Assembly (NCBI GenBank): GCA_021375695.1 | Contig: JAEPKX010000007.1 | Location: 1 to 60,160 of the forward strand | Reading direction: 5' to 3' | Source of the DNA: Candidatus Igneacidithiobacillus taupoensis | GTDB taxonomy: Bacteria; Pseudomonadota; Gammaproteobacteria; Acidithiobacillales; Acidithiobacillaceae | DNA: 60,160 bases | Shown: piece by piece, positions 1-60,160 of the stretch | Layout: each line of letters starts with the position of its first letter | How positions within the stretch are numbered: position 1 is the stretch's first letter | Program-made: the position numbers and the translations under genes | Notes under the pieces: generated by a model | Database searches by the model: none | What the model was told of the DNA's origin: nothing | What the model saw: the letters and a program-made list of their open reading frames with translations, nothing else

Positions 1-95
1 GCGCCCAGAATCACGGAGCGATGGGAGATCGATTTATCACCGGGTACCCGAAGCCTACCTCGCAGACGGCCTCCGGATTGAACGAGATAGTCCAT
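1..95 (-). CDS. aroA: 3-phosphoshikimate 1-carboxyvinyltransferase (EPSP synthase), N-terminal part
   Basis: Only the first 31 codons lie in the window; the gene runs off the left edge. From the ATG at 95 the frame reads MDYLVQSGGRLRGRLRVPGD and then KSISHRSVILG, the hallmark N-terminus of EPSP synthase; the PGDKSISHR motif binds phosphoenolpyruvate and shikimate 3-phosphate. The enzyme makes EPSP in the sixth step of the shikimate pathway. It begins 8 bases after the tyrA stop, with GAGGA from the tyrA end as a plausible ribosome site. The tyrA-aroA order is common in proteobacteria. The identification is firm despite the short length. Confidence 0.9.
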   Translation of the reverse strand, partial: MDYLVQSGGRLRGRLRVPGDKSISHRSVILG

Positions 96-103
96 ACAAA
101 TCC

Positions 104-982
104 TCAGTGGGGAGGAAAGAGAAAACGAGAGCGTGCCTCTTGCCCTTGCGCCAGGAAATTTTCCAGGGAAGTCGCATCGGCATGCTCCAGGAATGCTTCC
201 ACCTGGGCCAGTCGCTTTCGAAAATTGCGCAACTCTTGCCCGACCGCTTCGCGATTGCCCAGGAGAATCTCGGTCCACAGTTTGGGATTGGCTGCGGCAA
301 TACGACTAAAGTCCCGTAGCCCGCCACCGGCACAATTCCACAGTTCTTTGCGCTCGGCAAAGCCAGCAAGATAGGCAAAGGCCAGCAAATGGGGCAAATG
401 ACTGGTTGCAGCCATGATCATATCGTGCTTCCTGCCGTCCAGGATCAGCAACTCCGCCCCCAGAAATTGCCAGAACGCAGCCACCTGGGTTAGGGCTTGG
501 GCCGGGCCATCGCTGCCAGGGCAGAGCACGCAACGATAGTCCTGATAGAGTTCCGCCGATGCACTGCCAAAACCGCGCCCTTCCGAACCAATCAAAGGGT
601 GGGAAGAAACATAGCGCTTTCCCAAAAGGGATTCTCCCAGGGTCAGCAGATCCCCCTTAACACTCGCCAAATCCGTCACCATGGCAGCGGCAGGAAGCCG
701 CTCGCTGGCCAGGACAAGATAACTGGAAAGATGGGCCGGTGGCACGGCCAGAATCAGAAAATCCAATTGCTCCCAGGGTAATTCCGAAACTTCGGCATAG
801 AGCCCGGTAAAAATGGATTTTCCCGATGCATCCTGCGCTTTGGCCGCCAGATGGAGATCTTCCGGGCTGCCGCCAGCCCCCCACAAGGCCCCCGCGTATC
901 CATGGGCACGCAGTGCCAGGGCGAGACTGCCACCCATGAGACCCAGACCAATGATTGCGATCCGCGAAAAAGGAATGACCAA
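104..982 (-). CDS. tyrA: Prephenate dehydrogenase
   Basis: Oxidative decarboxylation of prephenate to 4-hydroxyphenylpyruvate for tyrosine; cytoplasmic. The N-terminus RIAIIGLGLMGGSLALAL is a Rossmann GxGxxG dinucleotide site, followed by a TyrA-like helical C-terminal half containing GGGLRDFSRIA. About 292 residues, normal for a monofunctional TyrA with no chorismate mutase domain. I place the start at the TTG at 982 because AGGA lies about 7 bases upstream and the Rossmann motif follows within 10 residues; a longer frame to 1102 would lie inside aroF. It follows aroF by 8 bases. Use of arogenate as well as prephenate cannot be judged from sequence. Confidence 0.9.
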   Translation of the reverse strand: MVIPFSRIAIIGLGLMGGSLALALRAHGYAGALWGAGGSPEDLHLAAKAQDASGKSIFTGLYAEVSELPWEQLDFLILAVPPAHLSSYLVLASERLPAAAMVTDLASVKGDLLTLGESLLGKRYVSSHPLIGSEGRGFGSASAELYQDYRCVLCPGSDGPAQALTQVAAFWQFLGAELLILDGRKHDMIMAATSHLPHLLAFAYLAGFAERKELWNCAGGGLRDFSRIAAANPKLWTEILLGNREAVGQELRNFRKRLAQVEAFLEHADATSLENFLAQGQEARSRFLFPPH

Positions 983-990
983 TGGCGATC

Positions 991-2007
991 CTAGAGAGTA
1001 CGATCCATGGCTAGAGCCAGCCGGCGCAGTTCGCCCATCAGGCTGGTCAACTGCTCCGGACTCAAGGCCTGGTCCGCATCGCACCAGGCTTCCTCGGGAC
1101 AAGGATGGGACTCGATCAGCAAACCATCGGCACCAGCGGCAATGGCCGCTTTGGCCAAAGCTGGTACCAACCAGGATTTTCCACCCGCATGACTGGGATC
1201 CACAATCACCGGTAGGTGGGTTTCTTTCTTGAGGAAAGGGATGGCGGTAACGTCGAGGATATTGCGATAACTGGTTTCAAAACCGCGTATCCCCCGCTCG
1301 GCAAAAATAATCTTGTGGTTGCCATGGGCGGCAATGTATTCGGCGGCCATCAACCATTCCTTGACCGTGGCTGCCATGCCCCGCTTGAGGATCACCGGCA
1401 CGTCCAGTCGACCCACCTCCTTGAGGAGATCAAAGTTTTGCATGTTGCGGGTACCGATCTGGATGACATCCACCTTTTTTTCCAGAAAAAGGTCGATCTT
1501 GCGGACATCCATGAGCTCGGTGACGATGGGTAGATCGTATGCATCGGCAGCCGTCCGGAAAAAATCGAGGCCTTCGTCACCTACCCCCTGAAAGGTGTAC
1601 GGACTCGTCCTTGGCTTGAATGCACCACCACGCATGAGCCGACAGCCCGCCGCGCGCACTGCAGCAGCACTGGCGAGCATCTGCTCGGGGGTTTCGACCG
1701 AGCAGGGGCCGGCAATGACCTGAATCTCTGGACCACCAAAGGGAATTCCACGGACCTCGATGATACTATCCGTAGCCTTGAACTCCCGACTGACCAATTT
1801 GTACGGTTTGAGAATGGGCATGACCTGTTCCACGGCGGGCAAGGATTCCAGCATCCCCTCGGCAATCAGACGTTCGTCGCCAATGAGCCCGACGACGGTC
1901 CGCTCGGAACCATTGCTGACCATGGGGGTCAGACCCAATTCCCGGATCCGGCGCAGAAGCTGCTCCCGCTGCTCGGCCGTAGCCTCCGGCTTGACGATGA
2001 CGATCAT
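991..2007 (-). CDS. aroF: 3-deoxy-7-phosphoheptulonate synthase (DAHP synthase, type I-beta with N-terminal regulatory domain)
   Basis: Condenses phosphoenolpyruvate with erythrose 4-phosphate, the first step of aromatic synthesis. Residues 1 to about 75 (MIVIVKPEATAEQREQLLRR...) form the ferredoxin-like, ACT-like extension seen in Thermotoga-type enzymes. The barrel follows with AGPCSVET, RGGAFKPRTSPYTFQG, QIGTRNMQNF and DPSHAGG. At 338 residues it fits the I-beta class rather than the about 350-residue E. coli AroFGH class. It lies between hisC (3-base gap) and tyrA (8-base gap). The N-terminal domain is where aromatic end products usually act; which one acts here is not visible. Confidence 0.92.
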   Translation of the reverse strand: MIVIVKPEATAEQREQLLRRIRELGLTPMVSNGSERTVVGLIGDERLIAEGMLESLPAVEQVMPILKPYKLVSREFKATDSIIEVRGIPFGGPEIQVIAGPCSVETPEQMLASAAAVRAAGCRLMRGGAFKPRTSPYTFQGVGDEGLDFFRTAADAYDLPIVTELMDVRKIDLFLEKKVDVIQIGTRNMQNFDLLKEVGRLDVPVILKRGMAATVKEWLMAAEYIAAHGNHKIIFAERGIRGFETSYRNILDVTAIPFLKKETHLPVIVDPSHAGGKSWLVPALAKAAIAAGADGLLIESHPCPEEAWCDADQALSPEQLTSLMGELRRLALAMDRTL

Positions 2008-2010
2008 GAC

Positions 2011-3102
2011 TTAGAGTACCTCACCCAATGACTGTAAAAAACGTTCGTTTTGTTCCGGCAAGCCGACACTGACGCGCAGATGGTCGGGAAGACCATAGGC
2101 TCGCAGGGGCCGAATGATGACTCCCTTACGCAACAAGGCATCATAGACCTCCGCCCCCCGTCCCGGCACCAAAAAAGTGATGAAATTGCCTGCCGCCGGC
2201 AAAGTTGTCAATCCAAGCTCCTGAAGCCCTTGCTGCAAACGCTGTAGACCCTTGTTGTTGTTTGCTATGGTGGCCTGTAGGTGTTCGTCATCGAACAACG
2301 CGGCCAAGGCCGCCTCCTGGGCAAGGGAGTTGACGTTGAAGGGCAGCCGCAAGCGTTCCAGTACAGCAACAAGCTCTGCTCCCGCCATCCCATAACCACA
2401 GCGCAGGGCTGCCAGGCCATAGGCTTTGCTAAAGGTCCGCAACACCAGCAAATTGGCATGTTGCCCCAGATACGAAGGGCCACGAGGATAATCTTCCCCG
2501 ACCGGCATGAGTTCGGCGTACGCCTCGTCCAGCACGACGATGACCGACTTTGGCACTTGCTCCAGCAGCCGGACCAGCGCCTGATTGTCAAAACTCGTGC
2601 CCGTCGGATTGTTGGGATTGGCCAGAAAGAGCAACACCGTTTGCTCGTCCACGGCTGCTGCCATGGCCGCCAGGTCGTGGCCATAGTGCTGGGCCGGAAC
2701 GACCTGGACCGAGGCCCCCACGGCGCGCGCGGCAATAGCATAGGAGGCAAAGGCGTATTGGGAAACGACGACAGTACGACCCGGCCCGGCAAAGGCTCGC
2801 ACCAGCATATGGATGATCTCGTCGGAACCATTACCGAGAATGATCTGTTCCGGCTCCAGGCCATGTTGCCGGGCCAGGGCTTGGCGTAGACGGGGGGCAG
2901 TGCCCTCGGGATAGAGTGCCAAATCCTGCAGGGCAGCCTCGATGGCGGCCTGGGCCTTGGGGCCAGGACCCAGGGGATTTTCATTGGAGGCGAGTTTGAT
3001 GGCCGCGGTAATTCCCAACTCTCGTTCCAACTCCGCCAAGGGTTTGCCAGGCTGATAAGGAGTCAGCTCCGCTATCCACCGCAAGGGCTGCCATTGCGCC
3101 AT
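2011..3102 (-). CDS. hisC: Histidinol-phosphate aminotransferase
   Basis: A PLP-dependent fold-type I aminotransferase of 363 residues. Visible are the N-terminal LASNENPLGPGPKA, NGSDEIIHMLVRAF, the LANPNNPTGT segment and the PLP-lysine motif RTFSKAYGLAALRCGYG. These are HisC hallmarks. In the gyrA-serC-pheA-hisC-tyrA-aroA clusters of proteobacteria such HisC paralogues often also transaminate phenylpyruvate and 4-hydroxyphenylpyruvate, which would suit this neighbourhood; that dual role is inference. The ATG at 3102 overlaps the pheA TAA by one base (TAATG), implying translational coupling. Confidence 0.92.
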   Translation of the reverse strand: MAQWQPLRWIAELTPYQPGKPLAELERELGITAAIKLASNENPLGPGPKAQAAIEAALQDLALYPEGTAPRLRQALARQHGLEPEQIILGNGSDEIIHMLVRAFAGPGRTVVVSQYAFASYAIAARAVGASVQVVPAQHYGHDLAAMAAAVDEQTVLLFLANPNNPTGTSFDNQALVRLLEQVPKSVIVVLDEAYAELMPVGEDYPRGPSYLGQHANLLVLRTFSKAYGLAALRCGYGMAGAELVAVLERLRLPFNVNSLAQEAALAALFDDEHLQATIANNNKGLQRLQQGLQELGLTTLPAAGNFITFLVPGRGAEVYDALLRKGVIIRPLRAYGLPDHLRVSVGLPEQNERFLQSLGEVL

Positions 3103-4193
3103 TACTGTACTCCTTTGGGATAACTACCCAGGACCCGCAAAAAGGCCGCGTTGTCTTGCAGTTCCGCCAAGGTGGACTGCACCTGGGGGTCTTGCTGATG
3201 GCCCAGAAAATCCAGGAAGAAGAGATATTGCCAACGGGCCCAGCGGGCAGGGCGCGACTCGATGCGGGTAATACTGATACCCGCCTTGGCAAAGGGGGTG
3301 AGGAGGGAATGGAGCGCCCCGGCACGATGGGCCCCTCCCAAAACAATACTGGTCTTGTCATTACCCGTGGGACGAGTTGCAATCTTGCCAATGGCCCAGA
3401 AACGGGTGCTATTTTCCGGATTGTCCTCAATCCCCTGCACCAGCACGGGCAGCCCCACAATTTCTGCAGCGGTCTGCGTAGAAATGGCTGCCCCTTGGGA
3501 ATCCTGAGCGGCCCGACGTGCCGCCTCGGCATTGCTTGGCGCGTCGCAGAGTTCTGCCTGGGGCAGATTCTGGGCCAGCCATTGGCGACACTGGGCACGA
3601 GTCTGATAATGGACATGGACCCGCCGGATATCCTGCAGAGGGATGGCCGAGAGGAGATTGTGAACAATGCGCAATTCCAGTTCGCCACAGATTTGCAGGG
3701 GATAATCCAGGAGCAGATCCAGGGTTTGATGAACCGAGCCTTCGGTGCTGTTCTCTACAGGCACTACCCCAAACTGGGCATTGCCGGCATCGGTTTGTCG
3801 GAAGATCTCGGCAATACTGGGTACGGGCAGCAAGCGCGCCGAGTGACCAAAATGTCGTTGGGCAGCCATTTGCGAAAAGGTTCCTTCCGGACCCAGATAG
3901 GCCACTTGCAAGGACTCCTCCAGGGCAAGACCGGCGGACATGATTTCCCGAAAGATCCAGGCAATCTGCTCGTCGGTGAAAGGCCCAGGATTGGCGGCCA
4001 TGACCCGGCGCAGGATCTTTGCTTCGCGATCAGGATGATAGAACTGCGTGGAACCAACCTGCCGTTTCCATTCACCGACCTGTTGGGTCAGACGTCCTCG
4101 CTCTCCAAGCAGGGCCAGGATACGATCATCGATAGCATCGATTTCTGCCCGCAATTGCTCCAGGACCTGCTGCGGTTTTCTTGCTTCAGCCAT
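3102..4193 (-). CDS. pheA: Bifunctional chorismate mutase / prephenate dehydratase (P-protein)
   Basis: Converts chorismate to prephenate and then to phenylpyruvate. About 363 residues with three modules: an AroQ chorismate mutase helix bundle at roughly 1 to 95 (LRAEIDAIDDRILALLGER), a prephenate dehydratase domain from about 97 (VAYLGPEGTFSQMAA, VVPVENSTEGSV, NSTRFWAIG) and a C-terminal ACT domain with GALHSLLTPFAKAGI and ESRP, the phenylalanine feedback site. The ATG at 4193 lies 8 bases inside the end of serC; an in-frame TTG at 4205 would add four residues. Neither has a strong ribosome site, so translation probably couples to serC. Confidence 0.93.
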   Translation of the reverse strand: MAEARKPQQVLEQLRAEIDAIDDRILALLGERGRLTQQVGEWKRQVGSTQFYHPDREAKILRRVMAANPGPFTDEQIAWIFREIMSAGLALEESLQVAYLGPEGTFSQMAAQRHFGHSARLLPVPSIAEIFRQTDAGNAQFGVVPVENSTEGSVHQTLDLLLDYPLQICGELELRIVHNLLSAIPLQDIRRVHVHYQTRAQCRQWLAQNLPQAELCDAPSNAEAARRAAQDSQGAAISTQTAAEIVGLPVLVQGIEDNPENSTRFWAIGKIATRPTGNDKTSIVLGGAHRAGALHSLLTPFAKAGISITRIESRPARWARWQYLFFLDFLGHQQDPQVQSTLAELQDNAAFLRVLGSYPKGVQ

Positions 4194-5268
4194 GGCGTCG
4201 GGCAAAATCGGCGAGAAAGTCGATCAGCGCATGTACCCCTGCTTCGGGCATGGCGTTGTAGAGAGAGGCTCGCAAGCCGCCCAGCAAACGGTGCCCTTTG
4301 AGCTGCAAAAGTCCAGCCTCCTCCGCTTCCTGGCAAAATATGGGGGTCAATGCCTCGTCGTGGAGATGAAAGGGAACGTTCATCCGCGAACGGTTGGCTA
4401 GCGCAACCTCATTGCGATAAAAACCTCCCGATGCATCGATGGCGGCATACAGGGCCTGGGCCTTGCGGGCATTCCGTTCGGCCATGACTGCCAGACCACC
4501 CTGATCGAGGAGCCAGCGAAATACCAAGCCCGCCACGTAAATAGCAAAGGTAGGTGGGGTGTTGTAAAGGGAGTGGTGCTCCGCCTGCACCGCATAGTTG
4601 AGCAAGGTCGGCACCTGGGCTTGCGCCTTACCGAGCAGATCCTCCCGCACGATCACCAAAGTCATACCAGCAGGTCCAATATTTTTCTGGGCACCTGCAT
4701 ACACCAGACCAAACTTTTGCACAGCGAGGGGCTTGGAAAGAAGATTGGAGGAGGCATCACTGACCAGAGGAATGCCTTCTAGGTCCGGGGTGAAATCAAA
4801 CTCAACGCCATCGATGGTCTCATTGTCGGCAATATGACAGTAGCGATGATCCTTGTGGAGCTGCCAATCCTCCTGTCGCGGCACTGCGTGATCGGCGACG
4901 TGGGCATTATCGGCAACGATATCGATGTCGCCAAGGCGCTGGGCTTCCTTGGCGGCAAGACGCGACCAAATTCCCGTCAAGACATAAGCCCCCCGTCCAC
5001 CAGCCAGAAGATTCAAGGGAACCATGGAAAATTGCAGGCTGGCCCCCCCTTGCAGAAAAAGCACCCGGTAATTCTCGGGGATCTCCAGGAGCTGGCGGAG
5101 ATCTGCCTCCGCTTGGGCAATGATCCCGCTGAATTCCTTGCCACGATGGCTCATTTCCATGACCGACATGCCCGATCCATGCCAATTGGGCAACTCTTCC
5201 TGGACTTGCTGGAGAACGGGCTTGGGCAATACTGCCGGACCTGCACTGAAGTTGTAGACAGGATTCAT
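4186..5268 (-). CDS. serC: Phosphoserine aminotransferase
   Basis: Transfers the amino group from glutamate to 3-phosphohydroxypyruvate in serine synthesis, and acts in pyridoxal phosphate synthesis. The start at 5268 gives [15 protein letters not shown], the standard SerC N-terminus, and 360 residues, the usual length. The PLP lysine is in [14 protein letters not shown], and [14 protein letters not shown] and the C-terminal [16 protein letters not shown] are typical. The open frame reaches 5556, but that extension lies wholly inside gyrA. ATG and the gyrA TGA overlap as ATGA. The gyrA-serC-pheA order is widely conserved in proteobacteria. Confidence 0.95.
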
Positions 5269-7814
5269 TGGTCCTCCATGGGTAATTCCCCTTGTCCGGG
5301 TGCAGAGTCCTCTGCGGAATCGGCAATGAGCGCCAGACCAGCCAAGCTTTCTCCTTCCGCCAACTGAATCAAGCGCACTCCCTGGGCATTGCGGCCCGTG
5401 CGGCGGATCTCGTTCACGGCTATGCGGATCAGGGTTCCACCGTCCGAAACCAACATCAACTCGTCGTTCTCCTGCACCGCCAAAGCCCCCACTACCTTGC
5501 CATTGCGGGTATTGGTCTGCATGGCAATGACCCCCTTGCCGCCGCGATTGGTGCAACGATAATCGGCCACTGGAGTCAGCTTGCCAAAGCCCTTGGTAGT
5601 AGCCGTGAGAATCACCTGGCCAGGATCGACCAATTGTGCCGAAATGACCCGGTCATCTTCTGCCAGGGAAATACCGCGTACCCCCCGGGCCGAACGTCCC
5701 ACGGGTCGGACCCGTTGTTCCGGGAAGCGTATGGCCATCCCATCGCGGGTAAAGAGCATGAATTCCCGTTTTCCATCGGAAAGGCAAACTGCAACCAGAC
5801 GATCGCCAGGATCCAGGTTGATGGCATTGATTCCTTGGCTGCGGGGGCGGGAATAGTCCATCAGCGGCGTTTTTTTGACCACTCCATGGGATGTCACCAT
5901 ACAGACATACTGCCCTTCCTGGAATTCCCGCACGGGTAGGACCGTGGTAATCCGTTCGCTGGGCGCCAGGGAAAGAAGATTGACGATGGGCTTGCCCCGC
6001 GCCCCGCGCCCCGCCTGGGGTAGTTGATATACCTTTTGCCAGAAGACCTTGCCGAGATTGCTGAAGAACAGGACATAGGCATGGGTGGAGGCCACGAACA
6101 TCCGTTCCACAAAATCCTCTTCCCGGGTGGTGGTGGCAATTTTACCACGGCCACCGCGACGCTGGGCATTGAAGGCGGTAACCGGCTGCGCCTTGACGTA
6201 ACCCGCATGGGTGAAGGTCACCACCATCTCTTCTTCGGTAATGAGGTCCTCGTTGCTGATTTCTCCCGTATTGGCAACGATCTGGCTACGGCGCGGATCG
6301 GAATACTGGTCACGAATGTTGACCAACTCTTCCCGCACCACCGCCATGAGTCTTTCCTCTGAAGCCAAAATGGCCAATAACTCTCCAATCCGCTCCAAAA
6401 GACGCAAATATTCTTCCCGAATCCTGTCTTGCTCCAGGCCCGTCAGGCGGTGCAGGCGCAAGTCGAGAATGGCTTGCGCCTGCACCTCGGATAAATGATA
6501 CCCGCCCCCCTGCAAGCCGGCAGAAGGTTCACCCCGTTCCCGTAACAGGGCTGCCACCATCCCGGGATCCCAGGCCCTGGCAAGCATTTGTGCCTTGGCC
6601 TCGGCAGGAGTAGCGGCAGCGCGGATCAGGGCAATGAGAGGATCGATATTGGCCAGGGCCACGGCCAGACCCTCGAGGACGTGGGCCCGTTCCCGGGCTT
6701 TGCGCAAATCAAAAATACTGCGGCGGGTAATAACTTCGCGCCGGTGCCGCAAAAAGGCTTGCAAGAGCTCCCGCAGGGACAGGGTCCGCGGTGCTCCATC
6801 CAGGAGAGCGACGCTATTGATGTTAAAGGTGGTCTGCATGGCCGTGTGCTGATACAGATTATTCAGCACCACATCGCCATTGGCGTCGCGCTTTAACTCA
6901 AGGACGATGCGCATACCCGACTTATCTGACTCGTCGCGCAAATCGGCAATGCCTTCCAGGCGCTTTTCCTTGACCATTTCGGCAATGCGCTCGATCAGCC
7001 GGGCCTTGTTCACCTGGTATGGCAGCTCACTGACAATGATGCTCTGGCGACCGGACTTTTGGTCCGTCTCGAATTCCGCGCGGGCCCGCATGATGACCCG
7101 ACCACGACCCGTTCGATACGCCTCGCGCGCCCCTTCCTGGCCAAGGATCAATCCAGCCGTTGGAAAATCGGGGGCGGGCACCAGGGAGAAGAGGGCCTCC
7201 TCCGGGAGGTCTGGATCATCCACCAGGGCAATACAGGCAGTCAGGATCTCGCCCAGATTATGGGGCGGGATATTGGTGGCCATGCCCACGGCAATCCCTG
7301 CAGCCCCATTGACAAGCAAGTTCGGAATCCGCGCCGGCAACACCAGCGGCTCCATTTCTTTTTCATCATAGTTAGGGCCGAAATCGACAGTTTCCTTGTC
7401 AATATCTGCGAGCATCTCGTGGGCAATGCGGGCCATCCGCACTTCCGTATAGCGCATGGCCGCTGGACTATCTCCATCCACCGAACCAAAATTTCCCTGC
7501 CCATCAATAAGGGGGTAGCGCATGGAAAAGTCCTGGGCCATGCGCACGATGGTGTCATAGACTGCCGTATCACCGTGGGGATGATATTTACCAATCACAT
7601 CGCCCACCACGCGGGCTGATTTCTTGTAAGGTTTATTCCAGTCGTTGCCCATCTCGTGCATGGCAAAGAGCACCCGCCGATGCACCGGTTTGAGTCCATC
7701 CCGGACATCGGGAAGGGCGCGCCCGACGATGACACTCATGGCGTAGTCGAGATAGGACTGACGCATTTCCTGCTCAAGACTCACAGGAATGGTCTCTTTG
7801 GCGAAATCGGACAT
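5265..7814 (-). CDS. gyrA: DNA gyrase subunit A
   Basis: The breakage-reunion subunit of the GyrA2B2 topoisomerase that introduces negative supercoils. 849 residues. The catalytic tyrosine is Y122 in AAMRYTE. The quinolone region reads [16 protein letters not shown] with T83 and D87; Thr at 83 is a natural variant in several genera, so it is not by itself evidence of resistance. The GyrA box QRRGGRG near residue 545 separates this from ParC and supports DNA wrapping. The C-terminal half holds the beta-pinwheel repeats. First gene downstream of the extended -10 promoter at 7848-7856, with a 64-base gap after mtnA. Confidence 0.97.
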
Positions 7815-7847
7815 GAATTAACCTTTTACCACGGTGGCAATCGCGGG

Positions 7848-7856
7848 ATTATGCCA
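7848..7856 (-). promoter_or_regulatory. Probable extended -10 promoter for gyrA
   Basis: On the minus strand TGGCATAAT (TGn plus CATAAT) ends about 33 bases before the gyrA ATG. No good -35 hexamer is visible at 16 to 18 bases, which fits an extended -10 promoter. Upstream mtnA could also read through. Confidence 0.45.
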
Positions 7857-7878
7857 GAAATCCCCGCAACGCGCACGG

Positions 7879-8907
7879 TCAGGGACGGAGTTTGGCAAGA
7901 TTCTCGGCAAAGGGTCCGTGGGCCACTCCTTGCTCGGTGATGATGGCCGTGATCAGCGCTGCCGGGGTCACGTCAAAGGCCGGATTGCGCACCGCTACTG
8001 CCGTGGGGGCTATTTCCTGCGCTCCACAACGACGTACTTCCTGCTCATCACGCTCTTCGATGACGATCCCCGCCCCGTTAGCAAGGGCAAAATCCACCGT
8101 ACTCAAAGGCGCTGCCACATAAAAGGGGATATGATGATAGTGGGCGAGAACTGCCAAAGAATAGGTTCCAATTTTATTGGCAGTATCACCGTTGGCTGCA
8201 ATGCGGTCGGCACCAACAATGACCGCCTGGATCTTGCCGGTTGCCATGAGATGCCCCGCGGCACTGTCCACGTTGAGCTGAAAAGGGATGCCTTCCTGCT
8301 GCAGTTCCCAGGCCGTGAGTCTCGCCCCCTGCAACCATGGACGAGTTTCATCGACATAGACCTGCCAGCGGTAGCCTCGCTCGAAGCCAGCACGAATTAC
8401 GCCCAGGGCCGTACCGTAGCCACCCGTAGCCAGGCTGCCGGTATTGCAGTGGGTCAAGATGCCGCCCTCGGTAGGCAGAAGGGCTGCTCCCAGTTGCCCC
8501 ATTCGCCGATTGTCGTTGATATCCTGGGCCAGGAGAGCCTGCGCAGCGCGCAATAATTCGGTATAGGCCTGGGCTGCGTCTGGCTGTTGCCGGGCCAATT
8601 CCGCTTGCTGCTGCACCGCCCAGGAAAGATTGACGGCAGTTGGGCGCGCCGCTTTGAGCACGTTCCCTGCCTCGCGCAAGCGGTCCCGCCAATGCAGGGA
8701 TCCCCCCGCCTCTCGCGCCGCCAGGGCCATGCCAAAGGCGGCTGTGATCCCGATGGCAGGAGCGCCTCGCACCACCATCTGGCCAATGGCCTGGGCGACT
8801 TCCAGACAGGTCGCCAAACGCAGATAGACCTCCTGGCCAGGCAACAGGCGTTGATCCAATAATTCCAGGGCATCATTGCGCCAGCGTATGGGTTCGATCT
8901 GGGTCAT
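7879..8907 (-). CDS. mtnA: S-methyl-5-thioribose-1-phosphate isomerase
   Basis: Isomerises methylthioribose 1-phosphate to methylthioribulose 1-phosphate in methionine salvage. 342 residues from the ATG at 8907 (MTQIEPIRWRNDALELLDQR). Conserved segments are VVRGAPAIGITAAFGMA, THCNTGSLATGGYGTALG with the catalytic cysteine, ETRPWLQGARLTAWEL and VGADRIAANGDTANKIGTY with the catalytic aspartate. These separate it from the related eIF2B subunits. The longer open frame to 9492 runs antisense through the next gene and is rejected. No other salvage gene is in the window; the gene sits alone upstream of gyrA. Confidence 0.93.
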   Translation of the reverse strand: MTQIEPIRWRNDALELLDQRLLPGQEVYLRLATCLEVAQAIGQMVVRGAPAIGITAAFGMALAAREAGGSLHWRDRLREAGNVLKAARPTAVNLSWAVQQQAELARQQPDAAQAYTELLRAAQALLAQDINDNRRMGQLGAALLPTEGGILTHCNTGSLATGGYGTALGVIRAGFERGYRWQVYVDETRPWLQGARLTAWELQQEGIPFQLNVDSAAGHLMATGKIQAVIVGADRIAANGDTANKIGTYSLAVLAHYHHIPFYVAAPLSTVDFALANGAGIVIEERDEQEVRRCGAQEIAPTAVAVRNPAFDVTPAALITAIITEQGVAHGPFAENLAKLRP

Positions 8908-8942
8908 GAGTAGGGCTTCCAAGCAGAGGGTTTTGCCAATGC

Positions 8943-8972
8943 AATATACGGGGGCGAGGCATGCCTGTACAA
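8943..8972 (-). promoter_or_regulatory. Probable sigma-70 promoter for mtnA
   Basis: Minus strand: -35 TTGTAC (8967-8972), an 18-base spacer, -10 TATATT (8943-8948), about 36 bases before the mtnA ATG. The 96-base gap is divergent, so a plus-strand promoter for the methyltransferase must overlap; TACAAT at about 8969-8974 is a candidate -10 there. Confidence 0.45.
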
Positions 8973-9003
8973 TGCCGACCTGCCAAATCATCGGAACAAG
9001 AAC

Positions 9004-10221
9004 ATGACCAGCTATCCCATCCTGCGCCTGCGGCGCAATGAAGACCGGCGTCTTCGAGCCGGGCATCTTTGGATCTACAGCAACGAAGTGGACATCGAAA
9101 AAACCCCTTTGCGCGGGCTGGAAGCAGGAACCGTTGTGCAGGTGGAGGATGTGGCCGGACATTTCCTGGGACTTGCCCATGTGAGCCCCCACAGCCTGCT
9201 TTGTGGCCGAATCCTGAGCCGTGATCCAGAGGAGGCCATCGATCAAGCGTATTACCGTCGTCGTCTGGCAGCCGCCCAAAAGCTTCGACAGCGGCTTCTG
9301 CCCACACCCTATTATCGGCTTATTCATGGGGAGGGTGATGGATTGCCGGGCCTGGTGGTCGATCGCCACGGTGCGTACCTGGTCATCCAGGTGGGTAGCC
9401 AGGGAATGGAGCGGGATCTTCCCCTCATTGTGGCGGCCCTTGTGGCCGAATTTCGTCCCCATGGCATCCTGCTCAAGGCCAGCGGTCCACAACGAGCCCT
9501 GGAAGGCTTACCCGATCGCCTTGAAACTCTCCATGGAAACGTCCCCGCTGAACTGGAAATCGTGGAAAATGACTGCCGCTTTGAAATCGATCCCTTTGGC
9601 GGCCAGAAAACTGGTTGGTTTTATGATCACCGGGCCAACCGCCGGATGCTACAGGCGTTTGCCAAGGATCGACGCGTCTTGGATCTGTTCAGTTACATTG
9701 GCGGCTTTAGCTTACCCCTGGCCCATGCCGGTGCCCGCGAGGTCCTGGCAGTGGATAGCTCGGCACCGGCTTTGGAGCGCCTGGAGCGCAATGCAAAGCG
9801 CAACTCGCTGACAAGAATCCGCACCCATCAGGGGGATGTTCTGGAGGCTTTGCGCCGGTTACGGGATCAAGGGGAACGCTTCGATTTGATCGTATTGGAT
9901 CCACCCGCCCTCATCAAAGCGCGCAAAGATCTTCGCGAAGGCAGCAAAGCCTATGGCCGCCTCAATGACTTTGCCCTGCGCCTGCTCCACCCTGGGGGCT
10001 TGTTGTTCACGGCGTCCTGTTCCTTTCACATGTCCCGAGAGCTATTGCTCCGGGAAATTGCCCGGGTAGCCCAGCGGGGAGCATATCAAATTCTTGGGGA
10101 AGCCAGCCAGGACATGGACCACCCCGTTGCTCCTGCCATCCCTGAGAACCGCTACCTCAAGGGCTTCCTGCTGCATCGTCAAGTACACTCCGATGAACTG
10201 GATGAGTCCTGCCACCAGTAG
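9004..10221 (+). CDS. rlmI: Class I SAM-dependent rRNA methyltransferase, RlmI family (PUA plus methyltransferase)
   Basis: Probably 5-methylcytosine methylation of 23S rRNA (C1962 in E. coli). 405 residues. Residues 1 to about 75 form a PUA RNA-binding domain (LRLRRNEDRRLRAGHLWIYS). A central segment has HGEGDGLPGLVVDRHG. The Rossmann methyltransferase domain has QKTGWFYDHRANR, VLDLFSYIGGFSLPLA (SAM motif I), VLDPPALIK and the cysteine motif TASCSFHMS. The family is clear; the exact target base is inferred from RlmI. Divergent from mtnA. Confidence 0.85.
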   Translation: MTSYPILRLRRNEDRRLRAGHLWIYSNEVDIEKTPLRGLEAGTVVQVEDVAGHFLGLAHVSPHSLLCGRILSRDPEEAIDQAYYRRRLAAAQKLRQRLLPTPYYRLIHGEGDGLPGLVVDRHGAYLVIQVGSQGMERDLPLIVAALVAEFRPHGILLKASGPQRALEGLPDRLETLHGNVPAELEIVENDCRFEIDPFGGQKTGWFYDHRANRRMLQAFAKDRRVLDLFSYIGGFSLPLAHAGAREVLAVDSSAPALERLERNAKRNSLTRIRTHQGDVLEALRRLRDQGERFDLIVLDPPALIKARKDLREGSKAYGRLNDFALRLLHPGGLLFTASCSFHMSRELLLREIARVAQRGAYQILGEASQDMDHPVAPAIPENRYLKGFLLHRQVHSDELDESCHQ

Positions 10222-10281
10222 AGTTATGGTTTCTACAGCAAAACCCTTTTGTCCCCCCATTCATCGCGTTACCATCCCGTC

Positions 10282-10728
10282 ATGAGCAATGCCGTAACTC
10301 CACCGACTGAGGCAAGCCGAAGACTTCGTGCCATTGGCCTGCGTCCCACCCGTGCCCGGACACAGATTCTGCAAGCTCTCCTCGAGATGGCACACCCGGT
10401 CAGTCACCTGGAGATCCAGGAACGTATCCTGGCGCAATGGGGCGAAAGCATGGATCGGGTAACCTTGTATCGAGGCCTGGATTGGCTCGTGCAACAGGGC
10501 TTGGCCCACCGGATCACTGCCGATGATCGGGTTTGGCGATTTAGTGCCGTTTCCCCCGAGCGGCCGGCCCATCCCCATTTTCACTGCCTGCGTTGTGGCC
10601 AGGTCATTTGCCTGGCCGATAGCCAGATTCCCCAACTGGAGGTGCCCCAAAACTATCTGGTCCAGGAGGTAGAACTGGTAATCAATGGGCTTTGCCCCCA
10701 TTGCCAAAGCCGCCAGAAAAGCGAGTAA
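10282..10728 (+). CDS. Fur-family metal-responsive transcriptional regulator
   Basis: A 148-residue winged-helix repressor-type protein. The N-terminal DNA-binding part holds RLRAIGLRPTRARTQILQAL and VTLYRGLDWLVQQGL, both Fur hallmarks. The dimerisation part has two CxxC pairs, HCLRCGQ and LCPHCQS, forming the structural zinc site. The usual HHDH regulatory motif of Fur is replaced by PAHPHFHC, closer to Zur or an undefined subgroup, so I do not assign the metal. The ATG at 10282 is preferred over an upstream TTG at 10249, though neither has a good ribosome site. It follows the methyltransferase gene by 60 bases. Confidence 0.8.
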   Translation: MSNAVTPPTEASRRLRAIGLRPTRARTQILQALLEMAHPVSHLEIQERILAQWGESMDRVTLYRGLDWLVQQGLAHRITADDRVWRFSAVSPERPAHPHFHCLRCGQVICLADSQIPQLEVPQNYLVQEVELVINGLCPHCQSRQKSE

Positions 10729-10757
10729 GAGGTCAAACTCCACCCGCTACCGCGAGA

Positions 10758-11567
10758 TCAGGAATCATGGCCAGAAGGACATCCCCCGCCCAAGCGCAGC
10801 CGGCAATCTACATTTTCCTCTCGCCATTTGCGTAACCAGGACAAGTCAATCACCGCTTGTTCTCCTTTGTGCGGTCCCGACAGAATGGTCGCTGGAGAAT
10901 GGGCCTCGCCGAGATGATCCAATACGCACAACGCACCGCTGAAATCCTGATGGGCGGTGTAGGCAGTCTGGGTAATGATCACCTCCAATCCGGCATCCCG
11001 CGCCGCATGCAGGCCATTTTCCGAATCCTCCAAAGCGAGGCATTCTTGCGGAGATAATCCCAGTTTTTCCAGGACGTGCAGATAGATATCGGGAGCCGGT
11101 TTCTTGTGGGGCACCACATCCCCTGCACCAATATATTGAAATCGGGACCACCCCTGGGCACCCAGGGTACTGTGGAGCAAGGCTTCTACATTGGCCGGGG
11201 TGGTGGTAGTGGCAATGGCCAACAACAGATCCTGCTCTTGGGCCTCGGCCAACAAGCGCGCGATCCCCGGACGCAAGGCAATGCCACCGCTTGCAATGAT
11301 TTCTCCATAGCGCTCAGTCTTGCGCGCGTGGATTCTGCGAATTTCGGCATCAGAAATCTGTGGGTATTGGGGGTGATCCTGGAGATAGGCCCGTAATCGT
11401 TCCTTACCTCCCGTGACTTGCAAGTACTGACCGTAGGTTTCCACATCCCAGTGAAAGGGCAAGCCTAGCTCGGCAAAAGCATCGTTGAAGGCGACTCGGT
11501 GGGCATCCCGCTCCGTATCAGCCAAGGTACCATCCACATCAAAAATCAAGGCGCGCAAAGGGGGCAT
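10758..11567 (-). CDS. HAD-superfamily hydrolase, CbbY/beta-phosphoglucomutase-like
   Basis: About 269 residues from the ATG at 11567 (MPPLRALIFDVDGTLADTER), with GGAG 7 bases upstream. HAD motif I is DVDGTLADTE (nucleophile and general acid aspartates), motif II lies in IATTTTPAN, the lysine of motif III in PHKKPAPDIY, and motif IV in LALEDSENGLHAA. The large helical cap between motifs I and II resembles CbbY, a xylulose-1,5-bisphosphate phosphatase that protects Rubisco in autotrophs. No Calvin-cycle gene is near, so the substrate is open. Convergent with the Fur-family gene and divergent from dksA. Confidence 0.8.
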   Translation of the reverse strand: MPPLRALIFDVDGTLADTERDAHRVAFNDAFAELGLPFHWDVETYGQYLQVTGGKERLRAYLQDHPQYPQISDAEIRRIHARKTERYGEIIASGGIALRPGIARLLAEAQEQDLLLAIATTTTPANVEALLHSTLGAQGWSRFQYIGAGDVVPHKKPAPDIYLHVLEKLGLSPQECLALEDSENGLHAARDAGLEVIITQTAYTAHQDFSGALCVLDHLGEAHSPATILSGPHKGEQAVIDLSWLRKWREENVDCRLRLGGGCPSGHDS

Positions 11568-11641
11568 GGTTTTCTCCAAATAACAAGGATCGGACAAGTG
11601 CTGGCCCAAAAGTTGCCGGATTCTACCCAAGACCACACCGT

Positions 11642-11669
11642 TTGCCAAAAAACAGATTCTCTGTTAAAC
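11642..11669 (+). promoter_or_regulatory. Candidate sigma-70 promoter for dksA
   Basis: TTGCCA (11642-11647), a 16-base spacer and TTAAAC (11664-11669) lie about 43 bases before the dksA ATG, in the 144-base divergent gap. The -10 match is modest. Confidence 0.35.
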
Positions 11670-11711
11670 CATGCCGGTTTTCATTGGAAGCTGCCAAACA
11701 GGAAAATCAAC

Positions 11712-12170
11712 ATGACGACGGAAAGCGCTGCGGTCCAAAAGACTTCTTCCAGCCAGCAATTCAGTGCCTTTGAACCCTATCAGCCAAGTCCTGACGAGGA
11801 GTACATGAGTGCCGGGCAACTGGCTCATTTTCGCAAGATCCTGGAGGATTGGCGAAACGAGCTGCTCGCGGAGATCGATCGCACCGTACAAAACTTGCAG
11901 ATCGAAAATGTCAATTATTCAGATCCCAATGATCGTGCCAGCCTGGAAACCGACATGGGACTGGAGCTACGAGCCAGAGACCGGGAGCGGAAACTGATCC
12001 GGAAGATCAATCAGGCCCTGGAACGGATCAACGCCGGTGAATATGGTTATTGTGAAGCGTGCGGAGTGGAAATTGGACTGCGCCGCTTGGAGGCGAGGCC
12101 CACGGCAACCCTCTGCATTGATTGCAAAACCCTGGAGGAAAAACGCGAACGACAAATGGCCCAGGAATGA
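11712..12170 (+). CDS. dksA: RNA polymerase-binding transcription factor DksA
   Basis: Binds the secondary channel of RNA polymerase and works with ppGpp in the stringent response. 152 residues from the ATG at 11712, with AGGA 8 bases upstream. A coiled coil (ILEDWRNELLAEIDRTVQNL) ends in the tip motif NYSDPNDRASLETD, whose two aspartates are essential in DksA. A C4 zinc finger follows: YCEACG, then LCIDCK. Length and coiled-coil tip distinguish it from the short TraR/DksA2 forms. It stands alone between a divergent HAD gene and convergent tilS. Confidence 0.95.
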   Translation: MTTESAAVQKTSSSQQFSAFEPYQPSPDEEYMSAGQLAHFRKILEDWRNELLAEIDRTVQNLQIENVNYSDPNDRASLETDMGLELRARDRERKLIRKINQALERINAGEYGYCEACGVEIGLRRLEARPTATLCIDCKTLEEKRERQMAQE

Positions 12171-12191
12171 ACTCCGGTTGCCCATGCCAAA

Positions 12192-13571
12192 TTACCCAGG
12201 CACGGGTAGTCGGTTTCTGTTCTCCTCGCTGGAGACAGGCCAAATCCAAAGCTGTCTGGGCCCTTTTCCACTAGCTTCATAAAAACCTGGGATCAGCAGC
12301 AAATGGCCGGCTTCATCCCACAAAAGTGGGATCGTCTGGCGCCAGCATGGCGGTACGCCCCGCTCCAGGAGTAGCTTTTTCAGGGGACGATGCTGACCTT
12401 GCGCGTTCTGATAGAAATCTCCGGGCCGACGGCGGCGCCAATGAAAGCTGGAGACTCCTTCGCCCAGCCCCGCCACGACCCAAATGGGGCCGTCCTCATT
12501 TTGCCAACGTGCCGGGGGACCCTCCCAACTCCAGGAAAAATCTGCAGTCCTGCCCGCTGGAGCGCTTGCGCACCAGGTACATTCTGCAATCGGCCAGGGA
12601 AAATTGCTTCGCCATACACTGAGCCGACCCCCCTGTACCCAGGCCACATTCCCTTCCCAGGACTGCAGGCGCCCCGCTCTGCCAGGGGTCAATAACTGTC
12701 GTATGCGCTCCAGCCCCGCCCAATCGGGTCGGGCAAAGCCCCTCTCCCGCAACCATTGCCGCAAAAACACCCGCTGTTCTGCGGCGCACCAGTCTTGTAG
12801 AGCGCTACAAGGTACGGAAGAGCGATCCGCCCCTCCCCAAATCTTATTGGCCTGATCCTGATACCATTGTTCTTGAACAGGGAGGAGATCGGCCAACTGC
12901 CGGGCACTTTGGGCTAGACTCTGGCTGCTGGCGCGCCAACCCAGGTCCCGAAGGGCGGGCAGGATCTGTGTCCGAATCCGGCTACGGGCAAAGCGAAGAT
13001 CGGTATTGGCAGGGTCTTCCAGCCAGCTACCGTGCAAACTCTGGACATAGTCCAGCAAATCCTGGTGCGTACATTCCAGAAAAGGGCGTGCCAAGATCCC
13101 TCGCCCAAGGGGCCGGCGTTCGGGCATGGCAGCCAATCCATCGAGACCAGCTCCGCGCAGAAGTTGCAAGAGCACTGTTTCGGCTTGGTCATCCTGATGA
13201 TGGGCAGTGAGGACAAGATCACCTGGACCAAGCTGCGCAGCCAGGACCGCATAGCGCCCCCGGCGGGCCCGATCCTCAGGGCCCTCTCCGCTGGTCAGCG
13301 CGCTTGGCAAGGATAAAATCCGGGCCGGATATCCCAGTTTTTTACTGAGCAGTAGGATCTGCCGTGCCCAGCGGGGACTGTCCGGATGCCAGCCATGATC
13401 CACATGCAAAACTTCCACCGCCTGGCCAAGATGGTAGGCAGCCCACAGTAGGGCCATCGAATCGGCGCCACCACTACAGGCCAAAAAGACCCGCTGCTCC
13501 CGTGAAATTCCCCAGTCCTGGAGCTTGCGTGCCAGGACGCCTTTGGGATCAGGCGGCGCCGACGACGCCAT
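12192..13571 (-). CDS. tilS: tRNA(Ile)-lysidine synthase
   Basis: Modifies C34 of tRNA-Ile(CAU) to lysidine so that it reads AUA. 459 residues. The PP-loop ATPase motif is [14 protein letters not shown] near residue 32; [26 protein letters not shown] and [12 protein letters not shown] are typical of the catalytic domain. The C-terminal TilS domain has RRRRPGDFY and [15 protein letters not shown], which places it with the long form. The start overlaps the accA end by 23 bases. Last gene of the long minus-strand run; dksA converges from the other side 21 bases away. Confidence 0.93.
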
Positions 13572-14499
13572 AGTGCATGAGTCGCTCGTACCGTCGCGTC
13601 AAGAGTTTGGGGAGCTCCAATTCCTGTAACTCCTGTAGATTTCTCTGCAAAACCGCAGCAACCTGGGCGAAGTTCTGCTCGGGATGCCGGTGGGCACCCC
13701 CAAGAGGCTCGCTGATCACCTCATCCACCAATCCCAGGGATTGCAAACGACGGGCGGTAATTCCCAAAACTTCGGCAGCCTCTGGGGCCTTGGCGGCATC
13801 TTTCCAGAGGATGGAAGCACAGCCCTCGGGAGAAATCACCGAATACACACTATACTCCAGCATCAGCAAACGATCGCCCACGCCAATGGCCAACGCCCCC
13901 CCCGACCCACCCTCCCCTATGACCAGGGAAATAATGGGAGTGGCGAGATCGGACATGACCGCCAGATTACGGGCAATGGCCTCACTTTGTCCCCGTTCTT
14001 CGGCGCCAATACCAGGGTAGGCCCCGGGGGTATCGATAAAGGTAATCACCGGTAAACGAAAGCGCTCTGCCAAACGCATCAGTCGCAGGGCCTTGCGATA
14101 TCCTTCCGGGCGAGGCATGCCAAAATTGCGCTGAATCTTTTCCTTGGTATCCCGGCCTTTTTGCTGACCAATCCAGAGGATTCCTTGTCCCCGGAAACGT
14201 GCCAGTCCACCAACAATGGCCTTATCATCGGCAAAGGCCCGGTCACCCGCAAGGATCTCCACCTCTTCAAAAAGGGCATGCACATAATCCAGGGTGTAAG
14301 GTCGTTGAGGATGGCGGGCCACCTGCACCGTTTGCCAGGCGCTGAGCTTGCTATAAATCCGCTGCAATTCTTTCCGGGCCTTGAGTTCCAGACGTTTGAT
14401 ATCCTCCTCGATACCCGGTTGTTCAAGGGCCCGGAGTTCCTCCACTTTGCTCTCCAGCTCAGAGAGACCTTGCTCAAAATCCAAGTAGTGCAACTTCAC
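13549..14499 (-). CDS. accA: Acetyl-CoA carboxylase carboxyltransferase subunit alpha
   Basis: With AccD it transfers the carboxyl group from biotin to acetyl-CoA, the first step of fatty acid synthesis. About 316 residues. The N-terminus [20 protein letters not shown] matches the family start; [39 protein letters not shown] and [16 protein letters not shown] form the CoA-binding crotonase-like core. I choose the GTG at 14499 because AAGGAG lies 6 bases upstream; a TTG at 14502 would be only 3 bases from it. It follows dnaE by 11 bases and supplies malonyl-CoA used by the upstream lipid genes. Confidence 0.94.
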
Positions 14500-14510
14500 C
14501 AATGACTCCT

Positions 14511-17500
14511 TCAGGCAGAACGCTGCTGATGACGTCGAACATCCTCCAGCGGCATGACTTTGTCCAGCAAATAGCTAATGGGGGCAAATTGCCAGTGTTG
14601 TTGACTGCTTGGTACCAGCAAGTCCAATTGACGGCGAAATCCTTCGCTGGCCTGGATCTGACCCGGGAGCGCCAAGCGGGCTTGGACCAAGCCTCTGGCC
14701 AAAGAAAGGAGGATCTGTACCGAACATTCTCCCGGCCATTGGGCAAAGAGCTTGGCCAAGTCCCGGGCAGGCGGCTCGGTACCCCTGATTTCCAGTTCGA
14801 GCCCGCGGGCCAGCAAGATTTGCGCTTCTTCTAGCAACAACAATCGCTGGGCGGTGATTCGTACTCCCCCCGCATAACTGTCCTCACTGGCCTCACCCAG
14901 GACCAATAAGGGTTCGGACTCCGGGATCGCCCCAGCAAAGCGCCTCCAGGTCTCGGCGAAGACCAGTACCTCGGCTTTCCCGGTCTCATCTTCCAGACTC
15001 AGAAAGTGCATCCGGTCACCCCGTTTGGTGCGCATGCTCCGTCGCGCTGTCACCAACCCTGCCAGGAGCGCCAGCTCACCCATGGCTAGCTGCGACAATT
15101 CCCGCACCCCCAACTCACGCAAGCGCGGACGAAAAGCCGTCAATGGATGGCCACTGAGATAAAGCCCCAGACTATCCCGTTCCCCAGCAAGGTCATCAAC
15201 AGGTTCCCATGAACTGGCGGGGTCGGGACGGGGGCGGACAACGGAATCCAGATCACCAAAAAGCGAAGATTGACTGCTCGCAGCTTCCCGTTGCACCTGT
15301 TGCGCTGCCTCCAGGAAGGTCTCCAGGGAAGCCAGGAGTTGCCCCCGAGGCAGGGCAAAAGAATCCAACGCCCCGGCTTTGATCAAGGCTTCCAAAGCGC
15401 GTCGATTGAGGCGCTGGCTATCCAGGCGCTGTAAAAAATCGAAGAAGTCAAGAAATGGTCCACCACTTGCACGGGCCTCCAGGATGGCCTGGACCGCAGC
15501 TCGCCCCAAGCCCTTGATGGCACCCAAACCATAGCGCAAACCCTGCCCCCCTTCCGGGTGAAAGGCCAGATCGCTGTGCTGCACACAAGGAGGCAGGATG
15601 GTCATACCCATTCGCCGACACTCACTGATCATGGCCACCACCTTGTCGGTGTGATCCATATCGGCGGTTAGGACAGCGGCCATGAAATGGTCTGGATAGT
15701 GGGCCTTGAGATAGGCGGTCTGATAGGAAACCAGGGCATAGGCCGCCGAGTGGGACTTATTGAAACCATACTCGGCAAACTTTTCCATGAGATCGAAAAT
15801 AGCACCCGCCTGATGGGGATTAATGCCATTTTTTGCGGCACCCGCCAGAAAAATTTCCCGTTGCTTGGCCATCTCCTCTGGTTTTTTCTTGCCCATGGCG
15901 CGCCGCAACAGATCGGCGGCACCCAGGGAATAGCCCGCCAGAATCTGCGCGCACTGCATCACCTGCTCTTGGTAGACGATCACCCCATAGGTTTCCTGGA
16001 GGACCCCCGCCAGCTGGGGATGGAGGAAACTTACAGGCGCCTTGCCATGTTTGCGGGCAATGAAATCATCCACCATCCCCGATTGCAAGGGACCGGGTCG
16101 AAAGAGCGCCACCAAGGCCACAATATCCTCAAAGCTATCGGGCTGCAGGCGGCGGATCAGGTCCCGCATCCCCGCGGATTCCAACTGAAAGACCCCCACG
16201 GTTTCCGTGGATTTCAACAAGGCAAAGGTCGCTGCATCATCCAAAGGCAAGTGCGCAAGATCCAGGGGTGGTATGCCCTCCAGACTTCTTTGGGCATTGA
16301 TTCCCCGAAGGGCCAGATCCAGGATGGTCAGGGTGCGCAGCCCTAGGAAATCGAACTTGACCAATCCCATTTTTTCCACATCATCCTTATCGAGCTGGGT
16401 GACATATCCCCCCTCACCCGAACTATCGGTAAACAGCGGCAGTCGATCCGCCAGGGGCTCTGGAGAGATCACCACCCCCCCCGCATGGGTGGAAGCATGG
16501 CGAGGAAGTCCTTCCAGGCGGAGGGCAATGTCCAGGAGTTCCCGGACATCGTCTTCCGCGTCCCGTCGACGCCGTAACTCCTCCGACTCTTCCAGGGCCT
16601 TGGCCAGAGTCATTCCCAAATCTCCCGGCACCAGTTTGGCCAACTGATCGACAAAACCATAGGGAAGGTTCAAGACCCGGCCCACATCGCGCACCACCGC
16701 CCGGGCTTTCATGGTTCCAAAGGTAATGATCTGCCCTACTCGCTCCCGACCATATTTTTCCGTCACATATTGGATGACCCGATCCCGCTGGTCCATACAG
16801 AAATCCACGTCGAAATCCGGCATGGAAACCCGTTCGGGATTGAGAAAGCGCTCAAAGAGCAGGCCGTTGGCAAGGGGATCCAGATCGGTGATCCGTAGGG
16901 CATAGGCCACCAAAGAGCCCGCTCCAGAACCTCGTCCAGGTCCCACGGGCACCTGGTGATCCTTGGCCCACTGAATAAAATCAGCAACGATCAGAAAATA
17001 TCCAGGAAAGCCCATCTGGATGATCACATCGACTTCCCGCAAGAGTCGTTCTCGATAGGGAAGGGCATTTGCGCCCTGGATTCCCAAGGCCGCCAAACGC
17101 TCTTCCAGGCCCCTGGCTGCCGCCTTCCGAAAATAGGTATCCAGAGGCGAGCCATCGGGTGTGGGAAAGTCTGGTAGGGTATAATGGCCAAGTTCCAGCT
17201 CCAGGTTGCAGCGCTTGGCAATCTCCAGGGTGTTCTGGCAGGCCTCGGGCAGATCGGCGAAGCGTTCCCACATTTCCTCGGGACCCGGCAGACGATGTTC
17301 CGGGGTAAAGCGTTTGGGACGACGCTCGTCCCCCAGGGTGTAACCAGAGGCAATACACTGCCGGGCATCGAAAGCGGGAAAGTCTTCGGCATCCAGAAAG
17401 TGGGCATTGTTGGTGGCGACTACGGGTAGGTCCAGCGCCAGGGCCAGGTTCACCGTGGCGCCAATGAGCTCTTCTTGTCCAGGCTCGCCATTGCGCTGGA

Positions 17501-18011
17501 TTTCCAGATAAAAGGCATCCGGGAAAATTTCCTGGTATTGCCGGGCCAACTGTGCCGCCTGCTCGGGGTGGCGCAGCAGACAGCGACCGATTTCCCCGCG
17601 CCCGGCAGCCGATAGGGCAAGGAGACCGCTACGGTCCTCCTCCAGGAGCCAGGCGCGCTGGATCGTCGGCCTGCCACTTCCTGTACCTTCCAGATAGCCT
17701 CGGCTGAGCAAATGACTCAAGCTGATATATCCGGCACGACTGCGGCAAAGCAGAACGATACTGGCAGGTTCGGAAGGATTGTCGGGGTCCTGGATCCAGA
17801 GTTCGGCACCAATGATAGGTTTGACTCCCATGCTTCGGGCAGCCTGGTAAAACTTCACCAATCCAAAGAGATTGCCATGATCGGTAATGGCCACGGCCCC
17901 CATTCCTTGATCCGCACAGCGCTTGACCAATTTTTTGATGGGGATGATGCCATCTTCCAGGGAATACTCGGAGTGGACATGGAGATGGACAAAGGACTTA
18001 GTCACCAGCAT
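14511..18011 (-). CDS. dnaE: DNA polymerase III subunit alpha
   Basis: The catalytic replicative polymerase subunit. 1166 residues from the ATG at 18011 ([20 protein letters not shown]). Domain order: PHP at about 1 to 270, the C-family polymerase core with the catalytic aspartates in [14 protein letters not shown], then palm/fingers to about 830 ([32 protein letters not shown]), a helix-hairpin-helix region, and an OB fold near 990 to 1070 ([20 protein letters not shown]). Length equals E. coli DnaE. It overlaps the rnhB end by 14 bases. The longer frame to 18038 would lie further inside rnhB. Confidence 0.96.
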
Positions 18012-18579
18012 TCTCCAGGCATCTGGCAACAGGTCCAAAGTCCCGTCGATGCAGACTGGTCACACCAAAGCGGCCCAAGGCCATCCGATGGGCCGCCGTA
18101 GGGTATGCCTGATGGCGAGCAAAACCATACAGGGGAAAATGCTGGTCCAATAAACGCATTTCCTGGTCCCGGGCCACCTTGGCAAGAATACTGGCAGCAG
18201 CAATGGCATCGATCCGATTATCTCCACCTACCATAGCCTCCCCCTGCCAGTGGGGCAAGAGTCGATTGCCATCCACCAGCAACCATGCCGGACGAATGGG
18301 CAATGCCCTGATGGCCCGATCCATGGCGAGCAGACTTGCCTTAAGAATATTGTAGCGGTGGATCTCCCAGGTACTCGCCGAGGCAATGGCCCAGGCCCTG
18401 GCCTCCCGGCGGATTTGCCTGGCAAGCTCCGCCCGCCGGACGGGGCTCAGTTTTTTGGAATCATGCAACCCCGGCATGGGCTTGGCCAAGATCACCGCGG
18501 CGGCAACCACGGGTCCTGCCAAGGGTCCCCTGCCTACCTCGTCCACCCCAGCCACTTCCGCTCCGCGATGAGCCAGCAT
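17998..18579 (-). CDS. rnhB: Ribonuclease HII
   Basis: Removes ribonucleotides misincorporated in DNA and RNA of RNA-DNA hybrids. 193 residues. The acidic active site lies in VAGVDEVGRGPLAGPVVAA and in LLVDGN; ILAKVARDQEM and the C-terminal YGFARHQAYPTAAH are typical of HII. The ATG overlaps the lpxB stop by one base (TGATG). The lpxB-rnhB-dnaE order matches E. coli. Confidence 0.95.
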   Translation of the reverse strand: MLAHRGAEVAGVDEVGRGPLAGPVVAAAVILAKPMPGLHDSKKLSPVRRAELARQIRREARAWAIASASTWEIHRYNILKASLLAMDRAIRALPIRPAWLLVDGNRLLPHWQGEAMVGGDNRIDAIAAASILAKVARDQEMRLLDQHFPLYGFARHQAYPTAAHRMALGRFGVTSLHRRDFGPVARCLENAGD

Positions 18580-19694
18580 CAGGCTACCTGCAGGACCCGT
18601 CGCAGGGCCTCGGCAATTTCGCCTTCCCCCTCCCCTTGCAAGAGCCCGCGCAAGGGGGCCAGCGCCGCACGCTGGTAGTCTTCATCCAGATTCTCCAGGG
18701 TTTCGACGATGCTTTCTGCGCGCACCTCGCCCTGCAGCAATTCAGGATAGACGCGCTTGCCCAGCAGAATATTGGGTAGCGCCACATGGGGGACGCGCAC
18801 CAGGCGCTTGGCAATGACAAAGGTTAGCGGCTGCAGGGCATAGAGAACCACGGCTGGCTTGCCGAGCAGCGCCGTTTCCAGGGTTGCCGTGCCCGAGGCC
18901 ACCAATACCCGATCGCTGGCGGCCAGCAAGGTCGTCGTGCAGCCCTGAAACTCGGCAATCTGGGCAGCATGGGCGCCCACCTCCTGGCGCCAGAGGGAGC
19001 GCAGCTCTTCTCGGGCCAAAGCAACCGCAAGCTGCCATTGGGGATGCCGCTGCCGCCAACGGATTGCTGCCTGGGCCATGGGTTTTGCCAAGCGGCTCAA
19101 TTCTCCCCGTCGACTACCGGGTAAAAGCACCAAGAGGGGCGAAGAAGCCAGCCCTAATTCTTTGCGGGCATCTTCCCAAGCAGGAGCAGCCGCCGTCACC
19201 TGCAAGAGGGGATGGGGAAGAAGATGAGCCGGGATCCCAGCGGCCTCATACAAAGATCGCTCAAAGGGAAACAGCAGAAAAATTTCATCGATAGCCGTGC
19301 GGATCTGCCGAATCCGACCCGGTCGCCACGCCCAGATCTGTGGTCCCACCACATACAGCACGCGAATTCCCAATTGCTTGGCAGCCTTGGCAATCCGCAG
19401 ATTAAAAGCGGGATGATCAATGAGTACCACCGCATCCGGTCGTTCCCGACGCAAAAAATCGACAATGTGCCGGTACAGTCGACGCAGGGCCGGATAATGA
19501 CGCAAGACCTCCACCAAGCCCATGACTGCCAGGACTTCCCCATCGGCGATATTTTCTACCCCAGCCGCCTGTAGCCTAGGCCCAACCACCCCCTGCCATC
19601 GGGACGAAATACCTGCCCGGACACAACGGGCAAGTAAATCAAGGCCCAGATTCTCTCCGGAGCGCTCCATGGCAATGAGGAAAATGCGCGTCAC
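18579..19694 (-). CDS. lpxB: Lipid-A-disaccharide synthase
   Basis: A GT19 glycosyltransferase that joins UDP-diacylglucosamine to lipid X at the inner membrane. About 371 residues from the GTG at 19694, which overlaps the gnnB TGA as GTGA; the longer frame to 19811 lies inside gnnB. The motif usually written GEASGD reads MERSGE here, but the residues equivalent to E. coli E15 and S17 remain. D98 is kept in LIDHPAFN, and LLPGSRRGELSRL and VASGTATLETALLGKPAVV are present. In this operon the substrates probably carry GlcNAc3N sugars made by GnnA and GnnB. Confidence 0.92.
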   Translation of the reverse strand: MTRIFLIAMERSGENLGLDLLARCVRAGISSRWQGVVGPRLQAAGVENIADGEVLAVMGLVEVLRHYPALRRLYRHIVDFLRRERPDAVVLIDHPAFNLRIAKAAKQLGIRVLYVVGPQIWAWRPGRIRQIRTAIDEIFLLFPFERSLYEAAGIPAHLLPHPLLQVTAAAPAWEDARKELGLASSPLLVLLPGSRRGELSRLAKPMAQAAIRWRQRHPQWQLAVALAREELRSLWRQEVGAHAAQIAEFQGCTTTLLAASDRVLVASGTATLETALLGKPAVVLYALQPLTFVIAKRLVRVPHVALPNILLGKRVYPELLQGEVRAESIVETLENLDEDYQRAALAPLRGLLQGEGEGEIAEALRRVLQVA

Positions 19695-20797
19695 GACTTG
19701 CGTAGATGTTCGGCAATGACCTCTGCAATCCGCGCCACCTGGGACTCCTGCAATTCCGGAAACATGGGTAAGGAAAGCACCCGGTCCTTGAGGGCTTCGG
19801 CCTGGGGACAATGGACCTTTGGCAAATCGGCAAAGGCTTGCTGCAGATGACAGGGAATGGGATAGTAGACCCCGCTGGCAATGCCCTGGGCCTGTAGTTT
19901 CTGTCGCAATCCATCTCGATCCTGCACCTGGATGGTATATTGATGGAAGACATGCTCTGCTCCCACCCGTCGGCTGGGCCGTTGCAGCGGTAGTTCTGCC
20001 AGGGCCTGGTCATAAAGAGCTGCAGCACGCCTGCGGCCAGCATTGTATTGATCCAAGCGTTGAAAAAGCTTACGCAGAATCAGCGCCTGAATCTCATCCA
20101 GACGACTATTGTACCCAAGCACATCGTGATGATAGGTCTGCCATGAACCGTGATTGCGCAGACCCCTCAACTTTTCTGCCAGGGCATCATCCTGGGTGAA
20201 CACCATTCCCCCGTCCCCAGCCCCGCCCAGATTTTTGCTGGGGAAGAAAGAAACACAGGACAGTGTCCCCAGGCTCCCCAGACGCCGCTCTTGCCAGCGG
20301 GCACCAATGGCCTGGGCCATATCCTCAATGATGGGGAGCTGATGCCGTTGGGATAAGTCCAAGAGCTCGTCCATGGGGGCTGCCTGCCCGTACAGATGGA
20401 CGGGGATAATGGCCCGCGTTCGCGGACTAAGGAGCGGCTCTACCGTCGCCGCAGTGATGCAAAAGTATTCCGGCTCTACATCCGCAAAAACAGGAGTGGC
20501 GCCCACATAGCGGACCGCTTCCGCAGTGGCAATGAAGGTAAAACTGGGGACGATGACTTCATCACCAGGACCGATATCCAGGGCACGCAGGGCCAGCAGC
20601 AAGGCATCGGTACCCGAGGCGCAGCCAATCCCATGGGCTACCCCCAAGTATTGGGATAACTCGCTCTCCAGTGCCCGTCCCTGGGCCCCCAGGATAAAAG
20701 CCGAATCATCCAGGATCTGACCGATTCCCTCGAGAATTTCGGTCCGCAGGGGGGCAAAATGACTGCGGAGATCTACCATGGGAATGTTTTGCACCAT
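19691..20797 (-). CDS. gnnB: UDP-GlcNAc 3-amino sugar transaminase GnnB (DegT/DnrJ/EryC1 family)
   Basis: 368 residues of the sugar aminotransferase family. PLP residues show in ASGTDALLLALRALDIGPGD, SFTFIATAEAV and the lysine motif SFFPSKNLGGAGDGGMV; the C-terminus has VHCPQAEALKDRVLSLPMFP. Taken alone it could be any WbpE-like enzyme. Its position between lpxA-gnnA and lpxB is the arrangement described in Acidithiobacillus ferrooxidans, where GnnB transaminates the 3-keto product of GnnA to give UDP-GlcNAc3N. That sugar leads to lipid A with amide-linked chains at position 3. The role here is inferred from family plus context. Three bases separate it from gnnA. Confidence 0.87.
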   Translation of the reverse strand: MVQNIPMVDLRSHFAPLRTEILEGIGQILDDSAFILGAQGRALESELSQYLGVAHGIGCASGTDALLLALRALDIGPGDEVIVPSFTFIATAEAVRYVGATPVFADVEPEYFCITAATVEPLLSPRTRAIIPVHLYGQAAPMDELLDLSQRHQLPIIEDMAQAIGARWQERRLGSLGTLSCVSFFPSKNLGGAGDGGMVFTQDDALAEKLRGLRNHGSWQTYHHDVLGYNSRLDEIQALILRKLFQRLDQYNAGRRRAAALYDQALAELPLQRPSRRVGAEHVFHQYTIQVQDRDGLRQKLQAQGIASGVYYPIPCHLQQAFADLPKVHCPQAEALKDRVLSLPMFPELQESQVARIAEVIAEHLRKS

Positions 20798-20800
20798 CTC

Positions 20801-21769
20801 TCAGCTTCCTTTTGCCGACGATTGGGAACTGGTCTCCAGAAAACGTTTCACGGCCTGGCCCACGCCCAAAGCAGCATCCAGGGCATCCCGCCCCTCCTGC
20901 CCTGTACACAAGACGGAACCCTGACCTGCTATTGCAGCCAGAAAACTTCGAATCTCCTCTTCCAAAGCATCCTGGGGGGCAAGCTCTACCACTTCCTCCA
21001 GAACCCCTGGGATCCCAGGCACGGCACCGGGACCTTTCCGATAAAAGGTCAGTCGATTCAGCAGGAAATCCACCGAAGCATAGCGATCTGGCCAGAAAAT
21101 GCGCATCCGCCGCGCTGCTTCGCGAACTACCCGGGATGCGGCCAGGTTGGCCACACTGCCATTGCCAAGAGTGACCCAGGCATTGGCCATATCGGCCTGT
21201 TCTGTCACTGCCGCCACCCCAACGGCACGAACTTCGGCAACCCTGCTTCCACAAAGCATCATGACCAAGTCCAGATCGTGGATCATCAGATCCATGATCA
21301 CATCCACATCCAAAGAACGGGGCTTGAAGGGGGCCAGCCGTTCTGCCTCGATATAGCGGGGGCTGGCAAATCCCAGGCCACGCAAATGCTGCATGACCAC
21401 CTGGGCACGCTCGATCTGGCCAACTGCTACCAATACCCCGTTTTCCCGGGCGCGAAGCAAAAGATCATCGGCTTCTGCCAAAGAATAGGTAAAGGGCTTT
21501 TCCACCAGACAGTGGACCCCCTTGGCAACGGCGGCCAAAGTCGCAGCGTAGTGATGGATAGTTGGCGTCACCACGGAAATGGCATCCACCTGCGCCAGCA
21601 ATTCCTCCATGCTGGTAAACGCCGCACAGCCCAACTCTTTGGCCACATCCTCCGCACGCGCGAAATCGGTATCAAATACCCCCTGAAGTTGCGATATTTT
21701 CTGGTATTTTTGGGCGTGAAAGCGTCCCAGATGCCCAACCCCTATCACTCCAGTGCGCAGCGCTTTCAT
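20801..21769 (-). CDS. gnnA: UDP-GlcNAc 3-dehydrogenase GnnA (Gfo/Idh/MocA family)
   Basis: 322 residues. An N-terminal Rossmann domain (LRTGVIGVGHLGRFHAQKY) binds NAD(P); CLVEKPFTYSLAEAD carries the family EKP motif, and the C-terminal half is the usual sugar-binding sheet domain with IMDLMIHDLDLVM. In A. ferrooxidans GnnA oxidises the 3-hydroxyl of UDP-GlcNAc, and the keto product goes straight to GnnB. The ATG overlaps the lpxA stop by four bases. Family membership is certain; the substrate is inferred from placement between lpxA and lpxB next to a sugar transaminase. Confidence 0.87.
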   Translation of the reverse strand: MKALRTGVIGVGHLGRFHAQKYQKISQLQGVFDTDFARAEDVAKELGCAAFTSMEELLAQVDAISVVTPTIHHYAATLAAVAKGVHCLVEKPFTYSLAEADDLLLRARENGVLVAVGQIERAQVVMQHLRGLGFASPRYIEAERLAPFKPRSLDVDVIMDLMIHDLDLVMMLCGSRVAEVRAVGVAAVTEQADMANAWVTLGNGSVANLAASRVVREAARRMRIFWPDRYASVDFLLNRLTFYRKGPGAVPGIPGVLEEVVELAPQDALEEEIRSFLAAIAGQGSVLCTGQEGRDALDAALGVGQAVKRFLETSSQSSAKGS

Positions 21770-22548
21770 GGTCGGGTGATCCCGCGCTTGGTCGAACGCA
21801 AAAACTCCAACAGATGCAAAAGATGGGCATTGTTTCGTGACCGTTGCTCCAACTCAGCCAGTGCGTCCTCCAGCAACTTGCCAGAGCGAAACAGCAAGCG
21901 ATATGCCCCTTTGATCTGGAGGATTTGCTCTTTGGAAAAGCCCCGCCGTTCGAGTCCGCGAACATTGATCCCATGAAGACGCGCATGGTTGCCCGCCGCC
22001 ATCATAAAGGGAGGAATATCCAGGGGTGCCATGGTACCTCCTCCCAAAATGGCATGGGCACCGACGCGGGCAAACTGGTGAACCGCCGAAAGCCCCCCCA
22101 AAATCGCATCGTCCTCAACATTGACATGACCTGCCAAAGTAGCGGCATTGGCCATGACGATTCTACTGCCAATCTGGCAGTCGTGGGCCACATGGCTGTA
22201 GGCCATGAACAGGTTTTGATTGCCGATGCGGGTTACTCCACCCCCTTTGACCGTGCCCCGGTTGATGGTCACAAACTCCCGAAAGATGTTGTCGTCGCCA
22301 ATTTCCAATATGGTGGGTTCATTGCGATATCCTAAATCTTGTGGGGCAGAACCAATGGAAGCAAAGGCATGGATCTGATTGCGCCGGCCCATGCGGCAAG
22401 GTCCAGAGATGACGGCGTGGGCCCCCACGCGCGTCCCCTCGCCCAGGACTACCTCGGCACCAATCACTGCGAAGGGGCCAATCTCGCAATCACCAAGAAT
22501 CTCAGCTTTCTGATCAACTACTGCCCTGGGATCAATGCGGGCATTCAT
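21766..22548 (-). CDS. lpxA: Acyl-ACP:UDP-sugar acyltransferase LpxA
   Basis: The first step of lipid A synthesis: 3-acylation of UDP-GlcNAc, or N-acylation of UDP-GlcNAc3N if GnnAB act upstream. 260 residues. The N-terminal two thirds is a left-handed parallel beta helix of hexapeptide repeats (IGPFAVIGAEVVLGEGTRVG); the catalytic histidine lies in SHVAHDCQIG, and the helical C-terminus has GNHARLHGINVRGLERRGF. The start at 22548 (MNARIDPRAVVDQKAE) overlaps the fabZ stop as ATGA; the longer frame to 22632 lies inside fabZ. Confidence 0.95.
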   Translation of the reverse strand: MNARIDPRAVVDQKAEILGDCEIGPFAVIGAEVVLGEGTRVGAHAVISGPCRMGRRNQIHAFASIGSAPQDLGYRNEPTILEIGDDNIFREFVTINRGTVKGGGVTRIGNQNLFMAYSHVAHDCQIGSRIVMANAATLAGHVNVEDDAILGGLSAVHQFARVGAHAILGGGTMAPLDIPPFMMAAGNHARLHGINVRGLERRGFSKEQILQIKGAYRLLFRSGKLLEDALAELEQRSRNNAHLLHLLEFLRSTKRGITRP

Positions 22549-22991
22549 GCAGTACGCTCGCGAAGAGTAGCCATGAGCAAGGCAGACGCAACTTCTGAGC
22601 CGTTGACCAAAGCAGTGGTTTGCATTTGCCACATTGCCGACTTACGCCGCACCACCTCGGCTCGCAGTAAGAGTTGGTCGCCGGGAATGACGGGCTTGCG
22701 AAAACGGGCCTTATCGATGCCGGCAAAATACACCGCCGCATGCTCGCCATACTTTTCCTCGGAAACAAACGCCAGAATGGCTGCGGCCTGGGCGAGCGAC
22801 TCGATGATCAGTACCCCAGGCATGACGGGAAAATCGGGAAAGTGACCCATAAAAAAGGGTTCATTCATGGACACATTCTTGATGGCTTCCAGCGCATGAT
22901 TGACTTCGATATGCAGAATTCGATCCACCAGCAAGAAGGGATAACGATGCGGTAATCGGTGCAAGATTTCATGGATATCGAAGCCTTCCAT
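22545..22991 (-). CDS. fabZ: 3-hydroxyacyl-[acyl-carrier-protein] dehydratase FabZ
   Basis: Dehydrates 3-hydroxyacyl-ACP in fatty acid elongation, competing with LpxA and LpxD for 3-hydroxyacyl-ACP. 148 residues of hot-dog fold. The signature LPHRYPFLLVDRI and the catalytic motif FMGHFPDFPVMPGVLIIESLAQ fall where expected. A Zur-like or other regulatory site was not seen. It starts 3 bases after the lpxD stop. The lpxD-fabZ-lpxA order is the standard one. Confidence 0.96.
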   Translation of the reverse strand: MEGFDIHEILHRLPHRYPFLLVDRILHIEVNHALEAIKNVSMNEPFFMGHFPDFPVMPGVLIIESLAQAAAILAFVSEEKYGEHAAVYFAGIDKARFRKPVIPGDQLLLRAEVVRRKSAMWQMQTTALVNGSEVASALLMATLRERTA

Positions 22992-22994
22992 GCA

Positions 22995-24041
22995 CTACTC
23001 CTCATTAGCTGATGATTTTTCTGGGACCGCCACGGAATCCTGGCTCCGCCGATTGAGCTGACGGAGTCTAGCCACCAGTCGCCGCCAGCTCCGCGCCTCT
23101 TGGGCCGGGATGACACCCACATACACGCCCGCCTGTCGAATATCCCGGGTAATGGCACTTTGTCCAGCAATAACCACCCCGTCGGTAATCTGCAAGTGCC
23201 CTGCAAAGCCCACTTGTCCGCCAATGCGACAGCGGCTCCCGATCCGGGTACTCCCGGCAACCCCAGTCTGCCCGGCAATGACCGAATGGGCGCCAATTTC
23301 CACGTTATGACCAATTTGCACCAGATTATCAATCTTCACACCATCCGCAATGATGGTATCTCCCAGTGTGCCGCGATCTATGCAGCTATTGGCACCGATC
23401 TCCACATTATTACCAATTCGCACCCCACCAATCTGGGGGATTTTTTGGTAACCCTCGGGCGACTCGGCAAAACCAAAACCATCGGCACCGATGACGGCAT
23501 TGGCATGGAGGATGCAATTTTGCCCTATGGAGCAGTTGGCATACACCTTTACCCCAGGATACAGGCGCGAACCACGGGCTATGGTGGAGCCGGCACCAAC
23601 CACCACCCCCGTACCCAGCCATACCTCCGGCCCAATGACTGCCCGGGCGTCAACCCGCACAAAGTCCTCGATCCGGGCACTGGGATCGATGCTTGCCAGT
23701 GGATCAAGCACGGCCAAAGCCGATCTAGCCGGCTCGCAGGCGGGAGCAGGATAGAAAATTTGCATGACCCGAGCAAAACTGAGATAGGGATTTTTGCTCC
23801 ACAGTGCATTTCCAGCATAACTGCCCTGCATTGTTTCCGGGAGGATAACCGCTGCTGCCCGGGACCTGGCAAGTTCTGGCAACCACTTGGGATCGTGCAA
23901 AAAACTGAGATCTCCAGGCCCCGCCTCATGAAGGGGAGCAACCCCGGTTAGTTGCAGATCAGCCTGCCCTTGAAAGGGTAACTCCAATCGGAGAGCTAGT
24001 TCTGCAAGAGCATAGGATTGCGAAGCACCCGAAGAAATCAT
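22995..24041 (-). CDS. lpxD: UDP-3-O-(3-hydroxyacyl)glucosamine N-acyltransferase
   Basis: The N-acylation step that yields the diacylated lipid A precursor. 348 residues: an N-terminal uridine-binding domain (VAPLHEAGPGDLSFLHDPKW), then left-handed beta-helix repeats with the catalytic histidine in VQIGHNVEIGAHSVIAGQTG, and a short helical tail ending RLRQLNRRSQDS. The GnnAB product would give this enzyme a substrate whose first acyl chain is already amide-linked. Its ATG overlaps the skp stop as ATGA. Confidence 0.95.
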   Translation of the reverse strand: MISSGASQSYALAELALRLELPFQGQADLQLTGVAPLHEAGPGDLSFLHDPKWLPELARSRAAAVILPETMQGSYAGNALWSKNPYLSFARVMQIFYPAPACEPARSALAVLDPLASIDPSARIEDFVRVDARAVIGPEVWLGTGVVVGAGSTIARGSRLYPGVKVYANCSIGQNCILHANAVIGADGFGFAESPEGYQKIPQIGGVRIGNNVEIGANSCIDRGTLGDTIIADGVKIDNLVQIGHNVEIGAHSVIAGQTGVAGSTRIGSRCRIGGQVGFAGHLQITDGVVIAGQSAITRDIRQAGVYVGVIPAQEARSWRRLVARLRQLNRRSQDSVAVPEKSSANEE

Positions 24042-24571
24042 TTGGCCCCCGCCCCAGGACTCTTTTCCATGGCTGCCACCACCTGTTGGGTGAGATCAAT
24101 GGCACCGTTGACATAGAGAACCGATTTATCATTGAGAATAAGGGTGTAATGGCCTTGCTTGCCCAGGCGGCTGACCACCCGTACCAAACGCGCCTGGATA
24201 TTGGACAGGATCTGGTTACGCTGCACATTGATCTCATCCTGGGCAGAGCGCCGCAACTTTTGGAGCTCTGCAATCATGGATTGCAATTGCGCTTCCCGCT
24301 GCTGACGCTGGGAATTGTCCAATTTCGGGAAATCACGCTCCAGATTGTTCTGGAAAGCGACGATCTGCTGCTGCTTACTCTCGATCTCCTTTTCTTTGCT
24401 AGCAATCAAATGATTGAGGGTGGCAGCACCTGCCTGGGCCTCGGGCAACTCACGCAGGGCCCTGTCCAAATCCACAAAACCGATTTTGATGGAATCAGCC
24501 CAAGCGCCAGAGGTCTGGACACCAAGAAAGCAACCCAATAGCAAGAATAGAGAAATTCTTCGCCAGAACAT
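24038..24571 (-). CDS. skp: Periplasmic chaperone Skp/OmpH
   Basis: Holds unfolded outer-membrane proteins in the periplasm and delivers them to the Bam complex. 177 residues. A signal peptide (FWRRISLFLLLGCFLGVQ) with likely cleavage after GAWA; the mature protein begins DSIKIGFVDLDRALRELPEA and then forms a long coiled coil (ASKEKEIESKQQQIVAFQNN), the tentacle region. The ATG at 24571 overlaps the bamA TGA by one base (TGATG). Gene order bamA-skp-lpxD is conserved. Confidence 0.92.
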   Translation of the reverse strand: MFWRRISLFLLLGCFLGVQTSGAWADSIKIGFVDLDRALRELPEAQAGAATLNHLIASKEKEIESKQQQIVAFQNNLERDFPKLDNSQRQQREAQLQSMIAELQKLRRSAQDEINVQRNQILSNIQARLVRVVSRLGKQGHYTLILNDKSVLYVNGAIDLTQQVVAAMEKSPGAGAK

Positions 24572-26919
24572 CAAAAAGCATTACCCACGGTAAACTGTAA
24601 GGGTTGGGTCAAATCTCCAGGTTTCTTGTCCAAAGGAATGGCAACCGAAAGGCGAAGGGGGCCCAACGGGCTGATCCAGAGCAAACCCAGTCCTGCGGTC
24701 GTACGCAGCTGGCCAAGACTTGGAAAATACGAATTGGAGTAGAAGTACTGGTTTCCAGAACTGTTCGCATTTACACCATAGACCCAGCCACTGGCCACAA
24801 AAGCATTGAGGCGGAAATTGTGATTGTCGGCAAGGCCTGGCAAGGGAAAATAGAGATTTCCATCCAGTAAAAGCTCCCGAGTTCCGCCCACCGGATACCC
24901 ATCGACCTGAGGGCCAACAGCGTAAGTCTGATAGCCTGGCAAGGTCAAGGGACCTCCCAAATAGAAATTATCGAAGAAAGGAACGGGCTTGCTGGAATAG
25001 CTATTGATGAAGCCATAGCGCATCCCAAGCCCTCCCGCGAGCCAGGAGGTGAAGGGATGATAATAATTGGCCTTGACCTCGGCCTTGTACCAACGCAGAT
25101 TGCCGGGCGGAACCGCCGCCTTCAAAGATAAACTGCTATAGATTCCCTTGGTCGGAAAGATCGGAGAGTTGGTGGAGTCATAAACAAGGTCATTCCCCAA
25201 GGTCACAGAATTGGTAGTATTGCCGTAGTCCGAAATATAGTTTTGATAGAGTGGGATGGGATTACTGCTGTCGAGATTGATGGTGGTATGACTAAAACCC
25301 AACGACATGTAATCATACACATGTTCAAGGACCGGGATACCCAAGGTAACAGCGCCACCCAAATCGATTTCCTGATAGGGGGCAACTGCAAGGGTCGAAA
25401 GATTGGTATCGTTCCGATAGACGTTGAAACCCAGACTAATGCCATCTGGGGTAAAATAGGGGTTGGTATAGGAAATATTGAACGCACTGCCAAGCCCACC
25501 CACCTCGGCAGAGAAGGCAAGGGCATTTCCTGTGCCCAGGAAATTCTTTTGGGAGATCGAACCATTGAAAAGAAAACCCTGGGCATTGGAGTAACCGACA
25601 CCAACGCTGAAGGACCCGGTGGGGCGCTCATGAACGGCAACATCGAGATCCAGCTGGTCTGGGTGTCCCGGGACGGGCACGGTCTTGGTATCTACCTTCT
25701 CATAAAACCCGGTCTGTTCTAATCGGAGTTTGGAACGATCGATCAAACTGCGATTGTACAGTGCCCCCTCCATCTGTCGGAATTGTCGGCGAACCACATA
25801 ATCCAGGCTGCGATTGTTATTGCTGATCTCAATCCGGCGAATGTAGACCCGATGACCGGGATCCACCTGAAAATCCAGGGCTACCTCATGGGTTTTGGGG
25901 TTTACTGTGGGTACCGGGGTGGTATTGGCAAAGGCATAACCATAATCACCCAAGAGATCGGCAATGGCACTGTTCGTCGCCAGGATCTTGGCCTTGGAAA
26001 AGCGGTCACCGGGATGGATTTCCAGGAGCTTTTCCAGCCGTTCCCTGGGCAGAACCAAATCTCCTGACAGCTCAACTTTACTGACGTGATAGACCGGACC
26101 CTCATGGATATTGACCGTCAAGTAGACAAAACGACGATTGGGCGTAATCTGCACCTGGGTCGATTCGATGGCAAAGTTGAGGTAACCACGATCAAGATAA
26201 AAATTGTTTAGCTTCTCTAAACTCTTGGAAAACTTTTCCTGGGAATAACGATCATTCTTGGTAAAAAAGGAAAAGGCATCCGGCGCACCAATGGAAAACA
26301 AGCCCCGCAAGCGCTGTTCGCTAAAAGCATGGTTGCCAACGATGTTGACCTGCTTGATGGTGGCCTGTTCCCCTTGATCCACAATGATGTGAATCGCCAC
26401 CCGGTTGCGCGGAAGCTCATCAACCTTCGTATGAACCTGGGCGTTGTAATATCCCATGCCTTCATACTGCTGCTGCAGGCCCTCGACCACCTGATCCAAC
26501 GTTGCCGGATTGAAAATATGGCGGACTTCCAAACCGATACCTTTGAGTGTTTCCTGCACCTGATCTTTGGAAAAGGCCTTGATCCCCTTGGTCTCGATAC
26601 TTGCAATGATGGGTCGCTCCTGGACCACGACCACCAGATCATCACCCGATCGGGCGACACTCACATTTTTGAAAAATCCGGTGGAATAGAGATCTCGAAT
26701 GGCCTTTTGCACCAGTGATTCATCCACACTTTCGCCAATGTGAATGGGCAAGTAGTTGTAGACCGTACCCGGGGTAATGTGCTGCAGACCCAGGATTTCA
26801 ATATTGTGCACAGTAAATGGGCTAAATGCCCAGGCAGGAACCAGAGCTGCGCTGCAAAATACCGCAGCCGAAAGGGTTAAGGCTCGGGCAGTTCGGGTAG
26901 AGAGTCGCATTTTCTTCAC
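24571..26919 (-). CDS. bamA: Outer membrane protein assembly factor BamA
   Basis: Core of the machine that folds beta-barrel proteins into the outer membrane. 782 residues: a signal peptide (about 1 to 31, ending PAWAF), five POTRA repeats to about 430 (the first begins VHNIEILGLQHITPGTVYNY), and a 16-strand barrel. The barrel holds the loop-6 motif VDGYPVGGTRELL, a variant of VRGF. The C-terminus ends in phenylalanine (QFTVGNAF), the usual Bam signal. The frame starts at a GTG overlapping the rseP stop (GTGA); an ATG nine bases on is an alternative. Confidence 0.95.
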   Translation of the reverse strand: MKKMRLSTRTARALTLSAAVFCSAALVPAWAFSPFTVHNIEILGLQHITPGTVYNYLPIHIGESVDESLVQKAIRDLYSTGFFKNVSVARSGDDLVVVVQERPIIASIETKGIKAFSKDQVQETLKGIGLEVRHIFNPATLDQVVEGLQQQYEGMGYYNAQVHTKVDELPRNRVAIHIIVDQGEQATIKQVNIVGNHAFSEQRLRGLFSIGAPDAFSFFTKNDRYSQEKFSKSLEKLNNFYLDRGYLNFAIESTQVQITPNRRFVYLTVNIHEGPVYHVSKVELSGDLVLPRERLEKLLEIHPGDRFSKAKILATNSAIADLLGDYGYAFANTTPVPTVNPKTHEVALDFQVDPGHRVYIRRIEISNNNRSLDYVVRRQFRQMEGALYNRSLIDRSKLRLEQTGFYEKVDTKTVPVPGHPDQLDLDVAVHERPTGSFSVGVGYSNAQGFLFNGSISQKNFLGTGNALAFSAEVGGLGSAFNISYTNPYFTPDGISLGFNVYRNDTNLSTLAVAPYQEIDLGGAVTLGIPVLEHVYDYMSLGFSHTTINLDSSNPIPLYQNYISDYGNTTNSVTLGNDLVYDSTNSPIFPTKGIYSSLSLKAAVPPGNLRWYKAEVKANYYHPFTSWLAGGLGMRYGFINSYSSKPVPFFDNFYLGGPLTLPGYQTYAVGPQVDGYPVGGTRELLLDGNLYFPLPGLADNHNFRLNAFVASGWVYGVNANSSGNQYFYSNSYFPSLGQLRTTAGLGLLWISPLGPLRLSVAIPLDKKPGDLTQPLQFTVGNAF

Positions 26920-28277
26920 GGTTTCAACATTCTCACGGTGTCGTTATACAGGGCGAGGAAGAGCAGCATCAGGATCAGCACTATACCGATCATCTGCGCC
27001 TTTTGCATCCACTCCGTCGAGAGGGGATGGCCGCGAACGATTTCGATGGCGGCAAAGAGGATGTGCCCCCCATCCAAAACGGGTAAGGGTAACAAATTGA
27101 TGACCGCCAAACTCACACTCAGTAACGCCAGAAAAGCCAAATAGGGAGCAGGACCGGCCACCAAACTCTGCCCCGCAACCTCTGCAATGCCGATGGGACC
27201 ACTGATATTGTTGGTGGAAATTTTCCCCTGGATCATGCGCACAATCATTTCCAAAGTCAGACTCGTGACCATCCAGGTCTGTCGAACTCCATAACTCACT
27301 GCCTGCACAGGATTGCGCTGCACCTGCACCATCAGATCCTTTGGTAACGGGGCTGCGATAATCCCCAGGTACCCCATTCTTTTTCCCTGAGCAAGCACCA
27401 TTCCCAAAGAAACCGATCGTTCCTGCTGCTTACCGGCGCTGGTGGACCAGCGGAGTCGAATCTTCTCCGCTGGGTGCTCTTCAATGGCACGGGCCAGATC
27501 CTGCCACGAATAGATCTGTTTGCCATCAATGGAGAGAATCCGATCCCCGGTATGAAGGCCCGCCCCGGCTGCCGGGCTATGGGGGCTTACCTGCCCAATG
27601 ACGGGAGGTATATAGGGCTCGAGACCCAGCCGATCGGTTAAAAAATCCCTACCAACACTGTCTGGTGGTAACTTTTGCAGAGGCAAATCCACATGCAACT
27701 TTTGGCCACCGGGGCGCTGCACAAGCAGGTGGATTGTTTGCCCGTCCACGGCTGCCGCCAGGAGACGCATCCGCAGCTCGTGCCAGTCGCGGATGATGCG
27801 ATCATTGACTTGCAGGATGCGGTCACCCGGAACTATGGAACTATGCTGGGCAGCAAAACCCTGGGGCTTCACCACCCCAATGATGGGAGCTATCCCGGGA
27901 ATACCAATCAAACCCACCAGGGCATAGAGCAAGACGGCAAGCAGCAAATTGGCACCAGGCCCAGCCAGGGCAATGATAGCGCGCCGCCATGGGGCCAAGG
28001 TATTGAATGCCCGTCCTTGATCAGCCACGGCCAAGGGCTTGTCAGGCTCCTCTTCCAACATTTTGACATAGCCACCCAAGGGAATCGCTGCTAGTTGCAG
28101 TGCAAAGGGCTCTTTTTTACCCACCTGGCGCTGCCACAAGGGTGGTCCAAAACCCAGACTGAAGCGGAGAATACGAACCCCAAGTCGCCGCGCCACCCAA
28201 AAGTGACCAAACTCATGGAAGGTTACCAGCACACCCATGGCAATCAAAAAGGCAAGGAGGGTAATCAGTACCGCCAT
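26916..28277 (-). CDS. rseP: RIP metalloprotease RseP
   Basis: An inner-membrane site-2 zinc protease that cleaves anti-sigma factors and leftover signal peptides. 453 residues. The zinc motif is in VTFHEFGHFWVARRLGV near residue 22; the second zinc ligand is in NLLPLPVLDGGHILFA near 400. Two PDZ domains lie between (GFAAQHSSIVPGDRILQVND and SPAAGAGLHTGDRILSIDGK). Transmembrane segments occur at the N-terminus, near residue 105 and twice near the C-terminus. rseA/rpoE are not in the window. Upstream dxr ends 14 bases away. Confidence 0.95.
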   Translation of the reverse strand: MAVLITLLAFLIAMGVLVTFHEFGHFWVARRLGVRILRFSLGFGPPLWQRQVGKKEPFALQLAAIPLGGYVKMLEEEPDKPLAVADQGRAFNTLAPWRRAIIALAGPGANLLLAVLLYALVGLIGIPGIAPIIGVVKPQGFAAQHSSIVPGDRILQVNDRIIRDWHELRMRLLAAAVDGQTIHLLVQRPGGQKLHVDLPLQKLPPDSVGRDFLTDRLGLEPYIPPVIGQVSPHSPAAGAGLHTGDRILSIDGKQIYSWQDLARAIEEHPAEKIRLRWSTSAGKQQERSVSLGMVLAQGKRMGYLGIIAAPLPKDLMVQVQRNPVQAVSYGVRQTWMVTSLTLEMIVRMIQGKISTNNISGPIGIAEVAGQSLVAGPAPYLAFLALLSVSLAVINLLPLPVLDGGHILFAAIEIVRGHPLSTEWMQKAQMIGIVLILMLLFLALYNDTVRMLKP

Positions 28278-28291
28278 GGGAGAACGATTCC

Positions 28292-29455
28292 TCAGGCAGC
28301 CAGGCCGCTGCGCAGGAAGGATCGGGTGCGTGCCCGCGCTTCGGCATCAATGGCCATCACTTCCTCCAAACTCTGTGGAGTACTGGGCTGATATTCCTCC
28401 AGGCTTCGGGAAACCAGACGGGAGATGCCGGTAAAGGACAACTGACCATCAAGGAACGCCTGCACAGCCACTTCATTGGCGGCATTGAGCACTGCAGTTG
28501 CTGCCGTTCCTCCCGCCAGGGCGTCAAAGGCCAGGGCCAAGCACGGGAAACGCCCGAAATCAGGCTCCTCAAACTCCAGAGCCTGGCAATGGGTCAGATC
28601 AAGGGAATGGACACCGCTATCAATGCGCTCGGGGTAGGCCAGGGCATGGGCAATGGGGGTGCGCATATCGGGATTCCCCAACTGGGCCAGGACGGAGCCA
28701 TCCAGATATTCCACCATGGAGTGGATGATACTCTGGGGATGGATCAAAACCCGGATGCGGTCTACCGGCAAATCAAAGAGCCAACGCGCCTCGATCACTT
28801 CCAGGCCCTTGTTCATCATGGTCGCCGAATCCACCGAGATCTTTTGACCCATCACCCAATTGGGATGAGCGCAAGCCTGGGCGGGTGTGACCTCCCCCAA
28901 CTTTTCCAGGGGATACTGGCGAAAAGGCCCACCCGATGCAGTAAGAATGATGCGGCGAACACCGCGCTCGTCTCCGAAACACTGAAAAATCGCATTGTGC
29001 TCACTATCGATGGGTAGCAATTGGACCTGGTGCCGACGTACCTCCTCCATGAACAAGGAGCCAGCCATCACCAGACATTCCTTGTTGGCCAGGTAGATTT
29101 TCTTGCCGGCCCGAACTGCCGCCAGGGTTGGCAACAAGCCTGCAGCACCCACAATGGCCGCCATCACCTCATCCACCTCGGGATCCACGGCCGCAGCCTG
29201 CAGGGCCTCGGCACCCCCGGCAACCGTGATTTCCGGGAGATCGGCAAGGGACTGGCGAAGTCTTTTGGCGGCGCTTTCCTCACGCATCACCGCAAGCTTT
29301 GGGCGGTAGCGTCGACAAAGTGCTGCCATCTCCTCTTCTCGCTGGTTGGCAGTCAGGGCAACCACGCGAAATCGGTCAGGGTGACGGGCCACTACATCCA
29401 AGGTATTCTGGCCGATGGAGCCGGTAGCACCCAATATGCAGATTCCACGTTTCAT
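28292..29455 (-). CDS. dxr: 1-deoxy-D-xylulose-5-phosphate reductoisomerase
   Basis: The committed MEP-pathway step to isoprenoids, which feeds undecaprenyl phosphate made by the adjacent uppS. 387 residues. The NADPH motif is [17 protein letters not shown]; the metal and substrate residues fall in [42 protein letters not shown] and [13 protein letters not shown]-like segments. In E. coli dxr lies between frr and ispU; here it lies between cdsA and rseP. Its ATG overlaps the cdsA stop as ATGA. Confidence 0.96.
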
Positions 29456-30243
29456 AATTTACCCCAGTAAGACAAGAGCAGAAAAAAGACCGGGACAGCC
29501 GCCGTCAAGGCATCGATCCGATCCAGAATACCACCATGACCGGGCAATAGCTGACCACTATCCTTCCGCCCTACCGATCGTTTCAAAAAACTTTCCCACA
29601 GATCACCCAAAACCCCAGCCAACGCCGTCAGCAACCCCACCCCTGCACCAAGTAGCAGATTCTCCGGTCGCCAGGCCCAAAACCAAGCAGCTCCCAGTGT
29701 GCCGCCGAAGAGCCCGGCGAGCAAGCCACCCCAGAAACCTGCCCAGGTTTTTCCCGGACTCAGGGATGGCGCCAGACGCATTCTGCCAAAGGCTTTTCCA
29801 AAGAAAAGGGCCGCGCTATCGCTTGCCGCGATGAGCAAAATCAACCAAAGCAGGAATGCTGGCTGCAGTATCTGCAATCGGCTTGCCAACCAGAAAGCGG
29901 GCAGAAGGGTCGGCCATAGTAACCAAGGGAGCCAGGAGAACAAACGCCGTCGATCTCGCAGCCATAGTCCGAGACCCAAAGCAAGCCAAAATGCCGATGA
30001 CAGCCAGGCAACAAGTACAAAAATGTAGCCTGGAAAGTGCAGCCATTGGGGCACCAGCAAGAGCAGACAAGCGACCAGAATAACGAAGGCTGGTCGACGC
30101 CCTTGCACGAGCTTCCACCACTCCCCCACAGCCAACGCCAAGATCAACGTCAATACCAGCGACAGAAGCCAGGGCCTGGCATACAGGATCAGCGGAATCA
30201 TCACCGCCAACAACAAGGCGGCGGTAATTAGCCGACGTCGCAA
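29452..30243 (-). CDS. cdsA: Phosphatidate cytidylyltransferase
   Basis: Makes CDP-diacylglycerol from phosphatidic acid and CTP for all phospholipids; integral inner-membrane protein. 263 residues, mostly hydrophobic, with about eight membrane segments. The C-terminal signature is present as [26 protein letters not shown], preceded by [12 protein letters not shown]. It starts at a TTG at 30243 with AGGA 6 bases upstream, inside the last 16 bases of uppS. Confidence 0.93.
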
Positions 30244-30992
30244 GCAGGGTCCTGGACTTGGTCTCCCGTACGGCCAAAGCGTCGCTGTCTTTGGGCAAAG
30301 GAATGTATCGCACGCCCCAGCTCCACCCCATCAAAATCTGGCCACAAGGTATCGGTAAAATAAAACTCGGTATAGGCAAGTTGCCAGATCAGGAAGTTAC
30401 TAATTCGCTCTTCGCCACCGGTGCGAATCAACAGGTCAGGTTCGGGAATATCTGCCAAGGCCAGATGTCTGGCAATATCTTCTTCATTGAGCATAGCAGG
30501 GTCCTTTCCCTGCTCTTGACATAACTGGACTGCTTTGCGCGCCGCCTGGGTAATATCCCATTTTCCCCCATAATTCACCGCCAGAGAAAGCGTTAAACGA
30601 TGATTTTCAGCGGTGAGGGTTTCGGCATCGCCAATCAGTTTTTGCAGATCCGGGGCGAGCGCTGCACGATCGCCAATGATTCGCAGCCGCACACCATTGC
30701 TATGCAGCTTCTTTGCCTCCCGCCGGAGCATAAGTCGAAAAAGATTCATGAGCAGGCGCACTTCCAGGGCGGGGCGACGCCAGTTTTCTGTACTAAAAGC
30801 AAATAAGGTGAGATGAGGGATGTCTAGTTCGACGCAACGTTGGACCATCTCCCGGACCACCTCGGCACCGCGGCGATGGCCAGCAACACGGGGGAGATGT
30901 TGCCGATAAGCCCAGCGTCCATTGCCATCCATGATAATGGCTATATGCCGAGGAATTTTGCCGGTGTTTTCATCCGGCTGAAGCTGACTCAA
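30228..30992 (-). CDS. uppS: Isoprenyl transferase (di-trans,poly-cis-undecaprenyl-diphosphate synthase)
   Basis: Builds the C55 lipid carrier for peptidoglycan and O-antigen. 254 residues. The motif HIAIIMDGNGRWAYRQ contains the essential aspartate; the second signature RTGGEERISNFLIWQLAYTE is present. The start is a TTG at 30992: the conserved motif begins only 17 residues later, no ATG lies between, and GGAGG sits 7 bases upstream. It starts 2 bases after the frr stop. Confidence 0.95.
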   Translation of the reverse strand: MSQLQPDENTGKIPRHIAIIMDGNGRWAYRQHLPRVAGHRRGAEVVREMVQRCVELDIPHLTLFAFSTENWRRPALEVRLLMNLFRLMLRREAKKLHSNGVRLRIIGDRAALAPDLQKLIGDAETLTAENHRLTLSLAVNYGGKWDITQAARKAVQLCQEQGKDPAMLNEEDIARHLALADIPEPDLLIRTGGEERISNFLIWQLAYTEFYFTDTLWPDFDGVELGRAIHSFAQRQRRFGRTGDQVQDPACDVG

Positions 30993-30994
30993 AC

Positions 30995-33157
<2,163 letters not shown>

Positions 33158-33183
33158 TGCTACTCCTGATTGGTCTGCATCCA

Positions 33184-33939
33184 TTAATTGGCATCGATTT
33201 CAATGACGTCCTCATCGACTTCGACAAACTCATCGAGGAGCGCTGCTTCTCCTCCCTGACGACCCGCCAGAATCGCATCGGCAGCCAGACTTGCATAGAG
33301 CCGGATGGCCCGACTCGCATCATCATTGCCCGGAATGGGGTAATCAATGGGCTCCGGACTACAGTTACTGTCCACTACGCCAATGACCGGAATCCCCAGT
33401 TTCCTGGCTTCTGCCACCGCAATATTTTCATGACCCACATCAATAACAAAAATTGCGTCGGGAATTGCGGTCATTTCCTTGATGCCACCCAAACTGCGCT
33501 CAAGCTTTTCCAGCTCCCGGATCCGGACCAAGGCCTCTTTTTTGGTTAATTTATCGATGGTTCCGTCATTGCGCATCTGCTCGAGCTCTTCCATGCGGCG
33601 CAATGATTGACGAATGGTCTTGAAATTGGTCAGGGTGCCGCCCAGCCAACGTTGGTTCACGTAAAAAGCACCACAGCGCTTTGCTTCCTCCGCGATAATA
33701 TCTCTGGCTTGCCGCTTGGTACCCACAAAGAGCACCCGACCGTGCTTGCGCGAAAGTTGCTCCAGGAAAGACAGGGCCGATCGCAGCATGGGAAGGGTAT
33801 ATTCCAGATTGATGATATGGATCCGATTGCGTTCACCAAAGAGATAGGGTGCCATCTTGGGATGCCAATAGCGGGTTTGATGTCCGAAATGGACACCAGC
33901 CTCCAGGAGGGCACGCATGCTTACGTTTGGACTGGTCAC
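33184..33939 (-). CDS. rpsB: 30S ribosomal protein S2
   Basis: 251 residues from the GTG at 33939 ([20 protein letters not shown]). The S2 signatures [39 protein letters not shown] and [19 protein letters not shown] are present, with an acidic tail [14 protein letters not shown]. The GTG has AAGGAG six bases upstream; the next ATG lies inside the conserved N-terminus. A sigma-70 promoter and an about 110-base folded leader precede it. Confidence 0.96.
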
Positions 33940-33980
33940 GAGAAACTCCTTGCGATTTTCAGGGTTGGTTGCCGCCATCG

Positions 33981-34020
33981 AGCCCCAGCACCATCCCGTA
34001 GGACACCCGGTGCAAGGACT
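33981..34020 (-). promoter_or_regulatory. Structured 5' leader of rpsB, possible S2 autoregulatory element
   Basis: On the minus strand three nested helices can form: AGTCC with GGGCT, GCACC with GGTGC, and TCC with GGA around a TACG loop, separated by small internal loops. The element ends about 40 bases before the rpsB GTG, between promoter and start. In E. coli S2 represses rpsB-tsf through its leader; that this hairpin serves the same purpose is inference. Confidence 0.4.
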
Positions 34021-34058
34021 GCATCGATGTGTGAATTTGACCCATTGGTCTGCGGCGC

Positions 34059-34087
34059 TTTATAGCAGAAAAGGCAGTGCCGGGCAA
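34059..34087 (-). promoter_or_regulatory. Sigma-70 promoter of the rpsB-tsf operon
   Basis: Minus strand: TTGCCC (34082-34087), a 17-base spacer, TATAAA (34059-34064), then the GC-rich discriminator GCGCCGC typical of stringently controlled promoters. The -35 begins only 5 bases beyond the dedA-family stop codon. Confidence 0.65.
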
Positions 34088-34092
34088 TCGGC

Positions 34093-34698
34093 CTACTTCG
34101 ATCGCCGATGCTTCCAGAATACATAAATGCCAAGCAAGATCACCAATCCTAGGAAAGCCATTTGCACATAGCGCAATTCCCGCAGGATCAAGGGCAAGGA
34201 AGCTCCCAGCAGATAGCCGACACTGGCGATGACTATGGCCCAGAGCAGCGCTGCCAATGGGTTCATCCACAGATATCGGCGGGGATGATAGCGGTGGATC
34301 CCCAGGAGGATGGGGGTGATGGTGCGCGTACCATAGATAAAACGAAAAAGGAGGGTAATACTATCCCCAAAACGGCGGATCAGTCCCTCCGCTCGTTGCA
34401 CGTGTCGGCGCAAAAAACCTGGCAACCAACGCAGGAGTCGTTCCTGGTAGTGATACCCCAATTGATAGAGAATCTGGTCATTGAGCGTGCTGCCAGCCCA
34501 GGCAGAAACAATGACCCAGGGTAAGGACAAGATACCAGCCTGGGCCAAGGCTCCGGCAATTACCACCACCGCTTCGCCCTCGAAAAGGGTTCCCAAAAAC
34601 AGGATGCTATACCCATAGCGGCGAAGAAACTCCGTAACTTCTGCCAACGTTACCGGAGTCATACCCAGCTGGCCCAACAGCCAATTCAAGAGTTCCAT
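34093..34698 (-). CDS. DedA-family (VTT domain) inner-membrane protein
   Basis: 201 residues with about five hydrophobic segments. The family region includes FLRRYGYSILFLGTLFEGEA, VIVSAWAGSTLNDQILYQLG, and the arginine/glycine motif FGDSITLLFRFIYGTRTITP, which matches the conserved DedA F-x-R-x-x-P-x-x-R-like stretch. DedA proteins are linked to undecaprenyl phosphate and phospholipid recycling and to membrane potential; no substrate can be assigned. It starts 15 bases after the ppx/gppA stop and precedes the rpsB promoter. Confidence 0.8.
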   Translation of the reverse strand: MELLNWLLGQLGMTPVTLAEVTEFLRRYGYSILFLGTLFEGEAVVVIAGALAQAGILSLPWVIVSAWAGSTLNDQILYQLGYHYQERLLRWLPGFLRRHVQRAEGLIRRFGDSITLLFRFIYGTRTITPILLGIHRYHPRRYLWMNPLAALLWAIVIASVGYLLGASLPLILRELRYVQMAFLGLVILLGIYVFWKHRRSK

Positions 34699-34713
34699 GG
34701 GTTAGGCTATGGG

Positions 34714-36234
34714 CTAGAACAGCAGTTGAAAAACGGGAGAAAGAAAATCTCGCTCCTGTTCCAGCTCGCCCAAAAGTAGCGGCGCCTGCCTGCCCCAGTC
34801 CCCGGCAAAACGCAACTGCACGCTTTGCCCCTGGGCCATGACCGTGGGAGCTACGGTTAGTGCAGTGGCACCCCGTTGAAAAAGAAGGGCCAAACGGAGG
34901 ATCACCGCCAAGCGCTGCAGCCGGGGAAGATCCTCCGCGGAGATGCCTAGTGCCTGGATCTGACTTCCCGTCAAAAACTTTTTTCGCTGGAGCCGCAAGA
35001 GTACCGCTATAAATAATTGTTCCCGTTGCGAGAAGCCAGCCAGATCGGCATTGCGCCAGATGTATTCCCCGTGTTTGTGGAAGCCAGAGTGGGCAATATC
35101 AAGACCAATGTCATGGGTACGCACTGCCCAACGAAGCGGTTGCAGATCACTTTCCTGTAATTCCCAATCGCTTTCCAACTGCCGAAAAATTCGCTGTGCC
35201 CATTTCCAGATTTCCTCGTTGCGTTCCTGTTGGCAGTGAAAGCGTTCCTGCAAGCCTTGTACACTTTGCTCACGGGTATCTTCGTGATGGATTCGACCCA
35301 GCAGGTCGTAAATGACCCCTTCCCGCAAAGCGCCATCGGAAAAGCGCATCTCCTCCAGGCCAAATGCAGCAAAGATGGCAGCCAGAATGGCAAGACCGCC
35401 TGGAAAAACAGGAATCCGATCTGCCTTGAGCCCCCGGATTTTCTGCAAAGAACGAAAATGACCAAGTGCCAGGACCTCCTCCTGTAACCACCGCAAGCCA
35501 GCAGCCGTGATCCGTGTACCGCGGCCGTTTTCTTGCAAAATCCTGGCAATGGCTTTGATGGTACCAGAAGAGCCTACTGCCTGGTCCCAGCCGAATCGAT
35601 GGTAATCACCCAGGGAGGGTTCCAGCGCCAAACGCACCCGTTGCTGCAAGGCTGCAAAGGCCGGCGCGAGAATTTTCCCATCGGGAAAATATTCGCGGGT
35701 GGATGCAACACAACCAAAGTGTAAACTTTCGCGAATCCCAGGGACGAAACCTCTGCCAGCAATGATTTCGGTACTACCGCCACCAATATCCACCACCAGG
35801 CGCCGTTCCTCGGGGGCCAATGCCAGGCTATGGGCTACTCCCAGATAGATAAGTCGCGCCTCTTCCCGCCCCGAGATGATCTCCACGGGTACGCCCAAGG
35901 CCGCTTCGATGCGGGCGAGAAAACCCTCGGCATGCTGTAATAGCCGAAAGCTATTGGTACCCACCACCCGGACTCGCGGTGGCGGAACGACGCGTAATCG
36001 TTGGCCAAAGCGTTGCAGGCATTGAATGGCTCGTTCTTCGACCTGCCCGTCCAACCGTCCATCGGGCCCAATGCCTTCGGCCAGTCGAACTCCTTCGCGC
36101 AAGCGATCCAGGAGCCGAAGTTCCGCTCCCAGCTCCTCGGCAATGACCATATGGAAAGAGTTGGACCCTAGATCGACGGCCGCCAGGAGAGAAGGATTTG
36201 CTGCGTGGACCTCCGCTGTGGGGACAGGGTACAT
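34714..36234 (-). CDS. ppx: Ppx/GppA-family exopolyphosphatase / pppGpp phosphohydrolase
   Basis: 506 residues. The N-terminal actin-like ASKHA halves show AAVDLGSNSFHMVIAEELG, VVGTNSFRLL, LVVDIGGGSTEIIAG and AVGSSGTIKAIARIL. The C-terminal HD-like half has HDIGLDIAHSGFHKHGEYI, as in E. coli Ppx. The family covers polyphosphate degradation and pppGpp hydrolysis, which sequence alone separates poorly. Its place 6 bases behind phoU favours a phosphate-storage role. A polyphosphate kinase gene is not in the window. Confidence 0.85.
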   Translation of the reverse strand: MYPVPTAEVHAANPSLLAAVDLGSNSFHMVIAEELGAELRLLDRLREGVRLAEGIGPDGRLDGQVEERAIQCLQRFGQRLRVVPPPRVRVVGTNSFRLLQHAEGFLARIEAALGVPVEIISGREEARLIYLGVAHSLALAPEERRLVVDIGGGSTEIIAGRGFVPGIRESLHFGCVASTREYFPDGKILAPAFAALQQRVRLALEPSLGDYHRFGWDQAVGSSGTIKAIARILQENGRGTRITAAGLRWLQEEVLALGHFRSLQKIRGLKADRIPVFPGGLAILAAIFAAFGLEEMRFSDGALREGVIYDLLGRIHHEDTREQSVQGLQERFHCQQERNEEIWKWAQRIFRQLESDWELQESDLQPLRWAVRTHDIGLDIAHSGFHKHGEYIWRNADLAGFSQREQLFIAVLLRLQRKKFLTGSQIQALGISAEDLPRLQRLAVILRLALLFQRGATALTVAPTVMAQGQSVQLRFAGDWGRQAPLLLGELEQERDFLSPVFQLLF

Positions 36235-36240
36235 GAGGGG

Positions 36241-36951
36241 TTAATCCTGCTGCTTGCCGTATTCCTCCAAAGGACTATGACGGACATTGATCCCCTTGAC
36301 AAGATACACCACGTATTCACAGAGGTTGCGGGCATGGTCACCAACCCGCTCGATGGCCTTGGCAATGAAGAGCGCGTCAATGGCGGGGGTAATGGTCCGT
36401 GGATCTTCCATCATGTAGGTAACCAGGCGCCGCAAGGCAGCGCGATACTCCTGGTTCAGCTCCTCATCTCCTTTGGCGATCTCTATGGCTTTTTCCGCAT
36501 CACCATTGGCGAGGGTATCCATGGCTTGGTGAAACATGCCCAAGGCATAGTCCCCCATGGTTTTGATATCTCGCAAAAAGCGTTGATTGATGCTGGTAGT
36601 GCTGTGTTGCATGGAAATGGCCATATTGGCAATCTTGACTGCCTTGTCGCCAATCCGTTCCAGATCGGCAATGGACTTGATCAGGGTCATGACCAGACGC
36701 AGATCGCCCGCTGCTGGCTGACGCCGAACCAGGATGCTGATGCACTCCTCCTCGATGCGCAGCTCATATTGATCGACAACACTATCCCGGCCGATGACTT
36801 CGTTGGCCAGTTCTTCATCCCCTTTCTGGACCGCCAGGAGGGCATTGCGCATCTGATCTTCGACGGTACCGGCCATGCGGTGGACCAGTTCATGGACCGC
36901 CTGTAATTCATTGTCAAAACGCTGGGAAACATGGGGGTCTGGATTCATCAT
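36241..36951 (-). CDS. phoU: Phosphate signalling protein PhoU
   Basis: Links the Pst transporter to PhoR so that PhoB is silent when phosphate is plentiful. About 236 residues of two three-helix repeats; the metal-binding motifs read ELANEVIGRDSVVDQYELRI and AIERVGDHARNLCEYVVYL, with LERIGDKAVKIANM in the first half. The start is the ATG at 36951 (MMNPDPHVSQRF), 7 bases after GGAG; the longer frame begins with a TTG overlapping pstB. Lies 11 bases after the pstB stop. Confidence 0.94.
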   Translation of the reverse strand: MMNPDPHVSQRFDNELQAVHELVHRMAGTVEDQMRNALLAVQKGDEELANEVIGRDSVVDQYELRIEEECISILVRRQPAAGDLRLVMTLIKSIADLERIGDKAVKIANMAISMQHSTTSINQRFLRDIKTMGDYALGMFHQAMDTLANGDAEKAIEIAKGDEELNQEYRAALRRLVTYMMEDPRTITPAIDALFIAKAIERVGDHARNLCEYVVYLVKGINVRHSPLEEYGKQQD

Positions 36952-36962
36952 CGGGTCACTCC

Positions 36963-37730
36963 TCAACCATACCGGCCAGTGATGTAGTCCTCAGTCTGCT
37001 TTTGCCGAGGATTGGTAAAGAGCTGCTGGGTGGGGCCATACTCCACCATTTCGCCGAGATACATAAAGGCCGTGTAATCGGAAACCCGGGCAGCCTGCTG
37101 CATGTTGTGGGTAACAATGAGAACAGTGAATTGCTCCCGCAGTTCCGCAACCAACTCCTCAATTTTGAGGGTGGCAATGGGATCCAATGCCGAGGTAGGC
37201 TCGTCCATGAGCAGCACTTCGGGCCGTACCGCTACGGCTCTGGCAATACAAAGTCGCTGTTGCTGGCCGCCTGAAAGGCTCAAGCCGCTTTTTTTCAGAT
37301 TGTCCTTGACCTCATCCCAGAGGGCGGCCTGGCGCAGGGCCTGCTCTACCCGCTCATCCATCTCGACTTTGCGGAGTTTTTCGTAGAGTTTGATACCGAA
37401 AGAGATATTGTCATAGATGGACATGGGAAAGGGCGTGGGCTTTTGAAAGATCATCCCCACTCTTGCCCGCAACAGGTTCACATTGTAGGAGGGAGCAAGA
37501 ATGTCCTCGCCATCCAGGAGCACCCGACCCGTCGCTCTTTGCCCCGGATAGAGGGAATACATCCGGTTGAAGACCCGTAAGAGAGTGGACTTGCCACAGC
37601 CCGAAGGACCAATAAAGGCGGTCACCTGATTACTGAGCATCTCCAGGTTGATGGCTCGCAGAGCCTTGTTTTGACCATAATAGAAATCAAGATTCTGGAC
37701 GGAGATCTTGATTTTTTTGCCTTCGACCAT
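36963..37730 (-). CDS. pstB: Phosphate ABC transporter ATP-binding protein
   Basis: The ATPase of the high-affinity phosphate importer PstSCAB. 255 residues. Walker A is [17 protein letters not shown], the signature [14 protein letters not shown], Walker [14 protein letters not shown], and the H-loop [29 protein letters not shown] and the C-terminal [10 protein letters not shown] are PstB hallmarks. pstS, pstC and pstA are absent from the neighbourhood, so pstB-phoU forms its own unit. A Pho box and TATACT -10 lie just upstream. Confidence 0.95.
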
Positions 37731-37760
37731 AAAGACACTCCCGATGAATTCATTATGGGC

Positions 37761-37794
37761 AGTATACCTGTTTTTTATGACACTTTGATGACAA
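37761..37794 (-). promoter_or_regulatory. Pho box and promoter for pstB-phoU
   Basis: Minus strand: TTGTCATCAAA followed directly by GTGTCATAAAA (37773-37794) is a two-repeat, 11-base-period PhoB box close to the consensus CTGTCATAwAw-CTGTCAT. After 6 bases comes TATACT (37761-37766), in the usual place for the -10 of a PhoB-activated promoter with no -35. The predicted start site is about 25 bases before the pstB ATG. The box covers the last seven codons and the stop of phoR. Confidence 0.75.
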
Positions 37795-39130
37795 CATCCT
37801 GGGGATCGGCACGCGCAGAACTTCCCCGGAACCCCATGGAACCGGGGAAAAAGACCGAAAACTCCGATCCCTTGCCCACTTCGCTATGAATGCGGAGGGT
37901 ACCCCCATAGCGCTCGGCCGCATGTCGGACAATGGATAGCCCCAATCCCGTGCCCCCAACCCGCCGGGAGCGGCCTTGATCGACTCGATAAAATCGCTCG
38001 GTAACACGTTGTAGATGCTCTGGGGGAATCCCATCCCCCGAGTCAAGAACCCGCAAAACCAGGAAATCACCCTCCCGTGCCCAGCTGATCTGGATTTCGC
38101 GATGGGGAGGGGTATATTTCACGGCATTTTCAAAAAGATTCTGGATGATGCTCTGGATATCTAGGGGTTCGGCACGCACGCCAAGGCCCTCGTCCAGATC
38201 CAGATGCAGGCGCAGGCCCTTGGCTTGGATCTCGTCAGCCAAGCTTTCGCGTACCCGTTCGATCATGGGCGCCGGGAAAAGTGGCTCACAGCGGTTGGGA
38301 TCGGGTCCGGAAGCCTCCATCCGTGCCAGGGACAGCAGATCTTCCAGCAAGGATTGCATTCTCAGGCTTTCACTTTCCATCCGTTGCAACTGAGGTCCTA
38401 TTTCTGGATCTTTTGCCAGCGGGTTGTCCAAAAGATTTTCCAGGAACCCGCGGACAACGGTCAGGGGGCTACGCAATTCATGGGATACATTGGCCACAAA
38501 ATCCCGACGGATCTGCTCCAACTGGCGGATGCGCGTGACATCCCGAATCAAGACCAAGGCCCCCGCTTCCCCCAGGGGATAGCGCAGCGCCTCGAAGGCG
38601 GCATCGGAACGTTGCTCAGGCAGTACTAGATCCAAACTGACCGCCCCCCTACCCATGAGAAATTCCTGCATCTGGGGTAAACGCATCCACAAGGTCAGGG
38701 GTTTACCCAGATCTTCCGGCCATTGGAGGTGGAGCAATCGAACTGCGGCGGGGTTGACCCAGAGCAGGCGACCCTCATCGTCCATTAGCAACACCGCGTC
38801 GGGCAAGGCCTGCAAGGCGTCGCGCAATTGCACGATCTGGTCGGTAAGAATCTGCTGCTGTCGCTCCTGGCTACGCCGGTAGTGGTAGCCCTCGGCAAAG
38901 GTCTCCTCCCAAATCCCACTGCTGACCGGCGGAATCCGCGTCTTTTTATCCTGAAACCAGACCCGAAAGCGCAAGGCTTCCTGTCGATGCCAGCCAATCC
39001 ACAGGGCGTAAAAGCAAAGCGCCACCCAAAACATCGGTTCAATGGCAACGAAACGGGCCCCCAGCAAGATCCATAGCAAAAGCAGGAAGACGGGCAAGAT
39101 GGCTGGCACCCAGGCCCGCAGAAAGTTCAT
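37775..39130 (-). CDS. phoR: Phosphate regulon sensor histidine kinase PhoR
   Basis: 451 residues from the ATG at 39130, which overlaps the phoB stop as ATGA. Two membrane helices at about 8 to 45 ([20 protein letters not shown]) with almost no periplasmic loop, as in E. coli PhoR. A PAS domain follows at about 95 to 200 ([20 protein letters not shown]), then HisKA with the phosphorylated histidine in [18 protein letters not shown], and HATPase_c with [26 protein letters not shown] and [19 protein letters not shown]. Its final codons double as a Pho box for pstB. Confidence 0.93.
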
Positions 39131-39870
39131 GGGAGATCGCTTGGGACTGCAACGGGCGGGGGGACGGGATTGCATCGATAGCCCTCGCCCCGCACCGTCT
39201 CGATGATGTGGGCATATTGGACTTTCTCGAGGCAACGTCGCAAACGGCGGATATGGACATCCACGGTGCGTTCTTCGACATAACTTTGTCGACCCCAGAT
39301 CAGATCAAGGAGTGCCTCACGGGAATAGACCCGGTCAGGATTACTTGCAAACAGGCGCAACAAGCGAAATTCCGTGGGTCCCATGGCTACCGGGTCACCT
39401 TGCAGGGTAACTCGATGGGCCTTGGTATCAATATGTAATTCACCGATCTGCAAACGATTGGGGGTGAGGCCTCCCTGGCTTCGGCGCAGCAATGCCTGCA
39501 CGCGAGCCACCAATTCCCGCGGCGAAAATGGTTTGACCAGATAGTCGTCCGCACCCGACTCCAAACCATGGACACGGTCCCCTTCTTCCCCACGGGCCGT
39601 CAGCAGGATGATGGGCAAGGCTTGTATATTGTCCCGCCGCCGCAGGCTTCGGCACCAGGTTAACCCACTCTCTCCAGGCAACATCCAATCGAGAACCAGC
39701 AAATGCGGGATGGAGATTTCTAGCATTTCTTCGGCCTGTTCGACACTGGCCGCCATTTCAACTACAAATCCTTGTTTTTCCAGGGTAAAACGCAGGAGTT
39801 CCTGAATGCCCTCCTCATCTTCGACAACGAGGATCCGAAAGCTTTGCTGTCTGCTGTCCAGTTCATTCAT
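39127..39870 (-). CDS. phoB: Phosphate regulon response regulator PhoB
   Basis: About 247 residues from the ATG at 39870 (MNELDSRQQSFRILVVEDEE). The receiver domain has the acidic pair VVEDEE, the phosphorylation aspartate in LLVLDWMLPGESG, LLTARGEEGD and the lysine in YLVKPFSPREL. The OmpR-type winged helix has MGPTEFRLLRLFASNPDRVY and YVEERTVDVHIRRLRRCL, as in PhoB. AGGGGG lies 8 bases upstream. It follows mnmA by 25 bases; paired GTTAAC repeats fill that gap. Confidence 0.93.
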   Translation of the reverse strand: MNELDSRQQSFRILVVEDEEGIQELLRFTLEKQGFVVEMAASVEQAEEMLEISIPHLLVLDWMLPGESGLTWCRSLRRRDNIQALPIILLTARGEEGDRVHGLESGADDYLVKPFSPRELVARVQALLRRSQGGLTPNRLQIGELHIDTKAHRVTLQGDPVAMGPTEFRLLRLFASNPDRVYSREALLDLIWGRQSYVEERTVDVHIRRLRRCLEKVQYAHIIETVRGEGYRCNPVPPPVAVPSDLP

Positions 39871-39883
39871 GCACAAGCCCCCT

Positions 39884-39900
39884 GTTAACTTATTGTTAAC
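39884..39900 (-). repeat. GTTAAC-N5-GTTAAC repeat upstream of phoB
   Basis: GTTAAC occurs twice with an 11-base period (39884-39889 and 39895-39900), separated by five AT-rich bases. Each copy is palindromic, so the element is both direct and inverted. It spans the mnmA stop codon and ends 13 bases before the phoB ATG. The period equals that of PhoB and of Bacillus PhoP (TTAACA) half-sites. Function not proven. Confidence 0.5.
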
Positions 39901-40963
39901 CAGGATGGGGCCCACTGCCAAGCTTGGCAATGATGCCACCACCCAGCAGACGATCACCCGCGTAGCAAACCGCGGCCTGCCCTGGCGTGATGGCCCGTTG
40001 GGGAGCGTCCAGTTGCACTTTGGCCCATTGTCCTTCGAGCAGTTGCAAGGTCGCCCACACGGGCGGGGATGCGTAGCGAAGTTTGACCTGCACCCGTTCC
40101 AGGTGGCCTGCCGACCAACTTTGCAACCAATTGCATTGTTCGATAGGAAACTCCTGCGCCATCAAAGCGGTGGCAGGACCCACTCGAACCTCTCGACGCT
40201 TTGCATCAAGCCCGAGCACATAGAGAGGTTCCTGATTTCCGCCGCCGACTCCTCGCCGTTGCCCCACGGTAAAATGCACAATACCCGCGTGATGACCGAT
40301 GGTATGACCATCCATGTGGACGATCTCACCCGGATGAAAGCCCTCGCCTTCGGGCTTTTGTTCCAACAGGAAAGTCCGGTAATCGCCGGCAACAAAACAG
40401 ATGTCCTGGGACTCCGCCTTGCGCGCCACGGGCAGACCGCGCTTCTTGGCAATGGCGCGAACCTCCTCTTTCTGCAAACCCCCCAGGGGAAAGCGGAGCC
40501 GAGGCAGGATCTGTCGATCAATGGCATAAAGGAAATAGGACTGGTCCTTGCGAGAGTCCTTGCCGCGCAATAACTGCGGGCTATCCCCACCCTGCCATCG
40601 GACATAATGTCCCGTTGCCAGGAGCTCTCCCCCGAGGGTTAAGGCCTCTTCCCAGAGAGCGCCAAACTTCAGGAGCTGGTTGCAACGGGTACAAGGGTTG
40701 GGCGTACGACCGGCATGGTACTCGCCAATGAATGGATCAACGACTTCCTGGCGAAAGCGCTCGCGATAATCCAGCACCTGATAGGGAATCCCCAGGAGCT
40801 CACAGAGCTCTGCGGCGTCTTCAATATCTTGTTCGTCGCAACAGCGACTCTTGGGCCAAAGGCGTAAGGTCACGCCGATGAGATCATGCCCTGCCTCTTG
40901 CAAAAGGGTGGCGGCTACGGCCGAATCCACTCCGCCGGAGAGGGCGATGACGGTCCGACCCAT
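39896..40963 (-). CDS. mnmA: tRNA-specific 2-thiouridylase MnmA
   Basis: Inserts sulfur at C2 of wobble uridine 34 in tRNA-Lys, Glu and Gln, using sulfur relayed from IscS. 355 residues. The PP-loop is VIALSGGVDSAVAATLL; the catalytic cysteine pair lies in RTPNPCTRCNQLLKF and AESQDICFVAGDYRTF. The central GIVHFTVGQRRGVGGGNQEP and C-terminal RYASPPVWATL beta-barrel domain are normal. It begins 7 bases after iscX, joining it to the sulfur operon functionally and perhaps transcriptionally. Confidence 0.95.
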   Translation of the reverse strand: MGRTVIALSGGVDSAVAATLLQEAGHDLIGVTLRLWPKSRCCDEQDIEDAAELCELLGIPYQVLDYRERFRQEVVDPFIGEYHAGRTPNPCTRCNQLLKFGALWEEALTLGGELLATGHYVRWQGGDSPQLLRGKDSRKDQSYFLYAIDRQILPRLRFPLGGLQKEEVRAIAKKRGLPVARKAESQDICFVAGDYRTFLLEQKPEGEGFHPGEIVHMDGHTIGHHAGIVHFTVGQRRGVGGGNQEPLYVLGLDAKRREVRVGPATALMAQEFPIEQCNWLQSWSAGHLERVQVKLRYASPPVWATLQLLEGQWAKVQLDAPQRAITPGQAAVCYAGDRLLGGGIIAKLGSGPHPG

Positions 40964-40970
40964 GCTTGTC

Positions 40971-41165
40971 TCACTCTCGTTCGGCTAGCCAGGCCATCTG
41001 GATCGCCTCGAGGATCCGCTCATTGGATCTTTCCGGATCATCATCAAAATCAGGCAGATTGACAATCCAGCGATGTAAATCCGTAAAGCGGAGGTGCTGA
41101 ACATCCTGGTCGGGATAGAGATCTTCCAGGGCCATGGCAATTTCCTGGGTATCGGTCCAGCGCAT
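40971..41165 (-). CDS. iscX: Fe-S cluster assembly protein IscX
   Basis: A 64-residue acidic helical protein, about the E. coli length (66). RWTDTQEIAMALEDLYPDQD and FTDLHRWIVNLPDFDDDP are the conserved IscX segments. It binds IscS and iron and modulates cluster assembly. Its ATG overlaps the fdx stop by one base (TGATG). Last gene of the isc operon proper. Confidence 0.93.
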   Translation of the reverse strand: MRWTDTQEIAMALEDLYPDQDVQHLRFTDLHRWIVNLPDFDDDPERSNERILEAIQMAWLAERE

Positions 41166-41503
41166 CAGTGCCGCTCCTTTTCCAAATTGATGGTATACTT
41201 GGGAATTTCAATAACCAGGTCCTGGTCGGCCACTTTGGCCTGGCAGCTCAAGCGGGAGCAAGGTTCCAGACCCCAGGCCCGGTCCAATAGATCCTCTTCC
41301 TTTTCTTCGGCTGGCTCCAGGCTATCAAAGCCTTCGCGGACAATGACATGACAGGTAGTGCAGGCGCAGGACATCTCGCAGGCATGTTCGATGGCAATGC
41401 CATTGCGCAAGGCAGCAGTGATGATGCTTTCGCCGGTCTTCGCATCGATTTCGGCACCCTCGGGGCAAATCTCCGCGTGGGGAAGGATCCGGATCTTGGT
41501 CAT
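41165..41503 (-). CDS. fdx: ISC-system [2Fe-2S] ferredoxin
   Basis: Supplies electrons for cluster assembly on IscU. 112 residues. The cluster cysteines are in [16 protein letters not shown] (pattern C-x5-C-x2-C) and the fourth in [21 protein letters not shown] at the C-terminus is typical of the adrenodoxin-like ISC ferredoxin. ATG overlaps the hscA stop as ATGA. Confidence 0.95.
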
Positions 41504-43371
41504 TTGTTACTCCATTCATCAATGGAATGACCAGCCATGACACTGCGTACCGCCTGGTTCATCCGCCGTTCCACGAGGACTGCAGCAGCTTTCTCAACCT
41601 GTTCTACAGCACTATACAGGGCATCGGCCGAATCCCCAGCCAGGGCCTGCAGCAAATGGTTCCGGGCAGCATGGATGGCGGCCAACTCGGCCGCACTGAG
41701 CAGCTGCTGGTCGGCGGCCAAAGCAGCATCCAGGGCCTCTCGTACCCGCTCTGCCTCGACCCGGGCTTCGGCCAGGCGCCGGTGGGCCACATCTTCCTGA
41801 CCATGTTCCAGGGACTCTTTGAGCATTTGGCTGATGACTTCGTCGCTCAAACCATAGGAAGGTTTGACCTGGACCTCGGCACGGACCCCGGTGCTGGTCT
41901 CGACAGCACTGACCGATAACAGACCATCCGCATCCACTTGAAAGGTGACGCGGATTCTTGCAGCACCAGCCACCATGGGAGGGATACCGCGCAGGCTGAA
42001 GCGGGCCAGGGATCGGTTGTCCTCAACGCGGTCTCGCTCTCCCTGGAGGACATGAATACTCATGGCGGTCTGCCCATCCTTGAAGGTGGTAAACTCCTGG
42101 GCCTTGGCCACCGGAATGGGGGTATTTCGCGGAATGATCTTTTCCATCAGGCCACCCATGGTCTCGAGCCCCAAGGAGAGGGGCAACACGTCCATGAGCA
42201 GTAACTCGTCCTTTTGGTTACCCACCAACATATCCGCCTGGATTGCAGCACCCAGGGCGACGACCTGATCGGGGTCCAGATCGGTCAGTGGTTCCTGGCC
42301 AAAAAATTCCGCCACCATCCGCCGTAGTAAAGGTACCCGGGTTGCACCACCGACCAGGACAATACCATCAATCATTTCTTTGCTGATGCCACTGTCGCGC
42401 AGGACGCGACGGCACGGGGCCAAGGTCCGACGGATAATAGGTTCCAACCATTGCTCCAGCTCTTCCCGATCCAGGGACCATTGCCGCCGTTCTCCATTGG
42501 GCAATTGCAAGGTGATGCTCGCTTGCGACACGACACTCAGTTCCTCCTTGAGCAGCCGCGCCTGTTGCAGCACTTGCCGCAGCCAGGCGGGATCATCGCC
42601 AGCGCAATGGGCAAAATCCGCCAGGATCCGCTCGGCAATGGCCCGGTCCATGTCATCACCACCCAGGGCCGTATCACCGGCTGTGGCCAGGACCTCGAAA
42701 ACTCCCTTTTGCAAGCGCAACAGCGAAAGGTCAAAGGTGCCACCACCCAGGTCATAGATGGCAAAAAGTCCTTCCGCTTTTTTGTCAAGACCGTAGGCCA
42801 GCGCTGCAGCAGTTGGCTCTGCCAACAGGCGCAACACCTCCATACCCGCCAGACGGGCGGCATCTTTGGTAGCTTGCCGTTGCGCATCATCAAAATAGGC
42901 CGGCACTGTAATCACAGCTCCCTGCAATGGTCCGCCCAGGGCTTCTTCGGCTTGCTGCCGTAATCGCCGCAGGATTTCAGCAGAGATCTCGACGGGGCTT
43001 TTGGGACCAGCCACGGTACGCAGGCGCAGCATCCCCTCACCGGCCTCCAGCACATAAGGAGACTGACCCGCCAACTGGGCTATGGCATCGCTACCCCGGC
43101 CCATGAAGCGCTTGAAGGAAGCAATGGTATTTTGGGGATCTTGGCTGGCTGCCCGTTTGGCTGCTTCACCGATCTCGATGCCCCCCGATGGCAGATAGCG
43201 CACCACCGATGGTAGAAGATAGCGGCCTGCTGCGTCGCGAAGGACCTCCGGCATACCAGAACGAACGGTAGCAACCAGCGAATGGGTCGTTCCCAGATCG
43301 ATTCCCACCGCCAGACGATGCTCGTGAGGTGCCGTGGATTGTCCAGGTTCGGCAATTTGTAATAAGGCCAT
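41500..43371 (-). CDS. hscA: Fe-S protein assembly chaperone HscA
   Basis: An Hsp70-class ATPase that binds the LPPVK motif of IscU and promotes cluster transfer. 623 residues. The nucleotide domain shows [51 protein letters not shown] and [15 protein letters not shown]; the substrate-binding domain begins after [19 protein letters not shown]. HscA lacks the long DnaK C-terminal tail, as here. AAGGAG lies well placed upstream in the 32-base gap after hscB. Confidence 0.95.
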
Positions 43372-43403
43372 GTAAAATTAGCTCCTTGCAGAGTCGAGAG
43401 AGA

Positions 43404-44018
43404 TCAGCGGAGATCCCACTCTTCTTCGCGTCGCTCCATTTCTGCCAGAAACTTGCGCAGATACTGCCATTCTTGCAGTAATGGGGCAATTTCCGAGGCT
43501 TTGGCACCCTGATGGAACATTGCAGACAGGCGGTTTTGCAACTGCTCCTCTTCCTGTTCCGCTGCTGTTCGCATGCTTTCTAGGGCATGATGGTCCTGCA
43601 GCAGAGCTGCATCTTCCAGTGCTTCCCGCCGCTCCATCTCTCGCAGGAGGATCTCCGGGTTATGCAGGCTGCCCTGCTCTTCTGCCAGGGCCGAATGGCC
43701 AAAACGCTGCTGAAAGAGGTAGTCGGCACAGCGCAAGGGATCTGTCAGGATCGCCAAGGCTTCATTGATCCGGGTACTCCACTCCAAGGATAGGCGTTGT
43801 TCCGCAGGACCAGCCTGACTGAACCGATCGGGATGCAAAACCCGTTGCAGCACCAAGGCCCGCTCACGAACCATTGCCGCGTCCTGAGGATAGGTCGCAG
43901 GCACCCCTAAAATGGCAAAATGGGAAAGTCCTGGATCGAGGGGCTGCACAGCACCACAGGCGGCACACCAGGCAGGTTGTTCACCCAATTCCGCCTGACA
44001 ATGGCGACAATGTCCCAT
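43404..44018 (-). CDS. hscB: Co-chaperone HscB with an N-terminal zinc-binding CxxC pair
   Basis: A J-domain partner of HscA that delivers IscU. 204 residues, longer than E. coli HscB (171). The extra N-terminus starts MGHCRHCQ and continues PAWCAACG: cysteines 4, 7, 18 and 21 form two CxxC knuckles like the zinc domain of eukaryotic HSCB. The J domain follows with HFAILGVPATYPQD and the HPD motif in LHPDRFSQAGPAEQR; the C-terminal helical part (LEDAALLQDHHALESMRTAA) contacts IscU. ATG overlaps the iscA stop by one base. Confidence 0.92.
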   Translation of the reverse strand: MGHCRHCQAELGEQPAWCAACGAVQPLDPGLSHFAILGVPATYPQDAAMVRERALVLQRVLHPDRFSQAGPAEQRLSLEWSTRINEALAILTDPLRCADYLFQQRFGHSALAEEQGSLHNPEILLREMERREALEDAALLQDHHALESMRTAAEQEEEQLQNRLSAMFHQGAKASEIAPLLQEWQYLRKFLAEMERREEEWDLR

Positions 44019-44341
44019 CAGACGGTAAAGCTCTCACCACAGCCGCAGCTAGCCTTTACATTGGGATTATTGAAGCGAAAACCTTCGTTCAATCCTTCCC
44101 GCGTAAAGTCCAGCTCCGTACCATCCAGATAGATCAGACTTTTGGGATCGACAAAAATCTTCACCGTACCATCGCCAAAAACCTGATCTTCGGGCCTTGG
44201 TTCATCCACAAACTCCAGGACATAAGAGAGCCCGGAACAACCACTGGTCTTCACCCCAATACGGATGCCCTGGCCTTTACCACGCTTTTCCAGGCTACGC
44301 CGTATTTGCCGGGCTGCTGCTTCCGTCATTGTCAGGGCCAT
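44018..44341 (-). CDS. iscA: A-type Fe-S carrier IscA
   Basis: An A-type scaffold or carrier that passes clusters to targets. 107 residues from the ATG at 44341 ([20 protein letters not shown]). The three conserved cysteines lie in [15 protein letters not shown] and in the C-terminal [10 protein letters not shown]. The longer frame to 44470 lies inside iscU and is rejected. The gap to iscU is 4 bases. Confidence 0.94.
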
Positions 44342-44345
44342 GGAA

Positions 44346-44747
44346 TTAGTGGGTCTCCGATGCAACACCGCCGTTCTTGCTTCGGTAATCTGCAATGGCG
44401 GCTTTGATGGCATCTTCCGCCAGAACCGAGCAATGAATCTTGACCGGAGGCAACTCCAGCTCCTCGGCAATCTGACTATTCTTGATCGTCATGGCCTCGT
44501 CCAGGGTTTTGCCCTTTACCCACTCCGTAACCAGCGAGGAGGATGCGATGGCAGAACCACAACCGTAGGTCTTGAATTTGGCATCTTCAATGATGCCTTG
44601 CTCGTTGACCTTGATCTGCAATCGCATGACGTCACCGCAGGCAGGCGCGCCCACCATACCGGTACCCACGCTAGTATCATTCTTGTCAAAACCACCTACA
44701 TTTCTGGGGTTTTCATAATGATCAATGACCTTTTCGCTGTATGCCAT
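44346..44747 (-). CDS. iscU: Fe-S cluster scaffold IscU
   Basis: Assembles nascent clusters from IscS sulfur. 133 residues. [16 protein letters not shown] starts the protein; cluster cysteines lie in [26 protein letters not shown] and [17 protein letters not shown], the HscA recognition motif, is just before the last cysteine. The length and LPPVK separate it from SufU and NifU. 18 bases follow iscS. Confidence 0.97.
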
Positions 44748-44765
44748 GTCTGTACTCCTGTTAAC

Positions 44766-46016
44766 TCAGTGTGCCGCCCACTGCACACTATTGAGATCAA
44801 TTCCCTCCAGATGCATCTCCCAAAGGGGGGAGAGCTCCCGGAGTTTGCCAACTTTCGCAGCTACCAGGGCGATGGTAGCGTCGATTTCCTCTTCGGTAGT
44901 GTAACGACCAATGCCAAAGCGGATGGAACTATGGGCCAATTCATCGGATTTACCGAGTGCCCGCAGTACATACGAAGGCTCCAGGCTCGCCGAGGTACAG
45001 GCAGAACCACTGGATACGGCGATACCTTTCAATGCCATGATCAGGGATTCGCCCTCCACATAGGCAAAGCTCAGGTTGAGATTGTGGGGAACGCGGTGCT
45101 CCATGTCGCCATTGATATATACCTCTTCCACCTGGCTCGTGATCCCGACCAGCAACCGATCGCGAAGCTGACGGATCCGTTTGGAGTCGCTGTCCATGAG
45201 CTGGACCGCCAACTCTGCTGCAGCGCCCATACCAACGATCTGATGGGTGGGGAGGGTACCAGAGCGCATCCCGCGTTCATGGCCACCCCCATGGATCTGG
45301 GCTTCAATGCGTACCCGGGGTTTCCGCCGCACATAGAGGGCTCCAATTCCTTTGGGACCGTAAATTTTGTGGGCAGAAAGGCTCATGAGGTCCGCCTGGA
45401 TTGCTTCCACATCCACCGGGATCTTCCCCAGTGCCTGGACCGCATCCACATGGAAGAGAACCTTGTGCTCGCGAAGCATCTTGCCGATCTCTTCCATGGG
45501 TTGGATCACCCCGATCTCGTTATTAACGTAAAGCACCGAGGCCAGAATGGTATCCGGCCGCAACGCAGCCCGGAAAACGTCCAGATCGACGAGACCATTT
45601 TCCTGGACCTCCAGATAGGTAACTTCAAATCCTTCCCGCTCCAGCTGCCGGCAGGTATCCAAGGTTGCCTTGTGTTCGGTACGGAGGGTAATGAGGTGTC
45701 GACCCTTACCAGAGTAAAAATGTGCAGCCCCCTTGATGGCAAGGTTACTGGCTTCTGTGGCACCCGAGGTCCACACGATTTCCCTGGGATCAGCATGAAT
45801 GGCTGCGGCTACTTGCTCCCGCGCACGTTCTACTGCCTTTTCTGCACTCCAGCCATAGCTGTGGGACCGACTGGCGGGATTGCCGAAATTTTCCGTAAGA
45901 TACGGCAACATGGCTTCTACCACCAAAGGATCTACCGGTGTTGTCGACTGGTAGTCCAGATAGATGGGTCGTTGCTCAGGAAGCACTATCCGATTCATAC
46001 CAAAACCTCGCTTCAT
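44766..46016 (-). CDS. iscS: Cysteine desulfurase IscS
   Basis: A PLP enzyme that takes sulfur from cysteine as a persulfide for clusters and tRNA thiolation. About 410 to 416 residues. [20 protein letters not shown] begins the conserved core; the PLP lysine is in [17 protein letters not shown] and the mobile catalytic cysteine in [20 protein letters not shown], marking the group I type. The ATG at 46016 overlaps the iscR stop as ATGA; an ATG at 45998 preceded by GAGG is an equally good start. Confidence 0.96.
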
Positions 46017-46507
46017 CCATGGGCTGGGCGCTGGGGGAGCCGAGCCTCGTTTGACCGTAAAGGGACAATCCCTGCCGCTTGCTGCTGTTCCTTGCGTCGA
46101 TGCTCCAGCACTAGCTGGGCCAAGGTAATTCCATCAAGGAAACGGGTGATTTCCTGACCCAAGGCCTCCCAAAGATCGTGGGTCAGACATTGTTGCCCTT
46201 CTCCCTTGCAACAATGAACGGGATCACCGCCACACTGGGTGGTGCTGATGGGTTCATTGACCGCCTGAATGATGCTGGTAATGGGAATTGCCATCCCTGC
46301 TTCCCCCAGACGATATCCGCCACCGGGACCACGAACACTTGCCACCAAACCCTGACGCCGCAAACGACCAAAGAGCTGTTCAAGGTAGGCAACGGAAATC
46401 TGTTGCCGCCGTGAAATATCAGCCAAGGTAACCACCTCTTCGTCCTCATGGAGGGCGAGATCAAGCATGGCGGTAACTGCATATCTGCCTTTGGTCGTCA
46501 ATTTCAT
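46013..46507 (-). CDS. iscR: Rrf2-family Fe-S regulator IscR
   Basis: Represses isc when it holds a [2Fe-2S] cluster. 164 residues from the second of two tandem ATGs, which has GGAG at 7 bases. The winged helix reads [36 protein letters not shown] with E43, and [10 protein letters not shown]. Cluster ligands are C92, C99 or C100, C107 and H110; the loop between cysteines is slightly longer than in E. coli (C92, C98, C104, H107). A likely IscR site overlaps its promoter. Confidence 0.94.
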
Positions 46508-46536
46508 CATCCGACTCCTTGGATTTAGGGATTATC

Positions 46537-46565
46537 CTACTATTCCTACTGAATTAGTCAACTAT
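46537..46565 (-). promoter_or_regulatory. IscR type 1-like site overlapping the iscR promoter
   Basis: Minus strand ATAGTTGACTAATTCAGT (46548-46565) matches the left and central part of the E. coli type 1 consensus ATASYYGACTRWWWYAGTC. Within it TTGACT (46556-46561) is a perfect-looking -35, with TAGGAT 16 bases on or GATAAT 19 bases on as -10. The right part of the consensus is poor. The site crosses the cysE stop codon. Confidence 0.6.
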
Positions 46566-47295
46566 TATCTGCCGCAGTTCCGCCCTCTTCGGGACCGCAC
46601 GCCGGAGTGTCCTGGATCCTGATCTCTTGGGTACCGGGCAGGATACGAGCCAACTGCTCACGGAGTTGGGCCAGCTCCTGGTCCTGGTGCTGCATGTGTG
46701 CAAGCATACACTCCATGGCCCTCGCCACGGGGTCTGGCATCTGCCCAGTCAACCCATAGGCATCGAAATGTCCTCCCTGGGCACCCTTGTTCACCACCCG
46801 CCCGGGAATCCCCACCACCGTAGCGCCAGCAGGAACGTCCTTGACCACCACCGCGTTGGAACCGATGCGGGCCCCCGCCCCGACCCGAATAGGTCCAAGC
46901 ACCTTGGCACCGGCACCGACAATGACGTTGTCCTCCAGGGTGGGGTGCCGTTTTCCCGGCTTCCAGGAAGTACCGCCCAAGGTCACGCCATGATAGAGGG
47001 TGCAGTCATGACCGATTTCGGCCGTTTCGCCAATGACCACTCCCATGCCATGATCAATGAAGAAATTCTTGCCAATGCTTGCTCCCGGATGGATCTCAAT
47101 ACCCGTTGCCCAGCGTGCAATGCTCGATAGCAACCGTGCCAGCAAGCGGAAATGATGCTGCCAGAGCCAATGCGCCAGTCGGTATGCCAGCACTGCATGG
47201 ACCCCTGGATAAGTCAGCAGAATCTCCAGACGATTGCGGGCTGCGGGGTCTCGGGCAGCAATGGAATCCAGGTAACTGCGCCACGTGTTAGCCAC
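46558..47295 (-). CDS. cysE: Serine O-acetyltransferase (EpsC/short CysE type)
   Basis: Acetylates serine, the first step in cysteine synthesis. 245 residues: a short helical N-terminal part ([19 protein letters not shown]) and a left-handed beta helix with [59 protein letters not shown] and [20 protein letters not shown]. The short N-terminus marks the EpsC subgroup. It starts at a GTG at 47295, overlapping trmJ by 8 bases. Cysteine made through this step feeds IscS downstream. Confidence 0.94.
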
Positions 47296-48076
47296 GGGCT
47301 TCCCCCTGTTGCCTGGTCGCCCAGCGCTGGATTTCCGTCAGCGTCCCCCGCAGGATATGGATTTCGTTGCTGCTGGCCTGGCAGCGATCATAAATGCGGC
47401 GCAAACGGCGCATCATCTGTTCACTGCGCTCTTCCTGAAGAAAGCCACTGGCCCGCAGTACCTCCTCCAACTGCCCATAGAATCCCTCGCGCTCGGCCGC
47501 GCTTGCCGGTGCGCTGGTCTCTTCTGGATCAGGCAACTGGGTAGGTCCACGACTGGCCATAAGAAGCTCATAGCACAAAATTTGCACCGCTTGGGCCAAA
47601 TTGAGGGAGTGATAGAGGGAGCCAGTAGGAATTTGTACCAGGGTCTGGCAATGGTCCAGTTCCTCATTGCGAAGACCCGTGCGCTCCCGCCCAAAAAGCA
47701 AGGCGATCTCCTGCTCCTTGCCCCGTTGGAACATTTCTTGCGCTGCCTCCCGGGCCTCCAGCATCGGCCAGGCTATGTGCCGATCTCGGGCGCTGGTTCC
47801 ATAAACCCAATGACAGTCAGCAATGGCAAGGGACAGGGAATCCACGACCTGGGCCCGGGCCAGCAGGTCCTCTGCCCCAGAGGCCAGGGCGCTGGCATCG
47901 GGATGGGGAAAGTGCGCCGGGCGGACCAGGGTCAAACGCATCAGACCCATGACCTTCATGGCCCTGGCAACGCTACCGATGTTGCCTGGATGGCTGGGTT
48001 CTACCAAAATGATCCGGATCCGCCCCAGGACATCCTCCCCGTGCGGCTTCCTTGGGTTTTCTTTATACTCCGTCAC
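47288..48076 (-). CDS. trmJ: tRNA (cytidine/uridine-2'-O-)-methyltransferase TrmJ
   Basis: A SPOUT-fold methyltransferase acting on position 32 of tRNAs. 262 residues. Motif 1 is [19 protein letters not shown], followed by LVRPAHFP; the knot motifs are [18 protein letters not shown] and [21 protein letters not shown]-terminal helical extension ([20 protein letters not shown]) matches TrmJ rather than TrmL. The frame starts at a GTG at 48076 with AAGGGG upstream. trmJ directly before iscR-type operons is seen in gamma-proteobacteria. Confidence 0.93.
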
Positions 48077-48105
48077 GTTCTCTACCCCTTACAGCCAAGG
48101 TCGTC

Positions 48106-48909
48106 ATGCAACATCCCATACTGGTCACTGCCATTCGTGCCGCCCGCAAGGCAGGCGACATCATTAACCGCAACATCGATCGCGTCAACGAAATACGGGT
48201 GGGCGCCAAGGGTCCCCATGATTTTGTCACGGAAGTGGACCAAAAAGCGGAAGCGGCCATCGTTGAGATCATTCAACGTGCCTATCCCGAGCACGGTATC
48301 CTTGCCGAAGAGGGAACCCGAATTGCCGACCGGGAATATGAGTGGATCATCGATCCCCTGGATGGCACCACCAATTTCATTCACGGGGTGCCAAGCCTTG
48401 CCGTTTCCATTGGCGTTCGCCGCCAGCAACGACTGGAGCATGCGGTTATCTACGACCCCTTGCGCAATGAATTGTTCACGGCCAGCCGGGGCGCTGGCGC
48501 ACACTGCAATGATCGACGGATTCGCGTCAGCAGTCGGCGGGACCTGGACGACAGCCTCATTGCCACGGGCTTTCCTTTTCGCGACTTTCACTACCTTGGG
48601 GAATACTTGCGCATCCTCCAGGAGTTGATGCAGAAAACTGCCGGTTTGCGCCGCGCCGGTTCGGCGGCCCTGGATCTTGCTTACGTGGCTGCCGGACGCT
48701 ACGACGGGTTCTTTGAATACCATCTCAAAGCCTGGGACATTGCCGCCGGTGTTCTGCTCATTCAGGAGGCCGGGGGCCTGGCCACTGATTTTCATGGGGA
48801 ACAGGGGTTTTTCGAATCCGGAAACATCGTTGCCGGAAATTTGCGCGTTCATGCCCAGCTCCTGCAGCAGATTCAAAAGGAAACTGCCAAGGCCGCGCCT
48901 GCGGGCTGA
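48106..48909 (+). CDS. suhB: Inositol monophosphatase family protein SuhB
   Basis: A magnesium-dependent phosphatase; in E. coli SuhB also joins the ribosomal antitermination complex. 267 residues from the ATG at 48106, with AAGG before it. Metal-binding motifs are HDFVTEVDQKAEAAI, LAEEGT, WIIDPLDGTTNFIHGVPSLA and EYHLKAWDIAAGVLLIQEAG. The longer frame to 48052 overlaps trmJ on the other strand. Divergent from trmJ; TATACT at 48064-48069 may be its -10 but no -35 is clear. Confidence 0.92.
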   Translation: MQHPILVTAIRAARKAGDIINRNIDRVNEIRVGAKGPHDFVTEVDQKAEAAIVEIIQRAYPEHGILAEEGTRIADREYEWIIDPLDGTTNFIHGVPSLAVSIGVRRQQRLEHAVIYDPLRNELFTASRGAGAHCNDRRIRVSSRRDLDDSLIATGFPFRDFHYLGEYLRILQELMQKTAGLRRAGSAALDLAYVAAGRYDGFFEYHLKAWDIAAGVLLIQEAGGLATDFHGEQGFFESGNIVAGNLRVHAQLLQQIQKETAKAAPAG

Positions 48910-48922
48910 ACCCCTCCCTTCC

Positions 48923-48977
48923 CTGCCGGTGCGCCTCGGAGATACTTACCCTTGGTGTCAGCCGGCAGCGATTTTTT
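48923..48977 (+). terminator. Possible rho-independent terminator after suhB
   Basis: CTGCCGG (48923-48929) pairs perfectly with CCGGCAG (48962-48968), followed by CGA and six T. The loop of about 32 bases is long, and the T run lies within the end of the convergent DUF815 gene, so confidence is moderate. Confidence 0.35.
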
Positions 48978-49818
48978 GGCTCCCAACCCAGTGCCTGGCA
49001 AAGTGTTGGGCCACGCGACCACTGCGAGAGCCCCGTTGTAAGGCCCAACGCAAGGCTTCTTCCTGCCATGCAGAGCCCTTCCCCTTGCCACCCAGCAAGC
49101 GAATGTGTTGGGCAACAATGGATAGATACTGTTCCTGATCAAAGGGATAGAGACCCAACCACAAGCCGAAGCGCTCCGAGAGGCTGATCTTTTCTTCGTT
49201 GCTTTCGCCCGGAATGATTTCTCCCCCGCGCCGTTCCGTCTCCTCATTGTCGGCAAAATGGCGGGGCAAGAGGTGTCGGCGATTACTGGTAGCATACAGC
49301 AAGACGTTGGCGGGACGGGCTTCGATCCCTCCATCCAGCAGGGATTTCAGGGCTCGATAGGCGGGATCGTCAGCAGAGAACGAAAGATCATCGCAAAAGA
49401 GGACATAGCGGTAGCGCCCTCGGTCATCCACCTTGCGCAAGGCCGTGAGAATTTCGGGCAAATCCAGGATTCCCTGGTTTTCCACTTCCACCAAACGTAA
49501 ACCCTGGGCAGCATAACGATGAAGCATCGCCTTGACCAAAGAAGATTTGCCTGTACCACGCCCACCCCAGAGCAGCACGTCATTGGCAGGCAAGCCCAGC
49601 ACGAATTGCCGGGTATTCTGATCGAGCACCCCCTTGACATCGTCAATGCCCAAAAGAAAATCAGGATCTGGCAAATCGGGATGTTCAATCCCCTCCAAAC
49701 GTCCGCCCAAGGGGAGATGGCGCCAGCGCGCCGCTTTTACCTTGGCAAAATCCACGGGCACGGGTACTTCCTCACCCAGGAGCCTGGCCAGGGCCAAAAA
49801 CAATTCCTCTCGTTCCAC
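48958..49818 (-). CDS. DUF815-family AAA-type ATP-binding protein
   Basis: 286 residues. Walker A is LLWGGRGTGKSSLVKAML near residue 85; Walker B lies in YRYVLFCDDLSF; a sensor-like ATSNRRHLLPRHFADNE and the arginine-rich GLWLGLYPFDQEQYLSIVAQ follow. The N-terminal LLGIDDVKGVLDQNTRQFV is typical of DUF815. The family is widespread and its cellular role is unknown to me; it resembles helicase-loader-type P-loop proteins. Starts at a GTG at 49818 with GGAG 10 bases upstream. Divergent from yciB, convergent with suhB. Confidence 0.85.
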   Translation of the reverse strand: MEREELFLALARLLGEEVPVPVDFAKVKAARWRHLPLGGRLEGIEHPDLPDPDFLLGIDDVKGVLDQNTRQFVLGLPANDVLLWGGRGTGKSSLVKAMLHRYAAQGLRLVEVENQGILDLPEILTALRKVDDRGRYRYVLFCDDLSFSADDPAYRALKSLLDGGIEARPANVLLYATSNRRHLLPRHFADNEETERRGGEIIPGESNEEKISLSERFGLWLGLYPFDQEQYLSIVAQHIRLLGGKGKGSAWQEEALRWALQRGSRSGRVAQHFARHWVGSQKIAAG

Positions 49819-49847
49819 TAGGCAAAATCTCCTTTCGATGCATACAC

Positions 49848-49864
49848 TAGGGGTATCTACCCTA
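49848..49864. repeat. Imperfect inverted repeat in the DUF815/yciB divergent gap
   Basis: TAGGGGTA, TC, TACCCTA forms a near-perfect palindrome with one unpaired base, centred in the 63-base divergent gap. It could be an operator; no regulator is assigned. Confidence 0.3.
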
Positions 49865-49881
49865 CCGTCTTTAGACTGCTC

Positions 49882-50439
49882 ATGAAACTGCTCATCGATT
49901 TCTTACCCATTATCCTGTTTTTTATTGCCTATAAAATCCACGGTATCTACTTCGCGACCGAAGTGCTCATTGTTGCCTCGATACTGCTCATGCTTTGGCA
50001 GTGGTGGCGGCAAGGACGGGTAGAAAGCATGACCTGGATTTCCACCCTGCTGGTCTTGCTCTTTGGGGGGCTCACCATTTACTTCCATAACGATACCTTC
50101 ATCAAATGGAAACCCAGTATTCTGTACTTGCTCTTTGCAGGTGCCCTGCTCTGGACCCACTGGCGCGAGACACCCTTGTTGCAACGCGTCATGGGGGGGC
50201 AACTACCCGTCGCCTTACCCAACAGCTTTTGGCGCCGACTCAACCGCTATTGGATCGGCTTTTTCTTGTTCCTTGCAGCCTTGAACATTCTCGTAGCCTA
50301 TAGTTTTCCCACCGCAATTTGGGTCGACTTCAAACTTTTTGGCATGTTGATCCTGACCGTGCTCTTTGTTATCTATCAGGCAATTCTTATTGGCCGTGCC
50401 CTTCCCGCCGAAGCCAATGACTCCGGAGATTCCGCCTAA
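49882..50439 (+). CDS. yciB: Inner membrane protein YciB (septation protein A)
   Basis: 185 residues with five hydrophobic helices: MKLLIDFLPIILFFIAYKIH at the N-terminus, then TEVLIVASILLMLWQWW, ISTLLVLLFGGLTIYF, WKPSILYLLFAGALLW and a C-terminal pair. ALPNSFWRRLNRYWIGFF and VDFKLFGMLILTVLFVIYQ are YciB signatures. It is linked to envelope and septum synthesis. Heads a small plus-strand run with yciI and the bolA-like gene. Confidence 0.93.
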   Translation: MKLLIDFLPIILFFIAYKIHGIYFATEVLIVASILLMLWQWWRQGRVESMTWISTLLVLLFGGLTIYFHNDTFIKWKPSILYLLFAGALLWTHWRETPLLQRVMGGQLPVALPNSFWRRLNRYWIGFFLFLAALNILVAYSFPTAIWVDFKLFGMLILTVLFVIYQAILIGRALPAEANDSGDSA

Positions 50440-50477
50440 GCTATGCTACACTAGCCCTATGCATCAACGAGGCAAGC

Positions 50478-50774
50478 ATGTACTACTGTATCATTGGTAT
50501 CGATAATCCAGATTCCCTGGCCAAGCGGAAGGAAGTACGCACCGAGCATCTTGCCCGACTCCATCAGTTACGGGCAGAGGGACGACTGCTCAGTGCCGGC
50601 CCCTTCCCGGCCATTGACCAGGAAGACCCAGGAGAACATGGCTTTACGGGTAGCCTAATCATTGCCCAATTCGACTCCCTGGCCCAGGCCCAGGAATGGG
50701 CGGCAGCAGAACCCTATCTGAGCCACGGGGTCTATGCCGATGTCAGTGTTCGTCCTTACAAAGTGGTATTTTGA
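50478..50774 (+). CDS. yciI: YciI family protein
   Basis: 98 residues of the ferredoxin-like YciI fold. MYYCIIGIDNPDSLAKRKEV, RTEHLARLHQLRAEGRLLSA with the conserved histidine, and FDSLAQAQEWAAAEPYLSHG with the conserved aspartates match the family. Family members are weak hydrolase-like proteins of uncertain role. It starts 38 bases after yciB and its TGA overlaps the next ATG. Confidence 0.9.
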   Translation: MYYCIIGIDNPDSLAKRKEVRTEHLARLHQLRAEGRLLSAGPFPAIDQEDPGEHGFTGSLIIAQFDSLAQAQEWAAAEPYLSHGVYADVSVRPYKVVF

Positions 50775-51064
50775 TGAGCAAGAGCGCCATAGAGTCTGCC
50801 ATTATCCAGGGTCTTGCACCACTTTCGCTGGAAATCCGGGATCGCAGTCGGGCCCATGCAACTCATGAAGGTGCCGATGAGGGCGGCCATTATGAGTGCT
50901 ACATCGTTTCTGCAGCCTTTGAAGGATTGCCTCCCCTGGCGCGGCACCGAATGGTTTACGAGCTGGTCAAGGAAGTGCCAAACATCCACGCCCTCTCCTT
51001 GCGGACACTCACCCCTGCCGAGGCAGCCAGTCAGCCCCCCAAGAGAGTAATCCATTCCAGCTAG
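50774..51064 (+). CDS. BolA-family protein
   Basis: 96 residues from the ATG at 50774, which overlaps the yciI stop (TGATG). The class II KH-like BolA fold shows in IESAIIQGLAPLSLEIRDRS, HEGADEGGHYECYIVSAAFE with the invariant histidine region, and ARHRMVYELVKEVPNIHALS with the RHR motif. BolA proteins pair with monothiol glutaredoxins in iron-sulfur trafficking and in some cases bind DNA. The longer frame to 50696 lies inside yciI. Follows yciB-yciI as in other beta- and gamma-proteobacteria. Confidence 0.9.
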   Translation: MSKSAIESAIIQGLAPLSLEIRDRSRAHATHEGADEGGHYECYIVSAAFEGLPPLARHRMVYELVKEVPNIHALSLRTLTPAEAASQPPKRVIHSS

Positions 51065-51074
51065 CGCCACATCA
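51064..51074 (+). other. Short 9-base spacer between the bolA-like gene and argA
   Basis: Bases 51065-51073 carry no visible promoter, so argA is likely read with the yciB-yciI-bolA run. Confidence 0.2.
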
Positions 51075-52381
51075 TGCAGCCTGCCAGCTTCGTTGAGCAT
51101 TTTCGCGAATCCTCCCCCTACATTCATCGTTTTCGGGGACAAACCTTTGTGATCAATTTTGGTGGGGATGTCCTGGCCGATGGCCATTTTTGGGGAATCG
51201 CCCAGGATATTGCCTTACTCAACAGCCTGGGGATCAACCTGGTCTTGGTCCATGGTGCGGGTCCGCAGATTGACGCAGCACTGGCCCGGGCTGGCCTGCA
51301 ATCGGAACGAATCAGGGGCCGACGCGTCACCACCGAAGCCATTATGGAGCATTTGCGCGAGGCCGTGGGTGGTGCTCGTTTGCAGGTGGAGGCCATGCTT
51401 TCCGAAGGCCGCATGGATTCACCCATGGCCCATGCGGGTTTGCAGGTCAGTAGTGGTAACTACATCATTGCCCAGCCCCTAGGGATTCTCGATGGGGTGG
51501 ATTACCAATACACCGGAGAGGTGCGGCGCGTTGCTGCCGAGGCCATACAGCGTCATCTGGCAGCCGATGAAGTGGTATTGCTCTCCCCCATTGGCGTTTC
51601 TCCCACCGGAACCCTCTTCAATATCCGGGCCGAGGATATTGCCGTTGCCACCGCCATCGCCCTCCAAGCTGCCAAGTTGATCTTTTATGCAGACCATGGG
51701 GGCATCCTCAATTCTGCTGGGGTATTACTGCGACAATTGGTACTCTCCGAGCTGGTGTCCCTCCAGGAACACACCCTTCCCGAAGACCTTCGGGAACACT
51801 TGCATAGTGCCAGAAAGGTCCTCCAGGCTGGCGTGGAACGGGTACACATCATCCCTCGGCATCAAGATGGCGCGCTGCTTCTGGAGTTGTTCACCCGCGA
51901 TGGACTGGGAACCATGATTTCCAGGGATCCCTTCGAACATCTGCGTCCGGCCCATCGCGCCGATATCCCTGGCATCATGGCCCTCATCCGCCCCCTGGAG
52001 GAGGCAGGCATTTTGGTACGGCGCAGTCGGGAACGGCTGGAGCGGGAAGTCGAACAATTTACGGTCATGGAACGGGACGGTAAGGTTATTGGCAGCGTAG
52101 CCCTCTATCCCTATGCCGAATACCGTATGGCAGAGATTGCCTGTCTTGCCGTAGACCAGGCCTACCGGGGCCAGGGTCGGGGGGAACAACTCCTGGACTA
52201 TGCACTGGAGCAGGCCCGGCGGTTGGGTCTTGAGCAAGTATTCGTCCTCAGTACCCAGAGCAGTCACTGGTTCCTGGAACGGGGATTTCAGCAAGGAACA
52301 CTCCAGGATCTCCCTATCCCCAAGCAGGAACTGTACAATTTCCAGCGAGCCAGCGCTGTCTTTCTGCGCAAACTGCGCTAG
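51074..52381 (+). CDS. argA: Amino-acid N-acetyltransferase (N-acetylglutamate synthase)
   Basis: The first step of arginine synthesis. 435 residues, the classical two-domain ArgA: an N-terminal amino-acid-kinase-like domain (TFVINFGGDVLADGHFWGIA, LVLVHGAGPQIDAALARAGL) that in ArgA carries arginine feedback, and a C-terminal GNAT domain from about 290 (HRADIPGIMALIRPLEEAGI, AVDQAYRGQGRGEQLLDYAL, STQSSHWFLERGFQQ). Nine bases after the bolA-like gene and convergent with ilvD. Confidence 0.94.
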   Translation: MQPASFVEHFRESSPYIHRFRGQTFVINFGGDVLADGHFWGIAQDIALLNSLGINLVLVHGAGPQIDAALARAGLQSERIRGRRVTTEAIMEHLREAVGGARLQVEAMLSEGRMDSPMAHAGLQVSSGNYIIAQPLGILDGVDYQYTGEVRRVAAEAIQRHLAADEVVLLSPIGVSPTGTLFNIRAEDIAVATAIALQAAKLIFYADHGGILNSAGVLLRQLVLSELVSLQEHTLPEDLREHLHSARKVLQAGVERVHIIPRHQDGALLLELFTRDGLGTMISRDPFEHLRPAHRADIPGIMALIRPLEEAGILVRRSRERLEREVEQFTVMERDGKVIGSVALYPYAEYRMAEIACLAVDQAYRGQGRGEQLLDYALEQARRLGLEQVFVLSTQSSHWFLERGFQQGTLQDLPIPKQELYNFQRASAVFLRKLR

Positions 52382-52390
52382 ATCCCCGAA

Positions 52391-54067
52391 TCAAGACTCC
52401 AAAACTGCACCCATGGCGGCATTGGTCACCAGCCTGCGATAGCGGCGCAGCCAGGGTGATTTCAGGGGCTTTTCCAAGGGTACCCAGTTGGCCCGTCGAC
52501 GCTCCAGTTCCTCGTCGCTGACCTGCAAATGGATCTTGCCCGCCTCCAGGTCCAGTTCAATAATATCCCCTTCCTGGACCAAGGCAATGGGACCTCCTTC
52601 GGCTGCCTCAGGCGAAATATGCCCTATGCAGGCACCGTGGGTCGCTCCACTAAAGCGCCCATCGGTGATCAGTGCCACTTTGTCACCCAGGCCCATCCCC
52701 ATGATATTGGCGGTGGGAGTAAGCATTTCCGGCATTCCCGGACCACCCTTGGGGCCTTCATACCGGATCACCACTACTTGTCCCGCTTCCACTTCCCCGG
52801 CAAGGATGCCTTCAGCCGCACTTTCCATACTCTCAAAGATCTTGGCCGGACCCGAGAAGACGCGCATTTCTTCCTTGACCGCACCGATCTTGACGATCCC
52901 CCCCAAGGGTGCCAGATTTCCGAATACCACCCGCAAGCCACCGGTGGGGGAAATGGGATTGTTGGCCAGTCGGATGATGTTACTGTCTCGAACCGCTGCC
53001 TTTTCCACGATCTCGCGCAGACTTTGGCCACTGACCGTGGGTTTGTCGAGGTGGAGCACGTTGGGGTTGCGTTTATGGACCTCATGCAGGATGGCCGGAA
53101 TTCCGCCGGCCCGACCAATGTCCTCGATATGCACGGTCGACAGTGCCGGAGAAATTTTGGCCAGATAGGCCACTTGCATGGCCAGTTCATTGAGTCTGGA
53201 GAGGGGATAATCGACACCCGACTCCCGGGCAATGGCCAGGGTATGCAATACGGTGTTGGTGGAACCGCCCATGGCCATATCAAGGATAAAGGCATTATCG
53301 ATGGCCTCGTAGTCCACCAACTGACGCATGGTAGGTCCACCGGCCTGCACGAGCACCATGATTCGTTCTGCCGCCTGGCGGACCAGGTCCCGTCGGGCCT
53401 TGGCGGTGGCCAGCACGGTGCCATTACCAGGCAGGGCAATGCCTAATACTTCCATGAGACAGTTCATGCTATTGGCGGTAAACATCCCCGAACAGGAACC
53501 GCAGGTGGGACAGGCCTTGTCTTCGATTTCTTTGAGTCTGGCTTCGGTGATCTGCCCGCGTTTGAACTGCCCGACAGCCTCAAAGGCGGTTACCAGATCC
53601 ACCACCGTACCGTCGGCAAGTTTGCCTGCTTCCATGGGCCCACCCGAGACAAATACCGTCGGGATATCGCAACGCAAAGCCCCCATGATCATGCCCGGGA
53701 CGATCTTGTCACAATTGGGAATACATACCAGCCCATCAAGATGGTGGGCCTGCACCACCGTTTCGATGGAATCAGCAATAATCTCCCGACTGGGGAGAGA
53801 ATAGCGCATGCCATCGTGACCCATGATAATCCCATCATCTACGCCAATGGTGTTGAACTCAAAAGGGATCCCGCCAGCCGCCCGAATGGCTTCCTTGACG
53901 ATGCGTCCAAACTCCTGCAAATGAACATGGCCGGGGATGATGTCAATATACGAATTGGCAACACCAATGAAGGGCTTGTTCATGTCGGCATCGGTTAGGC
54001 CGCAGGCCTTGAGCAGGGAGCGATGGGGAGCCCGTTCAAAGCCCTTTTTGATCATGTCGGAACGCAT
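52391..54067 (-). CDS. ilvD: Dihydroxy-acid dehydratase
   Basis: An iron-sulfur dehydratase in valine, isoleucine and pantothenate synthesis. 558 residues from the ATG at 54067 ([20 protein letters not shown]), with GAGGTG close upstream. Cluster cysteines lie in [14 protein letters not shown] and [33 protein letters not shown] and [16 protein letters not shown] are further signatures. At 558 residues it is the shorter archaeal/cyanobacterial-like type, usually with a [2Fe-2S] cluster. The open frame to 54202 adds non-conserved sequence. A cluster needed here links it to the isc operon. Confidence 0.95.
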
Positions 54068-54125
54068 CTCACACCTCGATGAATGGAGCCCCACCAGGGG
54101 GAATGACTGGACAAAAGACCCAAGA

Positions 54126-54155
54126 AGTATAGGGCGCAGGGATAGCCTGGGCCAA
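54126..54155 (-). promoter_or_regulatory. Candidate sigma-70 promoter for ilvD
   Basis: Minus strand: TTGGCC (54150-54155), 18 bases, TATACT (54126-54131), about 58 bases before the ilvD ATG, in the 115-base gap after the malic enzyme gene. No leader peptide or attenuator was seen. Confidence 0.45.
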
Positions 54156-54182
54156 GCAAAAACCATCGTGGCCGGGACTTTA

Positions 54183-55406
54183 CTAGCGCCGGGCAACTCC
54201 ACTCGTGCGGGCTGCGGCAGCCACCGCCGCCGCTACCCACTCCCGTAATCGCGGATCCAATGGCTTGGGGATAATGTATTCGCGACCAAAAGTTATACTC
54301 CCTGGGGGCAAGCCATAGGCAGCACAAACTTCGACAGGGACAGGCTCCCTCGCCAAAGCCGCAAGGGCCTGCACCGCCGCCGCCATCATTTCGCGATTGA
54401 TGGTCCGGGCCAGGACATCCAAAGCGCCACGGAACAAAAAGGGAAAACCCAGCACATTGTTGACCTGATTGGGAAAATCCGAGCGCCCTGTCGCCAGAAT
54501 CGCATCGGGACGACTGGCACGAACGATTTCCGGGTCAATTTCCGGATCCGGGTTGGCCAGGGAAAAGATCACCGGCATTGGAGCAAGACTTGCAAGCAAT
54601 TCGGCCGGGATGGCGCCCCGTACCGATACTCCAATGAGGACATCTGCATCGGCAATCATCTCGCGTAGGGTCCAGTGGCTGGGCGCTTTGGCAAACGGGC
54701 GATGCCAGGGGCTCAAATCCTGCCGATCTTCCCGGAGCACTCCGTGGACATCGCTCAGGTAGCAGCTCCCAACCCCCAAATGGGTGAGCATGTGCGCAAT
54801 GGCCAGACCAGCGGCACCAGCGCCTACAATGGCAACTTTGCACTGTGATAACTGTTTCTGCTGCAAGGCCAAGGCATTTTCCAGGGCCGCCGCCACAATG
54901 ACGGCCGTGCCGTGCTGATCGTCATGGAAAACCGGAATATCCAATCGCTCCTGCAGCGCAGATTCGATTGCAAAACAATCGGGGGCAGCGATATCCTCCA
55001 GGTTGATCCCACCAAAGCCTGGAGCGATGGCGGCAATTATATCGATGAAGTGATCGGCATCCCGTGCTTCTACCTCGATATCGAAGGCATCGATATCCGC
55101 AAAGCGCTTGAAAAGAACCGCCTTACCCTCCATGACCGGCTTACCTGCCAGGGGGCCCACCTTACCCAAACCCAGCACCGCTGTACCATTGGTAATTACT
55201 GCAACCAGATTGCCTTTGGCGGTATATTCGTATGCCTTATCCGGATCCGCGGCAATTTCGCGGACCGGCTCGGCCACCCCAGGGGTATATGCCAAGGAAA
55301 GATCTGCCTGGGTGGCGCAAGCTTTGCTTGGGTAAACGGCAATCTTGCCGACAGGGGGTGCAGCATGATACGCCAGTGCCCGATCCCGCAAGCTTTCTTG
55401 GGTCAC
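54183..55406 (-). CDS. Malic enzyme (oxaloacetate-decarboxylating malate dehydrogenase), short form
   Basis: Converts malate to pyruvate and CO2 with reduction of NAD(P). 407 residues, so it lacks the phosphotransacetylase-like C-terminal domain of MaeB. Catalytic segments are [69 protein letters not shown] and [20 protein letters not shown]; a Rossmann site is [17 protein letters not shown]. The start is a GTG at 55406, 6 bases after rpmE, without a good ribosome site. Cofactor choice (NAD or NADP) is not decided. Confidence 0.92.
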
Positions 55407-55412
55407 GGAGGC

Positions 55413-55613
55413 TTACTTGCTGTAGCGCTTGCGGAATTTCTCGACCTGACCGGTCGCTGAAACCGTGCGTTGCTTTCCCGTGTAGAAGGGATGACACTCA
55501 GAACACAGATCCAGATGCAATTCACGATTGGCCGTGGAGCGGGTCTGGAAGGTATTTCCACAACTGCACGTTACGGTTACGAGCTCGTATTTGGGATGGA
55601 TGTCAGGTTTCAT
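55413..55613 (-). CDS. rpmE: 50S ribosomal protein L31, zinc-binding form
   Basis: 66 residues: [20 protein letters not shown] at the start, [13 protein letters not shown] in the middle. The CxC-like CSCG and CSEC cysteines are the zinc ligands of the C+ form, which many bacteria replace with a cysteine-free paralogue under zinc limitation. A strong -10 lies upstream, so it need not depend on rho readthrough. The malic enzyme gene follows after 6 bases. Confidence 0.96.
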
Positions 55614-55645
55614 GACGCGTTCTCGACAATTTGGGAAAGTGGCGG

Positions 55646-55674
55646 ATTATAAGCATCCGCAACAGCTAGGTCCA
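55646..55674 (-). promoter_or_regulatory. Probable sigma-70 promoter for rpmE
   Basis: Minus strand: TGGACC (55669-55674), a 17-base spacer and a perfect TATAAT (55646-55651), about 33 bases before the rpmE ATG. The -35 matches 4 of 6 consensus bases. Confidence 0.55.
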
Positions 55675-55678
55675 GCCT

Positions 55679-57049
55679 TCAACGATTCATGGAATCAAAG
55701 AATTCCGCGTTGTTTTTGGTAGAGCGCACCTTGTCCAGCAAAAATTCCATGGACTCCACTGGATCCATGGGTGCCAGCAATTTCCGCAACACCCACAGTT
55801 TGTTGAGGAGATCCTGGGCAATCAACAGCTCTTCCCGACGAGTGCCCGACTTGTTGAGGTTGATGGCAGGATAGGTCCGTTTTTCTGCCAGGCGCCGATC
55901 CAGATGGACTTCCATGTTGCCGGTGCCTTTGAATTCTTCAAAAATCACCTCGTCCATCTTAGACCCGGTCTCTACCAGGGCCGTAGCAATGATGGTCAAA
56001 CTTCCCCCCTCCTCAATGTTCCGGGCAGCACCAAAGAACCGCTTCGGCTTTTGCAGGGCATTGGCATCCACACCACCGGTCAGCACCTTGCCGGAAGATG
56101 GCACGACGGTATTGTAAGCCCGCGCCAGGCGGGTAATGGAATCCAGGAGAATCACCACATCGTGCTTGTGCTCCACCAGGCGTTTGGCCTTCTCCAGCAC
56201 GATTTCCGCCACCTGCACATGACGAGTTGCCGGCTCGTCAAAGGTAGAGGAAATTACTTCCCCTTTGACCGAACGCTGCATCTCGGTCACCTCTTCCGGC
56301 CGCTCATCGATGAGCAGGACGATCAGATAGCACTCTGGATGATTGCTGGTAATGGCATGGGCAATTTGCTGCAACAGGACGGTCTTGCCGGTTTTGGGCG
56401 GGGCCACGATGAGTCCCCGCTGGCCCTTACCCACCGGCGAAATCATATCGATGATTCGCGGTGCCAGTTCACCATACAGGACGTTGTCAGACTCCAGATG
56501 GAGTACCTCGTCTGGGAAAAGCGGAGTTAGATCATCGAAATTGACTTTGTTTCTGGTAGCCTCGGGATCCTCAAAGTTGATACTCTCCACTTTAAGTAGC
56601 GCAAAGTAGCGCTCCCCGTCCTTGGGCTGACGAATCTGACCGGCAACGGTATCACCTGTTTGCAGATTGAATCGACGAACCTGGGAAGGCGATACATAAA
56701 TGTCATCTGGTCCTGCCATGTACGACCCTGAGGCCGCGCGCAAAAAACCAAAACCATCCTGCAAGACCTCCAGCACACCATCCCCATAAATGGCATTGCC
56801 GTTACGGGCATGGGCCTTGAGAATATTGAAGATGAGCTCCTGTTTTTTCTGTCGGGATGCGCCCTCAATACCCAATTCCTGACAGATCTGGGCCAATTCC
56901 GTAGCAGATTTTCGCTTCAGCTCACTCAGATTGACCGACGGGGCTCCGGGAGGAGGACAGAATGCCTCTTCTTCTTCAAGCAAAAGGTCTTCATTGGGAA
57001 AGGACTTGGGCGAGCGCTGGGGTTTACGGCGAGGTCTTGGGGTATTCAA
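55679..57049 (-). CDS. rho: Transcription termination factor Rho
   Basis: A hexameric RNA helicase. 456 residues; E. coli Rho has 419. The extra about 38 N-terminal residues (basic, then acidic LLLEEEEAF) precede the usual start region [20 protein letters not shown]. The cold-shock-like RNA-binding domain contains DGFGFLRA; Walker A is [15 protein letters not shown], Walker [17 protein letters not shown], and the Q/R-loop region [20 protein letters not shown]. The start is a TTG at 57049 overlapping the trxA stop as TTGA; there is no ATG or GTG before the conserved domain. Confidence 0.95.
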
Positions 57050-57372
57050 AGTTGACTGTCCAAAAATGCAGTGAGTTGGGCTTTACTCAGGGCTCCTACC
57101 TTGCTGGCTTCCAACTTGCCACCCTTGAAGAGGAGCAAGGTAGGAATACCCCGAATACCATATTGAGGGGGGGTGTTGGGATTTTCGTCGATGTTGAATT
57201 TCGCCACGATCAGACGATCGGCATAATCCTTGGCAACCTCTTCCAGGATGGGAGCAATCATTTTGCATGGACCGCACCATTCAGCCCAGAAATCTACCAA
57301 GACAGGCTTATCGGCCTGCAGCACATCGGCTTCAAAACTTTCATCGGTTACATGGTGGATAGTGTCGCTCAT
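57046..57372 (-). CDS. trxA: Thioredoxin 1
   Basis: A general protein disulfide reductase. 108 residues, the E. coli length. The active site is [10 protein letters not shown] (C33 and C36), followed by [20 protein letters not shown] and the cis-proline loop [15 protein letters not shown]. trxA next to rho is found in many proteobacteria. It has its own promoter and an unusual ribosome-site region, and overlaps rho by four bases. Confidence 0.96.
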
Positions 57373-57459
57373 TGGGAGAAATCTCCTCTGGAGGAAAGTA
57401 ACATGAGAGAATGTACAAGAAATGAATTTTGAAGGAATCTAGAATGTACCTGAGAAGAG

Positions 57460-57487
57460 CTTATACCCTGGTTATGTTAGCAATCAA
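57460..57487 (-). promoter_or_regulatory. Sigma-70 promoter of trxA-rho
   Basis: Minus strand: TTGATT (57482-57487), a 16-base spacer, TATAAG (57460-57465), about 88 bases before the trxA ATG. The long leader ends in competing short hairpins around the ribosome site (57370-57398). Confidence 0.6.
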
Positions 57488-57504
57488 CAAATGACTTTCC
57501 GAAG

Positions 57505-57597
57505 TGGCGGAGAGAGAGGGATTCGAACCCTCGATGGAGTGTTTAGCCCCATACTCCCTTAGCAGGGGAGCGCCTTCAGCCTCTCGGCCATCTCTCC
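57505..57597 (-). tRNA. tRNA-Ser(GCU)
   Basis: A 93-base cloverleaf including encoded CCA (57505-57507). The acceptor GGAGAGA pairs with TCTCTCC; discriminator G; the anticodon stem-loop CTCCCCTGCTAAGGGAG gives anticodon GCT; the T arm is GAGGGTTCGAATCCCTC. A long variable arm between the anticodon and T arms marks the serine class. It reads AGC and AGU codons. Confidence 0.95.
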
Positions 57598-57606
57598 ATG
57601 CGCGGG

Positions 57607-57635
57607 AGTGTACCCCGAGCCATGGAGTTCGTCAA
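57607..57635 (-). promoter_or_regulatory. Promoter of tRNA-Ser
   Basis: Minus strand: TTGACG (57630-57635), a 17-base spacer, TACACT (57607-57612), followed by a CCCGCGC discriminator just before the tRNA, as expected for stringent control by ppGpp and DksA. Confidence 0.65.
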
Positions 57636-57696
57636 AAGAAAATCCATCCGTACATCTGGAGACATGGCTGGCGATGCCTTACAATGATTTGGTAAC

Positions 57697-57773
57697 GCGC
57701 CCATAGCTCAACCGGATAGAGCAACGGCCTTCTAAGCCGTAGGTTGGGGGTTCGATTCCCTCTGGGTGCGCCA
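57697..57773 (+). tRNA. tRNA-Arg(UCU)
   Basis: A 77-base cloverleaf including encoded CCA (57771-57773). The acceptor GCGCCCA pairs with TGGGTGC with one G-T pair; discriminator G; the D arm has AGCTCAACCGGATAGAGC; the anticodon arm CGGCCTTCTAAGCCG gives TCT; the T arm is GGGGGTTCGATTCCCTC. It reads AGA and AGG. TACAAT at 57680-57685 may be its -10. Divergent from tRNA-Ser across 99 bases. Confidence 0.95.
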
Positions 57774-57871
57774 TGTTATGATCACCTCGCCGATCGTTCC
57801 CAATGGGTTTTTCTTCGGTGTAGCAAGAGTAAGCTAGTGACCGAACAGGTTTGCCCCTGAAAAAACTTTGC

Positions 57872-59254
57872 TCATGCCAAGCCCCAGCCATGCACCCTGG
57901 CATGAAGGGCAGCATAGCATTCGGGATCAATCACCGTACCCACTTCATTTTGGATAATAGTCAGAGCCTTTGCCAATGGCATGGCCTCGCGATAGGGTCT
58001 TGCAGCAGTAATGGCATCGAAGAAATCAGCAAGAGTCACAATTCGGGTATCAAGAGAAATCTGCTCGGCATGGAGGGAGTTAGGATAGCCACTTCCATCC
58101 AGACGCTCGTGATGGGCACCCGCCATTTTAGCAATGGTATGTAACCCTGGAATCCGGGACAAGACCTCCTCGGTGTAGACAGGGTGTAGGCGAATGGCTG
58201 CCCACTCCTCTTCATCCAGTTTTCCTGGTTTATCCAGAATATGATTACTGACCCCCAATTTTCCAAGGTCATGGAGCAACGCCGCACGCCGCAAGGAACG
58301 ACGACGACCCTCCGAAAATCCCAACTCCTGAGCCACTTCATCGGCATAGAAGCGTACCCGCTGGCTATGGTTATGGGTATAAGGGCTCTTGATATCGACA
58401 ATGCTGGCAAAAACCTCGGCCATTTGATCCAGGAGATCCTCGGTCAGCACTTTTCGTTGCGCAATCGGCTCCAAGGACAGGACTCTGGCTTCCAACCCCT
58501 CCTCTTGCAGTCCTTCCCAAAATTTATCCTGCACCGCCAGCTTTTCCACAACCCTAACCAAAGCAGGATCAAACCAGGTGCCCCGCCGTTTTTTTACCTC
58601 CTGCAATGCCGCGTGGCGACCACCCGTTTGGTGAAAAACATCCATCACTTGGGCAAGGAGCGCAATGCGTGAGTACAAAGGAATACTTTCTCCCTGCAAG
58701 CCCTCAGGGCGACCTTTTCCGTTCCACTGCTCATCCAGACAATGGATGGCCATGGCAACGTTGTCACTCATCCCTAGCTGCTTGGCAATCTGGGCCCCAC
58801 GCTGGCATCGGGTTTGTACCAATTCCGTAGCCAGCTTATCCCCATTTCTACCCAGGTATAAAATACGTGCCAGTCGGTTGCGCAGCGTGTCCTGGGGGGC
58901 GCTTTCCCGAAAAACGAAGCGAGCCAGTTGTAGGAAATTCTGATTATCTACCAGCTTGTAATCGTGTTTTACCAGTCTTTCGTCATTGCCATACAACTCC
59001 CACAAGCGCGCGGCATTGCTACTGCATCCAGCATCCTTCAGTAACAGCGAGTACAGCAGCTCCGTTTGCTGCTCCTCCTCGAGGCCCAGGGACAGCCCAA
59101 TTTGCATACCCATCCAGGCACAACGCAAGGAATGGCCAGGGGGCTGTCCTTCGGTTAGATCCAGGGCAAAACTTACAGCAGCAATGACTGCCCCTTGGTG
59201 GATGGTGGACTCTGCATGGGGTTCAGAGGAGGGTGTGGAGGAACTGGAAAGCAT
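57872..59254 (-). CDS. HD-GYP domain protein, probable cyclic-di-GMP phosphodiesterase
   Basis: 460 residues without a signal peptide or membrane segment. The C-terminal half (about 270 to 455) is a complete HD-GYP domain: HNHSQRVRFYADEVAQELGF, LLHDLGKLGV with the HD pair, HPVYTEEVL, GAHHERLDGSGYP with the GYP motif, and DFFDAITAARPYREAM. The N-terminal half looks like a second, degenerate copy: LLLKDAGC where HD is expected and HCLDEQWNGKGRPEGL where HHERLDGSGYP is expected. This suggests a sensory or dimerising first module. Neighbours give no clue to its signal. Confidence 0.85.
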   Translation of the reverse strand: MLSSSSTPSSEPHAESTIHQGAVIAAVSFALDLTEGQPPGHSLRCAWMGMQIGLSLGLEEEQQTELLYSLLLKDAGCSSNAARLWELYGNDERLVKHDYKLVDNQNFLQLARFVFRESAPQDTLRNRLARILYLGRNGDKLATELVQTRCQRGAQIAKQLGMSDNVAMAIHCLDEQWNGKGRPEGLQGESIPLYSRIALLAQVMDVFHQTGGRHAALQEVKKRRGTWFDPALVRVVEKLAVQDKFWEGLQEEGLEARVLSLEPIAQRKVLTEDLLDQMAEVFASIVDIKSPYTHNHSQRVRFYADEVAQELGFSEGRRRSLRRAALLHDLGKLGVSNHILDKPGKLDEEEWAAIRLHPVYTEEVLSRIPGLHTIAKMAGAHHERLDGSGYPNSLHAEQISLDTRIVTLADFFDAITAARPYREAMPLAKALTIIQNEVGTVIDPECYAALHARVHGWGLA

Positions 59255-59304
59255 GCCAAGCGTCTCCGTGATGCGTTAACCTTGATTCTCATCTCCCGAT
59301 GGAA

Positions 59305-59706
59305 TCAGGCAAGGGCAGGGCGCGAGCGAATCGGTACAATCTCCTTCCCAAAAGGTGCCAGGGCAAGGGCTGCCAGTTTTATGTTCTGGACCGCAAAGGG
59401 AATGCCGATGATGGTGATTGCGCACAGCAACGCACTGATCAGGTGACCCAGAGCAAGCCACCATCCGCACAACAGGATCCAGATGATATTGCCCAGGAGG
59501 CTGAGGGTCTTGCCGGCCGCGCCGGATGGCTTGTCGACAATTTCCCGACCAAAGGGCCAGAAGGAAAAGGTGCCAATGCGGAAGGCAGCGATGGCCCACG
59601 GGATACCGATGATGGTGATGGCAGATAGAATCCCTGCAATCCACCAACCAAGTCCCATTAGTAGCCCCCCAAAGAGAAACCAGATAATGTTGCCCAGCAA
59701 ACGCAT
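59305..59706 (-). CDS. yccF: YccF domain-containing inner membrane protein
   Basis: 133 residues made of two similar halves. Each half has a hydrophobic LLGNIIWxL segment (RLLGNIIWFLFGGLLMGLG and SLLGNIIWILLCGWWLALGH), then AITIIGIPWAIAAF or AITIIGIPFAVQNI and a FGxEIV tail. This internal duplication is the YccF hallmark. Function is unknown; it is predicted to lie in the inner membrane. AGGAGG lies 7 bases before the ATG at 59706. Confidence 0.88.
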   Translation of the reverse strand: MRLLGNIIWFLFGGLLMGLGWWIAGILSAITIIGIPWAIAAFRIGTFSFWPFGREIVDKPSGAAGKTLSLLGNIIWILLCGWWLALGHLISALLCAITIIGIPFAVQNIKLAALALAPFGKEIVPIRSRPALA

Positions 59707-59795
59707 GTTGTTTCCTCCTGTTGCGTGGTACAGCCCAATATTCTAGGAGAATAAAAGTGGCGCGCCCAGAGCAGGCATTCACCATCTGGTCGTTT

Positions 59796-59960
59796 TCAAT
59801 CCCCAGTCATCTCCGAGATCCGATACCGTACGGCTCTTGGCGTCATCCCATAGAGGGACGCCACCGCCTCGATAGGCTGGCCAGCCAGCAGTAGCGCCGC
59901 GAATGCCCTTTCCTTTCCCCGAGGACTTTCGATGGCACGATTTGCGTCACACCTGGGCAT
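59796..59960 (-). pseudogene. Short helix-turn-helix-like fragment, origin unclear
   Basis: An open frame reaching 60056, of which only the C-terminal 40 residues look protein-like: ERAFAALLLAGQPIEAVASL and then YGMTPRAVRYRISEMTGD, resembling a helix-turn-helix segment. Upstream of about 59925 the frame is antisense to the recombinase remnant and is probably meaningless. The start shown (ATG at 59960) is nominal. I do not recognise the family. It may be a tail of a lost gene of the same mobile element. Confidence 0.3.
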
Positions 59961-60109
59961 CCTGGCATGTGTAGGCGGGTACATCACTGTCGAAATTACA
60001 GGAAATGGGAGGTTGGAAATCGATTGAGATGGTGCGGGGCTATGCGCATTTGGCACCGGAGCATTTGGCGGTCGAGGTTGCCAATATCGAAGTTTACTTC
60101 AGGGGATGA
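59921..60109 (+). pseudogene. Tyrosine recombinase (phage-type integrase), C-terminal remnant with an internal stop
   Basis: In one plus-strand frame 59921-60109 reads EDFRWHDLRHTWASWHV, an amber TAG at 59972-59974, [20 protein letters not shown] and [19 protein letters not shown], ending TGA. This is the catalytic end of a tyrosine integrase: the HxxR box (HDLR), the GGWKS loop and the nucleophile tyrosine in YAHLAPEH. In relatives the codon at the TAG is usually glutamine (WHVQAGT), so a CAG to TAG change is likely. The N-terminal about 300 residues, including the first catalytic arginine, are missing. Not functional as it stands. Confidence 0.8.
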
Positions 60110-60160
60110 ATGGTACAAATATGGTTCAGGCAACACCATGGATTATATCAAAAATCCTAA
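60110..60160. other. Right edge, no feature recognised
   Basis: Fifty-one AT-richer bases after the recombinase stop. Short open frames exist but none is recognisable. It may belong to the element that carried the recombinase. Confidence 0.2.

Follow-up and report, generated by a model that had tools for sequence, protein, structure and literature searches.

At the right-hand end of the window (the whole 60,160-nucleotide stretch of DNA analysed here, corresponding to the complete contig C29) we very probably see a scar left by a prophage or genomic island: the element would once have sat at a tRNA-Thr(TGT) gene, inserted at the 3' end, and would then have been mostly deleted, leaving behind a dead piece of its integrase.

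A truncated and interrupted integrase end

The fragment on the plus strand represents the end of a tyrosine integrase (Table 1). Translating its in-frame TAG as glutamine, a profile search returns Phage_integrase (PF00589) with 47.3 bits (cut-off 27.1), and integrase families of the PHROG collection are also matched (best E 9.8e-19). The PF00589 match extends over profile positions 126–172 of 172, with the motifs HDLRH, GGW and YAH supplying the C-terminal block of the family (HxxR ... G-[HW] ... Y); nothing is found that corresponds to positions before 126, the first catalytic arginine, the catalytic lysine and the N-terminal DNA-binding domains all being absent. Since the missing part of the domain is where tyrosine integrases carry their first catalytic arginine and their lysine, the remnant cannot be active, and neither integrates nor excises. 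It is a pseudogene fragment rather than a working member of PF00589; the original prediction of a decayed tyrosine recombinase, cut at its N-terminus, is thus borne out by the significant profile match in the plus frame (frame 1 from 59801). The extent it had proposed (59921–60109) is correct as regards the integrase match, but homology runs on past 60109, in another frame, as far as the contig edge.

Three lesions can be distinguished. The N-terminal three quarters or so of the gene are missing, DNA similarity to all relatives starting at about 59920. The TAG occupies a position at which, as had been proposed, relatives carry glutamine: in all 78 of the scorable related loci, as well as in all six aligned relatives. 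Lastly, the proteins of relatives run about 15–30 residues beyond the stop of the window's frame, and their GT(N)xxQ tail is conserved (GTNMAQ or GTNTSQ); the equivalent tail in the window (GTNMVQ...) lies in a different frame, such that the TGA closing the fragment's own frame must come from a frameshift. With truncation, stop codon and frameshift combined the gene is dead, and not one base from intact; the added truncation and frameshift rule out the alternative of one altered base in a gene that is whole in every other respect.

The host genome contains four matches to PF00589, among which the fragment alone carries an internal stop. The other three are all open frames: two that, from reading their sequences, we take to be XerC/XerD-type, and one island-type integrase next to tRNA-Pro. 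The latter (L003; G000:C51:1972-2439) has an open frame of 366 codons and lies near a tRNA-Pro(GGG) gene. A sequence search finds no further copy of the integrase end anywhere in the genome.

Table 1. Features at the right-hand end of the window and across the join to contig C54
Feature	Position	Strand	Evidence
Intact YccF family membrane protein, flanking scar on left	59305..59706	-	PF03733 E 4.2e-38; orthologues in 6 relatives
C-terminal fragment of HTH (sigma-like) gene, N-terminal part gone	59799..59912	-	54% identity, E 9.3e-10, to C-terminus of 177-aa G008:C30 protein
Probable deletion junction joining two truncated genes	59913..59920	.	HTH homology ends ~59912, integrase DNA homology starts ~59920; consistent with a single deletion
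Tyrosine integrase C-terminal fragment, pseudogene	59921..60109	+	PF00589 E 2.7e-12; about 62–77% protein identity to better-matching integrases of relatives
In-frame TAG in integrase	59972..59974	+	Q at this position in 78/78 relatives
Frameshift region creating early TGA at 60107–60109	60090..60109	+	Non-multiple-of-three length differences from relatives; tail motif in another frame
67-bp overlap with C54 end	60094..60160	+	Exact sequence match
Integrase 3' tail plus DNA on attachment side; motif ATGGTACAAAT conserved	60110..60160	+	Shared by five related loci, next to this tRNA-Thr and to four further tRNAs
tRNA-Thr(TGT)	C54:33886-33961, 14 bp beyond 60160	-	3' end towards integrase remnant

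A tRNA-Thr gene across the contig join

The last 67 bp of the window recur without a difference at the end of C54, another contig of the genome, this being the single other copy of that sequence found by a search of the assembly. Joining the two contigs brings a tRNA-Thr(TGT) gene alongside the remnant, so that, across the join, the integrase end abuts the 3' end of the tRNA, as in an island or prophage. Independent support for the join comes from a genus-mate (G004), which is colinear with the window at 70% identity, without a break, from 59920 across the join and the entire tRNA. At the opposite end, window positions 1–126 form a 126-bp overlap with the end of contig C60; C60, C29 and C54 are therefore probably joinable.

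With the fragment lying less than 240 bp from a contig end, in a draft genome of 62 contigs whose overlaps here amount to 126 bp on the left and 67 bp on the right, an assembly or sequencing artefact has to be weighed: some of the population would then have a living element at the tRNA, and what we see would be a chimeric contig end or a consensus error. We consider this unlikely, as the fragment is contiguous with the YccF gene over 450 bp, the genome is without another copy of the integrase end, and an error could produce the TAG on its own but not the truncation against another gene fragment that forms part of the three lesions.

Beyond the tRNA, C54 encodes what we read from the sequence as a GH15 glucoamylase, an SDR and a GMC oxidoreductase, followed farther along by genes that, again on our own reading, are ribosomal protein L25-like, Pth-like and YchF-like; all are of chromosomal type. 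These genes bear on the suggestion that the fragment forms the left border of a genomic island lying to the right, one made where the available sequence stopped at the window edge and its reader was blind to anything beyond. Looking past 60160 for cargo, a second remnant or att repeats, we see an assembly break, then the tRNA and chromosomal-type genes, with no att repeat found; as the integrase end also faces the tRNA, which places the element on the other side, a right-hand island is very improbable.

The preferred orientation, with the element to the left, agrees with the layout of related integrases. From 80 relatives in named genomes, 78 had enough flanking sequence to be scored; a tRNA gene is present at most 600 bp downstream of the integrase stop in 66 of these, always pointing its 3' end at the integrase and never its 5' end. 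One relative comes from Acidithiobacillus marinus SH. Related integrases elsewhere in the family and class of the host have tRNA-Phe, Met, Pro, Asn, Ala, His and others close by. The integrase end in the window faces the tRNA 3' end in the same manner, indicating that the element extended leftwards, away from the tRNA. It lay to the left of the tRNA, and is now down to about 350 bp.

A second attachment repeat (attR), in the form of a displaced tRNA-Thr 3' end, was not found at the sensitivity used in the window, the joined contigs or the whole genome, which yielded nothing beyond matches at chance level and one other tRNA gene. This leaves the far end without an assignable position, and we file the locus as a scar rather than an island. 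Cargo and phage genes are likewise missing, a helix-turn-helix (HTH) fragment of ~40 codons alone being left. For the G004 element, a candidate 14-bp attR about 30 kb away was rejected as too weak (one mismatch, E 6.7). The tRNA has different neighbours in different relatives (five genus-mates carry cyo genes there, the genome of the window GH15), so there is no clean empty site for comparison; a search for one at YccF or GH15 in relatives was uninformative, neighbour order being unconserved.

Proposed decay of the element

The HTH fragment and the integrase piece both lack their N-terminal sides, and these lost sides face each other, as expected from one internal deletion; the two would derive from one element. 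The 177-aa best relative of the HTH fragment, encoded in G008, has parB as its neighbour, and the small contig concerned includes a lambda-type integrase gene as well. This HTH-type protein (L095:385-918), which has no Pfam, PHROGs, phage, plasmid or viral-contig match at the cut-offs used, is possibly a lineage-specific regulator of mobile elements. The integrase had been described as the only trace of mobile DNA in 60 kb; the HTH fragment has to be added to it, although inspection by eye of the longest ORFs in the rest of the window reveals nothing mobile, transposases included. Two further tRNA genes, tRNA-Ser(GCT) and tRNA-Arg(TCT), share a stretch of under 270 bp (57505–57773), one on each strand, between thioredoxin and HD-GYP-like genes.

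The history we propose starts with a phage-type tyrosine integrase, which would have inserted a prophage or genomic island at the tRNA-Thr(TGT) 3' end; to judge from relatives, its gene would originally have stopped just a few bases short of the restored tRNA. A later internal deletion would then have taken nearly the whole element, sparing roughly the last quarter of the integrase gene at the tRNA together with the last ~40 codons of the HTH gene, the latter presumably from the interior or far side of the element. The stop codon and frameshift show that the leftover no longer yields a working enzyme.

Over 48 codons, dN/dS is 0.11 and 0.12 against the two relatives for which the ratio can be estimated, while synonymous changes are saturated against two more. 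Differences being mostly silent, the decay is young relative to divergence from these relatives: selection acted on the integrase gene through most of its existence, and decay set in late. The low ratios could also be taken to mean that the fragment is kept for a new use, for instance as a small DNA-binding peptide; given the stop and frameshift inside the piece, and that selection before the decay accounts for the low dN/dS, we regard this as scarcely credible.

Related elements and meaning for the lineage

The closest counterpart of the scar is found in G004 (L029), where an intact 349-aa relative of the integrase is located at tRNA-Thr(TGT); the excisionase, RecT, CI-type repressor, replication-O-like and DnaC-type genes behind it identify its carrier as a prophage-like element. 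The two loci share the tRNA, the orientation, an integrase C-terminus at 62% identity and the conserved attachment-side DNA, but differ in that the G004 element retains its integrase, excisionase, RecT, repressor and replication genes, whereas the locus in the window measures only about 350 bp. Also behind the G004 integrase is a Tn7-like set (TnsA, TnsB-like, TnsC/TniB-like and TnsD/TniQ; L088:10501-16859, about 2085401-2091759 of G004:C1), close to an IS21-like pair and an ArdC-like gene; this set may or may not belong to the prophage-like element. Distant integrases (L062 in G007 and L070 in G023; 29% and 26% identity, respectively) lie next to tRNA-Thr(TGT) as well, so that more than one kind of element seems to use this gene.

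In Acidithiobacillus caldus, islands and ICEs located at tRNA genes have direct repeats on either side and an integrase beside the repeat, and the paper describing them includes an entry for truncated integrases (PMC3826726). The locus in the window resembles these elements in having its integrase at a tRNA gene; they however possess both attachment repeats and exceed 5 kb, in contrast to a locus at which neither cargo nor second repeat was found. Islander-type tDNA islands in general similarly combine a tyrosine integrase with a tRNA gene, but their far end is defined by the displaced tRNA fragment not found here (PMC4383910).

Within this integrase family, at least two further truncated copies (L011 and L012) sit beside tRNA-Asn and tRNA-His. 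Exact-phrase searches of the literature turned up little on integrase fragments at tRNA genes. We offer, as a tentative and rather doubtful generalization, that the integrase 3' end abutting a tRNA might in many cases outlast everything else in an integrated element, with such scars serving as a readable record of insertion. The locus itself is a product of ordinary bacterial genome decay: a further, strongly eroded case of the known tRNA-inserted elements, whose effect is small beyond gene annotation and the correct joining of two contigs. For the organism, it reveals tRNA-Thr(TGT) as a past insertion site in the host lineage, and the loss of a tRNA-inserted element by a small-genome member of the group.
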